64,000 bases of DNA from Solwaraspora sp. WMMD406 (GTDB lineage Bacteria > Actinomycetota > Actinomycetes > Mycobacteriales > Micromonosporaceae), in contig NZ_JARUBF010000001.1 in the NCBI RefSeq assembly GCF_029626025.1, forward strand, positions 5,984,001 through 6,048,000. The letters run 5' to 3'. The notes beneath the pieces are model-generated. The model worked only from the letters and a program-made list of their open reading frames with translations, did not search any database and was not told the DNA's origin. This document shows, piece by piece, positions 1 through 64,000 of the stretch. The position numbers and the translations under genes are program-made. Positions within the stretch are counted from its first letter, which is position 1; each line of letters begins with the position of its first letter.

Positions 1-20
1 GCGCGCATCTCGGTGCTCAT
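1..20 (-). CDS. 5' end of a gene running off the left edge (possibly cysH)
   Basis: Only the first codons are inside the window: an ATG at 18-20 on the minus strand reading M-S-T-E-M-R. A purine-rich stretch (gcgaggtgaggtg) sits just upstream as a plausible ribosome binding site. It lies 22 bases downstream of the sulfite/nitrite reductase stop on the same strand, so co-transcription is likely. In actinobacteria the gene after this reductase is often phosphoadenylylsulfate reductase (cysH). That identity is inferred from position alone. Confidence 0.35.
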
Positions 21-42
21 GACCACACCTCACCTCGCTCGT

Positions 43-1734
43 TCAACGCAACTCCTCCTCGTCGACCCGGACGGCCCACTGGGCGAACGCTTCGCCGTCG
101 GACCGACCAGCCAGGTAACGCCGGACCACGCGTTCGACGTACTCGGGAAGCTCGTCGGCGGTGGTCTTCAGGCCGCGCGGCTTACGGCCGAACCCGGCCG
201 TCTGTCCCTGCGCCATGCCCAGCCCACCACCGAGATGGATCTGGAATCCCTCGACCTGCCGGCCGTCCGGACCGACCACCAGCTGGCCCTTGAGCCCGAT
301 GTCGGCGACCTGCGTACGGGCGCACGCGTTCGGACAGCCGTTGATGTGGATCGAGATGTCGGCGTCCTCGGCCAGGCCGGCGGCCGACAGCCGCTGCTCC
401 AACCGGGCCACCAGTTCCTCGCCGCGCCGCTTGGTCTCGACGATCGCCAGCTTGCAGTACTCGATGCCGGTGCAGGCCATCGTGCCGCGCCGCCAGGTCG
501 ACGGCTGAGCCTCCAGACCGATGGCGCGCATGCCGGTGACCAGCGAGTCGACCCGCTGCGGCGCCACGTCGAGGACCAGCAGCTTCTGGTACGGGGTGAG
601 CCGTACCCGGTCGGAGCCGTGCTCGGCGACCAGATCGGCCAGGGCGGCGAGTTGACTGCCGGAGACCCGGCCCACCACCGGGGCGGCACCGACGTAGCGG
701 CGGCCGTCGGCCTGGGCGTGCACCCCGATGTGGTCGATCGGCTTGGCCGGCAGGTCCGGGGCCGGACCGTCCAGCAGGGTGCGGCCGAGGTATTCCTTCT
801 CCAGCACCTCGCGGAACTTCTCCGGCCCCCAGTCGGCGACCAGGAACTTCAACCGGGCCCGGTGGCGCAGCCGACGGTATCCGTAGTCACGGAAGATGCC
901 GACCACACCGGCCCAGACGTCCGGTACCTCGGCCAACGGCACCCACACTCCGAGCCGCTGGGCGATCATCGGGTTGGTCGAGAGCCCGCCGCCGACCCAG
1001 AGATCGAATCCGGGGCCGTGCTCGGGGTGCTCGACCCCGACGAACGAGATGTCGTTGACCTCGTACGGGGTGTCGGCCAGCCAGGAGATCGAGGACTTGA
1101 ACTTGCGCGGCAGGTTGGAGAACTCCTTGCTGCCGACGTACCGGCGGACGATCTCGTCGATCGCCGGGGTCGGGTCGAGCTTTTCGGCGGCGGCCACCCC
1201 GGCCACCGGGCTGCCGAGCACGATCCGGGGGCAGTCGCCGCACGCCTCGGTGGTTTCCAGTCCGACGGCTTCGAGCGCCTTCCAGATGGCCGGCATGTCC
1301 TCGACCCGGATCCAGTGCAGCTGGATGTTCTGCCGGTCGGTGATGTCGGCGGTGTCCCGGCCGTACCGCTGGGAGATGTCGGCGATGGTGCGCAGCTGAG
1401 CCAGGTCGAGCTGACCGCCGTCGATGCGGACCCGGAGCATGAAGTACTCGTCTTCCAGCTCGTGCGGCTCCAGCACGGCGGTACGACCACCGTCGATGCC
1501 GGCCTTGCGCTGGGTGTAGAGGCCCCACCAGCGGAACCGGCCACGCAGGTCGGCCGGGTCGATCGAGGCGAAGCCCCGGTGGGCGTAGATGTTCTCGATC
1601 CGGGCCCGCACGTTGAGTGGATCGTCGTCCTTCTTGGTCCGCTCGTTGGGGTTGAGCGGCTCACGGTGTCCAAGCGCCCACTGTCCCTCGCCGCGCCGGC
1701 GGCCGGGTCGGGTCGGGGTGCTGTTGCGCGCCAT
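43..1734 (-). CDS. Ferredoxin-dependent assimilatory sulfite/nitrite reductase
   Basis: A 563-residue siroheme/[4Fe-4S] reductase of the NirA/SirA family, which carries out the six-electron reduction of sulfite to sulfide (or nitrite to ammonia) with ferredoxin. The cluster cysteines are visible as CTGIEYCKLA in the middle and NGCPNACAR near the C-terminus, the standard C-x5-C plus C-x3-C arrangement. Length matches the family. I chose ATG 1734 (MARNSTPTR) because the open frame upstream to 1941 is a compositional extension that overlaps a predicted leader peptide in another frame. Neighbours suggest a sulfate-assimilation operon, with another gene starting 22 bases downstream. Sulfite is the likelier substrate, from that context and the leader peptide, but sequence alone does not separate sulfite from nitrite. 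Confidence 0.9.
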   Translation of the reverse strand: MARNSTPTRPGRRRGEGQWALGHREPLNPNERTKKDDDPLNVRARIENIYAHRGFASIDPADLRGRFRWWGLYTQRKAGIDGGRTAVLEPHELEDEYFMLRVRIDGGQLDLAQLRTIADISQRYGRDTADITDRQNIQLHWIRVEDMPAIWKALEAVGLETTEACGDCPRIVLGSPVAGVAAAEKLDPTPAIDEIVRRYVGSKEFSNLPRKFKSSISWLADTPYEVNDISFVGVEHPEHGPGFDLWVGGGLSTNPMIAQRLGVWVPLAEVPDVWAGVVGIFRDYGYRRLRHRARLKFLVADWGPEKFREVLEKEYLGRTLLDGPAPDLPAKPIDHIGVHAQADGRRYVGAAPVVGRVSGSQLAALADLVAEHGSDRVRLTPYQKLLVLDVAPQRVDSLVTGMRAIGLEAQPSTWRRGTMACTGIEYCKLAIVETKRRGEELVARLEQRLSAAGLAEDADISIHINGCPNACARTQVADIGLKGQLVVGPDGRQVEGFQIHLGGGLGMAQGQTAGFGRKPRGLKTTADELPEYVERVVRRYLAGRSDGEAFAQWAVRVDEEELR

Positions 1735-1867
1735 CTCGGCGTCCTCCGTGTCTGCGGGTGGTCTGCGGAGGCGGCACGGACGCCGGGGCCATCTGGAGAT
1801 GGCCGGGCCGATGGAGCGCGATGGCCGGCGCGGTGCCGCCCGGAACCGGAAAAGTGGTCGGGCGTGC

Positions 1868-1954
1868 TCAGCTAGCCGGACAGATGGCGCTGCGGACGCG
1901 ACCGTAATCGACGTGGCGGCGGGCCACGAAGCGGCGCTCAACGGCAGCGGTCAT
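1868..1954 (-). CDS. Predicted leader peptide upstream of the sulfite reductase
   Basis: A 28-codon reading frame encoding M-T-A-A-V-E-R-R-F-V and continuing A-R-R-H-V-D-Y-G-R-V, then R-S-A-I-C-P-A-S. The RRHVD-(Y/F/L)-(G/C)-RV-x-SA-(I/L)-C core matches the short actinobacterial peptides annotated as putative leader peptides ahead of sulfur-metabolism genes. It ends with a cysteine codon close to the stop, 133 bases before the reductase start. This suggests cysteine-responsive translational attenuation of the operon. The pattern is seen directly and the family match is from memory. Regulation is inferred, as no paired hairpins were worked out. Confidence 0.72.
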   Translation of the reverse strand: MTAAVERRFVARRHVDYGRVRSAICPAS

Positions 1955-2000
1955 GTACGGTATGCTGCCACATCCGTAGGCATCAGACCAGCGTACGGTA
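1955..2000 (-). promoter_or_regulatory. Direct repeat in the sulfite reductase leader promoter region
   Basis: The 8-mer gtacggta occurs twice, at 1955-1962 and 1993-2000 (38 bases apart), just upstream of the leader peptide start. This is a reasonable place for a promoter or regulator site. No protein is assigned to it. Confidence 0.3.
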
Positions 2001-2037
2001 GCCGTCGTCCCACATGACGGGCGACGTGTGGTGGCCC

Positions 2038-3561
2038 TCACCGGCGGGCGAGCGGCACCGCCAGGACGGCCTCGGTGCCACCACCGGCACGATTACGCAA
2101 TTCGATGCTGCCCCGCAGTTCTCCGGTGGCCAACGCCCGGACGATCTGCAGCCCAAGCCGGCCGCCGCCCTCGGCGTCGAAGTCGGCGGGCAGCCCCTGG
2201 CCGTTGTCGGCCACCGTCACGTGCAGCTGTTTGCGGAACCGGTGTGCCGAGACCACCACCTCGGCCGGTTGCACGGGACTCGCCGACGCCGACGCGTCGG
2301 CCGATGACGGGAAGCCGTGCTCGACCGCGTTGAGCAGCAGTTCGTTGAGCACCATCACCAGCGAGGTGGCGATCTCGGCCGGCAGCACCCCGAAGCTTCC
2401 TTCGCGATGCATGACCACCCGGACCTCGGTGCTGGCCACCTCGGTCGCGGCGCTGGCCACCCGGTCGACGATGCCGTCGAACTCGACCGCCTCGTCGCTG
2501 GACATGGAGAGGGTCTCGTGCACCAGCGCGATCGAGGCGACTCGACGTACCGATTCCTCCAGGGCCGCCCGCGCCGCCGGCTGCTCGACCCGGCGGGCCT
2601 GCAGTCGCAGCAGCGCGGCCACCGTCTGCAGGTTGTTCTTGACCCGGTGATGGATCTCCCGGATGGTGGCGTCCTTGGTGATCAGGGCGCGGTCCCGGCG
2701 GCGTACCTCGGTGATGTCGCGGACCAGGACCAGGGCTCCGATCGGCACACCGGCCGGCATCAGCGGCAGCGCCCGGGTCAGCATGGTGGCGCCCCGGGCT
2801 TCGATCTCCTTGCGGGCCGGTGCCTCCCCGCGCAGCGCGGCGAGGATCCGGTTGGCCGCGTCGGTGCCTTCCAACGGGTCGTCGGCGAGTCGGTGCGCCA
2901 ACGCCGCGAGGTCCTCACCGACCAGATGCGCGGCGAATCCGAGCCGACGGAACGCCGACTGGGCGTTGGGGCTTGCGTAGGTGACCTTGCCGCTGGCGTC
3001 CAGCCGGATCAGCCCGTCACCGACCCGGGGCGCCGAGGTGGTCTCGCCCGGATGCCGGACCGGCGGGAAGGTGCCGTCGGCGACCATCTGGGCCAGGTCG
3101 TCGGCGGTGGTCAGGTAGTTGAGTTCGAGCTGGCTGGGGGTGCGGGCGGTGGAGAGGTTGGTGTCCCGGCCGATCACGGCGATGATCCGACCCGGCTCAC
3201 CGTCGGCGGCGCGTAGCAGCACCGGCATCGCCTCGTGCCGGGCCGGGGTGTTGCCGTACCAGACCGGGTCTCCTTCCCGCCAGATCCGGCCCTGGGCGTA
3301 CGCGATGGTCAGGTGCGCCACCTCCGGGCCGTCGACGGTTCGGCCGACCTGGTCGTCCTGGTATGCCGTCGGGGCGGTGGTCGGCCGTACCTGCGCGACG
3401 CAGAGGAACGCGCCGATCGTGTCGACCGGCACCCACAGCAGCAGGTCCGCGAAGGACAGATCGGACAAAAGCTGCCATTCACCTGCCAGACGGTGCAGAT
3501 GGTCGATGTCGACCGGCCGCAGGGTGGTGTGTTCCTCGACGAGATCACGAAGGGTGGACAC
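2038..3561 (-). CDS. pdtaS: PdtaS-like sensor histidine kinase (HisKA_2 family)
   Basis: A 507-residue soluble histidine kinase. The order is an N-terminal GAF-like sensory region (about 1-150), a PAS region (about 175-285), a HisKA_2 dimerisation/phosphoacceptor segment with IREIHHRVKNNLQ around 300, and an HATPase domain with NELLLNAVEHG and the G1 box DNGQGLP. This matches PdtaS, which phosphorylates the antiterminator PdtaR in actinobacteria. No membrane segments are seen. The start is GTG (MSTLRDLVEEH). No partner response regulator is adjacent, which is usual for pdtaS. The symbol rests on architecture. Confidence 0.85.
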   Translation of the reverse strand: MSTLRDLVEEHTTLRPVDIDHLHRLAGEWQLLSDLSFADLLLWVPVDTIGAFLCVAQVRPTTAPTAYQDDQVGRTVDGPEVAHLTIAYAQGRIWREGDPVWYGNTPARHEAMPVLLRAADGEPGRIIAVIGRDTNLSTARTPSQLELNYLTTADDLAQMVADGTFPPVRHPGETTSAPRVGDGLIRLDASGKVTYASPNAQSAFRRLGFAAHLVGEDLAALAHRLADDPLEGTDAANRILAALRGEAPARKEIEARGATMLTRALPLMPAGVPIGALVLVRDITEVRRRDRALITKDATIREIHHRVKNNLQTVAALLRLQARRVEQPAARAALEESVRRVASIALVHETLSMSSDEAVEFDGIVDRVASAATEVASTEVRVVMHREGSFGVLPAEIATSLVMVLNELLLNAVEHGFPSSADASASASPVQPAEVVVSAHRFRKQLHVTVADNGQGLPADFDAEGGGRLGLQIVRALATGELRGSIELRNRAGGGTEAVLAVPLARR

Positions 3562-3636
3562 CCCCGTAGCCTGCCATGCCCCGAGGTCGTACCGACAGCC
3601 GTCACCCGGTCGGTACGGGCCCTGCCCGCCCGCCGC

Positions 3637-4719
3637 TCACCGGGTAGCGGTCACCTTGGCCAGCCCGCGTGGCGCGTCCGGATCCTCCCCCCGGGCCACC
3701 GCCAGCGCCAGCGCCAGCCGCTGCGCCGGCAGGATGTCCAGCAACGGGGCGTACCGCTCGTCGACCCGGGGCAGCACGATGGCCGCGGCCGGCGCCGGAT
3801 CGGTCACGTCGCCCGACGCGGTGCCGGCCGAGCCGGTACCGGCCGACGTGACCCCGGCGCCGATGGTCAACACGTCCGCCCGCCGCTCGGCGAGTCGCCG
3901 CAGCACCTCGCGCATGGCGGACCCGCCGGGGCCGGTGCCGACGACCGCGATCACCGGCACGTCCGGGTCGGCCATGGCCAACGGCCCGTGCAGCAGGTCG
4001 GCGCCGGAGAAGGCCAACGCCGGCAGGTACGAGGTTTCCATCAGCTTGAGGGCGATCTCCCGGGCGGTCGGGTAGGCGTAGCCACGGCCGGTGGTGACCA
4101 GCTGGGCCGCGAACCGGTAGCGCGGGGCCAGCTCGGTAGGGACGGGATCGGCGAGCACCCGCTCGGCCAGTTCCGGCAGGGCGTCGAGCGCGGCCCGCTC
4201 GTCGGCCGGCAGCGACCCGTCGCCGGCGCGGATCCCTTCGATCAGCATGAGCAGGGCGAGCAACTGCGCGGTGTACGTCTTGGTGGCCGCGACCGCGCGT
4301 TCGTGCCCGGCCGCGATGTCGATCGTCAGCTCGGCCGCCTCGGCCAGCGGCGAGTCCGGCTGGTTGGTGACGGCCACGGTCGTCGCGCCACCGGCCCGGG
4401 CCACCCGTAGTACCTCGGCGAGATCGGGTGAGCCGCCGCTCTGGCTCACCCCGACGACGAGCGCGTCGCGCAGGTCGGGACGGGCACCGAAGAGGGTGAC
4501 GGCGCTGGGCGAGGCGAGTCCGGCCGGCAGGCCGAGCCGGATCTCGGTGAGGTACGCCGCGTACAGCGCGGCGTGGTCGGAGGTGCCACGCGCGGTGAAC
4601 ACCACATGCCGGGGGCGGCGCCGGGCCACCACGGCGGCGACGGCCGCGATCGGGTCCGCGTACGCGGGTTGGCGTAGCCGGGCGTAGCCGGCTGGCTGCT
4701 CCGCGATGTCGGCTGCCAT
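3637..4719 (-). CDS. SIS-domain sugar-phosphate isomerase/deaminase-like protein
   Basis: A 360-residue protein with two SIS folds like the isomerase half of GlmS, but without the glutaminase domain. Sugar-phosphate contact motifs are visible: GTSDHAAL early, SQSGGSPD, and the stretch HERAVAATKTYTAQL typical of GlmS/AgaS/FrlB-type proteins. It probably isomerises or deaminates a phosphorylated amino sugar in the cytoplasm. The ATG at 4719 (MAADIAEQ) is preferred because GGGAAG precedes it at good spacing, although the frame stays open to 4785. It is monocistronic between convergent and divergent neighbours. The exact substrate is unknown. Confidence 0.8.
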   Translation of the reverse strand: MAADIAEQPAGYARLRQPAYADPIAAVAAVVARRRPRHVVFTARGTSDHAALYAAYLTEIRLGLPAGLASPSAVTLFGARPDLRDALVVGVSQSGGSPDLAEVLRVARAGGATTVAVTNQPDSPLAEAAELTIDIAAGHERAVAATKTYTAQLLALLMLIEGIRAGDGSLPADERAALDALPELAERVLADPVPTELAPRYRFAAQLVTTGRGYAYPTAREIALKLMETSYLPALAFSGADLLHGPLAMADPDVPVIAVVGTGPGGSAMREVLRRLAERRADVLTIGAGVTSAGTGSAGTASGDVTDPAPAAAIVLPRVDERYAPLLDILPAQRLALALAVARGEDPDAPRGLAKVTATR

Positions 4720-4807
4720 CCCACTTCCCGGTCTCGTCACGGCCCGCCTCCCGAATCTGCTCGATGTAGCTCGATTGGCGCTCATTCTTGCACGCTTTTC
4801 GTTTCAT

Positions 4808-4833
4808 GAGCAACGTAGTGAGCAGTAACGAGC
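4808..4833. promoter_or_regulatory. Repeated GAGC motifs between divergent SIS and TPR genes
   Basis: Three gagc-led repeats (gagcaacgta, gagcagtaac, gagcaag) start at 4808, 4820 and 4830 in an unusually AT-richer patch between two divergent genes. Close-spaced direct repeats upstream of an amino-sugar gene fit a DeoR- or GntR-type operator. The regulator is not identified. Confidence 0.3.
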
Positions 4834-4913
4834 AAGGGTGCCACGATAGCCGCTCCGTGCCCTAGGCTGCCGGAGCCAAGGGGGGACGATCACGCGACGA
4901 GGATCGGAAGAAC

Positions 4914-6707
4914 GTGTCCGAGGGAATACACGACCCGCGTCTGGCCGCCGAGGGCGAACTGGCGCTGGCACGGCTGGCGCTGGAGGAAGGCGACTACCGA
5001 CACGCCGCCGACCACGTCGCCGGCGCGATCACCCATGCTCCGACTCTGCCCGAGGTGCACGAGCTGCTCACCCGGCTGGCCGCGCGCACCAGCGGCGGAC
5101 TGGAGCTGTTCCCCCTCGACGACCATGTGTTCATCGGCACCGTGGTAGCCCGGGCACATCTGCTGGCCGCCGCCGGCCGGCCCGGCGAAGGACTGGAGCT
5201 GCTGGCCGCCGCGACCAGCCACGCGCCGGGCGCGGACTGGGCCGGGGTGCCCTGGGTCAGCGCCGAGGAGCTGCCCGGCCGGCTGGATCCGGACCAGATC
5301 GCGATCGTGCTGATGCAGATCTGTGCCGGCGTACCCGATCCGGTCCCCACCGGCGACCGGCCCCCGCTGCTGCCGTACCTGCGGCTGGCAGACCACGCCA
5401 CCGCCGCGCACCCGCACCACGGCCTGCTGCTCGGCGCCAGCTCGGCGCTGGCCCGCCGGCTCGGTGAGATTCCGACCGCCCTCGACTGGGCGACCCGAGG
5501 AGTCCGCGCCGAACCGACGAAACTCGCCGAGGTCTGGCTCGGGTACGCCTACCGCAGCGCCGGCCGGACCGCCGACGCGATCACCGCGCTACGCCGGGCC
5601 AGCGCCCACGACCCGGACGACCTGTCGATCTACGCCGACATCGCCGGCACCCTGGCCGACGCCGGCCGACTCGACGAAGCGATCACCTGGATCGAGCAGG
5701 CGCTGGCCCGTAACCCGACCTTCGGCTGTGCGGTGCACACCGCGTACCGGCTGCGTTACCAACGCGACGCCGCGCTGCACCACCTGATCGCGCTCGCCGA
5801 CTTTCAGCGCGACCATCCCGACGACTCCCACGAACACCACGACCTGGCCGAGTGCTGCCACGACCGGCCCTGGCTGTCGCGGCTACCGGCCGCCGGCGGC
5901 ACGGTCGTGGCGACCATCGAACGGGCCCTCACCCGGGGCCTGGTGCCGACCAGGTTGTCGCTGCGTCACCCGGAGCCGCCCAGCGCGATGCGCCTGCTCG
6001 GCACGGCCTTTCCCGGGCTGCCGGTCACGGTCGAACGAACCCCCGACCCCGACCCGCGAGTGCCGAGACGCACCTCGGTACGGCAGTTGTGGCGCTACGC
6101 CGGCTGGCAGGCCGATCCGGCGCTGGACCATCCCTCACCGGTGGCGTGCGAACGGATCCGGCAGGTCGCCCAACCGGTCTGGAGCCATCCGCCAGCGGCC
6201 TACGACAACGCGGTCGTACTCGCCACGCTGGACGTGGACGACCTGCTCGGTCTGCTGGTGCATCCACCGCCGCCGGCCGACCCCGACCTCGACCCGGCCG
6301 GCTGGCTCCGCTGCGTCCAGGTCTGGGCCTGCCTGGGGATGCTGCATCACCGCACCGACGAAGCGTGGGCGCTGTCCACCCGCCGCCGGGTACTCGTCGA
6401 CGTGGCCTGGGGAGTCGAGGACTGGGCCGCCGAAGCAGCGATGTTCGCGCTGGTCACCGCCGCCTGGGTGGATCCGGAGGTACGGCCGGACGTGTCCCGG
6501 GTGGTAGCCGAGCGGCTCGCCGACGCGGTCGAGGTGGCCGGCTACCGCAGCGTGCCGATCCTCTGGTCGCTGGCCCAGCTGGCGCTGGCCACACCAGATC
6601 TCGACCCGGACACGACAGCCACCGCACGTCGGATCGTCGGTCGGTCGGCACGGGTCCCCCGCCAACGCCGACCCGGCCTGATCCGCCGGCTCCTCGGCCG
6701 GGGCTGA
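4914..6707 (+). CDS. TPR-repeat protein of unknown function
   Basis: A 597-residue cytoplasmic protein starting at GTG (VSEGIHDPRL). The N-terminal 300 residues carry tetratricopeptide-like helices, for example LAEVWLGYAYRSAGRTADAI around 205-225 and LSIYADIAGTLADAGRLDEA around 238-258. The C-terminal half is Trp/Arg-rich without recognisable motifs (VRQLWRYAGWQADPALDHP). No signal peptide or membrane segment is seen. TPR helices usually mediate protein contacts. The gene's stop lies within a 26-bp tandem duplication. No pathway can be assigned. Confidence 0.75.
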   Translation: MSEGIHDPRLAAEGELALARLALEEGDYRHAADHVAGAITHAPTLPEVHELLTRLAARTSGGLELFPLDDHVFIGTVVARAHLLAAAGRPGEGLELLAAATSHAPGADWAGVPWVSAEELPGRLDPDQIAIVLMQICAGVPDPVPTGDRPPLLPYLRLADHATAAHPHHGLLLGASSALARRLGEIPTALDWATRGVRAEPTKLAEVWLGYAYRSAGRTADAITALRRASAHDPDDLSIYADIAGTLADAGRLDEAITWIEQALARNPTFGCAVHTAYRLRYQRDAALHHLIALADFQRDHPDDSHEHHDLAECCHDRPWLSRLPAAGGTVVATIERALTRGLVPTRLSLRHPEPPSAMRLLGTAFPGLPVTVERTPDPDPRVPRRTSVRQLWRYAGWQADPALDHPSPVACERIRQVAQPVWSHPPAAYDNAVVLATLDVDDLLGLLVHPPPPADPDLDPAGWLRCVQVWACLGMLHHRTDEAWALSTRRRVLVDVAWGVEDWAAEAAMFALVTAAWVDPEVRPDVSRVVAERLADAVEVAGYRSVPILWSLAQLALATPDLDPDTTATARRIVGRSARVPRQRRPGLIRRLLGRG

Positions 6708-6753
6708 CCCACCGGGCACTCGGCCGGGGCTGACCCACCGGGCACTCGGCCGG
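6695..6753. repeat. 26-bp tandem duplication spanning the TPR gene stop codon
   Basis: Two perfect 26-bp copies (6695-6720 and 6721-6746) and a 7-bp partial copy. The TGA stop of the TPR gene (6705-6707) lies in the first copy, so the second copy carries an unused duplicate of the gene end. Confidence 0.9.
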
Positions 6754-6787
6754 ACCGCAGCCACCGGCTGACCAGCCGGGGTGGGTA

Positions 6788-7003
6788 CTAGTCGATGACC
6801 GCGATCAGGTCACCTTCCTGAACGACGTCGCCTTCGCCGACGGCGAGCTGTCGCACCACGCCGTCGCACTCGGCCACCACCGGGATCTCCATCTTCATGG
6901 ATTCCAGGATCACCAGAGTGTCTCCGTCGGAAACGGTGTCGCCGGTGGCGACCACCACCTTCCAGACGTTCGCCACCATCTCGGCCCGGATCTCCTCGGC
7001 CAT
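6788..7003 (-). CDS. Stand-alone biotin carboxyl carrier / biotinyl-lipoyl domain protein
   Basis: A 71-residue protein made of a single biotinyl domain. The biotin-accepting lysine sits in the ESMKMEIPV hairpin. The rest of the flattened barrel is visible as AEMVANVWKVVV and VGEGDVVQEGDLIAVID. It would carry carboxyl groups for an acyl-CoA carboxylase encoded elsewhere. ATG 7003 (MAEEIRAEM) gives the normal length; the frame is open upstream but without homology. The nearest gene is divergent bL37. Confidence 0.88.
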   Translation of the reverse strand: MAEEIRAEMVANVWKVVVATGDTVSDGDTLVILESMKMEIPVVAECDGVVRQLAVGEGDVVQEGDLIAVID

Positions 7004-7173
7004 CTGCCGGCCCTCCCTCGTCGGCCGGCCAGCGCCGGCCGTCCTCGTCCGCCCATCGCGATGTGCGAAAGGTATCCAACCATGTGCCCGCCGCGCATGC
7101 CGGTCAGCAGACCGGCCTAGCATCAACAGGTCAGCTCCCGGTCTACGGGAGACACCGTCCGACGGGAGGGCAC

Positions 7174-7248
7174 ATGGCCAAGAAGGCACGCAAGAAGAAG
7201 GCGCGCAAGAAGAGCGCGGCCAACCACGGCAAGCGCCCCAACTCCTGA
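7174..7248 (+). CDS. 50S ribosomal protein bL37
   Basis: A 24-residue, very basic protein: MAKKARKKKARKK followed by SAANHGKRPNS. The KKARKK-like basic head and the NHGKRPN tail match the tiny actinobacterial large-subunit protein bL37. A good Shine-Dalgarno (gggaggg) lies about 4 bases before the ATG. Such genes are easily missed because of their length. The gene stands alone between a divergent biotin carrier and convergent rsrA. Confidence 0.85.
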   Translation: MAKKARKKKARKKSAANHGKRPNS

Positions 7249-7351
7249 GGTGCCAGTCGCCGGCCGGGACCAACGGGGTTCCGGTCGGCGGCCCGTGACA
7301 GGATCAGCGGCCGTGACCGGCGGCCCGTGACGGACCGCGCCGACCGACCGG

Positions 7352-7642
7352 TCAGTCCGGCAGATATTCGCGGGACTCGGCGTCGAAGGCGAACTCGCTG
7401 AGCTTGGCCCGCAGCCGCTCGCGCAGCTCCACGGGAGCCGTCTCGTTGCCGCAACACCGCGCGACCAGAGCCTTGACCTCCTGCTCGATGCCGTACTCGC
7501 GCAGGCAGGGAGAGCATTCGTCGAGGTGGTGCCGGATGAGCCGGCGTCGCTCGTCAGCGCATTCCAGGTCGAGGTAGAGGTAGACCTCGGCGAGTACCTG
7601 ACGACAGTCCTGCTCGGATGAGTCAGCGCCCACGATCGTCAC
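7352..7642 (-). CDS. rsrA: Zinc-binding anti-sigma factor (RsrA/RshA-like)
   Basis: A 96-residue ZAS-domain anti-sigma factor. The redox/zinc motif H-x3-C-x2-C is present as HHLDECSPC, with an upstream cysteine (QDC) and the pair RCCGNE downstream. In this family, thiol oxidation releases zinc and frees the cognate sigma factor. The GTG start overlaps the sigma gene's TGA by four bases (GTGA), so the two are translationally coupled. It is probably autoregulated with sigR under disulfide stress. Confidence 0.88.
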
Positions 7643-8295
7643 ACCTCCTGGCTGGCTGCGGCGGGCTTGGTCGACCGGGAACGCTGCAGGCCGCGGTCGG
7701 CCGCGTAGCGCTCCAGCATGCCTCGCAGGTTGCGCCGTCCACGGTGCAGCCGGGACATCACTGTCCCGATCGGAGTGCCCATGATGTCGGCGATCTCCTT
7801 GTAGGAAAATCCCTCCACGTCGGCGAGGTAGACCGCGAGGCGGAACTCCTCCGGCAGCTGCTGCAGGGCGTTCTTGATGTCACTGTCGGGCAGCCGTTCC
7901 AGCGCCTCGGTCTCGGCCGACTTGAGCCCGCTGGAGGTGTGCGACTCCGCGGCTGCGAGCTGCCAGTCGGTGATCTCCTCGGTGGGTGCCTGCACCGGCT
8001 GGCGCTGCCGGCGTCGGTAGGAGTTGATGTAGGTGTTGGTCAGGATGCGGTAGAGCCAGGCCTTGAGATTGGTGCCTTCCTCGAACTGGTGGAAGGCGGA
8101 GAACGCCTTGAGGAAGGTCTCCTGGACCAGGTCCTCGGCGTCGGCCGGGTTACGCGTCATCCGGAGCGCGGCCGCGTACAACTGGTCGACGAACGGCAGC
8201 GCGTCACGCTCGAAACGTGTGCGCCGCTCGTCTGTCCGCTCGGATCGGGTCAACCCCTCGTCTCCCCTCGACTGTCCCGCCGAGGATACGCCCAT
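7639..8295 (-). CDS. sigR: ECF RNA polymerase sigma factor, SigR/SigH type
   Basis: A 218-residue ECF sigma factor. Region 2 reads [17 protein letters not shown] and [20 protein letters not shown]; region 4 reads [21 protein letters not shown] and the helix-turn-helix [16 protein letters not shown]. It directs the thiol-oxidative stress regulon (thioredoxin and mycothiol genes in relatives). I chose ATG 8295 ([10 protein letters not shown]), which gives the usual length. The frame remains open far upstream. Longer SigR isoforms are known in Streptomyces, but there is no clear signal for one here. It is cotranscribed with rsrA. Confidence 0.9.
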
Positions 8296-8770
8296 TGCCG
8301 TACCCGCAGATGCGGTTCGGTGAGGTGTGCCCGTACTCACCGTGGCGCTGGTGCGCACGATGGCCGGACGCGCGGTGGCCGCCGGAGCGGCCCGGCCGGC
8401 TGCGGCCAGGGACTGCGTCGACCACTCGTCGGGTCGCCATGCGGGGGCGTCGCGCAGATGTCGGCCGATCGCCTGCTGACCGGCCGGCCTGATCGAACCC
8501 CGTGTCTCGGTTCGCACCGGTTCACCCCTTCGTCGCGTACTGCTTCCGGGGGATGTAACGCTGCGCGAACGGCAGGGCATTCCAGCCAGCTCTGCCACCC
8601 GTCCCGGTTCCGGTGACGACGATGGGCACCGGAACCGGGAGGGGCCTGGGATCTCCGCGGTGGTGTCGCCACCGCGGCTCGTCGCGGGCCGGCTCGGCGC
8701 CACGCACACCGGATGCAACGACGCCCGCCGGTCGAGGACACGGCCCCCGGCGCTGCCGGGGAGACCGCTC
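8296..8770. other. Intergenic region upstream of sigR
   Basis: 475 bases without a convincing gene. Reading frames on both strands show coding-shadow composition only. It holds a candidate SigR-type promoter (8557-8583) and short inverted ggttccgg-type repeats around 8610-8645. The length suggests a long sigR 5' leader or more than one promoter. Confidence 0.5.
8557..8583 (-). promoter_or_regulatory. Candidate SigR-type autoregulatory promoter
   Basis: On the minus strand a GGAAT (-35, plus positions 8579-8583) is followed after 19 bases by GTT (-10, 8557-8559). The SigR consensus is GGGAAT-N18-19-GTT. The first G is replaced by T here. Autoregulation of sigR from such a promoter is established in Streptomyces. 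Confidence 0.4.
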
Positions 8771-9448
8771 TCAGCGGCGGGCCCAGTCACGCGCCGCGAG
8801 CCAGTCCACCACCACCCCGGCCACGCCCTCCGGATCCCCCCGCAGGTCGTGCCGCTCACCCGGCCGTACCACCACGTCCCGGTCAGGGCCCGCTGGCGGT
8901 ACGCCGAACGGGTCACGCTCGCCGTTGACCACCAGCGTCGGCAGGCCGGTCACCAGCTCACCGGCCCGGGTCCGCTCCGGACGGCCGGGCGGATGCAACG
9001 GAAACGCCAGAGCGATCACACCGGCCGCCGACACCTGGGCGGCGGTCCGGCAGGCCACCCGGGCGCCACTCGACCGTCCGCCGACGATCAACGGCGGTAC
9101 GCCGCCGGAGGACCCGGCGACGGCGAAGTCGGCGGCCAACCGAGCCACGACCGCACGCCACGCCTCGTCGAGGTGGCCGGCGGGTGCCGGGGCGCGCCGA
9201 CCGGCCACCCGGTAGGGCTGGGTCACCCTGGCTACCGCGACGGCGGCGCAGGCGGCCGCCGAGCAGAGCGCGGACAGGTCGGCGGCGGTGACGTCGCCAC
9301 CGGCACCGTGCCCGAGCACCAACAGGCTCGCCAGCGGGATCGGCGGGACGACCAGGTCGATCCAGGCCGGGCCTCGTGGGGTGGGGACCGTCTGTCGGCG
9401 CCTGGACCAGCCCTGGTCAAACTCCGGATCGTCGTACCGCTGGGTCAC
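8771..9448 (-). CDS. Alpha/beta hydrolase (KANL3/Tex30-like)
   Basis: A 225-residue single-domain hydrolase. The oxyanion/HGAGG loop ([10 protein letters not shown]), nucleophile elbow GGRSSGAR (Ser), acid NGERDPFG (Asp) and late histidine in GERHDL form a complete catalytic set. This combination is typical of the KANL3/Tex30/dienelactone-hydrolase-like family often annotated only as hydrolase. No signal peptide is seen. It lies upstream of sigR on the same strand but 475 bases away, so separate transcription is likely. Substrate unknown. Confidence 0.78.
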
Positions 9449-9521
9449 CAGGGCATTGTGCCGCGCGCCCGTCGCCCGGCGGCCGGCGACGCCCGGGCGA
9501 CCGCCCGCGAGGCGAACGGCC

Positions 9522-9580
9522 CAGGTCAGCCCGGCCCGGCCCGGCTCAGGTCAGCCCGGCCCGGCCCGGCTCAGGTCAGC
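9522..9580. repeat. 25-bp tandem duplication at the whiB stop codon
   Basis: Two perfect 25-bp copies (9522-9546 and 9547-9571) plus a 9-bp partial copy. The stop codon of the WhiB gene (9571-9573, minus strand) sits at the boundary, and its surrounding sequence is repeated downstream. Confidence 0.9.
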
Positions 9581-9963
9581 GGGACGAGGCTGAGCAGGCG
9601 GTCGCGGACATCGCGGCCGGGCTGCGACCCGTCCGGCGGGATCTGGCCGGCCGGGGCCTGCCAGGCGATCTGCATCGCCCGCCGTTCCCGGGGCGTGGTG
9701 GCCCCCCACACTCCGTGCGCGTCGCCGGCGTCCAACGCCCAGGCAAGGCAGGGGCCCTGAACCTCACAGGTGCGGCAGAGTGCCACGGCCGGGTCCGCCG
9801 GCTCGCTCGGTGCCGGGAAGAACGTCTCCGGGTCGACGCTCTGGCACACCCCTCGGGTCCGCCACGCTTCGTCCAGACGTCGCTCGGCGAGCGCCCGAAG
9901 CAGCCGGGGGTCGCGACGTGCGGCCGCGACCTCGTGCGGGCGAGGCATTCGCGCCCGTGTCAT
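9571..9963 (-). CDS. WhiB-family [4Fe-4S] transcription factor
   Basis: A 130-residue WhiB-like protein. The four cluster cysteines are in GVCQSVDPETFF, CRTC and GPCLAWAL. The turn GVWGATTPRERR is the usual G-V-W-G-(G/A) motif, with an acidic/basic tail behind it. Such proteins bind the principal sigma factor and act as redox-sensitive regulators. A strong ribosome site (ggggggaggtggg) precedes ATG 9963. The roughly 250-base region upstream up to the YedK stop contains a gatc-rich near-palindrome at about 9987-10003 but no assignable riboswitch. The paralogue class is not clear. Confidence 0.88.
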   Translation of the reverse strand: MTRARMPRPHEVAAARRDPRLLRALAERRLDEAWRTRGVCQSVDPETFFPAPSEPADPAVALCRTCEVQGPCLAWALDAGDAHGVWGATTPRERRAMQIAWQAPAGQIPPDGSQPGRDVRDRLLSLVPLT

Positions 9964-10216
9964 TTACCCACCTCCCCCCCGTGGGATCAGAACATTGATC
10001 AAAGTCACTTGCTCGGGGTGAATCCGAATCCACTGTCGGCGCTGGTTTCTATCGCACTTTGCTGGGGACAGACAAGGGTCTGCATCGATTCTGGGAAAAA
10101 TACGGCCGGGCGTTTCGGTCGCAACGCCAGCAAACCTCCACCCGAGTACCGAAGACGTCACCAGGAGTAGCAGACACTGGCCCGCCGCCCGTGTGGGAGC
10201 GATACCAGCCCGACGA

Positions 10217-10978
10217 TCAGAACAGGGTCGGTTCGGCCGCTGGCCCCCCGCCGCCGAGTGGCGTGGTCGGCACGACCCGTTCGACCAGTCCGGCACCGTT
10301 GTGCCGGACGTTGCCGACGGCTGGGCCCACCGGCCGAATCTCGATGCGGTCGAGGTAATCGCCATCCGGAGGTGCCAGCAGCACGGTCGGGTCCACGTCC
10401 GGGTCCAACCATTCCGACCAGCGATTCACCGGCAACAGAAGCGGCATCCGATCATGAATCCCGGCGAGCCGGCCCGTCGCTGCCGTGGTGATCACGCTGC
10501 TGGTGATCAGTGGGTCCGTACGCCCCCAGACCGACCAGAGTCCGGCGAAGGCGAGGACCCCGCCATCGGCGGGTGTCAGGTAGTACGCCTGGCTGCGGCC
10601 CCGCCTGCCGCCGGCCGGCCGGACCCACTCGTACCATCCGTCGGCCGGCACCAGGCACCGCCGCCGGGCGAACGACGGCGCGAACGCGGAACTGGTCGCC
10701 ACCGTCTCCGCACGCGCGTTGATCATTCGGGTGCCGATCTTGACATCCGCCGCCCACGGCGGCACCAAACCCCACCGAGCCGTGCTCAGCACTCGCCGCG
10801 CCGGGCCATCGGGCGGAGGCCCCGCACGGCCGGATCGCCGGGACAGCCGCACGATCGGCACCGGATCCGTCGGCGCCACGTTGTAGTCGGCCGCCACCTC
10901 GTCGCCGGTGTCGTCCAACGCCTCGAAGAGCGCGGTCAGGTCCGCCGCGCTGCGTGTGGTCGCGTACCGCCCGCACAT
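10217..10978 (-). CDS. SOS response-associated peptidase, HMCES/YedK family
   Basis: A 253-residue SRAP-domain protein. Catalytic Cys2 directly follows the initiator (MCGRYATT), as needed for thiazolidine crosslinking to abasic sites. Other hallmarks are YNVAPT, RWGLVPPWA, INARAETV, CLVPADGWYEW and the catalytic-histidine stretch IHDRMPLLL. It shields abasic sites in single-stranded DNA as a DNA-protein crosslink. It is divergent from aroA with 48 bases between starts. Confidence 0.92.
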   Translation of the reverse strand: MCGRYATTRSAADLTALFEALDDTGDEVAADYNVAPTDPVPIVRLSRRSGRAGPPPDGPARRVLSTARWGLVPPWAADVKIGTRMINARAETVATSSAFAPSFARRRCLVPADGWYEWVRPAGGRRGRSQAYYLTPADGGVLAFAGLWSVWGRTDPLITSSVITTAATGRLAGIHDRMPLLLPVNRWSEWLDPDVDPTVLLAPPDGDYLDRIEIRPVGPAVGNVRHNGAGLVERVVPTTPLGGGGPAAEPTLF

Positions 10979-11026
10979 GGTGCCCAGGTTAGACCCGCCC
11001 GGACCGGCTGTTGGCACACTGTACGG

Positions 11027-12328
11027 GTGCCCACGCTGACTGTGCCCCAACCGTACGAGCCATGGACCGCCCCCACCGCCGCCGGGCCGGTAGCCGCGAC
11101 CCTGCGTCTGCCCGGTTCCAAGTCGATGACCGCCCGCGCCCTGGTGCTCAGCGCGATCAGCGCCACCACGGCCAGCGTCCGCCGACCGCTGCAGGCCCGC
11201 GACACCACCCTGATGGCAGCCGGGCTGGCGGCGATGGGTGCCGACCTGGACACCAGCTCCGTCGAGCGCTGGGCGGTGCGGCCGGCGACACTGCGGGGAC
11301 CGGCACACGTCGACGTCGGTCTCGCCGGGACGATCATGCGCTTCCTGCCGGCCGTTGCCGGCCTGGCCGACGGTCCGGTCACCTTCGACGGCGACCCGCA
11401 CGCCCGGTCCCGGCCGCTCGGTCCACTGCTCGACGGGCTGCGTACGGTCGGATTGCGCATCGACGCGGCGACCACCGGCGGCCTGCCGATCACCGTGCAC
11501 GGCACCGGCCGGATCCCCGGCGGTGAGGTCGCCATCGACGCCTCGAAGTCCAGCCAGTTCGTCTCCGGTCTGCTGCTGGCCGCCCCGCGCTTCACCGACG
11601 GCGTGCTGGTCCGGCACGTCGGCGGTGACCTGCCCTCCGCTCCACACGTCCGGATGACCGTTCGGATGCTGCGGGCGGCCGGGGCGGCGGTCGACGACTC
11701 CGTACCCGATGTCTGGCGGGTCGAGCCGGGCGAGCTGACCGGCCAGGAGTGGGCGATCGAACCGGACCTCTCCGGTGCGCTGCCCTTCTTTGCGGCGGCC
11801 CTGGTCACCGGCGGTGAGGTCACCCTGAGCGACTGGCCGCAGCGCAGTGCCCAGCCGGTCGAGCTGCTGATCGAACTGATCGACCAGCTCGGTGGTCGCG
11901 CCGAGCTCACCTCGGCCGGGCTGACCGTGCGCGGCACCGGCACGCTGCACGGGATCACCGCCGACCTCCGCCAGGTCAGCGAGCTGACCCCGGTGATCGC
12001 CGCGCTGGCGACCCTGGCCGACGGGCCGTCCCGGCTGACCGGCGTGGCCCACATCCGAGGACACGAGACCGATCGGCTGGCCGCTCTCGCCGCCGAGCTG
12101 GGCGGTCTCGGCGCCGAGGTGACCGAGTTGCCGGACGGGCTGGAGATCGCCCCCAAGCCGCTGCGTGGCGGCCGGTTCCACACCTACGACGATCACCGGA
12201 TGGCACACGCCGCCGCGGTGCTCGGTCTGGTGGTGCCCGGAATCGAACTCACCGACGTGGCGTGTACGTCCAAGACGCTGCCGGAATTCCCGACACTATG
12301 GACCACGACGGCCGGCGGCAGTCGCTGA
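11027..12328 (+). CDS. aroA: 3-phosphoshikimate 1-carboxyvinyltransferase (EPSP synthase)
   Basis: A 433-residue enzyme that condenses shikimate-3-phosphate with phosphoenolpyruvate in the shikimate pathway. Signatures are LPGSKSMTARALVL near the N-terminus, GLAGTIMRFLPAVAG, DGDPHARSRPLGPLLDGLR, DASKSSQFVSGLLL and the C-terminal SKTLPEFPTLW. The GTG at 11027 (VPTLTVPQPYEPW) fits the family start; the frame extends far upstream without homology. It is first in an aroA-rsgA-hisN group conserved in actinobacteria. The glycine-rich loop is AGTIMR rather than GNAGTxxR, as is common in actinobacterial enzymes. Confidence 0.93.
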   Translation: MPTLTVPQPYEPWTAPTAAGPVAATLRLPGSKSMTARALVLSAISATTASVRRPLQARDTTLMAAGLAAMGADLDTSSVERWAVRPATLRGPAHVDVGLAGTIMRFLPAVAGLADGPVTFDGDPHARSRPLGPLLDGLRTVGLRIDAATTGGLPITVHGTGRIPGGEVAIDASKSSQFVSGLLLAAPRFTDGVLVRHVGGDLPSAPHVRMTVRMLRAAGAAVDDSVPDVWRVEPGELTGQEWAIEPDLSGALPFFAAALVTGGEVTLSDWPQRSAQPVELLIELIDQLGGRAELTSAGLTVRGTGTLHGITADLRQVSELTPVIAALATLADGPSRLTGVAHIRGHETDRLAALAAELGGLGAEVTELPDGLEIAPKPLRGGRFHTYDDHRMAHAAAVLGLVVPGIELTDVACTSKTLPEFPTLWTTTAGGSR

Positions 12329-12380
12329 TCTGTCACGAGGCAGTCTGCGGTCCGCAGGCACCTGCGGGCTGACCGGCCGG

Positions 12381-12415
12381 CCAGCGGGCGACCAGCCAGC
12401 GGGCGACCAGCCAGC
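12381..12415. repeat. 15-bp tandem repeat between aroA and rsgA
   Basis: Two perfect copies of ccagcgggcgaccag (12381-12395, 12396-12410) and a short third partial copy, in the 147-base gap after aroA. Confidence 0.85.
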
Positions 12416-12475
12416 AGGCCACCGAACGGCGGCCGACCGAGCAGCGGAACGGCGACGAACGGAAGGGAAGCGGCC

Positions 12476-13576
12476 CTGGCGGGCAAGCGCAGAGAATACG
12501 ACGAGGACGACGTACGGGTGCGCCCACGACGGTCCTCCCGTCCGCGCACCCGTACCCGACCGGCGCACGACGACGCGGTCGACGGATTCGTGGTCGCGGT
12601 CGATCGGGGTCGGTACAGCTGTGTGCTGACCCCGGCTTCCGGGTCGACACCGACGCCGACCGACCGGCGACCGGTGGTGACGGTCACCGCGATGCGGGCC
12701 CGCGAACTCGGCCGCAAGTCGGTGGTGGTCGGCGACCGGGTCGGACTGGTCGGCGACGTGTCGGGCACCACCGGGTCGTTGGCCCGGATCGTCCGGATCG
12801 ACGAGCGGGTGTCCGTGCTGCGCCGGACCGCTGACGACGACGACACCACCGCCGAGGGACGGTTGGAGCGGGTCGTGGTGGCGAACGCCGACCAACTGGT
12901 CATCGTCAGCGCGCTGGCCGACCCGCCACCCCGGACCGGCTTCATCGACCGCTGCCTGGTAGCGGCCTACGACGCAGGAATCGAGCCGCTGCTCTGCCTC
13001 ACCAAGGCCGATCTGGCCGGTCCGGAAGCGGTGATCGACTACTACCACGACCTGGATCTGGAGTACGTCCTCTGCCGCCCCGGCAGCGAACTCGACGAAT
13101 TGCGCCAACGACTCGCCGGGCGGCTGTCGGTGCTGGTCGGGCACTCCGGCGTCGGCAAGAGCACGCTGGTCAACCGGCTCGTCCCACAGGCGCTGCGGGC
13201 AGTGGGAGCGGTCAGCGCGATCGGCCGGGGTCGGCACACCTCGTCGAGCGCGGTCGTACTCCGGTTGCCCGCCCTGCCCGCCGGGGCCGCCGAGGTCGTT
13301 GCCCGGCATCCGACCAGCGGGCAGGACCCCGGCTGGATCGTCGACACGCCCGGGATCCGCAGCTTCGGACTCGCCCACGTGTCCGCCGAGAGCCTGCTGC
13401 ACGGCTTTCCGGACCTGGTCGACGGCACGCTGGAGTGCCCGCCCAACTGCGAGCACAGCGGCAGCGCGGAAGGCTGCCGGTTGGCCGGTTGGGTGGCCGA
13501 CGGCAATGCCGACCCACGACGGTTGGCCTCCTACCGCCGGCTGCTGGACTCCCGGTCAGGGGAACCCGACAGCTAA
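12476..13576 (+). CDS. rsgA: Ribosome small-subunit-dependent GTPase A
   Basis: A circularly permuted GTPase that matures the 30S subunit. It shows an OB fold at the N-terminus, G4 (CLTKADL), G1 (GHSGVGKSTLVN), G3 (VDTPGIRSFGL) and a C-terminal zinc site (CPPNCEHSGSAEGC). The conserved N-terminal motif (E/D)YDEDDVRVRP lies upstream of the first GTG at 12518. The only initiation-like codon with a strong Shine-Dalgarno (ggaagggaag) is CTG 12476 (LAGKRREYDEDD), with no ATG or GTG upstream in frame. I therefore place the start at CTG. With the GTG start it would be 352 residues; with CTG it is 366. Confidence 0.88.
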   Translation: MAGKRREYDEDDVRVRPRRSSRPRTRTRPAHDDAVDGFVVAVDRGRYSCVLTPASGSTPTPTDRRPVVTVTAMRARELGRKSVVVGDRVGLVGDVSGTTGSLARIVRIDERVSVLRRTADDDDTTAEGRLERVVVANADQLVIVSALADPPPRTGFIDRCLVAAYDAGIEPLLCLTKADLAGPEAVIDYYHDLDLEYVLCRPGSELDELRQRLAGRLSVLVGHSGVGKSTLVNRLVPQALRAVGAVSAIGRGRHTSSSAVVLRLPALPAGAAEVVARHPTSGQDPGWIVDTPGIRSFGLAHVSAESLLHGFPDLVDGTLECPPNCEHSGSAEGCRLAGWVADGNADPRRLASYRRLLDSRSGEPDS

Positions 13577-13635
13577 AGATCTTGCGCATCGGGACACGCG
13601 ACCGCTGCGCTCGGTAATCGACTACCTTTCCGGCC

Positions 13636-14427
13636 ATGGCCCGGTACGCCGATGATCTGTCTCTCGCCCACCTGCTCGCCGACACTGCGGACTCGATGTC
13701 GATGGCCCGCTTCCGGGCGCTCGACCTGCACGTCGAAGCGAAACCGGATCTGACCCCGGTCTCCGACGCCGACACCGCTGTCGAGAAGGCGCTGCGCGCC
13801 ACGCTCGCCCGTACCCGCCCCCGCGACGGCGTACTCGGCGAGGAATTCGGTGCCTCGGTCGCGGCGGCGGGCCCCGGCAACCGGCAGTGGGTCATCGACC
13901 CGATCGACGGCACCAAGAACTTCATCCGGGGCGTGCCGATCTGGGCCACGTTGATCGCCCTGATGGAAGGCGATCAACCGGTGGTCGGGTTGGTGTCGGC
14001 TCCGGCCCTGGGCCGCCGCTGGTGGGCGGCGACCGGTCACGGCGCGTACGCCGGACGGCACACCGCCGCCGCCACGCCGATCAAGGTCTCGGGTGTCCGC
14101 CGGCTGGCCGACGCGAGCTTTTGCTACTCGTCGTTGCCCAGTTGGCAGGAGTCAGGTCGGCTCGACGCCATGCTGGACATCATGCGGTCGGTGTGGCGCA
14201 GCCGCGCGTACGGCGACTTCTACGGATACATGCTGGTCGCCGAAGGCGCCGTCGACATCATGGTCGAACCTGAACTGTCCTTGTGGGACCTGGCCGCGCT
14301 GATTCCCATCGTGACGGAGGCCGGTGGCACGTTCACCGACCTGACCGGACGGCCCGGACCCGGCGGCGGCAGCGCGGTGGCGAGTAACGGCAAGCTGCAC
14401 TCCGACCTGTTGCACCGGCTGGGCTGA
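13636..14427 (+). CDS. hisN: Histidinol-phosphatase, inositol monophosphatase family
   Basis: A 263-residue Mg-dependent phosphatase. Metal motifs are LGEEFG, the WVIDPIDGTKNFIRG core and the late SLWDLAALIPIVTEAGG. The wording DGTKNF plus its position after aroA-rsgA matches actinobacterial HisN, which completes the histidinol-phosphate dephosphorylation step of histidine synthesis. It starts 59 bases after rsgA and is probably in the same transcript. Its stop is inside a 23-bp tandem duplication. Confidence 0.87.
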   Translation: MARYADDLSLAHLLADTADSMSMARFRALDLHVEAKPDLTPVSDADTAVEKALRATLARTRPRDGVLGEEFGASVAAAGPGNRQWVIDPIDGTKNFIRGVPIWATLIALMEGDQPVVGLVSAPALGRRWWAATGHGAYAGRHTAAATPIKVSGVRRLADASFCYSSLPSWQESGRLDAMLDIMRSVWRSRAYGDFYGYMLVAEGAVDIMVEPELSLWDLAALIPIVTEAGGTFTDLTGRPGPGGGSAVASNGKLHSDLLHRLG

Positions 14428-14465
14428 CCTGCCCGCACCGGCTGGGCTGACCTGCCCGCACCGGC
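14412..14465. repeat. 23-bp tandem duplication spanning the hisN stop codon
   Basis: Two perfect 23-bp copies (14412-14434, 14435-14457) and an 8-base third partial. The hisN TGA at 14425-14427 is within the first copy. Confidence 0.9.
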
Positions 14466-14539
14466 ACGGCCGCACGCCCGCCGGTGTCTGCCAGCCGGCC
14501 TCGCCCTCCCGCGCCGTACCGACCCTCTATCCTCGCCGG

Positions 14540-15682
14540 GTGACGTCGACCGGGTGGTGCTTTCTCGCGGCGATGGTCGTCACCTACGGCGTGGCCCATC
14601 TGTTCCAGGCGATCGCGGCGGCACGTACCACGGTTCGGGGTCGGTGCGATCCCGGTCTGCTGTTCCGGCTCGCCCGCCACCGGATCTACCTGGCCGGCCT
14701 CGGTTGTCAGGCGGCGGCCTTCGTATTGGCGTTCCTCGCCCGACGGGACCTGCCGCTGTTCCTGGTCCAGGCGAGCGTCGCGGCGGCGCTGGGCGTCACC
14801 GCGATCCTCGGGGTGGTGGTGCTGAACTGGCGGTTGCCGCCCGCCGAGGTCTCGCTGCTGGTGCTGCTGCTGGTCGGGGTCACCGCGCTCGTGGTCTCCG
14901 CCCGACCCGCACCCGCGCATCAGCTCGGGCCACGGGCGGTGACGGTGCTGGTCCTGGCGACCGGTGCGATCGCCGGCTGCGGCGTACTGGCGGCCCGGTT
15001 GCCCGGGGCGGCCGGTGCGGTGACGCTGGGGTTGTTCGCCGGTTTCGCGTTCTCGGCGGCGGCGGTCGCTTCCCGCCCGCTGGCCGGGGCCACCTCGATA
15101 GCCACCCTGCTCGGACAGCCGCTGCTGTACGTGCTGATCGCCCACTGCGCGGTCGGTCAATGGCTGATCGGGTTGGCGATGCAGCGAGGTTCGGTGACGG
15201 CGGCGATCGCGGCCATGGACGCCGCCGGTTCGGTACCCGCCGCGATCGTCGGTCTGCTACTGCTCAACGACAGGGTCTGGCCCGGACGGGAATGGTTGGC
15301 GGTCACCGGATTCGTGGTGACCCTGGCCGCCGTCCTCGGCCTGACCCGGGTCGCCGCCACGCAGCACCTGATCACCAGTGGACTGGCTCCGATCGCGCCA
15401 GCGGCCGTCGGCGAGTCACCAGCCGGCCTCCGACGACCAGCCGACACCAGACGACCAGCCGACACCAGACAACCAGCCGCTGACGGGCCGGCTCAGGCCG
15501 CCCGCGCCCGGGTGGCCGCCGGATCGCCCGACGCGGCGGCGTCGACGATCTCGGTCGTCTCGACCTCGGCCAGGTTGATCTCCACATCGACCAGCTCGAC
15601 CGAATCTCCGTCGGGCGGCTCGGCACCGGAGACCGATCCCACCGGTACGCATCGGCCACGTAGCCCGAGCACCCGGTGGTAG
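14540..15682 (+). CDS. Multi-pass membrane protein, DMT/EamA-like
   Basis: Starts at GTG (VTSTGWCFLAAMVV). The first 290 residues contain about nine hydrophobic helices, for example FLAAMVVTYGVAHLF, VSLLVLLLVGVTALVV and WLAVTGFVVTLAAVLGL, arranged like a drug/metabolite-transporter fold. The C-terminal 90 residues are low-complexity (RRPADT repeats from an 18-bp tandem repeat at 15432-15485). They overlap the 3' end of the convergent glycosyltransferase by 190 bases, so the tail may be unconserved read-through to the first stop. Substrate unknown. Confidence 0.65.
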   Translation: MTSTGWCFLAAMVVTYGVAHLFQAIAAARTTVRGRCDPGLLFRLARHRIYLAGLGCQAAAFVLAFLARRDLPLFLVQASVAAALGVTAILGVVVLNWRLPPAEVSLLVLLLVGVTALVVSARPAPAHQLGPRAVTVLVLATGAIAGCGVLAARLPGAAGAVTLGLFAGFAFSAAAVASRPLAGATSIATLLGQPLLYVLIAHCAVGQWLIGLAMQRGSVTAAIAAMDAAGSVPAAIVGLLLLNDRVWPGREWLAVTGFVVTLAAVLGLTRVAATQHLITSGLAPIAPAAVGESPAGLRRPADTRRPADTRQPAADGPAQAARARVAAGSPDAAASTISVVSTSARLISTSTSSTESPSGGSAPETDPTGTHRPRSPSTRW

Positions 15683-16878
15683 AGCCGCTCGACCGCGGTA
15701 GCCGTCCGCTCCCAGCTGTAGCGGCACCGGACCCGGTCGATCGCGGCGTGCCCGTAGGCGAAGCGCTCCGCGTCGTCGGCGAGCAGCCGACGTACCGTGA
15801 GCCCCAGGCTCCGGACGTCGCCGACCGGGACCAGACGGCCCGTCACCGAGTCGACCACGCAGTCCCCGACGCCGCCGTGGGCGTACCCGACCACCGGTAC
15901 GCCGCAGGCCATCGCCTCCAGCGCCACGGTCCCGGCCGGGGCGTACCGGCTGGCGCAGACCACGAGGTCCACCGACCGGTACAGCTCCGGCATCTCCTGG
16001 GCAGCGACCACCCCGAGCAGCTCCACCTGGTCCGTCACCCCGCACCGGTCGGCCAGCGCGCGAAGCCGGTGCGCGTCGGGGTGGCCGCCGAGCGCGGTCG
16101 GTGCCGGCCCGCCGGCCACGATCAGGTCCGCGTCGCCGACCAGACGGAGACAGCGGATCAGATCGTCGTGTCCGTAGCCGGCGGTGAGGCCGCCGACGGA
16201 CAGGATCCGCCGACGGCGGCGGGGACGCTCCTCGGTGTCGGGACAGAACCGGTCGATGTCCACTCCGGGCGGGATCATCGCCACGGAGGCGCGGTCGCGG
16301 CCCATCCGGGCGAGTTCGTCGACTTCGTCGGTGCACTGGGCGATGGCCGCGTCGACCACTCGGCTCAGGGCCTGCTCCAGCGCCACCCGTACCCGTGGTC
16401 CCCGGTAGTCGGGACCGAGTACCCGCTGCTGCTGGCTGCCGACGCTGTGGAAGGTCTGCACCAGCGGGACGCTGGTCCGACCGACCGCGCTCGCGACGGC
16501 GAGCCCGCCGGGCCAGAAGTGTCCGTGCACCACGTCCGGGCTCCAGTCGCCCCGCTGCCACTGCCCGGCCAGCCAGCTGCCGATCTCCGGCAGGTGCCCG
16601 AGCAGGTCGGCGGTGCCAAGGTCGTGCGGTGGACCCACCGGGACACTGATCACGCGGTAGCCGCCCCGCTCGTCGTCCGGCGGCTCGTCCGGGGTCGAAC
16701 GGCGTTGGTAGACCCGAACGTCGTGGCCCAGCCGCGCCAACTCGGCGGCGAGCCGGTCGATGTGCTGACGGGTCCCGGTCGACGCTCGTCCGGTGGTGTC
16801 CAGGTGTGCTCCGTCCCGGTTGCCGGGGTCGCGACCGATGGAAGCTCCACCGTGTGCGGACACAAGGCCGACGCGCAT
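15493..16878 (-). CDS. Glycosyltransferase family 4
   Basis: A 461-residue GT-B retaining glycosyltransferase. The N-terminal acceptor domain starts MRVGLVSAHGGAS; the donor domain includes IPPGVDIDRF, ILSVGGL and the C-terminal loop GTVALEAMACGVPVVG. The usual E-x7-E nucleotide-sugar motif has alanine in place of the first glutamate (APAGTVALE), which is uncommon. An acidic, poorly conserved tail follows residue 410. It probably transfers a sugar to a cell-envelope or small-molecule acceptor. It is similar in layout to MshA-like enzymes, but MshA is not claimed. Confidence 0.83.
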   Translation of the reverse strand: MRVGLVSAHGGASIGRDPGNRDGAHLDTTGRASTGTRQHIDRLAAELARLGHDVRVYQRRSTPDEPPDDERGGYRVISVPVGPPHDLGTADLLGHLPEIGSWLAGQWQRGDWSPDVVHGHFWPGGLAVASAVGRTSVPLVQTFHSVGSQQQRVLGPDYRGPRVRVALEQALSRVVDAAIAQCTDEVDELARMGRDRASVAMIPPGVDIDRFCPDTEERPRRRRRILSVGGLTAGYGHDDLIRCLRLVGDADLIVAGGPAPTALGGHPDAHRLRALADRCGVTDQVELLGVVAAQEMPELYRSVDLVVCASRYAPAGTVALEAMACGVPVVGYAHGGVGDCVVDSVTGRLVPVGDVRSLGLTVRRLLADDAERFAYGHAAIDRVRCRYSWERTATAVERLYHRVLGLRGRCVPVGSVSGAEPPDGDSVELVDVEINLAEVETTEIVDAAASGDPAATRARAA

Positions 16879-17068
16879 CTGTCACCTCCTCCTGGCGTGC
16901 GATGGGGCCGGTGGCGGTCGCGGTCCGGGCCCCGCCACCGCCATTTCTAACCCCTGCCGCCAGCCGAATTCCGGGGTTCCGGTCAGCACCACCCCGAGGT
17001 GCGGAGTTGGCCCGGCCCGACTCCGAACATCGCCGGTATGAACAGGCCAAACCGGGGTACCCGTACGC

Positions 17069-17926
17069 ATGGCAGCGACCAGGACGCAGAGCGGCCGCAT
17101 CCGCCCATCGGGTCCGTCTCCGACGCGACCTGGTCCGAGCATCGCGGCGTACGTCGCCGAACGACGGTGTGCCCTGGTGCGTGATCGGACGGGTCCGGTG
17201 GTCCGGCTGGTCGGCACGCTGGACCGGCAGACCGCCGGTGCGGTACGCGAGGACTTGCTGACCTGCCTCGCCGATCGGGCCGAACCGGTGGCGGTCGACG
17301 TCAGCGCCGTACGGATCGCCGACATCGTGGCGGTGCGCGTCGCGTCCGACGTCGCGGCGACGGTCGAGCACTGGCCGGCCGGCGGTTTCGTGATCACCGC
17401 ACCGCCAGCCGGTACGGGCCGGCTCTGGTCCGCCACCGGGGTCACCGTCGTCGCCGGTCAGCGGGTCGCCGGATACGAGTTGGTGCCGGCGTCGCCGTCC
17501 GGCGGGACGCTGCCTGACGGCGAAGCGACCTCGGCGCCGCTCGGGCTCGATCTGCTGCCGGTCGCGGGTGCGGCCCGCCGGGCCCGCGAGTTGGTCACCG
17601 ACGGGTGCGCGCGGTGGGACGTGCCGCACCTCACCGGACCCGCGTGCGTCGCGATCACCGAGATGGTGAACAACGTGGTGGTGCACGCCGGCACGGCGAT
17701 GTCGGTACGGGTGGCGTACCGAAACGGAACGCTGCGGTTGTCGGTGCGTGACGGTTCCGCCGATCTGCCCCGGCTGCGTGGCCCGGTCCCGCCGACCGCC
17801 CTGGGCGGTCGCGGAATGCTGTTGGTCGACGCGGTGGCACGGCGCTGGGGCGGTACGCCGATCAGCGGGGGCAAACTGACCTGGGCGACCATCGAAGCCA
17901 CCGACGATCGACGTGGCGGCGTGTGA
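17069..17926 (+). CDS. STAS domain plus RsbW-like ATPase regulatory protein
   Basis: A 285-residue soluble protein. Residues about 40-125 look like a STAS anti-sigma-antagonist domain (VRLVGTLDRQTAGAVREDLL, VAVDVSAVRIAD). Residues about 150-280 are a GHKL-type ATPase (AITEMVNNVVVHAG as N box, VRDGSADLP, GGRGMLLVDAVARRWG). Anti-sigma kinase and antagonist modules are usually separate proteins that bind each other, so the single chain may self-regulate. The following gene begins at its stop codon (TGATG), implying coupling. Confidence 0.72.
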   Translation: MAATRTQSGRIRPSGPSPTRPGPSIAAYVAERRCALVRDRTGPVVRLVGTLDRQTAGAVREDLLTCLADRAEPVAVDVSAVRIADIVAVRVASDVAATVEHWPAGGFVITAPPAGTGRLWSATGVTVVAGQRVAGYELVPASPSGGTLPDGEATSAPLGLDLLPVAGAARRARELVTDGCARWDVPHLTGPACVAITEMVNNVVVHAGTAMSVRVAYRNGTLRLSVRDGSADLPRLRGPVPPTALGGRGMLLVDAVARRWGGTPISGGKLTWATIEATDDRRGGV

Positions 17927-18516
17927 TGGTGGCGCACGACAGCTCGACGGCCACGTCGCGGATCACCCGACTGGCCCTGGTGGCGTTCGGTGTCGCGGTC
18001 GGCTACCTGGTCGGACGGGAGACACGACGATCCGGGCGCAGGCTGCCGGCCGGACCGCCGCCGGTCGGACCGGCTCCGGCCGGCACCATGTCCACCGGTC
18101 CGAACCCACCCGCGGAGCCGACCGCCACCCGCCGGGCTGAACCGGCCGGCACCCACCAGGCTGAACCGGCCGGCACCCGACGGGCTGACCCCGCGGCCGG
18201 CGCGTCGGCGCCGGTACGGCCGGCGACGGCCCCACGGGGGCAGCGGCCCGGCGTCGATCTGGGCTACCGGCCCGGTCTGCCGGCGGACCAAGGCTTCGCG
18301 GCGGACACGGTGAGCGGCGCGTCGGCGACCACCGCGTCCGACTCGTACGAGGTGCTGCCCGGCCGGACGACGGCGAGCCCGACCGCGCCGATCGGGCACC
18401 CGGTCGAGGGTCGCCGTCCGGCCTCGGGTCGATCGCCGCATGCGACCCCGGATCCACCAGCCCAGCCGGATCCACCAGCCCGACCGGACGAACCGGCCCC
18501 GTCGGATCCGACGTAG
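17926..18516 (+). CDS. Hypothetical single-pass membrane protein with Pro/Ala-rich tail
   Basis: About 196 residues from ATG 17926, which overlaps the stop of the STAS-ATPase gene. A hydrophobic segment (RLALVAFGVAVGYLVGRE) near the N-terminus is followed by a disordered tail rich in Pro, Ala, Thr and Arg with repeated AEPAGT(R/H) units. It could be a membrane anchor acting with the upstream regulator. Low complexity makes the real 3' extent less certain. Confidence 0.5.
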   Translation: MVAHDSSTATSRITRLALVAFGVAVGYLVGRETRRSGRRLPAGPPPVGPAPAGTMSTGPNPPAEPTATRRAEPAGTHQAEPAGTRRADPAAGASAPVRPATAPRGQRPGVDLGYRPGLPADQGFAADTVSGASATTASDSYEVLPGRTTASPTAPIGHPVEGRRPASGRSPHATPDPPAQPDPPARPDEPAPSDPT

Positions 18517-18577
18517 GACCGCCGAGTCGCCTCAGACCAGGGTGTGTGACAGCTACGGCGCCGGGTAATGGGACGGC

Positions 18578-19165
18578 ATGCGCGAAGACGACTTCCCCCG
18601 CCCGGTATCCGACACCGAGTCCGAAGGCATCCCGGAGACCGCCGACGACGACTCGACCGCCTACGACGACGTGGCGAGTGGCCGGGAGGCGGATGGGCCC
18701 GATCCGGCCAGCGTCCCGGGCGATGTGCCGATGGCGGTCGATCATTTCGGCAACACCGCGCAAGAGCAACGCGACGGGGAATCGCTCGACTACAAGGTTG
18801 CCCGGGAATCGTTGGAGACGCCGGTACGCGACCTGCTCAGTGGCCCCGCTGATCCGGCGTTGGGCGACGAAGCCGACAGCGAGCGGGCCGCCGCCCAGGC
18901 GCAGCTCGACGCCGACGTGATCGATCCCGGCCCCTCCTCCGACCCCGACTCGCCGGTGTCGGTCTACGACCACGGCCGGCTCGGTGGTTCCGCCGACGGG
19001 ATGGTGGGGCGGCTGGTGGAACCAGACGAGGGCGCCCACAGCGACGCGGAGCCTGACGCGGTGGCGGCGGACGCCGGTGCGGCCGGCGGTGGGGCCAGCG
19101 CCGAGGAGCTGGCGATCCACGAAACCCAGCCACCGCCGGACCGACCGGTCGACCGGCAGCGGTAG
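18578..19165 (+). CDS. DUF5709 protein
   Basis: A 195-residue acidic protein. The C-terminal conserved block DHGRLGGSADGMVGRLVEPD, followed by EGAHSDAEPDAVA and SAEELAIHE, is the hallmark of DUF5709, an actinobacterial family of unknown role. The preceding region is disordered and Asp/Glu-rich. No signal or membrane segment is seen. It stands alone. Confidence 0.8.
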   Translation: MREDDFPRPVSDTESEGIPETADDDSTAYDDVASGREADGPDPASVPGDVPMAVDHFGNTAQEQRDGESLDYKVARESLETPVRDLLSGPADPALGDEADSERAAAQAQLDADVIDPGPSSDPDSPVSVYDHGRLGGSADGMVGRLVEPDEGAHSDAEPDAVAADAGAAGGGASAEELAIHETQPPPDRPVDRQR

Positions 19166-19239
19166 TCCTGGCGACGGCGATATCCAGCTAAAGCTGACTC
19201 GGCGACGTCTGACCTGCGCCGAGGCGGGTATACCGACGG

Positions 19240-19566
19240 ATGCACATTGACGTATATGAGCCGAAGGCTGCCGAACAGTTCTGGGAAGGGCTGCGGGACG
19301 TAGCTGCTGCCGCCACTCGCCTCAAGGATGACGAACTGTATGAGGCAATCGTCAAGATCGGCAGGGCGGGCCTGGCGCAGGGTGTCGAACTGGTGCCATC
19401 CAGCGGATTGTTTCTCCGATGCCCGGTTTGCGACGGCCTGCCCGGTCAGCGCTGCATCAACATGCCCCGACATCCCGTGAGCGACAACGCCTTGCACCCT
19501 GAGCGCATCGACTTGGCCAAGAAGGCGCTAGCGGGGGAAGTACCACTTCCCGCCCCCCTCCGTTGA
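19240..19566 (+). CDS. Small protein with phage-type zinc-binding motif
   Basis: A 108-residue protein. The first half is helical (YEPKAAEQFWEGLRDV, DELYEAIVKIGRAGLA). The second half holds C-P-V-C-x7-C (CPVCDGLPGQRC) followed by histidines (RHPVSDNALHPERI), matching the short zinc-finger module common in phage- and plasmid-borne actinobacterial proteins. Base composition is a little lower in GC than its neighbours, which would fit horizontal origin. Role unknown; nucleic-acid binding is plausible. Confidence 0.68.
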   Translation: MHIDVYEPKAAEQFWEGLRDVAAAATRLKDDELYEAIVKIGRAGLAQGVELVPSSGLFLRCPVCDGLPGQRCINMPRHPVSDNALHPERIDLAKKALAGEVPLPAPLR

Positions 19567-19626
19567 TGCCTCTCCTTGGCAAGATCCGGAACATGCGCGG
19601 GATGACCCACCCTGCTACCCGGTCGC

Positions 19627-20301
19627 CTATTCGTCGAGGCCCTGCTCGATCGCGTAGCGGGTGAGTTCGACCCGGTTGTGCAGTTGCAGCTTGCCGAGGG
19701 TGTTCTGCACGTGGTTCTGCACCGTACGGTGGGACAGCCCGAGCCGCGTCGCGATCTGCTTGTAGGACAGCCCTTTCGCCACCAGGCGCAGTACCTCGGT
19801 CTCCCGATCGGTCAATCGGGGTTCGTCACCGCCCGGATTCGGCGCGGCGGCGAGCCGGCGGTATTCGCCGAGCACCAGCCCGGCCAGCCCGGGGGTGAAG
19901 ACGGTGTCACCGACGCTGGTGCGGCGTACGGCGTCGAGGAACTCCGCCGGGCTGGCCGACTTGAGCAGGTAGCCGGTCGCGCCGGCCTTCACCGCATCCA
20001 GGACGCTCTGCTGTTCCCCGCTGGCGGAAAGCATGAGGACCCGGACGCCCGGCTGGGCCGCGAGTAGCCCCCGGATCACCTCGACACCCGACATGTCGGG
20101 CAGCTGCAGGTCGAGCACCACGACGTCCGGGCGGGTCGCCTGGCAGATCCGGATCGCCTGGCGGCCCTCGCCGGTGGTGGCCACCACCTCGTGTCCCGCT
20201 TCGGACAGGTCGCGGGCCACTCCTTCGCGCCACATCGGATGGTCGTCGACCACCATGACGCGAATCGGGCCGCTGTCGTCTGTCGGCTGGTCGCCGCCCA
20301 T
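19627..20301 (-). CDS. NarL/LuxR-family response regulator
   Basis: A 224-residue regulator. The receiver domain has the acid pair VVDDHP and phospho-accepting Asp in VVLDLQLPDMSG, with the K of LKSASPAEF. The LuxR helix-turn-helix reads LTDRETEVLRLVAKGLSYKQ and ends HRTVQNHVQNTLGKL. It abuts the upstream kinase gene with no intervening base, so the two form a two-component pair. Target genes are not evident. Confidence 0.92.
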   Translation of the reverse strand: MGGDQPTDDSGPIRVMVVDDHPMWREGVARDLSEAGHEVVATTGEGRQAIRICQATRPDVVVLDLQLPDMSGVEVIRGLLAAQPGVRVLMLSASGEQQSVLDAVKAGATGYLLKSASPAEFLDAVRRTSVGDTVFTPGLAGLVLGEYRRLAAAPNPGGDEPRLTDRETEVLRLVAKGLSYKQIATRLGLSHRTVQNHVQNTLGKLQLHNRVELTRYAIEQGLDE

Positions 20302-21504
20302 CTACCGCTCCTCGGTCCCGGGTCGGGTAGCCGTCGTCGGCACCCGCAACTCGATCTCCGTACCCTCGCCCACGGTGGTGAGGATTCGCACCGTCCCGCC
20401 CAGTTCGACGATCCGGCCTTTGATCGACTGGCTCACGCCGAGCCGGCCTGCGGCGGCGGCCTCGTCGAGCCGGCCCGGCGGGATGCCGCACCCGTCGTCC
20501 CGGATCGACACGGTGACGACCCCTTCCTCCTCCTCGACCAGCACCCAGCACCGGGTACCCGGGCCGCCGTGCCGGGACGCGTTGTCGATCGCGGCCGCGA
20601 CGGCGGCCCCGATCTGGTCGACGGCGTTCGCGCGGAGCCGGACCGGGTCGGCGGGGGTGGCGACGGTCACCGTGGGCGACTCGTAGCTGGCGATCACCGT
20701 ACGCAGGTCGGTCGGCCGGGGGGCGCTCGGCGCGGTGGTGGCCGATTCGCCGCCAGCCGCGCCCCGGCTGGCGACCAGTGCGCGCAGGGCCGATTCCTGT
20801 TCGCCGGCGAGCCGGGCCAGTTCGCCGGCTTCCCCGTCGAGGTGGGCGCCGCGCCGGGCGACCATCGCGAGGACCTGGAGCACCGAGTCGTGGATGTCGC
20901 GCGCCAGGCGTTCCCGTTCTCGGGTCGCGGCGGCCAGTTCCCGGGTCGCGGCTTCGAGTTCCACGGCACGTTGCAGCCGCTGCTCGGCCTGCTCGATGAG
21001 CCGGGCGACGTGGCCGACAGCGATTCCGGCCAGCAGCATCAGCACGCCGGGGGTGACCGACGATTCGTTGAGCCGTTCCCGTACCGCCAGATCGGCCGCG
21101 GTGAGGATCAGGGCCGCGACCACACCGAGACGACGGCCGCCGGCGACGGCCCAGGCGAGGACCGGAGCGGCGAGCCAGGCGACGGCCAGGGTGGGGACGC
21201 CGTCGGCGAGCGCCGGCCGGCCGATCACCCACGGGCTGATCAGCAGGGTAGTCAGCGCCACCGCCAGGTCGGCGGCGAGCAACGGCCAGCGGCGCGACGC
21301 CGGTCGGGCGTACGCGTAGGCGGCGACGACGGTCCATGCGATCATGCCCAGGAGGACCGGGATCGCGATCAGAGGGTGTGCGTAGTCGCCCAGGTTGCGG
21401 ACGTAGAGCACCAGTACGTAGCCGAGGGCGGTGAACCGGAAGACCGCGATGGCGCGCCAGAGCGGCACCAACAGGGTGCCCGGCGGCGAGGGGCTCTGGT
21501 GCAC
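20302..21504 (-). CDS. Membrane sensor histidine kinase (MacS/NarX-like, HisKA_3)
   Basis: A 400-residue kinase with a GTG start. The N-terminal half has about five membrane helices (FTALGYVLVLYV, ALTTLLISPWVIG, GVLMLLAGIAVGHVA), followed by a coiled coil (about 165-205), the HisKA_3 phosphoacceptor ARDIHDSVLQVLAMVARRG and an HATPase_c domain with DNASRHG, DDGCGIP and AAAGRLGVSQSIKG. It phosphorylates the adjacent LuxR-type regulator. The short extracellular loops suggest sensing within or at the membrane, for example envelope stress. Confidence 0.9.
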   Translation of the reverse strand: MHQSPSPPGTLLVPLWRAIAVFRFTALGYVLVLYVRNLGDYAHPLIAIPVLLGMIAWTVVAAYAYARPASRRWPLLAADLAVALTTLLISPWVIGRPALADGVPTLAVAWLAAPVLAWAVAGGRRLGVVAALILTAADLAVRERLNESSVTPGVLMLLAGIAVGHVARLIEQAEQRLQRAVELEAATRELAAATRERERLARDIHDSVLQVLAMVARRGAHLDGEAGELARLAGEQESALRALVASRGAAGGESATTAPSAPRPTDLRTVIASYESPTVTVATPADPVRLRANAVDQIGAAVAAAIDNASRHGGPGTRCWVLVEEEEGVVTVSIRDDGCGIPPGRLDEAAAAGRLGVSQSIKGRIVELGGTVRILTTVGEGTEIELRVPTTATRPGTEER

Positions 21505-21648
21505 CCGACGACGATGGCACAGGAGCTGCGCGATGGCGAACCGGTCGCCGCAGTCGGCCGTACCGGATGCGAGGTCCGGTTGGCGGCTGACCCGATCTAG
21601 GGGGAAAATGACAATAAAATACCTTCCTATCTTCAGCCGGATGGATTC

Positions 21649-22134
21649 ATGACCGACGCGGATCCCCCGTCATCGGCTACGGTCGTGCCTATCGACCCGA
21701 CGGATCTACTCAGCGAGACCTTCGACCGGGGTCAGGTCACTGACCTCCGGCACCGCGTCGCATCCTGCGCACTGAGCGCCGGCATGCACGGGCAGCGGCT
21801 GGACGACTTCGTCCTGGCCGTCAACGAGCTGATCACCAACGCCGTACGTCATGGTGGCGGGCGCGGTTGGCTGCGGATGTGGCGAGAGGCACACTCGATG
21901 GTCTGCGAGGTATCCGACAACGGCCACGGGATCGAGACCGACCGACTGCACAACCGGGATCGACCCGCGCCGAACACCGCAGGCGGCTGGGGGCTGTGGC
22001 TCACCGAGCGGTTGACCGACACCATGGCCGTGGCGACCAGCTCCAGCGGCACCACCGTCCGGATCAGTCTCAGTGTCCCCGCCACCGGCTCCGCCGGTCG
22101 GGAGCCGGCCGGGCAGGCTCCGCCCGGCAGCTGA
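21649..22134 (+). CDS. RsbW-like ATP-binding regulatory protein
   Basis: A 161-residue GHKL ATPase with the N box LAVNELITNAVRHGGG, G1 VSDNGHGI and G2 GGWGLWLTERLTD. These serine-kinase-like proteins act as anti-sigma or anti-anti-sigma regulators in actinobacteria. It is divergent from the two-component operon across a 144-base, locally AT-rich gap (aatgacaataaaatacc), probably the promoters of both. No partner antagonist is adjacent. Confidence 0.8.
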   Translation: MTDADPPSSATVVPIDPTDLLSETFDRGQVTDLRHRVASCALSAGMHGQRLDDFVLAVNELITNAVRHGGGRGWLRMWREAHSMVCEVSDNGHGIETDRLHNRDRPAPNTAGGWGLWLTERLTDTMAVATSSSGTTVRISLSVPATGSAGREPAGQAPPGS

Positions 22135-22173
22135 CCGGCCGCCCGCGTCGTAGCCGTACAGACCCTGCGCCGC

Positions 22174-22209
22174 CCCGTCGCCACACGCCAGCCCGTCGCC
22201 ACACGCCAG
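22174..22209. repeat. 18-bp tandem duplication after the RsbW-like gene
   Basis: Two perfect copies of cccgtcgccacacgccag (22174-22191 and 22192-22209) in the short convergent gap before the PRPP synthetase stop. Confidence 0.85.
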
Positions 22210-22256
22210 CTGCCATCCCGGCACAGCGCCGCGCCGCGACGGCGGCAGCCCGCCGA

Positions 22257-23204
22257 TCAGGCGAACAACGCGCTGACCGACTCGCCGTTGTGAATCCGCC
22301 GCATCGCCTCGGCCAGTGCCGGCGCCACGGAGAGCACCTGCAGCTTCGGCACCCGCTTGCCCTCCGGAATCGGCACGGTGTTGGTACAGACGATCTCCAG
22401 GACCCCCTCCTGGCTACTCAGCCGGTCGAGGGCGCCACTGGAGAACAGCCCATGGGTGCAGGCGATCCGGATCGACCGGACCTTGAGGTCGCGCAGGTGG
22501 TCGATGAGTTCGATCACCGTACTGCCCTTGGCGATCTCGTCGTCGAGGACGATCACGTCGCGGTCCACGACGTCACCGATCACGGCGCTGATCTGCACCC
22601 GATCGTCACTGAAACGTTGCTTGGCACCGGCCGCCACCGGGAGACCAAGCATCCGGGCGAAGGCAGCAGCCTCCTTGGCGTTGCCGAGGTCGGGCGAAAC
22701 GACCACCGTGTCGGCCAATTCGTGGCCGCGAAAGTGCGCGGCCAACTCCCGGAGCGCGTGCAGGTGGTCGACGGGGACGCTGAAGAACCCGTGCACCTGC
22801 GGCGAGTGCAGGGTCATCGCGAGCACCCGGTCGGCACCGGCGGACACCAGCAGGTCGGCGACGAGCCGGGCACCGATCGAGATTCGCGGGGCGTCCTTCT
22901 TGTCGGAACGGGCGTAGGCGTAGTGCGGCAGCACCACGGTGATCCGCCCGGCTGAGGCCCCCCGGGCGGCGTCGAGCATCAGCAGCAGCTCGACCAGGTG
23001 TTCCTGTACCGGCGGCACCAGTGGCTGGATCAGGAAGACATCCCGCTCGCGGCAGTTCGCCTGCAGCTGCACTTCCAGGCAGTCGTTGGCGAACCGGGAC
23101 ACCCGTACCGGTTGCAGCGGGACGTCCAGGTGAGCGCAGATCTCGGCCGCCAACTCGGGGTGGGCACTGCCGCTGAAAACCGCAATGTCGCGCACGCCGT
23201 ACAT
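22257..23204 (-). CDS. Ribose-phosphate pyrophosphokinase-like protein (divergent)
   Basis: A 315-residue protein matching PRPP synthetase throughout: FSGSAHPELA, RFANDCLEVQ, LLLMLDAARGASAGRITVVL, PHYAYARSDKKDAPR and the PRPP loop VIVLDDEIAKGSTVIE. It would make PRPP from ribose-5-phosphate and ATP. The PRPP loop is DDEIAKGST rather than the common DDMIDTGGT, and the RQDKK-type loop reads RSDKK, so this is probably a paralogue distinct from the housekeeping enzyme. Start ATG 23204 (MYGVRDIAVF). Confidence 0.82.
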   Translation of the reverse strand: MYGVRDIAVFSGSAHPELAAEICAHLDVPLQPVRVSRFANDCLEVQLQANCRERDVFLIQPLVPPVQEHLVELLLMLDAARGASAGRITVVLPHYAYARSDKKDAPRISIGARLVADLLVSAGADRVLAMTLHSPQVHGFFSVPVDHLHALRELAAHFRGHELADTVVVSPDLGNAKEAAAFARMLGLPVAAGAKQRFSDDRVQISAVIGDVVDRDVIVLDDEIAKGSTVIELIDHLRDLKVRSIRIACTHGLFSSGALDRLSSQEGVLEIVCTNTVPIPEGKRVPKLQVLSVAPALAEAMRRIHNGESVSALFA

Positions 23205-23272
23205 CGTAGGTCAGCCGCCGTCGACGCCACCCACACCACGGTCGCCGTACCCGGGCCGCCACCCGCCGTGGC

Positions 23273-24247
23273 CTAGCCGAGCTGCTTGTGGACGAACTCG
23301 ATCGACAGTTGGTCGAAATGGGCCCGGCCGCCCTCGTGGTCGTCCCACTCGTACACCTCGATCTCCTTCGGGCCGGAGTACGCGTGGTAAGCGGCGAAGA
23401 CCGTCGACGGCGGGCAGGTCTGGTCCATCAACGCGGCGCTGAACAGCGCCGGTGCGGTCGCCCACGGCACCAGGTGCGCGGCATCGACGTAGTCGACCGT
23501 GGCGAACGCGGCGGCGGCGCGCTCTGGTTGCAGCCGGCAGAACCGGACCAGCTCGTTGTAGGGATCCGCGTCGGTGATCGTCACCGCCCGCCGGATCTGG
23601 CACAGGAACGGCACCTGGGACACCACCGCCCGGACCCGGTCCCCGGCCAACGCGGCGGCGGCCAACGCCAGCCCGCCGCCTTGGCTGGCGCCGACCACGG
23701 CCAACCGGGATCCGTCGACGCCCGGCAGGTCACCGGCGATCTCCACGGCCCGCGCGGCATCGGTGATCAGCCGACGGTAGTAGTAGCCGGCTGGATCGAG
23801 CACGCCTCGGGTGAGGTAGCCGGGAGTGGCCGGTCCGGACCCGTCCGGACCGGGATCCGGGGTGTCGCCGCCCCGCCACGAACCGCCCTGGCCGCGGGTG
23901 TCCATCACCAGATGGGCGTAACCGGCGGACGCCCAGAGCAGCCACTCGTGCGGGCGGCCCCGGCCGCCGCCGTACCCGATGAACTGGACGACGACCGGTA
24001 GCGGCCCGGCGGCACCCGACGGCACGTTGAGCCAGGCCTTGATCTCCTGACCCGCGAAGCCGGTGAAACTCACGTCGTACGTGTCGATCGCACGCAACGG
24101 GGTGGCCACCGGGGTGGCCACCGGCTTCGCCGCCATCGACCGGGCGTCCGACAGCGTGTCGTCCCAGAACGCGCGCAGATCGGCCGGCGGCGTCAGCTCG
24201 GGCTGGTAACGCCGCAGCCGATCGAGGGGAAGATCGAACCAGGCCAT
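23273..24247 (-). CDS. Acetyl xylan esterase / cephalosporin-C deacetylase
   Basis: A 324-residue AXE1-family carbohydrate esterase (CE7). Visible signatures are FIGYGGGRG with the RGQGG motif ([13 protein letters not shown]), the nucleophile GASQGGG, catalytic Asp in MDQTCPPST and the late His in EWDDHEGG. No signal peptide is seen, in line with the cytoplasmic oligomeric CE7 enzymes. Start ATG 24247 ([11 protein letters not shown]). It is divergent from glpK with 64 bases between starts, so they may share regulation. Confidence 0.88.
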
Positions 24248-24311
24248 GAGCGGCACGCTACCAGCGACGGCGGGGCGGATGGAGTCCGATGTCCATGGCC
24301 ATACTGGCCTG

Positions 24312-25862
24312 ATGACCGCGCAGAGCAGCCCGGCCGCCGCCGGACGGTACATCGCCGCCATCGACCAGGGCACCACCTCGTCACGATGCATCGTGTTCGA
24401 CGCCGACGGCACGATCGTCACCATGGCCCAGCGCGAACACCGGCAGATCTTCCCCCGCCCCGGCTGGGTCGAACACGACGCCGACGAGATCTGGGCCAAC
24501 GTCGAGCAGGTCGTCCGGCAGGCCCTCGCCGACGCTGGCATCGGCGGCGCGGCCGACGCCGACGCCGACGCTGGTGGATTGGCCGCGATCGGCATCACCA
24601 ACCAGCGGGAGACCACCGTGGTGTGGGACCGGACCACCGGCCGGCCGGTGCACCCCGCGATCGTCTGGCAGGACACCCGTACCGGCCCGCAGCTGCGGCG
24701 GCTCGGCGCGGCCGTCGGCGAGCAGCGGCTACGGGAACGCACCGGACTGCCGCTGGCGACGTACTTCGCCGGGCCGAAGGCGATGTGGCTGCTGGAACAC
24801 GTCGACGGGCTGCGCGAGCGGGCCGAACGCGGCGAGGTGCTGTTCGGCACGATGGAATCCTGGCTGATCTGGAAGTTGACCGGCCGGCACGTCACCGACG
24901 TCACCAACGCCAGCCGGACGCTGCTGATGGACGTGCACACGCTGCGCTGGGACGACGAAATCCTGGCCGCGGCGGGCATTCCGGCCGCGATGCTGCCGGA
25001 AATCGTCTCGTCGGCGACGGTCTACGGTACGACGGACGCCGACGTCGCCGGCGGAGCGCTGGCCGGCGTACCGGTCGCCAGTGCCCTCGGTGACCAGCAG
25101 GCGGCGTTGTTCGGGCAGACCTGCTTCCAGCCCGGCGAGGCCAAATGCACCTACGGCACCGGCAGTTTCCTGCTGCTCAACACCGGTACGAGTGCGGTCA
25201 CCTCACAGCACGGGCTGCTGACCACGGTGGCGTACCAGATCGGTGATGCCCCGGCCCACTACGCGCTGGAGGGTGCGATCGCGGTGACCGGGTCGCTGGT
25301 GCAGTGGCTGCGCGACAACCTGGGGCTGATCTCCAGCGCGGCGCAGATCGAGGAGCTGGCTCGCAGCGTCGACGGCAACGGCGGCTGCTACATCGTGCCG
25401 GCGTTCTCCGGGCTGTTCGCCCCGCACTGGCGGGCCGACGCCCGGGGCGTGGTCGCCGGATTGACCGGTTACATCACCAAGGGGCATCTGGCCCGCGCGG
25501 TGCTGGAAGCCTCGGCGTGGCAGACCCGGGAGGTGGTGGACGCGATGAACGCCGATTCCGACGTGGCGCTGCGCCGGCTGCGGGTCGACGGTGGGATGAC
25601 CGCCAACGGGCTGTTGATGCAGTTCCTGGCCGACGTGCTCGACGTGCCGGTGGTGCGTCCGGCGGTCAGCGAGACGACCTGTCTCGGGGCGGCGTACGCG
25701 GCCGGGTTGGCGGTCGGTTTCTGGCCGGACCTGGACACGTTGCGCGCCCAGTGGCGGGCCGACGCGCACTGGCGGCCGGCGATGTCGGCGGCGCACCGGG
25801 ACCGCGAGTACGCCCAGTGGCGCAAGGCCGTCAGCCGTACCCTCGACTGGGTCGACGACTGA
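24312..25862 (+). CDS. glpK: Glycerol kinase
   Basis: A 516-residue FGGY kinase that phosphorylates glycerol to glycerol-3-phosphate. It has the N-terminal phosphate loop [50 protein letters not shown] and the C-terminal nucleotide site [23 protein letters not shown] 24312 (MTAQSSPAA) gives the normal length. No glpF or glpD is adjacent. Its 3' end overlaps a decayed gene fragment on the opposite strand. Confidence 0.93.
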
Positions 25863-26109
25863 CGGCCAGCTCCTCATCGGCTCGGCTGTCCTTCTCGTCG
25901 GCTCGGCTGAGCGCCTCGTCGGGCGGCAGCAAATCGGCCGAGCGGTGCGCGACCGCCGAGGCGATGATGGCGACCGCCGAGGCGATGATGGCGACCGCGT
26001 CGGCACCGGGCATCGCCGGCAGCTGCCGGCCGTCGCGCAACCGCAACGCGACCCGACCGTACGGCGCCTCCCAGGCACCGATCACCGCCACGTACGGAAT
26101 CCTGCGCCG
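25831..26109 (-). pseudogene. Remnant of a threonyl-tRNA-synthetase-type anticodon-binding domain
   Basis: The minus-strand frame reads RRRIPYVAVIGAWEAPYG, then RVALRLRDGRQLPAMPGADA. This is the characteristic last part of the HGTP anticodon-binding domain of class II synthetases (normally PYVAVVGxREAxxGTVALR-type). Nothing homologous precedes it and no catalytic domain exists. A perfect 21-bp tandem duplication (25951-25992) expands its C-terminus. It reads as a truncated, decaying gene end between glpK and a methyltransferase gene. A functional micro-protein cannot be excluded. Confidence 0.55.
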
Positions 26110-26176
26110 GGCCGCCGTTCTGCCGCCGCCACCGAAACCGTTCGTCATCAACGGCGACTGGCGCGATGCTGTCCCG

Positions 26177-26884
26177 ATGCCCACCCGCACCGCGTACGAC
26201 GACGAGCTCGGCGACCACTTCGCCCGACACGCCGACACCAGCCCGTACAACGCCTATGTCGACCGGCCGGCGATGCTCGCTCTCACCGGCGACGTCGGCG
26301 GGGACGTCGGCGGGCAGCGGATCCTCGATGTCGGCTGCGGGGCCGGACATTACGCGGCGGAGCTGCTGTCGCGCGGTGCCGAGGTCGTCGGGATCGACGG
26401 CAGCTCGACACTGTTGGACCACGCCCGGCGCAGGTTGGGCGACCGGGCCGACCTGCACCGGCACGACGCCGAAGACCCGCTCGACTTCATCGACGACGCG
26501 TCGTTCGACGGGGTGATCTGCGCGTTGATGCTGCACCACGTCGCCAACCGACGGCAGTTGCTGGGCGAGCTACGACGGGTGCTGCGTCCGGGCGGATGGC
26601 TGCTGATCTCCACGACCCACCCGACCGCCGACTGGCGGCGCTTCGGCGGCTCGTACTTCACCGACGACTGGGTCGACCTTCCACTGGCCGGCGGCGCGTT
26701 GTCGATCCGCTACCAACGTATGACGCTGGAGACGTTCCTGGGCGAGCTGCTGGACGCCGGCTTCAGCCTGGAGCGGCTCGTCGAGCCACGCCCGGTGCCC
26801 AGCCTGCGTGACGTCGACGAGGCGGCCTACCACAAGCTGCGCCAGTCGCCGTCTTTCGTCGCCGTCCGGTTCCGGCGGCCCTGA
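26177..26884 (+). CDS. Class I SAM-dependent methyltransferase
   Basis: A 235-residue methyltransferase. Motif I is ILDVGCGAGHYAAEL, motif II EVVGIDGSSTLLDHA, then HDAEDPLDF, and LRRVLRPGGWLLISTTHPT is the late strand typical of Methyltransf_11/25. The substrate is not predictable. ATG 26177 (MPTRTAYDDELG) is the first in-frame start after the pseudogene fragment. It is convergent with aspS. Confidence 0.85.
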   Translation: MPTRTAYDDELGDHFARHADTSPYNAYVDRPAMLALTGDVGGDVGGQRILDVGCGAGHYAAELLSRGAEVVGIDGSSTLLDHARRRLGDRADLHRHDAEDPLDFIDDASFDGVICALMLHHVANRRQLLGELRRVLRPGGWLLISTTHPTADWRRFGGSYFTDDWVDLPLAGGALSIRYQRMTLETFLGELLDAGFSLERLVEPRPVPSLRDVDEAAYHKLRQSPSFVAVRFRRP

Positions 26885-26946
26885 CGACAGGCGGTGGTCC
26901 GGTGCCCCGCTGGTCGCGGGGCACCGGACGACACCACCACTCGGGG

Positions 26947-28251
26947 TCAGGGGGCGAGCCGGTGCAGGTCACGCGGGAAGAGCGTGACCTGCCGGATGTT
27001 CGGCACGCCGAGCAGCCGGGCCACGAAACGTTCCAACCCGAACGCGAAGCCGCCGTGCGGCGGCATGCCGTACCGCATCGCGTCCAGATAACCGGCGTAC
27101 GGGGTCAGGTCGGTCTCGCCCCGCTCGGCGAGCGCGTCGACGTAGTCGCCGTACCGGTGCAGCCGCTGCCCGCCGCTGACCAGCTCCACGCCCCGGAAGA
27201 TCAGGTCGATCGCGCGCGAGTGGCCGGGCCGGGCCGGGTCCGGATGGGTGTAGAACGCCCGGTGCCGGGTCGGGTAGCCCTCGACGAAGACGAAGTCGCT
27301 GCCGTGCTCGCGCAGCGCCCACTCCCCCAGCCAGCGTTCGTGCTCCGGTGCCAGGTCCGGCTCGCCGGTGACGTCCCGGCCGGTCGCCGCGCTGATCATG
27401 TCGAGGGCGTCGGTGAAGTGCACGATCACCGGCTCGGCCGGAAGCTCCGGCAGCCGTACGGCGAGCGACTCCAGCGCCGGCCCGGCGCGTTCGGCGACCG
27501 TCGCCAGCATGCCGGCGACGGTGGCGTGGCAGGCGGCGATCACGTCCCGGTGGTCCTCGACGAAGCCGAGTTCGGCGTCGAGCGACGTGTACGCCGCCAG
27601 GTGCCGCGCGGTGTCGCTCGGCTCGGCCCGGAACACCGGCCCGACCTCGAAGACCCGTTCGAAGACACCCACCATGATCTGCTTGTAGAGCTGCGGGGAC
27701 TGGGCAAGGTAGGCCCGGCGGCCGAAGTAGTCCAGGGCGAAGACGTTCGCGCCGCTCTCGGTCGCCGTACCGACGATCTTCGGGGTGTGGATCTCGACGA
27801 ACCCCATGCCGGTCAGGGTGTCCCGGAAGCCGGCGACGGCGGCCGCCGCGATCCGGTGCGTGGCCGCCAGCTTCGGGTGCCGCAGCGCGACCGGCGCGTG
27901 GTCCAGGATCGTCGGCAGGTTGGCCCGCAAATCCGGTCGATAAAGATCAAACGGTACGGGCGCAGCTGGGTCGCTGAGCGGCGTGATCGTCGGACCGGTG
28001 ACCTCGACGCCACCGGGGGCCGCCGGCTGGGCGGTCGCGGTACCGGTGACGGCGACGGTGGTCTCCTCCGGCAATTCTTCGAGCTGTGCCCGTACCGCCG
28101 GGTCGGTGACGACGACCTGGGCGAGCCCGGCGGCGTCCCGCAGGATCAGGAAAGCGACCGATTTCAGCAGCCGCCGCCGGTGAATCCAGCCAGCCAACCG
28201 TACGGGCTGGCCAACGTGGGCAGGGAGTTGAGCGGAAAGGATGCGTTGCAT
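26947..28251 (-). CDS. aspS: Aspartate--tRNA(Asn) ligase, archaeal/short type
   Basis: A 434-residue class IIb synthetase of the archaeal non-discriminating AspRS type, shorter than the roughly 590-residue bacterial form and lacking its insertion domain. It shows an OB anticodon domain (VRLAGWIHRRRLLKSVAFLI), motif 2 VFRAEPSDTARHLA with the DAELGF neighbour, and motif 3 HGGFAFGLERFVARLLG. It would charge tRNA-Asp and possibly tRNA-Asn for later amidation. ATG 28251 (MQRILSAQLP) is preceded by a strong ggaggaggt. The gene is controlled by a T-box leader. Confidence 0.85.
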   Translation of the reverse strand: MQRILSAQLPAHVGQPVRLAGWIHRRRLLKSVAFLILRDAAGLAQVVVTDPAVRAQLEELPEETTVAVTGTATAQPAAPGGVEVTGPTITPLSDPAAPVPFDLYRPDLRANLPTILDHAPVALRHPKLAATHRIAAAAVAGFRDTLTGMGFVEIHTPKIVGTATESGANVFALDYFGRRAYLAQSPQLYKQIMVGVFERVFEVGPVFRAEPSDTARHLAAYTSLDAELGFVEDHRDVIAACHATVAGMLATVAERAGPALESLAVRLPELPAEPVIVHFTDALDMISAATGRDVTGEPDLAPEHERWLGEWALREHGSDFVFVEGYPTRHRAFYTHPDPARPGHSRAIDLIFRGVELVSGGQRLHRYGDYVDALAERGETDLTPYAGYLDAMRYGMPPHGGFAFGLERFVARLLGVPNIRQVTLFPRDLHRLAP

Positions 28252-28299
28252 GGTGGTGACCTCCTCCGGTGTGCGCAACGCGTCCCCAGAGAGGTGTGG

Positions 28300-28560
28300 G
28301 CGAGCGGGATCCTCGCGGTGCCACCACACCTTCACCGCGCCACCGCGTGGTGCCGGCGGCGCGGCCTTCGCTTACCCGTGACGTGGGCGAGTCGGCGGGA
28401 GTCTACTGAGCCCGGACGGGCCGTTCTTTCCCGCAGCTCAGGAGGGTCTTCACGGCTGGGCCGGAGTCCGCCCTCTCAGCTGTGGGCGGCTCTCTGTCAC
28501 TCCGGTGGGCGCAACCGCTACTCGGCTCCGTCATCGCTGTTGCCTGCAGACGTTAGCGGT
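28300..28560 (-). ncRNA. T-box riboswitch controlling aspS
   Basis: The roughly 250-base leader of aspS, read on the minus strand, has the conserved T-box elements in order: AGTA of the specifier loop (near 28522), AGAGAGCCG and GCTGAGAGGGCGG of the Stem I distal loops, GTGAAGACC with a GAC (Asp) codon at plus 28446-28448 in the specifier position, and the antiterminator core GTGGTGGCACCGCG (about 28313-28327). No terminator U-tract follows. Instead GGAGGAGGTCACCACC precedes the ATG and can pair with the T-box segment, so control is probably translational. The specifier call is from position and agrees with the gene. Confidence 0.82.
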
Positions 28561-28594
28561 ACGGGGTCGCCGTCCGCATCCTGATTCCGACCGG

Positions 28595-28999
28595 TCAGAC
28601 ACGGTCCGCGCGCCGGACCCGCAGCCCGGTCACGGCCGCGATCGTGTCGAAGTCGCTGTCGATGTGTAGAACGGTCAGGCCCCAGGCTTGTGCGGTGGCG
28701 GCGATGAGGAGGTCGACTACCGATGGACCTTTGTTGTTCCCAAGGTTGACCAGTTCGTGTTGGGTACGTTCGACGAAGCCCCAGGCGCTGTCCGGCATGG
28801 GGTGCCAGGCGAACAGTGAGCGGAGGGTGGCCTGCAGTTGATCACGGTCTGCCTTGCTGGCCACCGCCCGAGTCAGCTCCGCCTCGACAGGAGGGCAGAC
28901 CGCGACGAGGCCAGCACGGACCGCGTCGAGCCACTGCGGAGCGATGTCCTGTCTCCGTCGAAGGCGGACCACCATCGAGGTGTCGGCCAGGTAGGTCAC
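28595..28999 (-). CDS. vapC: VapC-type PIN-domain ribonuclease toxin
   Basis: A 134-residue PIN domain. Acidic residues are in place: Asp of LADTSMVV at the N-terminus, Glu in VEAELTRA, Asp in GPSVVDLLIAATA and Asp in HIDSDFDTI. It would cleave RNA (often tRNA) when free of antitoxin. The GTG start overlaps the antitoxin stop by four bases (GTGA), the standard toxin-antitoxin coupling. Confidence 0.92.
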   Translation of the reverse strand: MTYLADTSMVVRLRRRQDIAPQWLDAVRAGLVAVCPPVEAELTRAVASKADRDQLQATLRSLFAWHPMPDSAWGFVERTQHELVNLGNNKGPSVVDLLIAATAQAWGLTVLHIDSDFDTIAAVTGLRVRRADRV

Positions 29000-29226
29000 G
29001 CCGCGATGTCCTTGTGATCGTCAGCCTCGTCCTGCTCGATGAGGTCGACATCGAGCCGGACGAGTAGTTCGCGGAAGGACTCCAGCAACTCGGCTCGACG
29101 GTTGGCATCGACAGCGGCGGCCAGCTCAAGCGCGGCGTTCACCGTGTCCCGCTTGGTGGTGGTCCGCAGGGCACGCTGAGCGCGGAGCAGCATCTCGTCG
29201 TCGACGTCGATCACGGTGCGACTCAT
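28996..29226 (-). CDS. vapB: VapB-type antitoxin
   Basis: A 76-residue antitoxin with an N-terminal DNA-binding strand/helix (SRTVIDVDDEMLLRAQRAL, then TTTKRDTVNAALELA) typical of type II VapB of the CopG/DUF2191 kind, and a C-terminal acidic toxin-binding tail. ATG 29226 is chosen over 29235. The preceding ATG-rich and AT-rich patch (tatctcacccacctgctagatatcgagata) includes a gatatc-centred palindrome likely to be the self-repression operator. Confidence 0.9.
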   Translation of the reverse strand: MSRTVIDVDDEMLLRAQRALRTTTKRDTVNAALELAAAVDANRRAELLESFRELLVRLDVDLIEQDEADDHKDIAA

Positions 29227-29327
29227 ATATCTCACCCACCTGCTAGATATCGAGATACCAGCCTAGCATCGTCTCCATCGTCGGTGTTGCCCTGGCGGTA
29301 GCCGTCCGTTACGGCATGCCCGGGTCG

Positions 29328-29510
29328 TCAGGCATCACCAGAGCTGCGAGCCGGCTTATGCCAGACAGATACGTGTTTCTCGCTGTCGGAGGTGAACGGC
29401 GAGCCGTCCCAGTCCGCTACCCGCTGCTCCAGCGTCAGGCCGGCGAGCCGGGCCATCAGGTCACACTCCGCCGGCCAGATGTAGCGAACGTTGCTGTTGC
29501 CGTAGCTCGC
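29328..29510 (-). pseudogene. C-terminal remnant of a class I SAM methyltransferase
   Basis: The minus-strand frame ending at 29328 reads NVRYIWPAECDLMARLAGL, TLEQRVADWDGSPFTSDSEK and HVSVWHKP. This block is the conserved C-terminus of a common actinobacterial methyltransferase family (R-Y-(V/I)-WP-x-E-x-DLMA plus ADW-x-x-xPF-(T/D)-x-x-S). The SAM-binding N-terminal domain is missing because the divergent ynfA start lies there. This is a truncated gene, occupying what would otherwise be an empty 320-base gap next to vapBC. Confidence 0.65.
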
Positions 29511-29550
29511 GCTGCCGTCGTCGCGCCGCCGGCTGGGTAGGGTCGGCGTC

Positions 29551-29883
29551 GTGACCGTCGCACGCTCCCTCGTCCTGTTCGTGCTCGCCGCAGTCGCCGA
29601 GATCGGCGGGGCCTGGCTGATCTGGCAGGGCTGGCGGGAGCACCGTGGCCTGCTGTGGATCGCCGCCGGGGTAATGGCGCTCGGGCTGTACGGGTTCGCG
29701 GCATCGTTACAGCCGGATCCGAACTTCGGCCGGATCCTCGCCGCCTACGGCGGGGTCTTCGTCGCCGGCTCGCTCGCCTGGGGCGTCGTGGTGGACAAGT
29801 TCCGGCCGGATCGCTGGGACATCACCGGCGCGGTGATCTGCCTGATCGGCGTCGCCGTCATCATGTACGCCCCACGCGGCTGA
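29551..29883 (+). CDS. YnfA/UPF0060 family small membrane protein
   Basis: A 110-residue protein with four membrane helices: [53 protein letters not shown] and [18 protein letters not shown]. The [14 protein letters not shown] and GR(I/V)xAAYGGVFV wording is diagnostic for YnfA, which has been linked to SMR-type efflux. The start is GTG. Confidence 0.92.
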
Positions 29884-29910
29884 GCCAGCGGTACGGTCTG
29901 CCGCTCAGGG

Positions 29911-31398
29911 TCAATTCGCGGCGTACAAGCGGTCCAGGTCGACAAGCCGGACGCCGGGGTCCGTGGCCGCCACGGCTCGGAGGTCTTCGGCGAAGCCGCC
30001 GCCGCTGAACAGCAGCAGCCGGCACCGGTCGGCCCGGACCCCGTCGCGACCACGCAACAGGTCACGGATGTGTACAAGGCGTTGCAGGTGGCCGGTCCCG
30101 ACGGTTGCCTGCCACTTGGCCTCGCCGATCGCGAGGAGTTCCTCGCTGCCCTGCTCGTCGCGGCCGAAGACCGCCACGTCCACCTCATGCCGCGTGCGGG
30201 CGGCGGGGTCGTTGACGACACCGGCAGCCACCCGGGTCGGAAAACCGCCGAGAACGTCCGGATCGGCTTCCCAGCGGGTCCATTCGCGGCAGATCGTCTC
30301 GAAGTGCGGGCCGACGACCTTGCTCAGGAACGTGCGCTGCAGCCGGGGCCAGACCTGCCGCGACCGGCCGGTACGTTCCAGATCGCCCCAGGCCGGGCGC
30401 ATCACGGCGTGGTAGAAGACGAGCAGCGGCTCGGCGACCCGGTAGACGCCCCGGTTGCTTGTGAACGCGTCGTCCTCCCGCACGACCAGGCCGACGTCCT
30501 CCAGCACCCCCAACGGGTGGGCCAGGTCGGACGGCTGCCGGCCCAGGAAGTTCGCGATCTCCCCACGGCGGGTACGACCGTCCGCGATCGCCGCCAGCAC
30601 CGAGTGATACAACGCGGGGTCCCGGATGTCCGGCTCCTCCGCCAACAGGTAGCGGGCCTCCCGGAACAGCGGGCGGGCCGGGTTCAACACGGCCCGCACC
30701 ACCCAGTCGTCGAAATCGTCCGGCCCGGCCGGCGAGTCGTCCTGTGTGAACTCGTGCCGATAGGCAGGGGTACCGCCGACGATCGCGTTGACCAGCAGGG
30801 CGGTGCGTGGATCGGCGATCCCCCAGAACCGGGCCGCAGCCCGGTAGTCCAGTGTGCGGACCACCAACTCCAGGCCGGCCCGTCCCCGCAGCGACGCGGT
30901 GCCCGACAACAAGCCGCCCATGAACGACAGCGCCGAACCGCACAGCAGCAGCCGCACCTGGGTGTTGGACCGCTGTCCCGCCGGATCGAGCGCCCGCTGC
31001 ATGATCGACGGCAACGCCGGACTGACTCGGGCCAGGAACGGGAACTCGTCGATCACCACCGGCAGCGGCCCGGCAGGGGCGAGCGTCATCGTCCGGGTGA
31101 CCGCCTCGTCCCAGTTCGCGAACCGCAGCGGCGTCGCCTCACCCAGATAGCCGCCGAGCGCCTCACCGTACTGGCGCAATGCGTCAGCCTCGGACGACTC
31201 CGTGGCTGTGAACATGAACCCGCCAGCCGCCCGTACCAGTGCGTCGAGTAGGAACGTCTTGCCCTGACGACGACGGCCGGAGACCACGCCCAGCGTCGCC
31301 CCGCCCTGCGGCAGACGCGCGAACCGGACCAATTCGTCCCACTCAACGTCACGGTCGAAGATCTCCGCCGGCTTCTCCACCTCACCACCCCGTCGCAC
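29911..31398 (-). CDS. P-loop ATPase with DUF234-like C-terminal domain
   Basis: A 495-residue STAND-like ATPase. It has Walker A SGRRRQGKTFLL, Walker B PLPVVIDEFPFL and a sensor-like LLLCGSALSFMGG, then a winged-helix region (RTRRGEIANFLGRQPSDLAH). The C-terminal DUF234-type nuclease-like region has ARTRHEVDVAVFG and LLAIGEAKW, resembling the D-x-n-(D/E)xK layout of restriction-endonuclease folds. This architecture is widespread in archaea and bacteria with unknown function. GTG 31398 is used; a second GTG six codons later is possible. Confidence 0.8.
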   Translation of the reverse strand: MRRGGEVEKPAEIFDRDVEWDELVRFARLPQGGATLGVVSGRRRQGKTFLLDALVRAAGGFMFTATESSEADALRQYGEALGGYLGEATPLRFANWDEAVTRTMTLAPAGPLPVVIDEFPFLARVSPALPSIMQRALDPAGQRSNTQVRLLLCGSALSFMGGLLSGTASLRGRAGLELVVRTLDYRAAARFWGIADPRTALLVNAIVGGTPAYRHEFTQDDSPAGPDDFDDWVVRAVLNPARPLFREARYLLAEEPDIRDPALYHSVLAAIADGRTRRGEIANFLGRQPSDLAHPLGVLEDVGLVVREDDAFTSNRGVYRVAEPLLVFYHAVMRPAWGDLERTGRSRQVWPRLQRTFLSKVVGPHFETICREWTRWEADPDVLGGFPTRVAAGVVNDPAARTRHEVDVAVFGRDEQGSEELLAIGEAKWQATVGTGHLQRLVHIRDLLRGRDGVRADRCRLLLFSGGGFAEDLRAVAATDPGVRLVDLDRLYAAN

Positions 31399-31421
31399 TA
31401 CTATAAGTACAGTTACTATAA
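31399..31421 (-). promoter_or_regulatory. Repeated TACTATAA motifs upstream of the DUF234-like ATPase
   Basis: Two perfect copies of tactataa (31399-31406 and 31414-31421, 15 bases apart) in a markedly AT-rich island immediately before the GTG start. The second copy also forms the palindrome agttactataact. This is likely a promoter and/or autoregulatory operator. Confidence 0.4.
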
Positions 31422-31470
31422 CTCTACTTACACTTGAGGTGAGCCCTTGCAGGCGGGCGGCTCGGCTGGA

Positions 31471-31653
31471 TCAGGCCGAGGCGGTGCCGCCGCGCCGGAG
31501 AGCGGTCACGAAGCCGGTCCAGGAGTCACCAGAGAAGGACAACACCGGACCGTACGGATCCTTCGAGTCCCGCACAACGACGCCGGGCAAGTCAGGGCCA
31601 GCAAGCTCAGCCACCTCGACACAGTTGGAGTTGGTGCCGCTCCGGCTCGACTT
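31471..31653 (-). pseudogene. Truncated second DUF397 copy
   Basis: The minus frame reads ALKSSRSGTNSNCVEVAELA through DSWTGFVTALRRGGTASA and stops at 31471. It is nearly identical at nucleotide level to the intact DUF397 gene at 31718-31951 for about 190 bases. A TAA lies in frame directly upstream and there is no start codon, so it is a broken tandem duplicate. Confidence 0.78.
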
Positions 31654-31717
31654 GAGGGCTGGCGCACCTTATTTTCGCGTTTAACGTGCGTCAGCCCTCA
31701 ACTCGACGCAGGGCAGG

Positions 31718-31951
31718 TCAGGCCAAGGCGGTGTCGCCGCGCCGGAGAGCGGTCACGAAGCCGGTCCAGGAGTCACCAGAGAAGGACAACACCGGACCGT
31801 ACGGATCCTTCGAGTCCCGCACAACGACGCCGCGCGCGTCAAGGCCAGCGAGCCCAGCCACCTCGACACAGTTGGAGTTGGTGCCGCTCCGGCTCGACTT
31901 GCGCCACGCCCGGCCCGACAGGTCGGCTGCGTCCATCCTCGCCTCACTCAC
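31718..31951 (-). CDS. DUF397 protein
   Basis: A 77-residue DUF397 protein (AWRKSSRSGTNSNCVEVAGL, VVVRDSKDPYGPVLSFS, WTGFV). These small proteins act with XRE/DUF5753 regulators (WhiJ-like systems) in actinobacterial development and antibiotic control. The GTG start overlaps the end of the upstream XRE gene, so the two form one unit. An ATG at 31936 (MDAADLSG) is an alternative start. Confidence 0.9.
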   Translation of the reverse strand: MSEARMDAADLSGRAWRKSSRSGTNSNCVEVAGLAGLDARGVVVRDSKDPYGPVLSFSGDSWTGFVTALRRGDTALA

Positions 31952-32789
31952 GCTCGTGTTCAGCCGCGAGCCGGACCACCAGGTCGATCGACTCGGCAGG
32001 GCTCAGCGCCACTGTGAGCACCTTATCCAGTTCCTCGCGAAAGAAGCTCACCTGCTCGGGCTCCTCCAGGAACAACCCGGAGATCTTGTGCTCAAGGTGC
32101 ACGACCGTCCGGTTACGGGGGAAGTCGAGGATGGCGAATGCGCCGTCCAGACCTGTGTAGCCACCAACCGACGATGGCACGACCTGCAGGGTGACGTTCG
32201 GACGGTCGGCGGCATTCACGAGATGTCCCAGTTGCCGACCCATCACCCACGGACCGCCGAGCGGCCGACGCAGCGCCGCCTCGTCCAGGATCGCGTGCAG
32301 TGCAGGTGGTTCGGATCTCGCCAGGATGGCTTGGCGCCCCAGCCGAGCGGTGACTCTGGTCTGCGTGTCGGCCTCCGAAAAGCCAGAATCCCGCAGGAGC
32401 GCTCTGGTGTAGTCGGGGGTCTGCAGTAGCCCCGGCACAAGCAGCGGTTCGAAGTCGACGATCGCCGACGCCTCGGCCTCCAGCTGGATCAACGTCCGGG
32501 ACTCGACCGGGAGACCGCCCAGCACCTCCCACCAGCCGGGCTCGGAGCGCTCCGACATGGCGAGCAGCCGCTGCCGTTCCTCCCCGGTGACACCGTAGAT
32601 GACCAGCAGGGATGCGACGTCCTCCAGCTTGCTGCCCTGCCGACCGGTCTCCATTCTGGACAACTTCGACGCCGGCCAGCCGAGTCTCGCCGCCACCCCA
32701 CGGACGCTCAGCTTCCTGCTCTGCCGCAGCGTGCGCAGTTCGCCGGCGAGGCCACGGATGGCGATGGTGGGCGGCGTTGGCTTGGTCAT
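31944..32789 (-). CDS. XRE-family regulator with DUF5753 domain
   Basis: A 281-residue protein. The N-terminal helix-turn-helix (LRTLRQSRKLSVRGVAARLG, SKLSRMETGR) is followed by the DUF5753 ligand/partner domain (ALLVPGLLQTPDYTRALL-like block at about 130-150, then EAALRRPLGG and VVPSSVGGYTGLDGAFAILD). It is the classic partner of DUF397. ATG 32789 (MTKPTPPT) has aggaggattt upstream; the longer frame to 32840 is unlikely. The divergent gene at 32896 may be a target. Confidence 0.9.
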   Translation of the reverse strand: MTKPTPPTIAIRGLAGELRTLRQSRKLSVRGVAARLGWPASKLSRMETGRQGSKLEDVASLLVIYGVTGEERQRLLAMSERSEPGWWEVLGGLPVESRTLIQLEAEASAIVDFEPLLVPGLLQTPDYTRALLRDSGFSEADTQTRVTARLGRQAILARSEPPALHAILDEAALRRPLGGPWVMGRQLGHLVNAADRPNVTLQVVPSSVGGYTGLDGAFAILDFPRNRTVVHLEHKISGLFLEEPEQVSFFREELDKVLTVALSPAESIDLVVRLAAEHERE

Positions 32790-32895
32790 CGAAATCCTCC
32801 TGTCCCCAACCTCTTGACAGGAGGCTACCGCCGTAGCCATGTTGTATGCAACGTTGCTTCTTTAAGAGATACAGCCTGAGTGAGGTGAGCCAGTG

Positions 32896-33261
32896 ATGTT
32901 GGTGAAGGTACGGGCGTACGACCCGGCGGACAGTCCGGGGCCGATCCCGTCGGTGATCGATTGCTTCCGGCCCGGCCCGGACCTGCCCGATCAGCTCAGC
33001 GAGGCGGAGCACACGGCAGCCCGCTACACGGTGATCCTGGTGCCGCCGGAGGAGGCGGAGATCCTCGACCTCGGTCGGGAGAACCCGGGGCTCAAGCTCT
33101 ACCTGGACCGCCACTGGGAGGCGGACGTATCCGACCTCGACGAGGCGGCGACGCTGATCTCCGAGCACTGCGGCAAGCCGGTCACGCTGGTCGAGCACCG
33201 GGCCGACCTCTGCTACTGGACGGCGCACGTGGAGCTGCCCTACGCCGACGGCGGGAGCTGA
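32896..33261 (+). CDS. Hypothetical protein divergent from the XRE/DUF397 pair
   Basis: A 121-residue acidic protein (MLVKVRAYDPADSPGPIPS, then YTVILVPPEEAEILDLGREN and LYLDRHWEADVSDLDEAATL). No signal, membrane segment or known motif is recognised. The ATG at 32896 follows a GTG at 32893; gaggtgag upstream serves as ribosome site. Its position opposite an XRE/DUF397 regulator suggests regulated expression. Confidence 0.6.
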   Translation: MLVKVRAYDPADSPGPIPSVIDCFRPGPDLPDQLSEAEHTAARYTVILVPPEEAEILDLGRENPGLKLYLDRHWEADVSDLDEAATLISEHCGKPVTLVEHRADLCYWTAHVELPYADGGS

Positions 33262-33349
33262 CGCGCCGCCAGGACGGCGAACTGCGTACAGACGAACGGC
33301 TGCCGGGCTGGCCGTGATCGGCCAGCCCGGCAACGTACAGCGCGGTTTC

Positions 33350-33991
33350 TCAGGGTGACGGCGTGCGGTGGGCCCGGACGACGAAGTCGTGGATGGTCAG
33401 CTGCTTCGATTCGTGGTGCACCTCGCGGGTCCGGGACTCCGCGACGGCCACCTCCCACTGGGCATCGGGCAGGGACCCGACGATGGTGTCCAAGCCGATC
33501 GACGCAGTCTTCGGGGCGTGGGTCGCCGAGTGAGTGTCGGCGTGGTCGTGGCCGACGACCAGCAGCGTCCCGCCGGGGGCGACGGCGGCGGCCAGCCGTG
33601 CCACGAACTGGTCGAACGGCAGGTCGGGGTGCACGTACTGACTGGTCACCAGGTCGTAGCGCTGCGACGGCTCCCAGCTGGTCAGGTCGGCGGCGAGCCA
33701 GGTGACGTGCTGCGCGACGGCCGGATCCTGCTGCGCGGCGAGTTCCTTGGCGCGGCCGACCGCAGTCGGCGAGGCGTCGACGGCGGTCACCTGCCAACCT
33801 CGGCTGGCCAGCCAGATCGCGTCGGCGCCGGTGCCGCAGCCCGCGTCGAGCGCCGTACCCGGGGGCAGGTCCGCGACCTCGGCGACCAGCTGCGGTCCCG
33901 GCGAGACGTGTCCCGTCGGGTGTGCCTGATAGTGCTGCTCCCACCAGTGCGCGCTGAACGCGGGATGATCGGCGTGGGTGTCGTTGCTCAT
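33350..33991 (-). CDS. Class I SAM-dependent methyltransferase
   Basis: A 213-residue methyltransferase of the thiopurine/tellurite-resistance-like Methyltransf_25 group: FSAHWWEQHYQAHPTGHVSP, motif I ALDAGCGTGADAIWLASRGW, VTAVDASPTAVGRAKE, WLAADLTSW and LAAAVAPGGTLLVVGHDH. It is divergent from an XRE-cupin regulator with a palindromic site between. It may modify or detoxify a small molecule. ATG 33991 (MSNDTHADHP) is preferred over 34033. Confidence 0.86.
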   Translation of the reverse strand: MSNDTHADHPAFSAHWWEQHYQAHPTGHVSPGPQLVAEVADLPPGTALDAGCGTGADAIWLASRGWQVTAVDASPTAVGRAKELAAQQDPAVAQHVTWLAADLTSWEPSQRYDLVTSQYVHPDLPFDQFVARLAAAVAPGGTLLVVGHDHADTHSATHAPKTASIGLDTIVGSLPDAQWEVAVAESRTREVHHESKQLTIHDFVVRAHRTPSP

Positions 33992-34009
33992 GTCTCGACG
34001 GTAGTGAGT

Positions 34010-34026
34010 CTTCCGAAAATCGGAAG
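34010..34026. promoter_or_regulatory. Perfect palindrome between methyltransferase and XRE-cupin genes
   Basis: cttccga-aaa-tcggaag, with 7-bp arms and a 3-base centre, in the 85-base divergent promoter region. This is a likely operator for the adjacent XRE-cupin regulator, controlling both genes. Confidence 0.45.
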
Positions 34027-34076
34027 GGGTCATGCGTTTTCCGCAAGATTTGGTCGAGAGCGCCTAACATGGTGGC

Positions 34077-34667
34077 GTGTCAGAGGTCGATCTTTCCGAG
34101 GTGGTCCGGCAGCGCATCCGTGGTCTGCGGCAGGCGCGCGGGTGGAGCCTCGACTCACTCGCCGCCCGGTGCCACCTCAGCCCGTCCACGGTGAGCCGCA
34201 TCGAGACCGGCCACCGGCGGATCGACCTGGACCAGCTTGTCGCCCTGGCCAGGGCACTGGACACCACGATCGATCAGCTCGTCGAGCCGGTCGACGACGC
34301 CGATGTGATCATCCGGCCGATAAGCCACCAGGAGCCGGGCCTGGCCACCTGGATGCTGTCACGCAGCTCGGGGCAGCACGGCGGCAGCATGGTGGCGAAG
34401 ATGCGGATCACCCCGGAGCGGCGTACCGGGCCTGGGCATCTGAGCGTGCACCCGGGGCGGGAGTGGTTCTTCGTACTCAGCGGCACCGCACTGCTACACC
34501 TGGGTGAGCGGCAGATCCCGGTCGGTCCGGGGAACGCGGCGGAGTTCTCCACGATGATCCCGCACTCCATCGGTGCGGTGAACGGGCCGGTCGAGATCCT
34601 CACCATCTTCGACCAGGACGGCGAACGGGCACACGCCCAGTCGTCGAGCGATGCGCCACCCAGTTAG
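34077..34667 (+). CDS. XRE regulator with cupin sensor domain
   Basis: A 196-residue regulator. Helix-turn-helix at about 10-65 (VVRQRIRGLRQARGWSLDSL, LSPSTVSRIETGHRR) and C-terminal cupin barrel at about 105-185 (LSVHPGREWFFVLSGTALLH, IPVGPGNAAEFSTMIPHSIG). This layout binds a small ligand and controls neighbouring transport or modification genes. The GTG start is 34077. It is followed by an efflux pump on the same strand. Confidence 0.88.
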   Translation: MSEVDLSEVVRQRIRGLRQARGWSLDSLAARCHLSPSTVSRIETGHRRIDLDQLVALARALDTTIDQLVEPVDDADVIIRPISHQEPGLATWMLSRSSGQHGGSMVAKMRITPERRTGPGHLSVHPGREWFFVLSGTALLHLGERQIPVGPGNAAEFSTMIPHSIGAVNGPVEILTIFDQDGERAHAQSSSDAPPS

Positions 34668-34680
34668 CTACACCCAGCCT

Positions 34681-34703
34681 GGTCTTGCCATTATCGCAAG
34701 ACC
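34681..34703. promoter_or_regulatory. Inverted repeat upstream of the MFS efflux gene
   Basis: ggtcttgc-cattatc-gcaagacc: perfect 8-bp arms with a 7-base spacer, 37 bases before the MFS start. A half-site gcaagat also occurs near 34043 in the divergent promoter. This is probably a regulator site for the pump; a weak terminator for the XRE-cupin gene is the alternative. Confidence 0.45.
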
Positions 34704-34740
34704 TAATGCCGATAGAGCAAGGCCGGGCTAGCTTTCCCGC

Positions 34741-36345
34741 ATGACCTCTCCAAGCCTGTCTCCGCAGGTGTCCGCCGGGACGGAAGCCGCTGCGGCCGAT
34801 TCCGACCCGACGATCCACGATCCACGCCGACGCCGCGCCGTCCTCGTCGCGGTCTGCATCGCGCTGATGGCGGTGATCTCATCCGTCACCGGGCTGGGCG
34901 TCGCCCAGCAGGAGTTCGCCGTCGCGTTCGGCGCTTCGCAGGGCACCGTCCTGTGGATCATCAACATCTACACGATCACCCTGGCCGCGCTGCTGCTGCC
35001 GCTCGGCGCGGTCGGCGACCGGTGGGGCCGCAAACCCGTACTGCTCGCCGGCCTGGCCGTCTTCGGCGCGGCCAGCGCTGCGGCCGGCCTCGCCGCCTCG
35101 ACCGGAACAATGCTCACCGCGCGGCTCCTCAGCGGCGTCGGCGCGGCGATGATCATGCCGATCACGCTGGCCGTGATCACCTCGACCTTCCCGGATCAGG
35201 AACGGTCCCGGGCGATCGGGGTGTGGACCGGTGTCGCCGGTGGCGGCGGCCTGCTCGGCATGTACCTGTCGGCGTTGCTGGTCGACGTGGCGGACTGGCG
35301 CTGGCTGTTCGCCCTCCCGGTCGCGCTGGTCGTCGTGGCCGCCGGCCTGACCATCCGGTACGTCCCGAACTCCCGCGAGGACTCGGACAACCCGTTCGAC
35401 GCCATCGGTTCGCTGTCGTCGGTGCTGGCCGCCGTCGGACTCATTTTCGTCCTGCACGAGGGCCCGGAACACGGCTGGACCGCACCCGCCACGCTGGTGG
35501 GTCTGTTCGTCGGCGTCGTCGGTGCCGTCGTCTTCGTCGCCTGGGAACTGCGTCGGCGCGCGCCGCTGCTCGACGTCCGGCTGTTCCGCGACCGGGGGCT
35601 GTCCAGCGGTTCGGTGGCGCTGCTCGCGGTGTTCGGCGTGCAGGCGGGCATCTTCGTCGTGCTCTTCCCGTACTTCCAGGCCGTCCTCGGCTGGTCCGGG
35701 CTGCGCTCCACGCTGGCGATGATGCCGATAGCCCTGCTGATGATGGTCGCCTCGGGCCTCGCCCCACGGGTGGCCGCGCTGGTCGGCGCCCGCGCGACCA
35801 TGTCGACCGGGATCCTCCTCGCCGGCGCGGGCCTGGCCCTGATGGCCAGCTTCGTCTCGGTCGACGGCGGCTACCTGTCGGTGCTGCCCGGCATGCTCGC
35901 CATGGGGCTCGGCATGGGCCTGTCGATGACCCCCTCCACCGAGGCGATCACCAGCGCCCTGCCCCGCGCCCGCCAGGGCACCGCGTCCGCGCTCAACGAC
36001 GTCACCAGGGAGTTCGGTGCCGCGCTCGGCGTGGCCCTGCTCGGGGCGATCGTGTCCGCCGGTTACCGCACCGCCGTCGGTCCCCGGCTCGACGAGTTGC
36101 CTGTCGACGCGCCCGACACCGCCCGGGAGGGCATCGCCACCGCCCTCGCCGCCGCTGACGACGCCGGCCCGTACGCCGACGAGCTGGTCCGAGCCGCGCA
36201 GCAGTCGTTCGTCGACGGCTGGCAGCAGGCGATGTGGGTAGGCGTCGGGGTGATGGCGCTGCTGTTCGGCTACGTGCTCGCCCGGGGTCCGCAGCGTCGG
36301 CCACGAGCCGAGCAGCCACCACCGTCGCCGGAACAGGTGATGTGA
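34741..36345 (+). CDS. MFS drug efflux transporter, DHA2 (14-TMS) family
   Basis: A 534-residue pump. It has a first helix with VAVCIALMAVISSVTGLGVA, motif A LLLPLGAVGDRWGRKPVLLA and motif C ARLLSGVGAAMIMPITLAVI. About 14 hydrophobic helices and late GMGLSMTPSTEAITSALP match EmrB/QacA-type proton antiporters. Typical substrates are lipophilic drugs. Together with the upstream XRE-cupin regulator and methyltransferase it forms a compact resistance/export group. It ends at a strong hairpin. Confidence 0.92.
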   Translation: MTSPSLSPQVSAGTEAAAADSDPTIHDPRRRRAVLVAVCIALMAVISSVTGLGVAQQEFAVAFGASQGTVLWIINIYTITLAALLLPLGAVGDRWGRKPVLLAGLAVFGAASAAAGLAASTGTMLTARLLSGVGAAMIMPITLAVITSTFPDQERSRAIGVWTGVAGGGGLLGMYLSALLVDVADWRWLFALPVALVVVAAGLTIRYVPNSREDSDNPFDAIGSLSSVLAAVGLIFVLHEGPEHGWTAPATLVGLFVGVVGAVVFVAWELRRRAPLLDVRLFRDRGLSSGSVALLAVFGVQAGIFVVLFPYFQAVLGWSGLRSTLAMMPIALLMMVASGLAPRVAALVGARATMSTGILLAGAGLALMASFVSVDGGYLSVLPGMLAMGLGMGLSMTPSTEAITSALPRARQGTASALNDVTREFGAALGVALLGAIVSAGYRTAVGPRLDELPVDAPDTAREGIATALAAADDAGPYADELVRAAQQSFVDGWQQAMWVGVGVMALLFGYVLARGPQRRPRAEQPPPSPEQVM

Positions 36346-36357
36346 TCGAGGGTACGG

Positions 36358-36390
36358 CTGCACCTGGTGAGCGGGGCTCACCAGGTGCAG
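36358..36390 (+). terminator. Perfect 15-bp stem hairpin after the MFS gene
   Basis: Arms 36358-36372 and 36376-36390 are fully complementary with a ggg loop and no T-tract. It can end transcription of the MFS gene in this high-GC genome. The 3' arm is also the start of the purC-end copy, and the 5' arm is an inverted duplicate of it, so the hairpin sits exactly at an insertion junction. Confidence 0.65.
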
Positions 36391-36434
36391 CCGGTGATCC
36401 GTTCGTAGACCTCGACGTAGCGGGCCCGCGTCAC
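36378..36434 (-). repeat. Left copy of the purC 3' end (57 bp)
   Basis: On the minus strand it encodes VTRARYVEVYERITGCTW and a stop. It matches 55 of 57 bases of the true purC end at 38644-38700, in the same orientation. The two copies flank the ATPase/TOPRIM-like gene pair like attachment-site duplicates. Confidence 0.92.
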
Positions 36435-36532
36435 GTTGTTTTCTGTGGTCCAACCGGCGGGCGGGGCGGCAGGGAACCTGGCCGTCGGCAAGGCGTCGGC
36501 GTGGCCGGTGAGCGCACGGTTAAGCTTCGATA

Positions 36533-37960
36533 ATGCTGACTCGGCTGGAGGTGCAGGGCTTCAAGAACCTGGTGGACGTATCCATCGAATTCGGCCCTTT
36601 CACCTGCATAGCCGGTGCCAACGGCATGGGCAAGTCCAACGTCTTCGACGCGATCGAGTTTCTCTCGTACCTCGCGTCCGAGCCGCTCGTCGAAGCCTCG
36701 CAGCGGGTTCGAGGCGCATCAGGCATGCGCGGCGGCGACCCTCGGGATCTGTTCTGGGACGGCTACCGCGATCACGAGCACCGAATCAGACTTGCCGCAG
36801 AGATGATCGTGCCGGCGGAGGTAGAGGACGACCTCGGCGCGCCGGCCCAACCCACGACGACCTTTCTTCGTTACGAAGTCGTCCTCGGGTTCGAACAACC
36901 TGCCCATGCCGCCAGCATTGGCCGACTGAGCCTGCTCGGTGAGGAGCTTCGCCACATCCGACGGGGAGAAGCGGCGCGGCACATCCGGTTCGACCACAGT
37001 GCGAAGAAGTTCCGCAGTACGGTCATCCGTGGCGAGCGTCGCGGCGGCGCTTTCCTGTCAACAGAGCATCGCGAAGGCGGCACGGTCATCAACGTGCACG
37101 GCGACGGCGGCAGCTTCGGCAAACCGCAGCCGAGAGCAGCTGGTCGGGCCGGACGAACGGTGCTGAGCACGGTCACCACCAACGACTATCCGACGATTCT
37201 CGCCGCCCGTCGGGAGATGCAGAGTTGGCGGCGGCTCGCGCTGGAACCAACTGCTCTGCGTACGCCGGACGGGCTCGCCGACCCCCGCTCGCTGGGTACC
37301 GACGGTCGGCACCTCGCCGCGACCCTGTACCGGATGGCGCACGAGCAGCCGGTTGGACCGCACGACATGGGCCCGGAAGCGGTGTACGCACGGGTCGCGG
37401 GACGCCTGGCGGACCTCAGCGGCGTCGCGGTCGAAGGACTCACCGTCGAGCTCGATCCGGTCCGGGAAGTGTTCACGCTCTTTCTTCAAGAGAAAGGCGG
37501 ACTACGGCTGCCGGCTCGGGCGCTCTCCGAGGGAACGCTGCGCTTCCTGGCGCTCTGCGTACTCCTTGAGGATCCGACGTTCACCGGGCTGATCGCCATG
37601 GAGGAGCCCGAGAACGGCATCCATCCCGCCAACCTACCGGCGATGGTGGAGTTGGTACGGGATCTCGCCGTGGATCCGACCGAAGCACCCGACGACGACA
37701 ATCCGTTTCGCCAGGTCATCGTGAACACGCACTCGCCCGGCGTCGTTCAGCTCTGTCAGGGCGAGGACCTGCTGTTGGCCGAGGTCCGGGCGCGCAGGAC
37801 GCCCGATTCGGCCATCACCCGGAGACTGTCGCTGCTGCCGTTCCGGCAATCCTGGCGGGCCGCACCGGGCGAGCCGACCTTCTCCGAGGCCGATGTCGTC
37901 GCCTTCCTGGCCGCACCGCCGGGTGCCCAGCTTCGCCTGCCACTGGACATGGTCGGATGA
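36533..37960 (+). CDS. SMC-like AAA ATPase (AAA_15/21 type), putative defence protein
   Basis: A 475-residue ABC/SMC-type ATPase. It opens MLTRLEVQGFKNLVDVSIEF, has Walker A CIAGANGMGKSNVFDAIEFL, signature ALSEGTLRFLALCVLLEDP, Walker B GLIAMEEPENGIHPANL and the His-switch VIVNTHSPGVVQL. This is the AAA_15/AAA_21 layout used in OLD, PARIS AriA, AbiL and related anti-phage systems. Its stop overlaps the downstream gene (ATGA), so the pair is a two-gene operon. The pair lies exactly between two purC-end repeats, which suggests lateral acquisition. Defence function is inferred. Confidence 0.85.
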   Translation: MLTRLEVQGFKNLVDVSIEFGPFTCIAGANGMGKSNVFDAIEFLSYLASEPLVEASQRVRGASGMRGGDPRDLFWDGYRDHEHRIRLAAEMIVPAEVEDDLGAPAQPTTTFLRYEVVLGFEQPAHAASIGRLSLLGEELRHIRRGEAARHIRFDHSAKKFRSTVIRGERRGGAFLSTEHREGGTVINVHGDGGSFGKPQPRAAGRAGRTVLSTVTTNDYPTILAARREMQSWRRLALEPTALRTPDGLADPRSLGTDGRHLAATLYRMAHEQPVGPHDMGPEAVYARVAGRLADLSGVAVEGLTVELDPVREVFTLFLQEKGGLRLPARALSEGTLRFLALCVLLEDPTFTGLIAMEEPENGIHPANLPAMVELVRDLAVDPTEAPDDDNPFRQVIVNTHSPGVVQLCQGEDLLLAEVRARRTPDSAITRRLSLLPFRQSWRAAPGEPTFSEADVVAFLAAPPGAQLRLPLDMVG

Positions 37961-38598
37961 CAAGCCGGACGTATCGCGGACTGTTCGTTTCGGAAGGCAC
38001 CTCGGACCTGCCGTTGGCGGATCTCATCGAGACCCTGTTTCTCGACCGCGGTGTCGAGCTGTTTCTAAGCCGGCCGGACTTCGCCCTGCTCGGACGGGTG
38101 GAGCGCGACGTGCAGTCCAAGATCCACGCAGGCCTGCGGCTGACCGGCGGACCGGTGGACATCGTGGTCGTCCACCGCGACGCCGACACCATCGGGGCCG
38201 ACGCGCGACGCCGGGAGATCGCTGGCGCGGCATCGACTGTCGCCGCCGGAAGCACGGTGATACCGGTTGTCCCGGTACGGATGACGGAAGCCTGGCTCCT
38301 CCTCGATGAGACACTCATCCGCCAGGTCGCCGGCAATCCTCGCGGGAAGATGGATCTTCAACTTCCCCGGCCGCACGAGGTCGAGAACCGCGCCGACCCC
38401 AAGGAGATCCTGCAGCAGTGCCTCCTTCGGGCAGCCGAGGTGACTGGACGGCGGCGGGAGAACCTGCGTAAGCGGTTCCCGCAGCACCGGCGACAACTGC
38501 TCGAACGTCTCGACAGATTCGGACCCGTTTCCAAGCTGACGAGCTGGAACCAACTGCTGATCGACATCGACGAGGCCGTACCGGCGATGCAGGGCTGA
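37957..38598 (+). CDS. TOPRIM-like / DUF4276-like partner of the AAA ATPase
   Basis: A 213-residue protein. The sequence gives an early glutamate motif FVSEGTSDLPLADLI, a central VDIVVVHRDADTIGADARRR (D-x-D) and VPVRMTEAWLLLDETLI. The E ... DxD order with a C-terminal E-A-W is what TOPRIM-fold partners (DUF4276, RloB, DUF4435-like) show next to AAA_15/21 ATPases. It would be the nuclease or effector of a split OLD/PARIS-like module. It is translationally coupled to the ATPase. Exact family assignment is uncertain. Confidence 0.72.
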   Translation: MTSRTYRGLFVSEGTSDLPLADLIETLFLDRGVELFLSRPDFALLGRVERDVQSKIHAGLRLTGGPVDIVVVHRDADTIGADARRREIAGAASTVAAGSTVIPVVPVRMTEAWLLLDETLIRQVAGNPRGKMDLQLPRPHEVENRADPKEILQQCLLRAAEVTGRRRENLRKRFPQHRRQLLERLDRFGPVSKLTSWNQLLIDIDEAVPAMQG

Positions 38599-38643
38599 TC
38601 AGCCTACCCGTCCCCACCGACCTGACCGGACGGGATCGGTTCG

Positions 38644-38700
38644 TCACCAGGTGCGGCCGGTGATCCGTTCGTAGACCTCGACGTAGCGGGCCCGGGTCAC
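38644..38700 (-). repeat. Right copy of the purC 3' end (within purC)
   Basis: The last 57 bases of the intact purC gene (VTRARYVEVYERITGRTW and stop). It is a direct repeat of 36378-36434 with two mismatches. The 2.2 kb between the repeats contains only the ATPase/TOPRIM-like operon and no integrase. Confidence 0.92.
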
Positions 38701-39474
38701 CTCGACGATCTCCGCCGGCACCTCCGGGGCCGGCGGGCGCTTGTCCCAGCCGGTGGCGGCCGCCCAGTCCCGCACGTACTGCTTGTCGAAGGAGAACTGG
38801 GCACGGCCCGGCTGGTACGCGTCGGCCGGCCAGAACCGGGACGAGTCGCTGGTCAGCACCTCGTCGGCGAGGACCAGGGTGCCGTCCGACGCCCAGCCCA
38901 GCTCGATCTTGGTGTCGGCGACGATCAGGCCACGCTCGGCGGCCAGCGCCGCACCGCGCCGGTAGACGTCCAGGGTGATCTGCCGCAGCCGCTCGGCGGT
39001 CTCCGCGCCGACCTGGGCGACCACGTCGGCGTACGTGACGAACTCGTCATGCTCGCCGACGGGCGCCTTGGTGGTCGGGGTGAAGATCGGCTCGGGCAGC
39101 TTTGACGCCTCGACCAGGCCGGCGGGCAGCGCGATGCCGGAGACCGAGCCAAACTTCTCGTACTCCTTCAAGCCCAGTCCGGTGAGGTAGCCGCGGGCGA
39201 TGCACTCGACGGACACCATGTCCAGGCGGCGGCAGCGGATGGCCCGCCCGGCGAACTCGGCCGGTACGTCGGTGGCGGCGACGACGTGGTGCGGCACCAG
39301 GTCGGCGAGCTGCTCAAACCACCACAGTGACAGCGCGGTGAGCAGTTTGCCCTTGTCCGGGATCGGCGTGGGCAGCACCACGTCGTACACGCTGATCCGG
39401 TCCGAGGCGACCAGGATCAGGTCGTCGCCGTCGGCGTACACGTCCCTGACCTTGCCCGAGTGCAGCAGTTCCAC
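38644..39474 (-). CDS. purC: Phosphoribosylaminoimidazole-succinocarboxamide synthase (SAICAR synthetase)
   Basis: A 276-residue purine biosynthesis enzyme joining aspartate to CAIR with ATP. Signatures are LLHSGKVRDVYADGDDLILV, SDRISVYDVVLPTPIPDKG, VSVECIARGYLTGLG, IVADTKIELGWASDG and LADEVLTSDSSRFWPADAYQ. The start is GTG (VELLHSGK). It is intact despite the insertion at its 3' end, because the true end is retained and a copy lies 2.2 kb away. Confidence 0.95.
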   Translation of the reverse strand: MELLHSGKVRDVYADGDDLILVASDRISVYDVVLPTPIPDKGKLLTALSLWWFEQLADLVPHHVVAATDVPAEFAGRAIRCRRLDMVSVECIARGYLTGLGLKEYEKFGSVSGIALPAGLVEASKLPEPIFTPTTKAPVGEHDEFVTYADVVAQVGAETAERLRQITLDVYRRGAALAAERGLIVADTKIELGWASDGTLVLADEVLTSDSSRFWPADAYQPGRAQFSFDKQYVRDWAAATGWDKRPPAPEVPAEIVEVTRARYVEVYERITGRTW

Positions 39475-39523
39475 GCCGGCAAGTACATCATGACGACGGA
39501 TGCGGATCGCCCGGTGTCACCGC

Positions 39524-39576
39524 CCGCCCGTCGGCTGAAGGGCCCGTCCGCCCCTCAGCCGACGGGCGGACGGGCC
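39524..39576 (-). terminator. Two mutually exclusive hairpins downstream of the pectate lyase gene
   Basis: A 15-bp stem (39524-39538 with 39555-39569, 16-base loop) competes with a 13-bp stem (39541-39553 with 39564-39576). Both are very GC-rich without a T-tract. They lie between the lyase stop and the purC start on the same strand, so a terminator or a conformational switch in the purC leader is possible. Confidence 0.55.
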
Positions 39577-39712
39577 AGCCAGGCGTGGGGGGATGCCGCC
39601 TGGCCGACCGGTACGCCGCCGAAGTTCCCGGATCGGCGGCGTACCGGGGTTCATGAGCCTGTCGCGCCGGCACTGCGTAAGCCGTCCCGGCGCTACACCC
39701 GTCGCCTCGGCG

Positions 39713-41542
39713 CTACAGGCGGGCGCCGAGGTGGGGCTGGCCGATCGGATGCAGGAATGGTGACATAGGGATGGTGCCATCGAGGTGGCGTGGCCCGGTG
39801 ATCGTCGACGGGTCGGTGTTGACCAGTGACGCGTCGGTCCAGGTGCCGCCGATGTTCCACGAGTTACCGCTACCGGTGGACGAGCCGAGCGACACCGGGG
39901 TGGGGTTGGTCGCCGCCAGGTTGCCGGTCAGCACCGACGACGACCGGTTGACGGTGAAGCCGTTGCGACCGTTGTTCCAGGCGGTGTTGCGGTCGAAGCG
40001 GTGCGCGCCCGGGTTGCCGTTGTCGATGAACCCGTCGACGGCGTTGGCGAACGCGATGCTGTTACGGACGGTGTGCGGTATCGCGTCGGTTATCCCGCCG
40101 CCCATCTTGAAGCCGTTGCCGTCGCCGGCGAAGTCGGGGAAGCCCCACCGGTTGACGCCGTTGCCCCAGGCGACCGAGTTCTCGATGAGGATCGGTGACC
40201 GGAACATCCAGGCGTCGAAGCCGTCGTCGACGTTGTTCCACAGCCGCGCGCCCCGGACGACGTTGCCGACGCCGGTGCCCTCCTTGATGGCCAGGCCGTC
40301 GGCGCTCTCGCCGTTCTTGCGCGGGTCCCGGTTGCCGTACGCGTCGAGGTCGATGACCTGGTTGTACGTGGCGTCGCCCTGGATCTGCAGGCCGGATTCG
40401 TAGTTGTCGCGGGTGGTCAGGCGCTGGAAGACGTTGTGGTGGCAGGTGCGGCAGTAGACACCGTACGGACCGTTGGCGATCTCCAGGTCGACGAGCCGCC
40501 AGTACGACGCCTGCATGTGGATGGCGCCGCGTTCGATGTTGGGGATGCTGCCGCCCAGCGGGGCTGGGGTGTGTGGCATCTGCTCGCCGTCGATGAGCAC
40601 CCGTTCGGTGCCGTACCGGGTGAGGGTGATCGGCGCGTCGGCGGTGCCGGAGGTGAGGATCCGGATGTTGGTGGTGGGGGCGTAGGTGCCGCCGCGCAGC
40701 CGGATGGTGGTGCCCGGTCGGGCCAGGTCGACGGCGCGTTGCACGGTACGCAGCGGTTGGGCGAGCGTACCGGGGTTGGCGTCGTCGCCGGTGGTGGCCA
40801 CGATCAGTTCGTCACCGGGGCCGGAAGGCGACGTCGGCGACGCCGACGGCGACACCGACGGGGAGGTCGACGGAGACGGGGAAGCCGACAGGGTCGGGCC
40901 GGGTGTCGGGCCGCCGCCGATCGTGGTGACCGCCACGTCGTCGAAGGACGCGGTCGCCTGGTTGGTCTGCACGCCGATCCGGCCCTGGGCGCGTTGGCTG
41001 GTGCCGGAGCCGACCAGGTCACCGTCCACCCAGCCCCGAACGGTGTCCCCCGAGACCTCCAGGGTCAGGGTCGCCCAGCTGTCAGTGGTGACGGATCTGA
41101 CGGCGGTGCCGAGCACCGTGACGGATCCGCTGCGTACGGCCTGCAGTTCGACCCGCCCGTCGAACAGCGCCAGCCGGTCGAAGCTGGTGGAGCCGGGCGA
41201 GCGGGCCGCGATGCCGGCGAAGCCGGCGCTGGTCGTCCAGCTCAACGGCTTGACCCGCGACTGGATCCGGTAGTCGGTCCAACTGCTGGAGCCGGCGAAC
41301 ATGCGGGCGAGGCCGGCGTCGGCCTTGGACTGGCGCAGTACGCGGGATCCGTCGTCGGCCACGCTCCAGGTGCCGCCGGACTTGGACCAGCCGGAGGTGT
41401 TGCCGTCTTCGAAGTCGTCGCCGAACAGGGTCGCGGCGGATGCACTGGTCACGTTGGCGGCGATCAGGACGGTGGCCACCGCTGCGGCGAGTACGGGCAG
41501 CCAGCGGCGTCGCCGGCTGGTCGGTCCGGCATGGTGGCTCAT
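39713..41542 (-). CDS. Secreted pectate lyase, PL9-type parallel beta-helix
   Basis: A 609-residue exported protein. It has a twin-Arg/basic signal peptide to about residue 36 (RRRRWLPVLAAAVATVLIA, ending ASA), a concanavalin-like laminin-G-type domain at about 38-208 (FGDDFEDGNTSGWSKSGGTW, ALFDGRVELQAV), a Ser/Pro/Thr linker at about 212-245, and then a right-handed beta-helix. The helix is marked by YCRTCHHNVFQRLTTRDNYE, ADGLAIKEGTGVGNVVRGAR and LWNNVDDGFDAWMF, the Ca-binding Asp-rich coil of PL9 pectate lyases. It would depolymerise pectin outside the cell. A LacI-type operator lies upstream. Confidence 0.86.
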   Translation of the reverse strand: MSHHAGPTSRRRRWLPVLAAAVATVLIAANVTSASAATLFGDDFEDGNTSGWSKSGGTWSVADDGSRVLRQSKADAGLARMFAGSSSWTDYRIQSRVKPLSWTTSAGFAGIAARSPGSTSFDRLALFDGRVELQAVRSGSVTVLGTAVRSVTTDSWATLTLEVSGDTVRGWVDGDLVGSGTSQRAQGRIGVQTNQATASFDDVAVTTIGGGPTPGPTLSASPSPSTSPSVSPSASPTSPSGPGDELIVATTGDDANPGTLAQPLRTVQRAVDLARPGTTIRLRGGTYAPTTNIRILTSGTADAPITLTRYGTERVLIDGEQMPHTPAPLGGSIPNIERGAIHMQASYWRLVDLEIANGPYGVYCRTCHHNVFQRLTTRDNYESGLQIQGDATYNQVIDLDAYGNRDPRKNGESADGLAIKEGTGVGNVVRGARLWNNVDDGFDAWMFRSPILIENSVAWGNGVNRWGFPDFAGDGNGFKMGGGITDAIPHTVRNSIAFANAVDGFIDNGNPGAHRFDRNTAWNNGRNGFTVNRSSSVLTGNLAATNPTPVSLGSSTGSGNSWNIGGTWTDASLVNTDPSTITGPRHLDGTIPMSPFLHPIGQPHLGARL

Positions 41543-41843
41543 GTGCGGCGCCTCCTGTGCAAGGACGAGCTGGACGGGTTCGGTACACCACTTGGGGGCA
41601 GCGCGGCGGAAGCGGTGCGACGAGCACGGCGCGACGGCACGTGCGGACGGAATGTGTCGGTGCGACCCATCCCAGCACGGAAAGCGCTTTCCGCACTCCA
41701 GGACGCTACGACCACTTCACCGACATGTCAATGCGTCGATGCAATAGCGGCGACGACCAGCCGATCGGCCCGTTGACACCCGCCGACTCCCTTGCCTAAA
41801 TGGTCGAGCCGCCCGACACCCCGGCCCTGATCAGGAGAAACCC
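41543..41843. other. Divergent promoter region between pectate lyase and sugar-binding protein genes
   Basis: 301 bases without a convincing gene. Its one clear element is the LacI-family palindrome at 41679-41692. A strong aggaga ribosome site lies before the binding-protein start. Confidence 0.6.
41679..41692. promoter_or_regulatory. LacI-family operator
   Basis: ggaaagcgctttcc, a perfect 14-bp palindrome with the central CG expected of LacI/GalR-family sites, located between divergent genes for a pectate lyase and a sugar-binding lipoprotein. This is consistent with co-induction by plant-polymer sugars. The regulator gene is not in the window. Confidence 0.75.
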
Positions 41844-43151
41844 GTGTCACGATCCACCGCCCCGACACGCAGAGCGCTCATCCGCACACTAGCGGTCGCC
41901 GTCACCGTCGCCATCGGACTCGCCGCCTGCGGCACCGGCGAGGCCGAGGAGACGACCGAAACCGGGCCGGTGGAGCTGTCCGTCTTCTGGTGGGGCGGCG
42001 AACGCCGCGCCGAGCTGACCCAGCAGGCGCTGGACGTTTACGCCGCCCGCAACCCCGGTGTCACCTTCACCGTGACCTGGCAGGGCAACAGCGGCTACTA
42101 CGACAAACTGGCCAGCCAGGCGGCGGCCGGCAACACACCCGACCTGTTCCAGATCGACGACAACTACCTGACCGAGTACGCCGACCGCGACGTCGTACTC
42201 GACCTGACCGACCACGTCGACAGCGGCGCACTGGACCTGTCCGGGTTTCCCAGCAGCCTGGTCCAGTACGGGCAGATCGCCGGGCGGACCGTCGCGGTGG
42301 CCGCAGCGGCCAACACTCCCGGCATGGTCTACAACAAGACCCTGGTCGACGAGCTCGGCGTCGCCGAACCGACGATCGGGATGACCTACGAGGAGCTCAT
42401 CGACTGGGCCGCCGAGATCACCGGGCTCACCGACGGCGCGGTGGCCGGGACGATGGACCCGTCGGCCGACTACAAGGCGCTCTGGCTCTGGCTCCGCTCG
42501 CAGGACCTGGAACTCTACCGGGGCCGGCAGATGGGCTTCGGCGTCCAGGACCTGACCGCCTGGTTCGAGCTGTGGGCGCAGGCCCGTGCCCGCGAGGCCA
42601 CTCCCGCCGCCGAGGTGATCCGCTCCGCGAACAACGGTGACGTGACCCAGCAACTGGTCGCCACCGGGGCGGCGGCCACGTCGTTCATGTGGTCCAACCA
42701 ACTCGCCGAGCTGCAGAAGTACACCAGCGACGAACTCGGCGTCGTCTCCTATCCCGGCGACCCCAGTGGCCAGTGGGCACGCGCGTCGATGTACTGGGCC
42801 GGCTTCCGGGGCACCCGGCATCCCGACGCCGTCGTCGACGTCATCGACTTCCTGGTCAACGACCCGCAGGCCGGCCGGATCCTCGGCACCGAGCGCGGCC
42901 TCAGTTCCAACCTGGAGGTACGCCGTACCGTTCAGGCGACGCTCGCCGATGACAAGATGCAGGCCTCGGTCGCGTTCGAACAGGAGATGGCCGAGCTGTT
43001 CGGCCCCGCCCCGGTCCCACCGCCACGCGGACACACCCGGATCCGCGCCCTGTTGATCACCGCTGCGGAAAGCGTGCAAAGTGGTTCCGCGACGCCGCAG
43101 GAGGCCGCCGAGCAGTTCCTCGCGCAGGCCAACGCCGCCCTGGCCAGCTGA
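41844..43151 (+). CDS. Extracellular sugar-binding lipoprotein (ABC transporter, SBP_bac_1)
   Basis: A 435-residue solute-binding protein. The signal sequence ends in the lipobox LAACGTG. Mature-domain motifs of carbohydrate family 1 are visible: VELSVFWWGGERRAELTQQA, GNTPDLFQIDDNYLTEYADR, NTPGMVYNKTLVDELG and YWAGFRGTRHPDAV. The start is GTG 41844. There are no permease or ATPase genes beside it, so it must work with a transporter encoded elsewhere. The nearby LacI-type site suggests shared control with the pectate lyase. Confidence 0.9.
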   Translation: MSRSTAPTRRALIRTLAVAVTVAIGLAACGTGEAEETTETGPVELSVFWWGGERRAELTQQALDVYAARNPGVTFTVTWQGNSGYYDKLASQAAAGNTPDLFQIDDNYLTEYADRDVVLDLTDHVDSGALDLSGFPSSLVQYGQIAGRTVAVAAAANTPGMVYNKTLVDELGVAEPTIGMTYEELIDWAAEITGLTDGAVAGTMDPSADYKALWLWLRSQDLELYRGRQMGFGVQDLTAWFELWAQARAREATPAAEVIRSANNGDVTQQLVATGAAATSFMWSNQLAELQKYTSDELGVVSYPGDPSGQWARASMYWAGFRGTRHPDAVVDVIDFLVNDPQAGRILGTERGLSSNLEVRRTVQATLADDKMQASVAFEQEMAELFGPAPVPPPRGHTRIRALLITAAESVQSGSATPQEAAEQFLAQANAALAS

Positions 43152-43234
43152 GTCAGGCATTCGGCGCGGCGGTGTGCCGAGCACCGCTGTCTCGCCGGCG
43201 ACGACCTCGGCAAGCGCCACACCGTAGGACGGAC

Positions 43235-43249
43235 GTAACAAGTGGTTAC
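43235..43249. promoter_or_regulatory. GTAAC-N5-GTTAC palindrome upstream of the XRE-TPR gene
   Basis: gtaac-aagtg-gttac, 54 bases before the XRE-TPR start. An identical-arm copy occurs at the 3' end of the same gene (44499-44513), pointing to a specific operator, most simply for the XRE protein itself. Confidence 0.6.
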
Positions 43250-43302
43250 ATCTGTCGACGTGTCGCTGTTCGATACGTACGGTCGGCGTGGGAGGTACTC
43301 CG

Positions 43303-44502
43303 ATGCCGGAGGATTACATCGGCCTGCGGGTCGCGCGGTGGCGCGACATCGCCGGCATGACGCAGCAACAACTCGCTGCCGAGATCGGGGTCAGCCGCGA
43401 GTACATTTCCATGATCGAGAACGGTAAGCGGGCCGTGACCAAACGGTCCATGCTGATCGCCCTCGCCTCCGCCCTGAAGGTATCCATGATGGACCTGACG
43501 GCGCAACCCTATCTGCCCCGCTCCCGCAACGAGCTGGCGCTGTACGCCGCCGTACCGGCGATCCGCAAGGCGATGGACGACGACGAGCCGGCCGCCGCCC
43601 GACCGGCCGCGCAACTCGCCGCCGAGGCCGACCTGGCCATGCGGGCCAGGATGGCCTGCGACAACCCGACGCTGGGCATCCTGCTCCCCCGCCTGATCGC
43701 CGAGATCCGGTCGACCGCCAACGCCGCCGGCGACGATCCCGCCTCGCTGCGGATCGCCGTCCAGGCGCTCGTCACCGGCTCACTCGCGCTCAAGCCCCAA
43801 GGCCACGTCGACCTCGCGATGCGGCTGGCCGAGCGGGCGGTACGGGCCGCCGAGCTGTCTGCGGATCCGGCGTGTCGAGCCGCCGCCGGCTACGCGCTGG
43901 CCCAGGCGATCCTCGCCACCGGCCTGCGAAAACGGTCCTGGAGCCTGGCCCGCAAGGCCGCCGAGGAGATTCAACCCCACCTCGGTACGGACGAGTGCCG
44001 CTCCTGGTACGGAATGCTGCATCTGCACGCGGCGCTCTCCGCCGCCAGCCTCAGCCAGATCGACGTCGCCGAGGAACACCTCACCGAGGCGGAGGAGACC
44101 GCCCGGCACACCACCGGGGACCCGTGGCGGATGGAGTTCACTCCGGCCAACGTGGCGGTGTGGCGTGTCGGGGTGGTGCTGGAGAACGGCGAGCCGGCGC
44201 GCGCACCGGAACTCGCCCGTATGGTCGACCAGACGGCCCTGCGCACTCCGCAGCGACACGCCAGGCTGCACATGGACGCCGGACGCGGATTCCACGCCGC
44301 CAAACGCAACGAGGAGGCGGTGCGGGCGTTCTTGCGGGCGGAGAAGATCGCCCCGCACGAGACCCGCAGCCGGGCCGCGGTCCGCGAGATCATCGCCCAC
44401 ATCGCCCGGGATTCCTCGCCCCGAGGCGGCTCCGACGAGCTGCGGCAACTCGCCGTACGGATGGGAATCGACCCACTCTCCCCAGAGGAACACAGAACGT
44501 AA
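43303..44502 (+). CDS. XRE-family regulator with TPR-like C-terminal domain
   Basis: A 399-residue regulator. The N-terminal helix-turn-helix is very clear (VARWRDIAGMTQQQLAAEIG, VSREYISMIENGKRAVTKRS). The remaining 300 residues are alpha-helical repeats (AEEHLTEAEETARHT, RLHMDAGRGFHAAKRNEEAV), as in peptide- or ligand-sensing RRNPP-like or NsdA-type actinobacterial regulators. ATG 43303 has gggaggta upstream. Two GTAAC-N5-GTTAC palindromes flank the gene, and a small cysteine-containing protein follows. Confidence 0.86.
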   Translation: MPEDYIGLRVARWRDIAGMTQQQLAAEIGVSREYISMIENGKRAVTKRSMLIALASALKVSMMDLTAQPYLPRSRNELALYAAVPAIRKAMDDDEPAAARPAAQLAAEADLAMRARMACDNPTLGILLPRLIAEIRSTANAAGDDPASLRIAVQALVTGSLALKPQGHVDLAMRLAERAVRAAELSADPACRAAAGYALAQAILATGLRKRSWSLARKAAEEIQPHLGTDECRSWYGMLHLHAALSAASLSQIDVAEEHLTEAEETARHTTGDPWRMEFTPANVAVWRVGVVLENGEPARAPELARMVDQTALRTPQRHARLHMDAGRGFHAAKRNEEAVRAFLRAEKIAPHETRSRAAVREIIAHIARDSSPRGGSDELRQLAVRMGIDPLSPEEHRT

Positions 44503-44513
44503 CCACACGTTAC
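44499..44513. promoter_or_regulatory. Second GTAAC-N5-GTTAC palindrome, overlapping the XRE-TPR stop codon
   Basis: gtaac-cacac-gttac, including the TAA stop (44500-44502). Arms and spacing are identical to the upstream site. It is positioned to control the short downstream gene at 44621. Confidence 0.6.
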
Positions 44514-44545
44514 GAAATATCCACGTATGGCCTTCTATCTTCATA

Positions 44546-44602
44546 AGTGCGGGGTGTGGCGGCGGGTGTCAGTGGAGAGCCCCCGGCGTCACACCCCGCA
44601 CT
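44546..44602 (+). promoter_or_regulatory. Long-range hairpin in the leader of the small downstream gene
   Basis: agtgcggggtgtg (44546-44558) is perfectly complementary to cacaccccgcact (44590-44602), enclosing a 31-base loop. It lies between the second palindrome and the ribosome site of the 55-residue gene, so it could be an attenuator or a terminator of the XRE transcript. Confidence 0.5.
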
Positions 44603-44620
44603 GTCGTGAAGGGAGGGATC

Positions 44621-44788
44621 GTGGTCTCGTACGACGAGTACCTGTTCGCCGTCGCGGCGACGCTGGCCCGGCGCCACCGCCCACAGTGGTCCTGGCGGCG
44701 GTGGCGGCACACCTGCCGCTGCGGTGCCGAACTCCCCTGCCGCACGCTGCACCGGGTGCCGATCAATCGGGGCCATTGGCCGCGTTGA
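44621..44788 (+). CDS. Small basic cysteine-containing protein downstream of the XRE-TPR gene
   Basis: A 55-residue protein from GTG (VVSYDEYLFAVAATLARRH), followed by WSWRRWRHTCRCGAELPCRT and LHRVPINRGHWPR. A very good ribosome site (gggaggg) lies just before the start. The C-x-C...C set and many Arg/His could bind metal or nucleic acid. The palindrome and leader hairpin upstream imply that it is regulated by the XRE protein. Its 3' end overlaps the convergent DUF1775 gene by 26 bases. No known family is claimed. Confidence 0.62.
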   Translation: MVSYDEYLFAVAATLARRHRPQWSWRRWRHTCRCGAELPCRTLHRVPINRGHWPR

Positions 44789-45536
44789 CCGGCCCGTCGG
44801 CGTCGGCGTCCGGCCCGTCATCGGCGGCGACCGGCCCATCGATGCCATCGGTCGCCGGTTGCGGCCGGCCCGGTGCCAGTCGGTAACCCACCGCCCCGGC
44901 TCCCAACACCAGGAGCGCGATCGCGGACAACGTCTGCGTCCGGCTGGCCCCGCCGCCGGTGTCCGTCGAACGCCCCTCCGGCCCGGCGGCGCCGGTCGGA
45001 CTGAGCACCGCCCCGGTGGCGACCAGGGACGGCGCCGGTTGTTCGGCATCCGGCACGGTGTCGGTCCAGTCGTAGCCCGTACCGTCCGCGCAGCGCTGCA
45101 CCGTCGGAAACCAGAACGTCTGCCCGATGCTGCCGGTCAGCCGGACCAGGACGGAGAACTCGGCGACACCGGCGGCGATCGCCGCGTCGTCGACCGGGGG
45201 CCCGGTCCAGTCGACCCGGCTGGGCGTGACCTCGGCGACCCAGCCGGGCGGTTGTCCGGTCGCCGTGGCCGCGATCGCCCCGTCCGGCATCGTGACCGTG
45301 AGCCCGGTGGTGTGTGCCGCCTCGCAGCCGTGGTCGAAGGTGAAGGTCAGCGTGGTCGCACCAGCTCCGTTGGGCTGTGCTCCGGCGAGCTGGGTGTGCG
45401 CCGCCGCCGGGACCGCCAGCCAGGCCGTGGCCACCGCTGCGGTGAGCAGTCCGAGCAGAACGGTGCCGACACGACGCCGGCCCCTTATCAGCCGGGTCAG
45501 GATCAGCCGGGTCAGGATCAGCCGGGTCAGGATCAT
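44763..45536 (-). CDS. DUF1775 (YcnI-like) copper-associated exported protein
   Basis: A 257-residue exported protein. After a signal region containing three 5-residue repeats (ILTRL), the mature domain starts AHTQLAGAQPNGAGATTLTF and continues FDHGCEAAHTTGLTVTMPDG, WTGPPVDD and TFWFPTVQRCADG. This is YcnI-like and has the N-terminal His expected to bind copper. A C-terminal membrane helix (LSAIALLVLGAGAVGYRLA) anchors it. ATG 45536 overlaps the stop of copCD by four bases. Confidence 0.83.
   Translation of the reverse strand: MILTRLILTRLILTRLIRGRRRVGTVLLGLLTAAVATAWLAVPAAAHTQLAGAQPNGAGATTLTFTFDHGCEAAHTTGLTVTMPDGAIAATATGQPPGWVAEVTPSRVDWTGPPVDDAAIAAGVAEFSVLVRLTGSIGQTFWFPTVQRCADGTGYDWTDTVPDAEQPAPSLVATGAVLSPTGAAGPEGRSTDTGGGASRTQTLSAIALLVLGAGAVGYRLAPGRPQPATDGIDGPVAADDGPDADADGPVNAANGPD
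45487..45531. repeat. Three 15-bp tandem repeats in the DUF1775 signal peptide
   Basis: Three perfect 15-bp copies (45487-45501, 45502-45516, 45517-45531). The unit is a multiple of three and adds ILTRL repeats directly after the start codon, keeping the frame. Confidence 0.9.
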
Positions 45537-47332
45537 AGGATCTCCACGGGCAGCGTCGCGATCGGGCTGTCGAACCGGGAGGTACGGGCATTCACCCGGA
45601 TCTCCCACCGGCCGGGCAGCGGGAAGTCGGCTACCGCCTCGTATCGGCCCGTACCCACCTGGGCGAGTCGTCGGTCCAGCGGGCCGACCCCGACGTCGGG
45701 CTGGGTGACGGTGACCGTCGGCGGTGCCACCGGCTCCAGCGGTCGCCCGTCCGCGTCGAACAAGGCCAACTCCAGTGCGTTGATTCCGGTGGTGCCCGGA
45801 GTGATCCGGATCTCCACCCGGCCGTCGCCCAGCGTCCCGTCGACGGTGATCGCCGGATCACCGGTCTGGTCGGCTCCGGCGACGAACTCCGGGCCGGCAG
45901 GTGGTGCCGTCGGATCGCGGGTGACCAGCACCCCGGTCGTCGCCAGCACCGCGACCAGCAGGATCGCTTCCAGCCGTACGGTGTGGCGCAGCGACCGCAG
46001 CGCGGCGGCCTCGGTGTCGGGCCGGGCGGTACGGGGCACCAGCCGGTACCTGTTCCACCCGGCGATGGCGACGAGCACTCCCACCGCGGCGACCTTGGCG
46101 AGCAGCACCTGCCCGTAGGTGGTGCCGAACAGGGCCGACCAGGAGCCGAGGATCCGCCAGCCGAGCAGCACGCCGGCTACCGCCAGTACGGCCACCAGAA
46201 AGGCCGCCACCTGGGAGAAGGCAACCACCACCGCAGCCCGGTCCCGGGCCGGCAGACCGCCGCCGGCGGACACGCCGCCGGCCAGCACCAGCCCCAGTCC
46301 GACGATCCCGCCCAGCCAGACGGCGGCGGTCACCAGGTGCAGCAGGTCGCTGCCCAGCACGAGCCAGGCCGGGCCGAAGCTGCGGGTGTGCCCGCCGAGC
46401 GTCAGCGCACCGAGTGCCAGGCCGGCGCCGCCGAACACCGCCACCCCGGCGGATCGACGCCGCCGACCGGCATCGGTACCCGTACCAGGGGCCGCGACCA
46501 GCCTGACCCCGGCGAGCACCACCAGTACACCGGCGGCGGCGAGTCCGGCGGCGAGTCCGAGGTCGGAGCCGTACCCGGTGCGCCAGGTCTGCCCGCTGGC
46601 CAACGCGGCGACGTCGGCGGCGTCCTGCCATGCGGTGGTGACCGGCGGCATGGCGACCAACGCGACCAAGGCGAGCGTCCCGAACAGCCAGATCAGCCGG
46701 GTCTGCCGGCCACGGACCTGGCCGGCCGCCAACATGCCCGTCGGTCCGCGCAGAAAAGCCACGCCGAACACGGACAGCCCGACGCCGCCGAGGACCCCGA
46801 TGTAGATCGCTGCCTCGGTCACCGGGCGCAGTACCCGCAGCGCGGTGTCCGGTTCGCTCACCGGGATGGCGACGCTGCCGACGCTCGGTGTCCCGACCGC
46901 GAAGCTGAATCCGCCGGCGACCGGGTGGCTGTCCGCCGAGATGACCCGCCAACTCACGACGTACGTTCCGTCGGCCAGCTCTGGCGGCAGGTCGATGACG
47001 ACGGTGCTGTCCACCGACCGGGCCGTGGCCTCGACGGGTGTGCCGGCGGCGTCGAGCACGTTGACCCCGTCCGGCCGCACCTGGACCGCCTCGTTGAAGG
47101 TCAGGGTGACCGTCTGCGGTGCTTCGGCGAGCAGCGCGCCGTCGGCGGGGTCGTTGGCGAGGAGGGTGGCGTGCGCGGCGGCCGGGCTGGCCACGGCCGC
47201 CGCCAGCACGATGCCGAGCACCATCCCGGGTACGGCGAGCAGACAGGTTCGCCGTACCCGGGATGGGTGTCGCCTCGACGCCACGGATCGGACCGGCTGC
47301 GCCTCGTGGCGCAGCCGGTGACGATGATCCAC
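45533..47332 (-). CDS. CopC-CopD fusion copper transport protein
   Basis: A 599-residue membrane protein. The signal peptide is followed by a CopC beta-barrel at about 53-150 (AHATLLANDPADGALL, VTLTFNEAVQVRPDGVNVLD, YVVSWRVISADSHPVAGGFS with the copper His pair). Then come about eight CopD membrane helices (AIYIGVLGGVGLSVFGVAFL ... LVLGSDLLHLVTAAVWLGGI). A C-terminal YtkA/FixH-like periplasmic domain ends GRWEIRVNARTSRFDSPIA. It takes up or handles copper across the membrane. Flanked by DUF1775 genes on both sides in one operon. GTG start. Confidence 0.9.
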   Translation of the reverse strand: MDHRHRLRHEAQPVRSVASRRHPSRVRRTCLLAVPGMVLGIVLAAAVASPAAAHATLLANDPADGALLAEAPQTVTLTFNEAVQVRPDGVNVLDAAGTPVEATARSVDSTVVIDLPPELADGTYVVSWRVISADSHPVAGGFSFAVGTPSVGSVAIPVSEPDTALRVLRPVTEAAIYIGVLGGVGLSVFGVAFLRGPTGMLAAGQVRGRQTRLIWLFGTLALVALVAMPPVTTAWQDAADVAALASGQTWRTGYGSDLGLAAGLAAAGVLVVLAGVRLVAAPGTGTDAGRRRRSAGVAVFGGAGLALGALTLGGHTRSFGPAWLVLGSDLLHLVTAAVWLGGIVGLGLVLAGGVSAGGGLPARDRAAVVVAFSQVAAFLVAVLAVAGVLLGWRILGSWSALFGTTYGQVLLAKVAAVGVLVAIAGWNRYRLVPRTARPDTEAAALRSLRHTVRLEAILLVAVLATTGVLVTRDPTAPPAGPEFVAGADQTGDPAITVDGTLGDGRVEIRITPGTTGINALELALFDADGRPLEPVAPPTVTVTQPDVGVGPLDRRLAQVGTGRYEAVADFPLPGRWEIRVNARTSRFDSPIATLPVEIL

Positions 47333-47334
47333 GC

Positions 47335-48099
47335 CTACGCGGCCTTCCTCGTGCGGTGCAGGGCCAGGGCACCGGCGATGAAGCCGAGCAGACCGAGGAA
47401 CAGGCCGATCCAGCCCAGCAGGGAGCTCGGTCCGGTGTCGGTGGTCGAACTGGCCGGGGTCAGCTCGGTCGACCCGGCCGCGTCGTCGGCAGCGTCGTCG
47501 GCAGCCTCGTCGGCCGCGTCATCGGCCGCGTGGCCGCCACCGGCGCTGTCGTCGTCGGCTGCGGTGATGACGAACGACGGTGCCGGGTAGTCCAGTTCGT
47601 GGCTGTCCTGGCCGTCGGCCGGGACCTGCGCCCAGGCCGCTTCGCCCTGCTCACAGGTCTGGATCGCGGGGAAGATCAGCTCCTCGCCGGCCGCGTCCGG
47701 CAGCTTCAGCGACAGTTCGAACACGTCGCGCATGTCGTCCGGCAATGGGGTCTTCGCGGTGTAGACGACCTCGGCCACCCGCTCGGTGAGTTCGTTGCCG
47801 TGGCTGTCGGTGACCGGCGGGTCGAGGTCGGCCATCACCTTTTCGACCGTCCAGCCCTGGTTGATGGTCGGCGTGACCGAGTTGATCAGGTCGGGAATCT
47901 GGATGGCGACCCTGGTGGTGGACGATCCGTCGCAGCCGTGCGGCACCGACACGGTCAGCACGGTGTAGGAGTCGGCGGTCGTCACGGTGGGACTGACCGT
48001 CACGTGGGCGGACGCCGGTGCGCCGGCCAACAGCACCGCCCCACTGGCGAGTGCGGCCACAGCGCCGGCACGCGTGACGCGCCGAAGGGAGGGGTTCAT
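47335..48099 (-). CDS. YcnI-like DUF1775 copper-binding exported protein
   Basis: A 254-residue protein. The signal peptide ends ASAHVTVSP; mature His1 and the GCDGSSTTRVAIQIPD, GWTVEKVMADLD and EELIFPAIQTCEQGEAAWAQ blocks match YcnI. A disordered acidic stretch (DDAADEAADDAADDAAG) and a C-terminal helix (LLGWIGLFLGLLGFIAGALA) with a basic end anchor it to the membrane. ATG 48099 has gaagggagg upstream. It is first of the three-gene copper operon, two bases before copCD. Confidence 0.9.
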   Translation of the reverse strand: MNPSLRRVTRAGAVAALASGAVLLAGAPASAHVTVSPTVTTADSYTVLTVSVPHGCDGSSTTRVAIQIPDLINSVTPTINQGWTVEKVMADLDPPVTDSHGNELTERVAEVVYTAKTPLPDDMRDVFELSLKLPDAAGEELIFPAIQTCEQGEAAWAQVPADGQDSHELDYPAPSFVITAADDDSAGGGHAADDAADEAADDAADDAAGSTELTPASSTTDTGPSSLLGWIGLFLGLLGFIAGALALHRTRKAA

Positions 48100-48203
48100 C
48101 GATGGTTGCCTTTCGTCTGTCGGCCCGCCCAAGGTGCCAGTGGGCAGGTGGCGGCTTTCGCATTGGTCGGATGCGTGCGCCGTCTGGTTCCCGACAGTTG
48201 CGA

Positions 48204-48848
48204 CTACGTGTCGGCGGGAGCGCCAGGGCCGGAGGTCACTGGTCGCAGCGGGGTACGCCACATCGGCCACAGCGGCGGCCCGTCGGGCAACCGGACCGGG
48301 CCGCGCGGTTGGTAGCCGTGTCGGAGATAGAGCTCCCGGTTGCGCGGAGTGGTGGCTTCGAGATAGGCCGGTACGGATTCCTGGTCGAGCACCCGATGGT
48401 GGTGCCGCAGCAGCGCCGTACCGATCCCTCGGTTCTGCAGCCACGGAGTGACCGCGAGGTAGCCGAGGTAGTGGTGAGCCTCGTTCGGGTGGTGCTGGCC
48501 GAGCAGCGTGTCGAGGGCCGCGACCCGGTGTTGCCAGGCGCCGGCCGCGATCAGCATCCGCCGCTGGTGGACGGTCACCTGGTCGACGGTGACGGGCTGC
48601 TGGCGGCGGTGCCAGATCGCGACACCGGCGATCGGCCCGGCGATGTGCACCAGGCCACCGGTGTCCAGCGCGTGTTCGAGCTCGATGGTGAACAGGGTCC
48701 GGAAGGTGGTCACTCGGGCGTCGATGTCGGTGACGAGCCATTGGGACACCGGAGCGATCAGGAACGCCTCGGTGAGCAGGGTGGCGGCTTGGGCGATGTC
48801 GTCGTGCGTGGCGTTGCGAACGGCGGTCGCCGGGGTGGTCGCGGTCAT
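48204..48848 (-). CDS. GNAT-family N-acetyltransferase
   Basis: A 214-residue GNAT enzyme. The acetyl-CoA loop is LAVTPWLQNRGIGTALLRHH, followed by YLEATTPRNRELYLRHGYQP, the usual motif B ending. The N-terminal part (RNATHDDIAQAATLLTEAFL) fits the family. The substrate is unknown; relatives act on small molecules. It is a separate transcription unit upstream of the copper operon. Confidence 0.9.
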   Translation of the reverse strand: MTATTPATAVRNATHDDIAQAATLLTEAFLIAPVSQWLVTDIDARVTTFRTLFTIELEHALDTGGLVHIAGPIAGVAIWHRRQQPVTVDQVTVHQRRMLIAAGAWQHRVAALDTLLGQHHPNEAHHYLGYLAVTPWLQNRGIGTALLRHHHRVLDQESVPAYLEATTPRNRELYLRHGYQPRGPVRLPDGPPLWPMWRTPLRPVTSGPGAPADT

Positions 48849-48902
48849 CGGCGTACTCCAATGAGATGGGTGGCGGGTCGGGGCGAAGAGGTAACGCGTA
48901 CG

Positions 48903-49532
48903 TCAGGCGCGTCCGGACAGCACGGCGTTGCCGACCGCCGCGCCGGTCTGCCGGAGCAGGTCACGCAGCGGGGTCCGCAGGGTGGCCAGCAGGCCGGCGA
49001 GATGCTGGTCGACGCCTGGCTCGGCGCCGTCGAGCAGGTAGGTGTCCAGGCCGGTCTCAGCGGCCAGTCCGGCGAGGAACAGGTCGGACTCGTCGAGGTG
49101 TTGCAGTCGACGCAGCCGCAGCGACAGCCTCGCCCACGGCCAGGCGGCGGTGTTCATGTCCACCGGCACGTACACCACCCGGGTACGGGTCCACCGGCGG
49201 ACCTGTTCGGGCCGGACCACCCCGGCGGCGGCGAGCCGGCGCGCCACGTGTCGTTCGGCCCGCTCGGCGAGGACGGTGAGCCAGGTGCGTACCGCCGTGT
49301 GTTCGGGTTCGTCGAGCATCAGCCGCAACGCGGCCCGGCCCAGGGCGTCGGCCGGCGCGGCCGGGTCCCGTACCCACGCCTGACCGGCGTGGATGGCGAT
49401 GGCCTCGGCGGTGAACAGCTCGGCCAGGACGGCACTGGCCAGTCCGAGACCGATCGCCCGGGAGTGCAGCCTCGGGCGGCCGGTGACATCGTGGTGGGCG
49501 AGGAGAAAGAACTCGTCAGCGAGCAGCGGCAC
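48903..49532 (-). CDS. GPP34 (GOLPH3/Vps74-like) family protein
   Basis: A 209-residue protein. MPLLADEFFLLAHHDVTGRP and ALGLGLASAVLAEL-like wording (RAIGLGLASAVLAELFTAEA) at the N-terminus, with RVVYVPVDMNTAAWPWARLS and DLFLAGLAAETGLDTYLLDG later, mark the GPP34 fold. In eukaryotes it binds phosphatidylinositol-4-phosphate. Actinobacteria carry many paralogues of unknown function. It overlaps the upstream small gene by 17 bases. Confidence 0.9.
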   Translation of the reverse strand: MPLLADEFFLLAHHDVTGRPRLHSRAIGLGLASAVLAELFTAEAIAIHAGQAWVRDPAAPADALGRAALRLMLDEPEHTAVRTWLTVLAERAERHVARRLAAAGVVRPEQVRRWTRTRVVYVPVDMNTAAWPWARLSLRLRRLQHLDESDLFLAGLAAETGLDTYLLDGAEPGVDQHLAGLLATLRTPLRDLLRQTGAAVGNAVLSGRA

Positions 49533-49821
49533 CGTCCACCTCCTGCCGCCCGAGGGTCTGCGTACGGCGTAGCGCGGCCACGCTGACCAGCGCCTGTTGG
49601 CATGGTGGATGGTCTGGCCGGCAGTCGACGTGGTGTCCGTCGACCCACACCCAGGTGCCGTCGTAACTGCGGGCGGACGTGGTCCGCACCTTGGTGATCA
49701 GGAGGTCGAACGGCTCTCCGGGGACGGGTCCCCGTCCGTAGCGCCATTCGGACACGGCGAACCGGGCCACCGTACCTGCCGGCAATTCCGGCACTAGTGG
49801 GTGTTCCACAAAATATGTCAT
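49516..49821 (-). CDS. Hypothetical protein preceding the GPP34 gene
   Basis: A 101-residue protein (MTYFVEHPLVPELPAGTVAR, FAVSEWRYGRGPVPGEPFDL, SYDGTWVWVDGHHVDCRPDH). No known motif is recognised. ATG 49821 was chosen because composition changes to shadow-like Arg/Pro-rich sequence upstream. It overlaps the GPP34 start by 17 bases, implying coupled translation and a joint role. Confidence 0.6.
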   Translation of the reverse strand: MTYFVEHPLVPELPAGTVARFAVSEWRYGRGPVPGEPFDLLITKVRTTSARSYDGTWVWVDGHHVDCRPDHPPCQQALVSVAALRRTQTLGRQEVDGAAAR

Positions 49822-49949
49822 AGAAATGTCCAGCCGAATCACCGGACGCGAGGGCATCCGTACGCGAATGTGTCGAGGCCACCGACCGCGGCCAGGACAG
49901 GCGTCATTGAGCAGGCAATCTATGTCAGGGGAGAGCACTTGACGGACGG

Positions 49950-50330
49950 TCACGTGGACCAGATGAATTCCAACTCGTCTGCGGTCCCGCCGATCCGTAC
50001 CTCGGCCAGCACTTTTCGGAAGGCCGCGGCGAGGCCTCCGGCGGCGGTGCGGGTCAGCAGGTCCGGATGGTGGGCCTCGACGGCGTTGAACACCAGGCGT
50101 TCGACGGTGAGCGCGTCGACCGGACTCAACCGGCAGCCGCACGGCGCACCGTACGCCCGGCCGTTGAGTCTCGTCATCGGGGTCATCTGCCGTTCGCAGG
50201 TCGCGCAGAAGAGCAGTCCGGCCAGTGGGGACGGATGGGTCACACCCGTTGTCGGGCCGCCCCCTACGCGAACATCGTTCACCTCGGGGAGATCAGCGAT
50301 CTCATGGTGCGCGCCGCGGCTTTTGGCCAT
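49950..50330 (-). pseudogene. Isolated recombinase-type zinc beta-ribbon fragment
   Basis: A 126-residue frame reading HPSPLAGLLFCATCERQMTP, then RLNGRAYGAPCGCRLSPVDA and LTVERLVFNAVEAHHPDLLT. The L-F-C-x-x-C...C-x-C block followed by a helical region is the zinc beta-ribbon of large serine recombinases. No catalytic resolvase domain or upstream recombinase is present. It may be a decayed recombinase tail or a small stand-alone zinc-ribbon gene. It marks the left edge of the biosynthetic locus. Confidence 0.5.
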
Positions 50331-51082
50331 CGCGAACTCCTCACCATGATTCCCTGGATCGACTCGTCGCCATCGGCAGACGCAGATCGAGTCTGCCAGG
50401 GCACCCACAGTGGTGCAATGCTTAACTCGCCGGTGGAACCATAATCAAACCCGTTGAAGACCCCGAAAATACGTACAGTTCTCACGGAGTACGCCCGGGA
50501 CAGGCGTTCGCACACGGCCGAGCCACACGAACGGTTGATCGACAGACGACAACCAACGATGACACCGACCCCACCGACCGACCCCCACGGCGCGCCGTTC
50601 TCCGCTAACCTTTTTCTTCCCACGCCTCGCGCGCGCGGTGAATACCGGTGGCCGGCAGGCTCCCTCCCCATCACCACTGTCTGCCGGCCACCGCCCGTCG
50701 ACGGATCCGGCCCATGGCCTCGCGCGCACCCACCGAACATCGGTGTCCACGTCGGCCAGCCCATCGTCCGGCGCGCCCATCGGATCTCCAGCCGACCGTC
50801 CGCGCCCACAGTCACGGTGTGCGCGATCCAGCCTCCAGTCCTGACACGGGACCAGTGGCCGACCGTGGCACCGCTCGACCACCAGCACGAAATACATCGA
50901 GTTTCTTAGATCGCTCCAAACGATCACAGGTTGGACACGTGAGCATCCACGCAGGATCGGGCGGCACCTGCGAACGGACCTCGCGCGGCTCTGCTATGTG
51001 GATGATTGTTGGCCCGGACCCCGCTGGTACGCTCATGGCGAGATTGCGCAGTTGCTGACGATGCGGGGATGCTGGAGGTAAC
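50331..51082. other. Intergenic region at the left edge of the biosynthetic locus
   Basis: 752 bases with no gene I can support. Open frames on both strands (for example plus 50454-50909 and minus 50279-50815) lack codon bias, homology-like motifs and good ribosome sites. A minus frame near 50930-51036 contains a lone CPTC motif. Composition is slightly lower in GC than flanking genes. It probably holds promoters for the plus-strand operon and possibly gene debris. Confidence 0.45.
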
Positions 51083-52405
51083 GTGAGCAGGCCATCCATC
51101 TTGCTACTTGGCGCAGACCCATACGTACTACGCGCGTGCGATCAACACGACATCGACACGGTGCTCCTGTGCAACTCGGGTGCCTACGACTCCGGCCGGA
51201 TTCGCATGCCGGCGCAGGGGAAGATGATCCGGGTCGACGACGTGACGAACCCGGAGGACTGTCTCAGCGCGTTACACCGGGCTGGCCTGGGCAACCATCA
51301 GTTCGACGCGCTGCAGAGCACCTGGGAATTCTCCATCGTCACCGTGGCGGCACTGGGCAAGACGCTGGGCTGTCGGGCACTGGACCCCTCGGTCGCCGTG
51401 CGCTTCCGGGACAAGTCGCTGCAGAAGGCCCGGCTGAGTTCGGCCGGCGTCCCGGTCACCCGATGGGCTGTGGTCGAGGACATCTTCGACGTGAGCGGGG
51501 TGCCACTGGAATTCGAGCGGGCGGTCCTGAAGCCGATCGCCGGCGGCGGCACCACCTCCACCAGCGTCGTTCGCGACCGTAAGGACCTGGAGAAGGCGAG
51601 CCGCACCTGCCGCGAGGAGAAGGAAACCAAACGCACCTTCCTGCTGGAGGAATTCGTCGACGGCGACGAGTGGATGGCCGAAGGTGTGGTGTTCGGCGGC
51701 GAGGTGCTGTTCTTCGGTCTGGGCGCGTACACCGAGCCGTGTCTCGAAGCGCTCACCGGGCAGACGCCGATCTCGCTCCGCCGGCTCGATCCGACCCAGG
51801 ACGCCGAGGCGTACGAGGTCGCCGGGCCGGTGGTCCACGACGCGATCGCCGCGTTGGGATTGCGGGACGGGGTGTTCCACATGGAACTGTTCCGCGAGCG
51901 CGACACCGGGCGGATCGTCTTCAGTGAGTGCGCCGCGCGCCGGGGCGGGGCAATGACCCAGGAGCAGATTCTCGGCAAGTTCAACGTCGACCTGGGCGAA
52001 GCCGCTCTGTTCTGCGCCCTGGGCCGACGCCCGGTCCTCAACGTGAAGGTCAATCCAAAGGTGGTGGGGTGCGCGGGACTGTTCGGTCCGGCCGGCACGC
52101 TGATCAGCTACCCCACTCCCGACGAGATGTTGGCACAGCCTGACGTCGTCTTCGCCCAATCGTGGGTACCTCCGGGAGCCAATCTCGACACCAAGTTCTC
52201 CGCGTCCGCAGACATGCTCGCCGCGATGCTGCTCGCCACCGACACCGTCGAGACGTTTGACGAACGGGTACGCCAACTGCGCGAGTGGTTCGCCGACCGG
52301 GTGGTGGTGGCCGAGCCGGCACTGACCAGCGGGCAGCGGTGGGCCTGGCAGCAGCGCACCGCTCCGGATCGGCAGTACCGCGACTGGCTGTACGACGGCC
52401 CGTGA
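51083..52405 (+). CDS. ATP-grasp ligase of a biosynthetic cluster
   Basis: A 440-residue ATP-grasp enzyme. The N-terminal pre-ATP-grasp fold opens SRPSILLLGADPYVLRACDQ. The ATP-binding core includes FRDKSLQKARLSSAGVPVTR, AVLKPIAGGGTTSTSVV, FLLEEFVDGDEWMAEGVVFG and the metal site FHMELFRERDTGRIVFSECA with AARRGG. Such enzymes join a carboxylate to an amine or thiol, often forming dipeptides in natural-product loci. It starts the plus-strand operon and overlaps the exporter gene by four bases (GTGA). Confidence 0.88.
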   Translation: MSRPSILLLGADPYVLRACDQHDIDTVLLCNSGAYDSGRIRMPAQGKMIRVDDVTNPEDCLSALHRAGLGNHQFDALQSTWEFSIVTVAALGKTLGCRALDPSVAVRFRDKSLQKARLSSAGVPVTRWAVVEDIFDVSGVPLEFERAVLKPIAGGGTTSTSVVRDRKDLEKASRTCREEKETKRTFLLEEFVDGDEWMAEGVVFGGEVLFFGLGAYTEPCLEALTGQTPISLRRLDPTQDAEAYEVAGPVVHDAIAALGLRDGVFHMELFRERDTGRIVFSECAARRGGAMTQEQILGKFNVDLGEAALFCALGRRPVLNVKVNPKVVGCAGLFGPAGTLISYPTPDEMLAQPDVVFAQSWVPPGANLDTKFSASADMLAAMLLATDTVETFDERVRQLREWFADRVVVAEPALTSGQRWAWQQRTAPDRQYRDWLYDGP

Positions 52406-53793
52406 ACAGCCCAGCCGGCTCGCCCGCCGAATCGTCGTCGTCGGCATCGGGAGCGGGGGCGTCAGGAGTGGGCGCGCACCTGACGGCGTCTGCCGCACCG
52501 GCGTCCGACCACGCCGATCCGCCTGGACGGATCCGGACCGCGTTGACCCGCATGCTACCGCCGACCGGCCCGCAACGGGCGCTCGCCGGTTCGGTGTTCG
52601 CGGTGACCGTGGGCGGCGGACTTCTGCTGGGCAGCAGCACGCTGTATCTGACCCGGATCGTCGGGATGTCGGCGACCGAGGTCGGCACCGGCCTTACCGT
52701 GGGTGCCGTGGCCGGCTTGGCCGCCGGACCACTGATGGGGCACGTCGCCGACCGGCGTGGCCCGCGCGAAGTGCACATCGTGACCATGCTGTGTGGCGCC
52801 GCTGCGACCACGGGTTTCGTCCTGGTCCGGTCGTTCTGGGCGTTGGTCCTGGTCTCCCTGTTCACGACCCTGGTCAGTGCGGCCGGTCAGGCGAGCCGGG
52901 CACCACTGATCCGGGCGGTGGCCGCCGGGCGTACCACCTGGTTCCTGTCGTACCAACGGGCCATCTCCAACGTGGGCATCATGGGCGGCATGCTGATCGC
53001 GACGATCGGCATCCAGTTGGACACGGGGCCGGTCTACATCACCATGATCCTGGTCGCCGCCGCGACCTTCGTGGTGGCCGGGTTGGTCCTCACCCGGATA
53101 CCGCACGTCGAACCGCTGGCGGTGATCGCCGGCCAGGGCAGCTGGATCGCGCTGCGCGACCGTCCGTACCTGTTGGTGGCGTTGATCAACGGAGCGATGT
53201 CGGTCCACCTCGCGATCCCGGCGTTCGCGCTGCCGCTGTGGATCGTGAACAGCACGTCCACGCCTCGGATCGCCGTCACCGGGTTCGTCCTGCTCAACGG
53301 CATCCTGATCGTCGCGCTCCAGGTGCAGGTGAGCCGAGGTGTCGTCAGCCCGGCCGCCGCCGCGCGGCGGATGGTGTGGGCGGGCGCGGCGCTCCTGCTG
53401 TCGCTGGGCCTCATCGGCGCGATGGCGGGTGTGCCATGGTGGGTGGCTCTCCTGCTGTTGTCGACCGCCACCGTCGTGTACACCTTCGGTGAGCTCTGGC
53501 ACGCGGCTGCCTCCTTCGAGCTCGCATTCGGGTTGGCGATGCCACACGCTCAGGGCCAGTACGCCGGCGCGTTCGGTCTCGGGCAGGGCGCGGCCAACGC
53601 CGCAGGACCGGCGATCCTCGCCGTACTCTGCATCGAGGGTGGACTGCCCGGCTGGCTCCTGCTGGGGGCCGCGATGATGTCCCTCGGGCTGGTGACGCCG
53701 ATCGCAGTGCGCTGGGCAGAGCGCACCCGGTCCGACGCCTCCAGCGCGTCTGAAGCGCCTGCGACGCCTGCCGTGTCTACGGTCGTGACGTGA
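52402..53793 (+). CDS. MFS transporter, probable exporter of the cluster product
   Basis: A 463-residue, roughly 12-helix MFS protein after a disordered N-terminal stretch (SPAGSPAESSSSASGAGASG). Core motifs are VGAVAGLAAGPLMGHVADRR (motif A) and SRAPLIRAVAAGRTTWFLSY (MFS_1-like). GTG 52402 overlaps the ligase stop. Position between ligase and editing protein suggests export of the product. A frame extending upstream to 52285 inside the ligase gene was rejected. Confidence 0.85.
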   Translation: MNSPAGSPAESSSSASGAGASGVGAHLTASAAPASDHADPPGRIRTALTRMLPPTGPQRALAGSVFAVTVGGGLLLGSSTLYLTRIVGMSATEVGTGLTVGAVAGLAAGPLMGHVADRRGPREVHIVTMLCGAAATTGFVLVRSFWALVLVSLFTTLVSAAGQASRAPLIRAVAAGRTTWFLSYQRAISNVGIMGGMLIATIGIQLDTGPVYITMILVAAATFVVAGLVLTRIPHVEPLAVIAGQGSWIALRDRPYLLVALINGAMSVHLAIPAFALPLWIVNSTSTPRIAVTGFVLLNGILIVALQVQVSRGVVSPAAAARRMVWAGAALLLSLGLIGAMAGVPWWVALLLLSTATVVYTFGELWHAAASFELAFGLAMPHAQGQYAGAFGLGQGAANAAGPAILAVLCIEGGLPGWLLLGAAMMSLGLVTPIAVRWAERTRSDASSASEAPATPAVSTVVT

Positions 53794-53815
53794 CAAACCA
53801 TGCGAAGGTGAGATC

Positions 53816-54304
53816 GTGACGGGTGAGGATGTCTACCACAAGTTGATCACCCTGTTCGACGAGCGGGGTGCCACCTACCGGGTGATCGAGCACGAGCCGG
53901 AAGGCGTCACGGAGGCGGTCAGCAGACTCCGTGGTCACGACCCGGGTCAGGCCGCGAAATGCATCATCGTCATGGTCAAGATCGGCAAGAAGACGACCCG
54001 ATTCGTGGCTGCGGTCATCCCCGGTGACCGGCGGGTCGACTTCGGCAAACTCAAGGCGCTACTCGGCGGCACGTACGCTTCCTTCGCCTCCCGCGAGGTC
54101 GCCGAGGAGTTGGCGGGTACGGCGATCGGCACCATCCCGCCGTTTTCCTTCGACGACCGGCTGGCGGTGATCTTCGACCCGGAGCTGCTCCCGCACCCCG
54201 AGGTCTTCTTCAACGCCGGCCGTTTGGACCGGACGATCGCGTTGTCCACCAGCGACTATCTGGCCATCGCCGAGCCTCGGGTGGAGTCGATCGCCCAGCC
54301 CTGA
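53816..54304 (+). CDS. YbaK/ProX-type aminoacyl-tRNA deacylase
   Basis: A 162-residue editing-domain protein. VIEHEPEGVTEAVSRLRGHD, AAKCIIVMVKIGKKTTRFVA, AVIPGDRRVDFGKLKALLGG and IGTIPPFSFDDRLAVIFDPE follow the YbaK/EbsC/INS fold. The family hydrolyses mischarged tRNAs in trans (Cys-tRNA-Pro, Ala-tRNA-Pro, other small amino acids). Inside this operon it may protect the producer from misincorporation of its own amino-acid analogue. It is convergent with the minus operon, with 14 bases between stops. Confidence 0.87.
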   Translation: MTGEDVYHKLITLFDERGATYRVIEHEPEGVTEAVSRLRGHDPGQAAKCIIVMVKIGKKTTRFVAAVIPGDRRVDFGKLKALLGGTYASFASREVAEELAGTAIGTIPPFSFDDRLAVIFDPELLPHPEVFFNAGRLDRTIALSTSDYLAIAEPRVESIAQP

Positions 54305-54318
54305 CCCGGCGACACCGA

Positions 54319-55092
54319 TCACTTCAGCATCCGCAACGCTTCGGCGTGCAAACGGCCGTCGCCGGCGGCGAGGACCTGACCCGGCGACGTCAACCGCAGA
54401 TCGGCACCAGACCAGTCGGTCAGCAGACCGCCGGCCCCGCCGATGACGGCGGCCGGGGCGAACAGGTCGTACGGCTGCAGCCCGGCGTCGACCACCAGGT
54501 CGGTCCGACCGCTGGCCAGCAGGGCGTACGCGAACGAGCTGGCACCGTACATGGCGTATCGGGTGGCCCGACGGACCCGGGTGAACGCCTCAAACTCCTC
54601 GGCGGTGAAGAAGTCGGGATTGGAGCAGGTGACGAGGGCGATTGGCAGGTCCGCGCACGGCCGGGTCCGGACGGGCTGCCCGTTACGCCGGGCGAACGAA
54701 CCGTTGACGCCGACCCATCGGTCACCGGTCGCCGGATAGTCGAGCACCCCGATCCAGGGTCGGCCATGCCGGCTCACTCCGATCAAGGTGCCGTACAACG
54801 GTATCCCGGCGACCAGGTGGGCGGTGCCGTCGACCGGGTCCACGATCCAGGTCACGTCCGCGTCCACGTCGACGCCGCCGTACTCCTCTCCCAGGATGCC
54901 GTGCCCGGGGTAGGCGTCGCTGATCAACTCACGCAGCCGGGTCTCGATGGCGCGATCCACCTCGGTGACGAAACTGTTGTCGGCCTTGCTGTCGGGCCGG
55001 GCGGTCGTCGGGGCGGCGGCGAGCAGCTGGTTGCTCTCATCCGCCAGCTGCTCGGCGAACCGCACCAGCTCGGCGGTGTATGTGTCGATCAT
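54319..55092 (-). CDS. Inositol-monophosphatase-family phosphatase of the biosynthetic cluster
   Basis: A 257-residue Mg-dependent phosphatase. It has ILGEEYGG (metal Glu), WIVDPVDGTAHLVAGIPLYG and the late QPYDLFAPAAVIGGAGGLLT. It is a paralogue of the hisN earlier in the window. It probably removes phosphate from a biosynthetic intermediate, which fits a SerC-like enzyme directly before it. ATG 55092 overlaps the SerC-like stop (ATGA). It is last in the minus-strand operon. Confidence 0.88.
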   Translation of the reverse strand: MIDTYTAELVRFAEQLADESNQLLAAAPTTARPDSKADNSFVTEVDRAIETRLRELISDAYPGHGILGEEYGGVDVDADVTWIVDPVDGTAHLVAGIPLYGTLIGVSRHGRPWIGVLDYPATGDRWVGVNGSFARRNGQPVRTRPCADLPIALVTCSNPDFFTAEEFEAFTRVRRATRYAMYGASSFAYALLASGRTDLVVDAGLQPYDLFAPAAVIGGAGGLLTDWSGADLRLTSPGQVLAAGDGRLHAEALRMLK

Positions 55093-56282
55093 CCGATCCG
55101 ACCTTCCGTGGCGACCTGGCGCAGCGTGTCGGCGAACGCCCAATCGACCCAGGGCAACAGCGCCTGGATGTCTGCGGCGTCGACGGTCGGGCCTCCCCAG
55201 ATCCGGATCCCGGGCGGTGCCTCCCGGTGGGCCGCTAGGTCGTATCCGGCGCCGTTCTCCTCGACTGTGGCGCACAGCCGGCGGACGAACTCGGCCTGTT
55301 CGGCACGGGAAAGCTGGTCGAGGATCGGGTGGCGCAGCCGGAGACAGATGCTCGTCGCCGAGATCGTCGCCGGGTCGCGGGCGAGGAACTCCACGTGCGG
55401 ACTGTCCCGGACCCACCGGCGGACGAGGTCGAAGTTGCGCCGTGACCGGGCGATGAGTGCCGGGGCGCCGCCGAGGTCGGCGCACCAGTCGAGCGCGTCG
55501 AGCACGTCCTCGACGGCGAGCATCGACGGCGAGTTGATCGTGAAGCCGTCGAACAGGTCGTCGTCGAGCTTACCGTCGCGGGTCAGCCGGAAGATCTTGG
55601 GCAGTGGACGGTCCGGCTGGAAACAGGTGAGCCGGTCGACCGCCGCCGGCGACAGTGCGATCATGCCGTGGGCGCCCTCTCCCCCCAACGCCTTCTGCCA
55701 GGACCAGGTGATGGCGTCCAACTTGGTGTAGTCGATCTCCATCCCGAAGATCGCCGAGGTCGCGTCGCAGATGGTCAGCCCACGCCGCTCCGCGGGGATC
55801 CAGTCGGCTCCGGGGACACATACGCCGGAGGTGGTCCCGTTCCAGCAGAAGACGACGTCCCGGTCGAAATCAACGGCACTCAGGTCGGGGATCTCTCCGT
55901 ATACGTCCGTCCGGTGCACGCGCACGTCGGTCAGACGTAGTTGCGCCACGATGTCGGCCAACCAGGTGAAGCCAAAGTTCTCCCAGCAGCAGACGGCCAC
56001 ACCGGTGTGACCGAGCAGGTTCCACATCACCATTTCGATCGCCCCGGTGTCGGAGCCGGGAACGACGGCGATCCGGTAGTCCGGTGGCAGCCCGAGGACC
56101 TGCCGGGACTTCTCGATCACGGCACGCAGCTTGTCCTGTCCCTGCGGGTGCCGATGGGACCGGCCGACGAAGGCGTCGTGGAGCTGCTCCGGTGCCCAAC
56201 CTGGCCGCTTCGCGCAGGGTCCCGAGGAGAACCAGGGCCGGGCGGGCTTGCGGACGGGAGGCGCCGGTGGCGAGATCCGCAT
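55089..56282 (-). CDS. SerC-like class V aminotransferase
   Basis: A 397-residue phosphoserine-aminotransferase-like enzyme: FSSGPCAKRPGW, RSHRHPQGQDKLRAVIEKSR, PGSDTGAIEMVMWNLLG, FCWNGTTSGVCVP and the PLP lysine in TWSWQKALGGEGAHGMIALS. SerC acts on 3-phosphohydroxypyruvate or 2-oxo-3-hydroxy-4-phosphobutanoate, so a phosphorylated 2-oxo acid is the likely substrate. The phosphatase that follows would then release the hydroxy-amino acid. ATG 56282 (MRISPPAPP) is eight bases after the TauD stop. Confidence 0.87.
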   Translation of the reverse strand: MRISPPAPPVRKPARPWFSSGPCAKRPGWAPEQLHDAFVGRSHRHPQGQDKLRAVIEKSRQVLGLPPDYRIAVVPGSDTGAIEMVMWNLLGHTGVAVCCWENFGFTWLADIVAQLRLTDVRVHRTDVYGEIPDLSAVDFDRDVVFCWNGTTSGVCVPGADWIPAERRGLTICDATSAIFGMEIDYTKLDAITWSWQKALGGEGAHGMIALSPAAVDRLTCFQPDRPLPKIFRLTRDGKLDDDLFDGFTINSPSMLAVEDVLDALDWCADLGGAPALIARSRRNFDLVRRWVRDSPHVEFLARDPATISATSICLRLRHPILDQLSRAEQAEFVRRLCATVEENGAGYDLAAHREAPPGIRIWGGPTVDAADIQALLPWVDWAFADTLRQVATEGRIG

Positions 56283-56290
56283 GGCGGCCC

Positions 56291-57352
56291 TCACCCGGCC
56301 AGGCTGACGAAGTGCCGCCGAGTGCCCTGATACGCGAACCGCCCGTGTTGCAGCACCTGGTTGTCCAGCACGAGCACGTCCCCGTCTCGCATCCGTACCG
56401 CCCGGGTGGACTGCCACAGCAGCCCGCGCAGGGCGGCGATCAGGTCTTCGTCGATCGGGGTGCCGTCGCCGTACGTCGTCGTCGCCGGGTAGTCCTGGTC
56501 GGCCAGATCCGCAGGGAAGTCCGGGTGCGACCGCCAGTAGGAGCAGTGCAGCTCGGTGACCTGGTTGAACCACAGCTGCTCGCCGGTCCCGGGATGGGTG
56601 ACGAAGGCCTCCCTGCGGTAGTGGTACCGCAACTGGCCGGTGTCGGTCCACTGGTACTCGTACCCGGAGGTGCGCAGGTGCCGCTCGACGGCCGTCGGGG
56701 CGTCGGTGCCGAAGGTGTCGGACCAGCTCATCTGGCCTGGCGAGGAGACAGCAGGCAGGCTCCGGTGGTAGCGGATGCCACGGCTGCGGAAGGTTCGGGC
56801 GATGTCGTCCGGAAGATCCCGGGTGGTCTGCCGGATGTCGTTGATCGGGACTTCGCCGCCGGTGGCGGCCGCCTGCTCACAGAAGAACAGGATCGTACGT
56901 GGGAACGTCTGCAGGTACGCCATTTCGTTGTGCGGAGACAGGGTGATCCGCGGATCCTCTTCGGTGGTGGTGAGCGCGACGTCGGAGTCTTGTTTGCGAA
57001 CGGCGATGCCGCCCTGGTAACCCATGCGCGGGTACCCGAGATCAGCCACCAGCCGCTCGAAGTCCGTCCGGTCGACCAGCGGCAGACCGCGCAGCAGGAC
57101 CCCGCCGTGCACTGGCAGCGCCTCGTCGATGACGCGCCGCACTCCGGCGATCAGGGCGGTGCGGTGACCGTCCGGTCCGGACTCGGCTCGTAGGGTCGGG
57201 ATCATCTGCCCGACGTCCGGCACGAAGTCGGGAAACGACGGGTGCGCCGATCCGGCGAGGAACGGGCGGTCACGGACCGGTATCCGGAACGGCTCGCCGT
57301 GATCGACCTGGTGGAAGGCGGGTACGCCCGCCGTCGAGTCGACCGTAGTCAC
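56291..57352 (-). CDS. TauD/TfdA-family Fe(II)/2-oxoglutarate-dependent oxygenase
   Basis: A 353-residue oxygenase. The iron facial triad is visible as H141-x-E143 in SPHNEMAYL and the distal His at about 336 in DNQVLQHGRFAYQGTRRH, with the 2-oxoglutarate arginine shortly after. The N-terminal part (GGVLLRGLPLVDRTDFERLV) is family-typical. It probably hydroxylates, desaturates or cyclises an amino-acid intermediate. The HxE triad in place of HxD is accepted in SyrP/TfdA-like enzymes. It overlaps the methyltransferase stop by four bases. Confidence 0.9.
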   Translation of the reverse strand: MTTVDSTAGVPAFHQVDHGEPFRIPVRDRPFLAGSAHPSFPDFVPDVGQMIPTLRAESGPDGHRTALIAGVRRVIDEALPVHGGVLLRGLPLVDRTDFERLVADLGYPRMGYQGGIAVRKQDSDVALTTTEEDPRITLSPHNEMAYLQTFPRTILFFCEQAAATGGEVPINDIRQTTRDLPDDIARTFRSRGIRYHRSLPAVSSPGQMSWSDTFGTDAPTAVERHLRTSGYEYQWTDTGQLRYHYRREAFVTHPGTGEQLWFNQVTELHCSYWRSHPDFPADLADQDYPATTTYGDGTPIDEDLIAALRGLLWQSTRAVRMRDGDVLVLDNQVLQHGRFAYQGTRRHFVSLAG

Positions 57353-58290
57353 ATCGTCACCTCGTGGTCTACGTTGTCCGGGCCCTCAGGATGTCCACGT
57401 AGGACGACTACTTCGTGGAAGACCGGACGGGTGGGCTCGTTGGTCAGCCGCTGCCGCGCCTCCCACGCGCTGATCCGTTGACGTGCCTGTGGATCAGCGT
57501 AGAAATCGCAGGTGAAGTCCCGTTCGTAGCCCGTGCCTCGCATCGCGGTCTCCAGCCCGACGAAGAAGGAGATGTCGGTACGGCGATCCTGGCGCACGAT
57601 CCGGGACGCCAGTTCCTCCGGACGGTAGCCGTTGGAACGGAACAGCTGCAACAGGATGTCCTTGCCGATCCGGCAGCCGAGGTTGAGGATGACCTGGGCA
57701 TGTGGCGCGCAGGACCGGACCCGCCGCAGCAGGGCCTCGATCAGCCCGAGACCGACCACGTTGAACGGATACCGGTTGAAGGCCGCCCATGGGTAGTAGT
57801 GCGCTGCGTGGTCGTCCAACTGCCGCCCCGACCCGGTCGCCGCAGGCGGGGCGCCCAGGTCGAATCGCCTACCCAGCACGTCGCCGGGGTCCGGCACCTG
57901 CGGGATGCACGCGACGACCGCGTCCGCGCCGGCCGCCCGGGCCGCGGCGGCCGGCGGATCCAGCAGGTTCACCGCGCCTTCGACCGGGTGGAACCGGTCC
58001 AGCAGGTCAGGTACGGACTCGGCGACGAATCGATGTGCCAACCCGGTCAGCCGGGGGTCGAGGTCGCTGCCGTGCACCAGTTCCACCGCACAGTGCCGCA
58101 ACAGGTAGGCGACGTTCACACCGCTGCCGACCCCGACCTCGTAGACTCGTCTGCCGCCGAGACCGGCACGACGGAGGCCGGCTTGGAAGGTCAGCGTCCA
58201 CGGGTCGCGCGGGTCGAAGGCGAAGTTCGGCATCGGGCCAGCGGACCGGCGCGTCGGTTCCTGAACCGGCACCACCATGTCGGGGCTCAT
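57349..58290 (-). CDS. SAM-dependent methyltransferase resembling methionine S-methyltransferase (MmtN-like)
   Basis: A 313-residue methyltransferase with motif I RVYEVGVGSGVNVAYLLRHC and acidic loop HGSDLDPRLTGLA. The usual NPPY-type loop is replaced by ADAVVACIPQVPDP. GLGLIEALLRRV, ILNLGCRIGKDILLQLFRSN and GYRPEEL follow. The C-I-P-Q-(I/V), GLGLI and LFxxxGY pattern recalls the N-terminal domain of plant methionine S-methyltransferase and bacterial MmtN, which make S-methylmethionine. Size agrees with MmtN. The PLP decarboxylase and class III aminotransferase beside it are also the MmtN companions in the DMSP methylation pathway. The assignment is from memory of motifs. Confidence 0.6.
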   Translation of the reverse strand: MSPDMVVPVQEPTRRSAGPMPNFAFDPRDPWTLTFQAGLRRAGLGGRRVYEVGVGSGVNVAYLLRHCAVELVHGSDLDPRLTGLAHRFVAESVPDLLDRFHPVEGAVNLLDPPAAAARAAGADAVVACIPQVPDPGDVLGRRFDLGAPPAATGSGRQLDDHAAHYYPWAAFNRYPFNVVGLGLIEALLRRVRSCAPHAQVILNLGCRIGKDILLQLFRSNGYRPEELASRIVRQDRRTDISFFVGLETAMRGTGYERDFTCDFYADPQARQRISAWEARQRLTNEPTRPVFHEVVVLRGHPEGPDNVDHEVTM

Positions 58291-58291
58291 G

Positions 58292-59788
58292 TCATTGACC
58301 TCCCATCGTACGGCGGGCAGGCGGTAGCGACCGGTCCGACCGGTCCGACCGGTCCGACCGGTCCACCGAATCGTCGTCGATCAACAGGACCTCCCCGGCT
58401 CCGCCCCGCCGGCAGTGGTCGGAGCTCATCGAGGCGGCGTATCCCCCCGCGTTGAGCAGCGCCACCCGGTCGCCCTCGCACAGCCGGGTCATCCGCTGGT
58501 CGGTTGCCCAGACGTCGAGTGACTCGTTGATGTTGCCGACGACCGTGTAGGTGACCTCGTCTTCTCCCCATCGGGGTGCGACGGCGACCGGTTCGCAGGG
58601 CAGCCCGTAGAAGACCGGCTCCATCGCCAGGTTGAAACCCGCGTCGAGACTGGCGAACCGCACATCGCGCCGCTGTTCGACCGAGGTGACGGTGGTCAGC
58701 AGCAGCCCGGCGTCCTTGGCGACGTAGTCACCCGGTTCGACCGCGACCCGCAGGCCCTTGGCGGCGAACCGGTCGGCGATCGTCTCCGCCCAGGCGGTCA
58801 GGTCCAGCGGCGTGTCCTCTGGGGTGTGCGGCACACCGAGACCGCCCCCGACGTTGATCTCCCGCACCTCGCCGAAGGCGGCGACGAACTCGTCGGCCGC
58901 GTCGAACGCGGCGGCGAGTTGGTCGAGTTGCCCGTCGAGATAACCACATCCGACGTGCATGTGCAGCCGCACGACGCGCAACCCCCACTGCCGGGCGATC
59001 GCCGCCGCCTCGTCGAGGTGTTCCCGGTAGATGCCGAACTTGGTGGTGGCACCGCCGCTGTAGTTGAGCAGGTCGTTGTCCTGGTAGCCGACGCCGACGG
59101 CCGGGTTGATCCGCAGGCCGACGTCCCGACCCGGACAGGCCCGACCAAGCCGCGCCAGCGACGACACCGAGTCCACGTTGATCCGCAGATCGGCGAACCG
59201 GGACAGGGCGTCGATGTCGCGCACGGACAACGACGTCCCGGTGTACGAGATGGTTTCGACCGGAAACCCACAGGCGAGTACGTGTCTCAGCTCCCCGATG
59301 GAGCAGACGTCGACTCCGCACAGGTCGTGGGCGCGCAGGTAGGCCAGCAGCGCAGGGGCGCGGTTCGCCTTGATGGCGTAGTAGATGCGGTGGTCGACTC
59401 CCGCGTCCGACAGCGCCGCCGCGACTCGCCGGATGTTGTCCCGAACGCGGGCGGTCCGGTGCACGTACGTGGGGGTGCCGACCTGGGCGGCGAGCTCCTC
59501 CAGGTCGGTATCGCCGAGGTGGAGCCGGCCGTCCCGGTAACGCAGGTCGTCGCGCTGCCACCAGGGTGGCGTGTCCGGTCCGCTGTCCTGGTCGGCACGG
59601 ACGTAGCGCACCCGGCCGGCGAGATCGGCCAGTGCGTCGGAGATTCGCTGGGATTCACAGTCGGGTCCCAGCGCGACCCGCAGCAGCGGGTCAGGGCTGC
59701 GGCTCGTGACCACGGCCTGCTTGATCCGCAGTACGGTCAGCGCCGGCGACAGGCCACGACAGTCGAGGATTGCGGGGGGTGCTTTCAT
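58292..59788 (-). CDS. TusA-like domain fused to a fold-type III PLP decarboxylase
   Basis: A 498-residue protein. Residues about 5-65 look like a TusA/SirA sulfur-carrier domain (ILDCRGLSPALTVLRIKQAV), but the catalytic Cys-Pro is missing (GLSPAL for GLxCPxP). Residues about 85-470 form an Orn/DAP/Arg decarboxylase: PLP lysine in IYYAIKANRAPALLAYL, HMHVGCGYLDG, INVGGGLGVPHTPED, VEPGDYVAKDAG and late NAGGYAASMSSDHC. It should decarboxylate a basic or sulfonium amino acid. The C-terminus ends in four DRS repeats from a 9-bp tandem repeat. It starts 13 bases after the aminotransferase gene. Confidence 0.83.
   Translation of the reverse strand: MKAPPAILDCRGLSPALTVLRIKQAVVTSRSPDPLLRVALGPDCESQRISDALADLAGRVRYVRADQDSGPDTPPWWQRDDLRYRDGRLHLGDTDLEELAAQVGTPTYVHRTARVRDNIRRVAAALSDAGVDHRIYYAIKANRAPALLAYLRAHDLCGVDVCSIGELRHVLACGFPVETISYTGTSLSVRDIDALSRFADLRINVDSVSSLARLGRACPGRDVGLRINPAVGVGYQDNDLLNYSGGATTKFGIYREHLDEAAAIARQWGLRVVRLHMHVGCGYLDGQLDQLAAAFDAADEFVAAFGEVREINVGGGLGVPHTPEDTPLDLTAWAETIADRFAAKGLRVAVEPGDYVAKDAGLLLTTVTSVEQRRDVRFASLDAGFNLAMEPVFYGLPCEPVAVAPRWGEDEVTYTVVGNINESLDVWATDQRMTRLCEGDRVALLNAGGYAASMSSDHCRRGGAGEVLLIDDDSVDRSDRSDRSDRSLPPARRTMGGQ
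58329..58364. repeat. Four 9-bp tandem repeats in the decarboxylase C-terminus
   Basis: Four perfect copies of gaccggtcc (58329-58364), each adding a D-R-S triplet to the protein's disordered end. Confidence 0.9.
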
Positions 59789-59801
59789 GCTGTACCCGTC
59801 C

Positions 59802-61214
59802 CTAGCTGAGGTCGCCGGTGTTCAGGTCGTGCTCGGCCCGGGCGAGCGACTCGGCCATGATCGCCACGATCCGGTCGATCTCGCCTCTCGTGACGACCAA
59901 TGGTGGCGACATGATGCAGAGGTTCTCGTACGGCCGCACTAGTAGGCCGGACGTCTCGCAGTACTGGTCCACCCAGCGGGCCAGTGCCTGGTTGCGGTCG
60001 GTGGGTCCGTCCTCGCCGGGCACCTGGCATTCCACGCAGGCCATCAGGTGGTCGCCGCGTACGGCGGCCACGATCGGCGATGACCGCAGCTCACGTAGTC
60101 GCCTGACGAAGTACGGCCCGACGTCGCGGACGTGGCCGCAGATGTCGTCGCGCCGCATCACCTCGATGTTGGCGAGCGCGGTGGCACAGGCGACCGGATG
60201 ACCCGAGTAGGTGAATCCGTTGGAGAACACCGGCTTGGCCGGATCGGCCGACCGGGTCAATGTGTCGGCGACGTGGTCCGCGACGAGCACCGCGCCCAGC
60301 GGCTGGTAACCCGAGGTCAGCCCCTTGGCGGTGACCAGCATGTCCGGCACGATGCCGAACCGGGCCTCAGCGGCGAAGAAGTGGCCGAGCCGGCCAAAGC
60401 CGCAGACGACCTCGTCCGAGATGTACAAGATGTCGTGTCGCCGGCACAGCTCGCGGGCCGCTTGGTGGTAGCCGGGTGGCGGGACCAGGACCCCGCCGGA
60501 GGCGAGCACCGGCTCGGCGATGAAGCAGGCGATGCGCTCCGGACCGATCCGGCGGATTGCGGATTCCATGCCGGTGATCAGCTGATCGAGACGCTGCGCG
60601 GCGGTCACCGTGGACACGTCAGGGTCGTACACCGGGCAGTCGAGGTGGTGGATCCAGTCGGTTTCGTAGCGGAAGTCGGTCCGGTCGGCGCTCTTGCCGC
60701 ACAGCGACGCCGCGAGGTAGGTGCTGCCGTGGTAGGCGTTCTCCAGTGACAGGACGTGATGCTTCTCGGGCCGCCCCTGACTGGCGAAGTAGTAGTGGGC
60801 GATACGGACGGCGGACTCCACCGCTGTCGACCCGCCGGTGGTGAAGTGCACCCGGTTCAGGTCGCCCGGTGCCAGCTCGGCCAGGGTGGCGGCGAGCCGA
60901 GCCGCTGGTTCGCTGCCCACGTCGCCGAACGGCGTGTAGTACGGCATCCGGCGGGCCTGTTCGGTCATCGCCTCGATGAGCTCGTGTCGGCCGTAGCCGA
61001 CCGTGACGCACCACATGCCGCCGATGGCGTCGAGATATCGTCGACCTTCGCTGTCGACCACTTCGACGCCGGTGGCCTGCGACACGAGGAGCGACTCCGC
61101 ACGGCCCAGCGTGCGCAGATCCGCCCACGGGTGCAGTACGTGGCGGGCGTCCATGGCTACGGGTGACGACGTCGAGGCCCGCGTACCGTTGATGTCCTGG
61201 GTGGGGTTCGACAC
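59802..61214 (-). CDS. Class III PLP-dependent aminotransferase
   Basis: A 470-residue omega-aminotransferase. It shows the N-terminal HPWADLRTLGRAESLLVSQA, VHFTTGGSTAVESAVRIAHY, ENAYHGSTYLAASLCG, ISDEVVCGFGRLGHFFAAEA and the PLP lysine in LVTAKGLTSGYQPLGAVLV. The sequence resembles taurine/beta-alanine:pyruvate aminotransferases that act on terminal amines. With the decarboxylase downstream it could convert the resulting amine to an aldehyde. It starts 26 bases after the reductoisomerase-like gene. Confidence 0.92.
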   Translation of the reverse strand: MSNPTQDINGTRASTSSPVAMDARHVLHPWADLRTLGRAESLLVSQATGVEVVDSEGRRYLDAIGGMWCVTVGYGRHELIEAMTEQARRMPYYTPFGDVGSEPAARLAATLAELAPGDLNRVHFTTGGSTAVESAVRIAHYYFASQGRPEKHHVLSLENAYHGSTYLAASLCGKSADRTDFRYETDWIHHLDCPVYDPDVSTVTAAQRLDQLITGMESAIRRIGPERIACFIAEPVLASGGVLVPPPGYHQAARELCRRHDILYISDEVVCGFGRLGHFFAAEARFGIVPDMLVTAKGLTSGYQPLGAVLVADHVADTLTRSADPAKPVFSNGFTYSGHPVACATALANIEVMRRDDICGHVRDVGPYFVRRLRELRSSPIVAAVRGDHLMACVECQVPGEDGPTDRNQALARWVDQYCETSGLLVRPYENLCIMSPPLVVTRGEIDRIVAIMAESLARAEHDLNTGDLS

Positions 61215-61240
61215 GACCTTTCCTCTCGCTCGGCCGACCG

Positions 61241-62221
61241 CTACCGCGTGCCGAGGATCGCGCGATAGCTGTCGTGGGCGGCGGTGACGGCACTGGCCCG
61301 GTACATGGCCTGGTAATCGACGAGACTCGGGTAGTTCGCCTCGCCTTCCCTCGCGAGCGCCTCGACGAAGCCACCGTCGCGGATGTCGGCAAGGATCGCG
61401 CGCCCCTTGGCCCTGACCTCGTCGCCGATCACTTTGCCGAGGTAGCGCTGGACACCGAACCGGCAGGTCGGCGAGCCCTGCTGCTCGATCACCTCGTACA
61501 GGCCGGTCGTCGCCGCCTCGACCATCATCTCCGCCATCTCGCCGGAGGCGTGCATGTCCAGCAGCGCCGGCACGGGGTCGTAGCCGGCTTCCACCAGCAC
61601 CTCGAAGGCCATTCGGCAGGCGTCCAGCAGCAACGGGGTCAGGAACTGCTCCTGGAACAGGTCGAGCTCGGTCTCCACCGCGTGTGTCACCGGCAGTACG
61701 CCGTACCGGGTGAAGCCGACCGCCTTGGCGACGCCGAGCGTGCGGCGCCGGGCCGTACCGGTGGCGTCCTGGACAACGTCGACGAAGGCGAGCACCCCGC
61801 CGCCGTCGAGGTAACGCTGCCGGATGGGCTTACCGAACATCTTGGGTGCCAGCAGCGCCACGTCGACGTCGTGCGGCAGCGCGATGCGTCCGTACCGGAT
61901 GGAGAATCCGTGCGCCACCACGAACAGGGCGCCCTCGGCGAGGTACGGCGCGATGTCCGTGTCGTACACCTCGGGGTGCGCCTCGTCGGGAATCAGCAGC
62001 AGCACGATCGACGCGGCGCGGACCGCCGCCGCGATCGGCCTGGTGTCGAAGCCGTCGCCGACAGCGGCCGCACGGTACTCGTCGGCGCGATTGCCGACAA
62101 TCACCTGAAGTCCGCTGTCGCGCAGATTGGCAGCGAACGCCTTGCCCTGGATGCCGTAGCCGATCACGGCCACGAGCTCGCCGTCGACGTCGTCGAGGCT
62201 CGCGTCTCTGTCGAAGTACAT
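61241..62221 (-). CDS. Ketol-acid reductoisomerase-like protein
   Basis: A 326-residue protein with an IlvC-like Rossmann domain (LVAVIGYGIQGKAFAANLRD, GLQVIVGNRADE, VLLLIPDEAHPEVYDTDIAP, HGFSIRYGRI) and the knotted helical domain with metal residues in DLFQEQFLTPLLLDA. Several active-site positions differ from housekeeping IlvC: the usual GxGHxVR-type loop reads LLAPKMFGKPIRQRYLDGGG and the SxTAEYG-type loop reads SPTCRFG. An altered substrate is therefore likely. No acetolactate synthase or dihydroxyacid dehydratase is nearby. ATG 62221 (MYFDRDASLDD) is preferred to the 62323 extension. Confidence 0.82.
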   Translation of the reverse strand: MYFDRDASLDDVDGELVAVIGYGIQGKAFAANLRDSGLQVIVGNRADEYRAAAVGDGFDTRPIAAAVRAASIVLLLIPDEAHPEVYDTDIAPYLAEGALFVVAHGFSIRYGRIALPHDVDVALLAPKMFGKPIRQRYLDGGGVLAFVDVVQDATGTARRRTLGVAKAVGFTRYGVLPVTHAVETELDLFQEQFLTPLLLDACRMAFEVLVEAGYDPVPALLDMHASGEMAEMMVEAATTGLYEVIEQQGSPTCRFGVQRYLGKVIGDEVRAKGRAILADIRDGGFVEALAREGEANYPSLVDYQAMYRASAVTAAHDSYRAILGTR

Positions 62222-62403
62222 TCCTGACCACTCTCCGTATTCAGACGTACGTGTGGAGGGCCTGCCACCGTCGCCGCGCGCCATCACGCGTGGTCGTGCG
62301 TCATCGCGCCGGTGGGCGGACACGGGTACCGGGAGTCGGAAGGGACAGGTGTCGGGGTCGGCCGGTTGCCCGGGTTCTGGTGGATTGCTCGGATTCTGGT
62401 CGG

Positions 62404-64000
62404 TCAGTCGATCCCGCCGGCCCGGACGCGCTCGGCGGGAACCGGGGACATCTGGTGGACAGGGTGCTCGACCTGCGCGGACAGGGCCGCCGGTCGGTGT
62501 TCCCGGATGCGTGCGCCGAGATCCGCGAAGCGCATGTTGCGGGTGTAGACCTCGGCGAGCCGCGCGAACTCGGCTTCGCGCCGCTGCCCCGACCAGGCCA
62601 GCAGCTCACCCATCTCGCGCAGCGCCAGATCGAGGACGTCGAGGTCGAGGTCACAGCGACCGGCGTCGTCGAACACCACGGCGTCCCGGATCCCACCGAA
62701 GTTCAGCAGGTAGTCCGCGTAGCTGGTGGCCATCAGATGATGGACGTGGTGGGCGACCTTTTTCCGCAGGAACTGTGGATCCCGTCGAGCCGGTGGGGCG
62801 CTGTGCGGCGCGTACCGGTCATCCTCCGGTACGGCCAGGAAATCCAGCCGCTGCGTGGTCGACCGTCCGAGCCGCTTGACGCCCTTGCGGCGCAGCTCCC
62901 GAGCGATGTGCGCGGCGACTTCCCGGCCCGCCCACCGGAACTCGGTGAGCTTCACGTTGATCATGTCGTAGATGGCACCGCCGCCCTGACGCCGAACCGT
63001 GATCCGGAACATCCGGGAGATGTCCTGTACGGCTATCTCGCCGCCGTCGTTCGACGCCAGTGGCCGGATTCCGCAGAAGACGTTGAAGATGTCCCGTCGA
63101 CCGATCTTCCACTGGTCGCTCACCAAAGCGTTGTAGGAGTGCAGGAGTTCCTCGATCTCGTCTTCCTCGGGAACGACGAGGTCGGGGTCGACGTGCGCCC
63201 GGTCGGTGGTGGTGCACTGGATGTACCAGAGGCCGTGCTGATGGAACGGCCGCAGGTAGTGCTGGCGTACGGCGTTGAGCGGCACCAGCCCGACCTGCAG
63301 CGCCGGATCCGCTGACAGGCTCTCGTGGATGAACCGATTCGTCGCCTCCAGGTGCGAGCCCCGGGAGTAGACCACCGACGTTCGCCCGTCCGGCTGCGCC
63401 GTCCGGCTGCGGGCCTGGTCGATCCACGGGCCGGCGGCGTTGGTGATCGTGTGGGCCTTGACGGTGATTTCCGTCGGCAGTGTGTCGTCGGCGAAACGCC
63501 GGGCCAGCGTCACCAGGAAGTGGCCGCCGGCGGGGTCGTCCGTCCACTCGTAGTGTGCGACCTCGACATGACACAGTGCGCGAATGGGATGCGTCTCGGT
63601 GCCCCGATAGTAGGCGTCGCGGATCGCCTTCACCACCAGGACCTTGTCGTTGTTCGCCTTGCCTTCCCAGTACCTGATGCCCCCGAGCACGTCGTCGGCG
63701 GCCAGGTTGGGCAGGGCCCGGTGCAGCGACTCCTTGTTCCAGTACAGTTTCACCCGGCTGAACCGGGGAACGAAACTCACCCAGGCCCACAGTGCGGCGA
63801 AGGCGTCGTAAAGCGAGATGCCGAAGAACACCGACCACTTCTTTTCGGGGCTGTCCGGCAGGACGAACACGACGTTGGGGATCTCGTCCACCGTCCGGCG
63901 ACTGGTTTCGAGCAGGATCTTGCGCTCCCGGGTGCCGTACCAGACGAGCTGTAGATCCAGCCAGGCTCCCCGCAGGTTCTGCGTGAACGACTGCTTGATC
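62404..64000 (-). CDS. GlpD-like FAD-dependent oxidoreductase (cut by the right edge)
   Basis: The 3' 532 codons of a glycerol-3-phosphate-dehydrogenase-like flavoprotein. The frame runs without stop to 64000, so the GTG at 63891 is internal. Visible: NLRGAWLDLQLVWYGTRERK, FGISLYDAFAALWAWV, the FAD-family stretch TNAAGPWIDQARSR, VVYSRGSHLEATNRF, NVFCGIRPLASNDGG and the C-terminal domain TSYADYLLNFGGIRDAVV. The FAD-binding N-terminus lies outside the window. A 182-base gap separates it from the reductoisomerase-like gene. It would oxidise a secondary alcohol of a phosphorylated substrate. Confidence 0.82.
   Translation of the reverse strand, partial: IKQSFTQNLRGAWLDLQLVWYGTRERKILLETSRRTVDEIPNVVFVLPDSPEKKWSVFFGISLYDAFAALWAWVSFVPRFSRVKLYWNKESLHRALPNLAADDVLGGIRYWEGKANNDKVLVVKAIRDAYYRGTETHPIRALCHVEVAHYEWTDDPAGGHFLVTLARRFADDTLPTEITVKAHTITNAAGPWIDQARSRTAQPDGRTSVVYSRGSHLEATNRFIHESLSADPALQVGLVPLNAVRQHYLRPFHQHGLWYIQCTTTDRAHVDPDLVVPEEDEIEELLHSYNALVSDQWKIGRRDIFNVFCGIRPLASNDGGEIAVQDISRMFRITVRRQGGGAIYDMINVKLTEFRWAGREVAAHIARELRRKGVKRLGRSTTQRLDFLAVPEDDRYAPHSAPPARRDPQFLRKKVAHHVHHLMATSYADYLLNFGGIRDAVVFDDAGRCDLDLDVLDLALREMGELLAWSGQRREAEFARLAEVYTRNMRFADLGARIREHRPAALSAQVEHPVHQMSPVPAERVRAGGID

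Follow-up and report, generated by a model that had tools for sequence, protein, structure and literature searches.

A candidate gene cluster for a cyclopropanol amino acid, most likely L-cleonine, in Solwaraspora sp. WMMD406

Near the end of the 64-kb window, the whole stretch of Solwaraspora DNA that was analysed, lies a compact set of genes that raises the question of what they make together. We consider it probable that they make an amino acid with a cyclopropanol ring, L-cleonine (2-amino-2-(1-hydroxycyclopropyl)acetic acid) being the likeliest candidate, and that it is released as a peptide. Cleonine was recognised decades ago as a constituent of natural products, and no account of its biosynthesis was found in the open-licence literature searched.

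The initial annotation had described eleven genes in two convergent runs, and this layout was confirmed, with three genes on the + strand (51083-54304) facing eight on the - strand (54319 to ~64281). The window edge cuts through the cluster, and the - strand operon continues past it into two further genes that lie wholly outside, giving 13 genes from 51083 to ~73567. The four-base overlaps noted earlier are real at four junctions: ATP-grasp/MFS (GTG at 52402, stop ending at 52405, from a start codon scan), IMPase/SerC (ATG at 55092), SerC/TauD (GTG at 56294) and TauD/methyltransferase (57349-57352). A promoter and terminator scan gave no signal above chance. The genes are as follows:

51083..52405, + strand: ATP-grasp ligase, L-amino acid ligase type (Pfam ATP-grasp_4; PDB 4wd3, 3vot)
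52402..53793, + strand: MFS exporter (Pfam MFS_1; start codon scan)
53816..54304, + strand: free-standing YbaK/ProX-type tRNA editing protein (Pfam tRNA_edit; PDB 2cx5, YbaK, ProXp-ala)
54319..55092, - strand: IMPase/HisN-like phosphatase (Pfam Inositol_P; TIGR02067 below cut-off)
55089..56294, - strand: SerC_2 phosphoserine-type aminotransferase (TIGR01365 above cut-off)
56291..57352, - strand: TauD 2-oxoglutarate dioxygenase, BurC-like (Pfam TauD; Eleftheria bur-type homologue)
57349..58290, - strand: MmtN-type methionine S-methyltransferase (PDB 7vvv)
58292..59788, - strand: fusion of a TusA-like domain and a LysA-like predicted S-methylmethionine decarboxylase, BurI-like (TIGR01048 below cut-off; Eleftheria homologue)
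59802..61214, - strand: class III aminotransferase, BurD-like (PRK07036 above cut-off; Eleftheria homologue)
61241..62323, true start perhaps 62221, - strand: BurG-type KARI homologue (PDB 7pce; tree branch)
62404..64000 in the window, start ~64281 past its edge, - strand: GlpD-like FAD dehydrogenase (DAO) (PRK12266 below cut-off)
64323-65423, outside the window, - strand: P-loop kinase, D-glycerate 3-kinase-like (PDB 7xpc, 6ckg)
65420-73567, outside the window, - strand: BurA-type NRPS-PKS megasynthase, 2715 residues (Pfam domains; Eleftheria BurA-like alignment)

The families first assigned to the ATP-grasp, MFS, YbaK (tRNA_edit), IMPase (Inositol_P), TauD, decarboxylase (Orn_Arg_deC), class III aminotransferase (Aminotran_3), KARI, SerC-like and GlpD-like (DAO) proteins were all borne out. 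The remark that no PKS or NRPS was in view is true of the window but not of the complete cluster, whose megasynthase sits just beyond the edge, while the absence of a PEP mutase stands: none of the 13 genes matched that family, which led us to reject a phosphonate dipeptide as product.

The bur clusters provide a known route from methionine through S-methylmethionine, DMSP, gonyol and gonydiol to trigonic acid (PMC7496086, PMC9359912). Six genes here, the MmtN, decarboxylase, aminotransferase, BurA-type, BurC-type and BurG-type genes, appear on strong homology to correspond to this gonyol/trigonic acid route. The gene first called simply a methyltransferase has no Pfam match over the cut-off, yet it is homologous along its whole length to a methionine S-methyltransferase of solved structure (PDB 7vvv; E 2.5e-104, residues 20-306 of 313), identified as MmtN in PMC9135737. 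It would therefore S-methylate methionine, and the match led us to reject a nicotianamine- or azetidine-type product. The LysA-like enzyme, which would decarboxylate S-methylmethionine, scores 246 bits against TIGR01048 (under the cut-off of 298) and is 47% identical to the Eleftheria bur-type decarboxylase from residue 71 on. Of the fusion originally proposed, the decarboxylase part holds, whereas Pfam TusA matches the other part only weakly (E 0.033, below the cut-off); a separate Rhodovulum TusA-like protein does slightly better (E 3.8e-4, still under cut-off), and the Rhizobium version has no Pfam TusA match. The structure model of the window decarboxylase is poor (pLDDT 54). The class III aminotransferase (652 bits against PRK07036, above the cut-off of 618; 60% identical to the Eleftheria copy) would convert the sulfonium amine to an aldehyde. 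Oxidation of this aldehyde to DMSP would fall to a dehydrogenase encoded outside the cluster; no DMSP-aldehyde dehydrogenase was found in the cluster or in the flanks examined.

The megasynthase has the Pfam domain order TE-A-T-KS-AT-TE-KR-ACP and aligns with the Eleftheria BurA-like protein in a single collinear alignment (48%, residues 18-2701). Its A-domain loop reads NVFFAWEC, without the amino-acid-binding Asp, as it does in A. bryophytorum, Rhizobium and Eleftheria (NVFFGWEC in genome G208), where gramicidin synthase has FDISVAEIF. The lack of an Asp235-type residue and the shortened hydrophobic loop are those of a DMSP-activating A domain of the BurA type, and the enzyme would load DMSP, add one malonyl unit and carry out a ketoreduction to yield gonyol. 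Hydroxylation to gonydiol would follow by the TauD enzyme, whose alignment with its counterpart in the Eleftheria bur-type cluster spans 351 aa at 48% identity.

The KARI homologue matches BurG (7pce; E 3.3e-86, 293 bits) better than the best canonical KARI (3e-59, 204 bits), and is 47-50% identical to the Eleftheria copy against 33-41% to four canonical IlvC proteins. The branch parting the BurG-type KARIs from these four has a support of 100, and the cluster protein groups with BurG; the host genome has its own, separate IlvC. By hand count, Asn48, Asp51 and Glu232 of BurG are kept and Tyr133 is replaced by Phe, the N/D pair also occurring in a halophile IlvC. We dropped Glu232 as a diagnostic residue, since a Glu aligns in the canonical KARIs too (all nine sequences aligned). 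We propose that the enzyme is a cyclopropanol (trigonic acid) synthase, which would close the ring of gonydiol with release of dimethyl sulfide to give (R)-trigonic acid.

Since trigonic acid can be viewed as D-glycerate whose C3 is part of a cyclopropane ring, a copied phosphorylated serine pathway could handle it, and we infer that four genes of the cluster, the glycerate-3-kinase-like, GlpD-like, SerC and IMPase genes, are such a copy. The kinase would place a phosphate on the cyclopropanol oxygen of trigonic acid, the GlpD-like flavoprotein would oxidise C2 as a phosphotrigonate 2-dehydrogenase, SerC would transaminate the product to O-phosphocleonine, and the IMPase would remove the phosphate to leave cleonine. 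The calculated [M+H]+ values are 212.0319 for phosphocleonine and 132.0655 for cleonine, whose formula is also that of hydroxyproline. All four enzyme classes are present with their active-site residues mostly kept. The best PDB match of the kinase is a D-glycerate-3-kinase (7xpc, E 7.6e-9; also 6ckg, E 0.0011), which agrees with the serine-pathway reading, although the protein had already been judged glycerate-kinase-like by eye and the match is not a blind prediction. It falls under every Pfam and NCBIfam cut-off and is distant from the named family, and modelling the structure of the A. bryophytorum kinase gave nothing usable (pLDDT 38). The GlpD-like protein is distant from GlpD proper (111 bits against PRK12266, cut-off 360), while residues R54, Y55, R317, R332 and K354 of GlpD (2qcu) all align with identical residues in it (hand-counted). 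As worked out by hand, the GlpD substrate sn-glycerol 3-phosphate has the opposite hand at C2 to a phospho-D-glycerate-like substrate, so the cluster flavoprotein would need a different stereochemistry.

The SerC protein scores 523 bits against TIGR01365 (serC_2; cut-off 448), and the IMPase 238 bits against the histidinol-phosphatase model TIGR02067 (cut-off 275). In an unrooted tree, the window SerC groups with the Rhizobium cluster copy, and four cluster SerCs split from seven other SerC_2 proteins (aLRT 94.9, UFBoot 95). A first tree that included the host SerC_3 as a very distant outgroup had supports of 36-75 at the key branches, and the tree cited here omits that row. The His of the SHR motif is replaced by Phe in one of the four aligned cluster copies.

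The + strand genes suggest the fate of the amino acid. The ATP-grasp protein is homologous to L-amino acid ligases of solved structure: its best PDB match, 4wd3, bears that name (E 3.7e-21), and another is 3vot, BL00235 (E 8.8e-7). We propose, more tentatively than the steps before it, that it couples cleonine to another amino acid, with the MFS protein exporting the peptide. The YbaK-type protein (Pfam tRNA_edit 6.3e-25; PDB 2cx5, YbaK and ProXp-ala among 8 matches) is proposed to serve self-protection, by hydrolysing tRNA mischarged with cleonine. These results fit, and partly support, the initial suggestion of a locus that makes a modified amino acid, joins it to another moiety, exports the product and shields its producer, and they allow that suggestion to be sharpened.

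The genes had been taken to belong together, and the same 13 are indeed co-located, in other layouts, in four other genomes, beyond chance. Among the 354 genomes in the family of the window, 2 have MmtN, and among the 394 in that of A. bryophytorum, 3 do; all five carry the gene set, two of them being our starting points. A Rhizobium plasmid holds 11 of the 13 genes. A search of 51.8 of its 85.8 kb turned up neither the ATP-grasp nor the MFS gene with this copy, so that peptide formation does not belong to the core. In favour of the cleonine reading, the kinase, GlpD, SerC and IMPase have no match in a DMSP-only locus (E 1e-3), nor in the bur-type cluster described below. A contig scan with short sequence patterns yielded 2 loci from 243 matched stretches.

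The alternatives concern mainly what happens after trigonic acid. The cyclopropanol amino acid could later be rearranged or ring-opened, or the ligase partner might not be an amino acid, in which case the final product would be neither cleonine nor a cleonine dipeptide. PMC12790350 describes a cyclopropanol-opening enzyme in the bur system, but nothing in the 13-gene set falls into an evident family for opening the ring or for further tailoring, and we regard this outcome as unlikely. The serine-type enzymes may also act on ordinary glycerate-derived substrates. The kinase, GlpD-like protein, SerC and IMPase would then make serine or phosphohydroxypyruvate from glycerate for the ligase to use as a partner, and trigonic acid itself would be ligated or exported. 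The enzymes belong to families at work in serine and glycerate metabolism, and the SerC exceeds the phosphoserine transaminase cut-off; however, the host already has a separate SerC_3 elsewhere, the cluster SerCs stand apart from the other SerC_2 proteins, and the set accompanies the cyclopropanol genes in two phyla. We judge a mere supply of serine to be quite improbable.

A malleicyprol-like polyketide made from trigonic acid, as in the bur clusters, would account for the five enzymes homologous to the bur-type cluster, with MmtN serving the methylation step. According to PMC12304814, BurF with BurH and BurJ loads trigonic acid in the bur system. Among the examined stretches of five clusters (E 1e-8), however, the Eleftheria FkbH-like (BurH-type) and fatty-acyl ligase queries had no match, and the BurF-like and AMP-binding queries matched only inside the BurA-like megasynthase; we therefore reject this product as very improbable. 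That the locus yields only osmolytes (DMSP, gonyol) is scarcely credible and was likewise rejected: DMSP synthesis is a frequent role of MmtN-type genes (PMC9135737), and in Rhodovulum P5 just the DMSP/osmolyte part was seen, but here the post-gonyol hydroxylase and cyclopropanol synthase are conserved alongside the serine-type set, the ligase and the editing protein.

The cleonine reading thus rests on strong homology as far as the predicted trigonic acid stage, and on the serine-pathway analogy for the conversion beyond it. In its fullest form, to which we give an even chance, the locus is a dedicated, transferable pathway to free L-cleonine that recruited a whole duplicated serine pathway, occurs both in actinomycetes and on a root-nodule Rhizobium plasmid, and in actinomycetes ends in an exported antimetabolite dipeptide with YbaK immunity. 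The locus had been called possibly undescribed; its first half is the known gonyol/trigonic acid route, and for the serine-type half and the ligase no account was found in the open-licence literature searched. If true, ten genes and one outside dehydrogenase would form a testable route from methionine to cleonine, and a BurG-type KARI beside a glycerate-kinase-like gene and SerC would be a marker set for further cyclopropanol amino acids. The locus would then also offer a clear example of a primary-metabolism segment copied whole for a secondary metabolite that resembles its substrate, and one of tRNA editing enlisted for self-protection.

Known systems share parts of this arrangement. The bur-type cluster on the Eleftheria terrae plasmid NZ_CP106953.1 has homologous decarboxylase, aminotransferase, BurA-like, TauD and BurG-like genes, 47-60% identical (BurI 47, BurD 60, BurA 48, BurC 48, BurG 50%). 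That stretch has no match to the kinase, GlpD, SerC or IMPase at E 1e-8, nor to YbaK, ATP-grasp or MFS, all present here, and by homology its trigonic acid probably passes to a PKS. The malleicyprol bur/mal clusters of Burkholderia use a SET-domain methyltransferase, BurB, in whose place MmtN is found here; the Eleftheria copies of BurB and of the BurE-type aldehyde dehydrogenase went unmatched in the examined stretches of the five clusters. Like the present locus, mmtN-NRPS clusters of Streptomyces mobaraensis and Agrobacterium vitis combine MmtN, DMSP genes and a BurA-like NRPS, with a predicted DMSP intermediate and DMSP-derived secondary metabolite (PMC9135737, PMC7496086), and may be the same kind of cluster.

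Phosphorylated serine biosynthesis together with D-glycerate 3-kinase has the kinase, the C2 oxidation, the SerC transamination and the phosphatase in common with our proposal, but uses SerA and SerB where a GlpD-like flavoprotein and an IMPase family member occur here, and C3 of our proposed substrate bears a cyclopropane. Clusters for dipeptide antimetabolites such as rhizocticin likewise pair an ATP-grasp L-amino acid ligase with an exporter; here there is no PEP mutase among the 13 genes, and the proposed warhead is a cyclopropanol amino acid. Cleomycin contains cleonine. The same amino acid occurs in valgamicin C (PMC13194151, PMC8037709); valgamicin is produced by Amycolatopsis sp. ML1-hF4. 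Both thus contain the amino acid predicted here, there within a longer peptide, whereas the only NRPS module of the present cluster is a DMSP-type loading module.

All eleven genes that the initial annotation had described as a tightly packed locus were found as described, with four four-base overlaps within the window, in a genome of 7.16 Mb and about 70% G+C. The window covers bases 5984001-6048000 of contig C1, and the host is probably an actinomycete, going by this G+C, a SerC of the serC_3 type and the placement of the nearest clusters in Actinomycetota. The window edge truncates the cluster, and the reverse-strand operon runs further, into a kinase gene and then a megasynthase gene:

64323-65423, reverse strand, P-loop kinase, in the operon beyond the window edge
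65420-73567, reverse strand, megasynthase of 2715 residues, TE-A-T-KS-AT-TE-KR-ACP by domain search

We take the cluster to comprise 13 genes, from 51083 to 73567, a limit supported by the clusters of relatives. Past the megasynthase, translations read by eye give a PRC-barrel-like protein and an Nramp-like transporter, and to the left of the cluster positions 49950-50408 hold a possible serine recombinase fragment (a zinc ribbon match under the cut-off). A second peptide-ligase-like locus lies outside the window, 9 kb from the first, at 82435-87814 (L006:436-5815):

within 82435-87814, PreAtp-grasp/PGM1_C ligase and 2OG-Fe_Oxy_2 hydroxylase, by domain search
within 82435-87814, next, GFA-like protein, PatB-like aminotransferase and MFS protein, by eye

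All 13 genes are also clustered in four other genomes: G208, from the family of the window's genome, Actinacidiphila bryophytorum DSM 42138 (Streptomycetaceae), and G804 and G877, from the same family as A. bryophytorum; the G877 ATP-grasp gene exceeds the stretch examined, with 183 residues seen. Identities are about 50 to 80%, and three layouts occur.

Layouts of the 13-gene cluster
Layout 1, window: three genes forward, ten reverse
Layout 2, G208: nine biosynthetic genes inverted, IMPase left in place
Layout 3, A. bryophytorum, G804 and G877: 13 genes on one strand

The same sugar-type ABC transporter operon, >90% identical, adjoins the cluster in A. bryophytorum (L019:3403-7249), G804 and G877 (L043, L045), which is probably a shared insertion site; it was not found near the window copy. 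With the window's own genome counted, the window's family yielded two kinase-bearing genomes out of 354 (E 1e-20), while samples of 394 genomes from the class (E 1e-8) and 396 from the phylum (profile, E 1e-10) yielded the window's genome only. MmtN was detected, at E 1e-20 in both searches, in the same two of the 354 family genomes and in three genomes of a 394-genome sample of the A. bryophytorum family. The full set was present in 5/5 MmtN-bearing genomes counted, two of which (the window's and A. bryophytorum) were starting points of the search.

Partial copies were also seen. Six of the 13 genes, actinomycete-like in character, lie on a 7.7 kb contig (G+C 69%) that is filed under Candidatus Melainabacteria, possibly through a binning error. 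Rhizobium lusitanum plasmid p_4 has 11 of the 13; a search of 51.8 of its 85.8 kb revealed neither ATP-grasp nor MFS. Its genes for the aminotransferase, the KARI and the megasynthase are all broken into pieces; the copy may have decayed, or the assembly may hold frame errors. In 31 kb of a Rhodovulum plasmid, just the aminotransferase, the TusA-like/decarboxylase and MmtN are present.

The first half of the proposed route, from methionine to trigonic acid, is known chemistry, and the initial suggestion of an undescribed pathway is wrong for this half. The annotated methyltransferase matches structure 7VVV in a PDB search (E 2.5e-104), which PMC9135737 describes as MmtN, a methionine S-methyltransferase; the same paper predicts DMSP-derived secondary metabolites for NRPS-linked mmtN clusters. 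For the IlvC-like protein, a PDB search gave BurG structures at E 3.3e-86 and the best canonical KARI at 3e-59, and in a tree of nine proteins, whose canonical IlvC rows include the host's own, four cluster copies and the copy from the bur-type cluster of an Eleftheria terrae plasmid split from four canonical IlvC with support 100. According to PMC9359912, BurC yields gonydiol and BurG (R)-trigonic acid, and burG and the gonydiol genes are present in nine other organisms. The megasynthase and the Eleftheria BurA-like protein form a single alignment (residues 18-2701, 48%), and identity to the bur-type genes is 48% for TauD, 60% for the aminotransferase and 47% for the decarboxylase. The adenylation-domain loop reads NVFFAWEC in the window, Eleftheria, A. 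bryophytorum and Rhizobium and NVFFGWEC in G208, while gramicidin synthase has FDISVAEIF at the matching position; the DMSP-loading BurA domain has lost an Asp and has a shorter hydrophobic loop (PMC7496086). We consider it very probable that the cluster forms trigonic acid. A DMSP-aldehyde dehydrogenase was not found in the cluster or the flanks searched; since burE loss only lowers malleicyprol (PMC7496086), a housekeeping enzyme can serve for this step.

A TusA-like mini-domain precedes the decarboxylase (residues 1-65 of the 58292-59788 product). It is fused to the decarboxylase in the window, G208 and A. bryophytorum, is a separate gene in Rhizobium (L020:19208-19462) and Rhodovulum (L021:13422-13688), and was not seen at the N-terminal start of the Eleftheria decarboxylase. 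In the sequences compared, the domain is without the CP motif usual for TusA.

Trigonic acid is glycerate, and cleonine serine, with C3 inside a cyclopropane. Applying the priority rules by hand gives (R)-trigonic acid the C2 configuration of D-glycerate. The remaining cluster genes encode a kinase, a GlpD-like dehydrogenase, SerC and a phosphatase, which together would convert trigonic acid to a cleonine-like amino acid. The best PDB match of the kinase is D-glycerate-3-kinase 7xpc (E 7.6e-9, residues 90-323), which fits this serine-type reading, an expectation that was not blind, the translation having already been read. SerC exceeds two phosphoserine-transaminase cut-offs and keeps the SHR motif when aligned with 2fyf, the M. 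tuberculosis SerC; the G208 copy has SFR. The GlpD-like protein is identical at the positions aligned to GlpD R54, Y55, R317, R332 and K354 (counted by hand), residues that bind substrate in the E. coli enzyme. GlpD's usual substrate has C2 of the opposite hand, and the kinase and the GlpD-like protein are distant from GLYK and GlpD, respectively. Elsewhere the host has an IlvC (253 bits) and a SerC_3 type SerC (595 bits), so the cluster KARI and SerC are second copies. In an unrooted tree of a small SerC sample, with the G804 and G877 copies left out, four cluster copies are set apart from seven other SerC_2 (aLRT 94.9, UFBoot 95), and the Rhizobium SerC falls with the cluster copies despite its alphaproteobacterial host. 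A serine-type route to cleonine is, in our judgement, probable; no paper on cleonine biosynthesis was found in open-licence PubMed Central. Two symbiosis plasmids, L035 (pSYMBR3459) and L036 (pMspAR07b), carry a divergent SerC_2 with a HAD phosphatase and an SDR, possibly another copy of a serine-like pathway.

Both PDB matches of the ATP-grasp protein (n = 2) are L-amino acid ligases, so a dipeptide is the likely product of clusters with this gene. Because ATP-grasp was not found beside the Rhizobium copy, the comparison suggests that the shared product is the amino acid itself. We lean towards dipeptide formation and export. ATP-grasp and MFS pairs occur on Streptomyces plasmids (two among the six matches listed), and one adjoins NRPS, ketosynthase and further ATP-grasp genes. 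All five clusters carry YbaK, and so does the Rhizobium copy (40% identity there). Proteins of this type strip wrong amino acids off tRNA; YbaK may provide self-protection.

Searched over 53 kb at E 1e-8, the Eleftheria bur-type cluster (NZ_CP106953.1) gave no match to the kinase, GlpD, SerC, IMPase, YbaK, ATP-grasp, MFS or MmtN. In the reverse direction, four Eleftheria proteins (FkbH, aldehyde dehydrogenase, SET methyltransferase and fatty-acyl ligase) had no match in the regions searched, which came from the five clusters and from the Rhizobium plasmid; matches of the BurF-like and AMP-binding proteins there were limited to the BurA-like megasynthase. The outcomes of these two comparisons agree.
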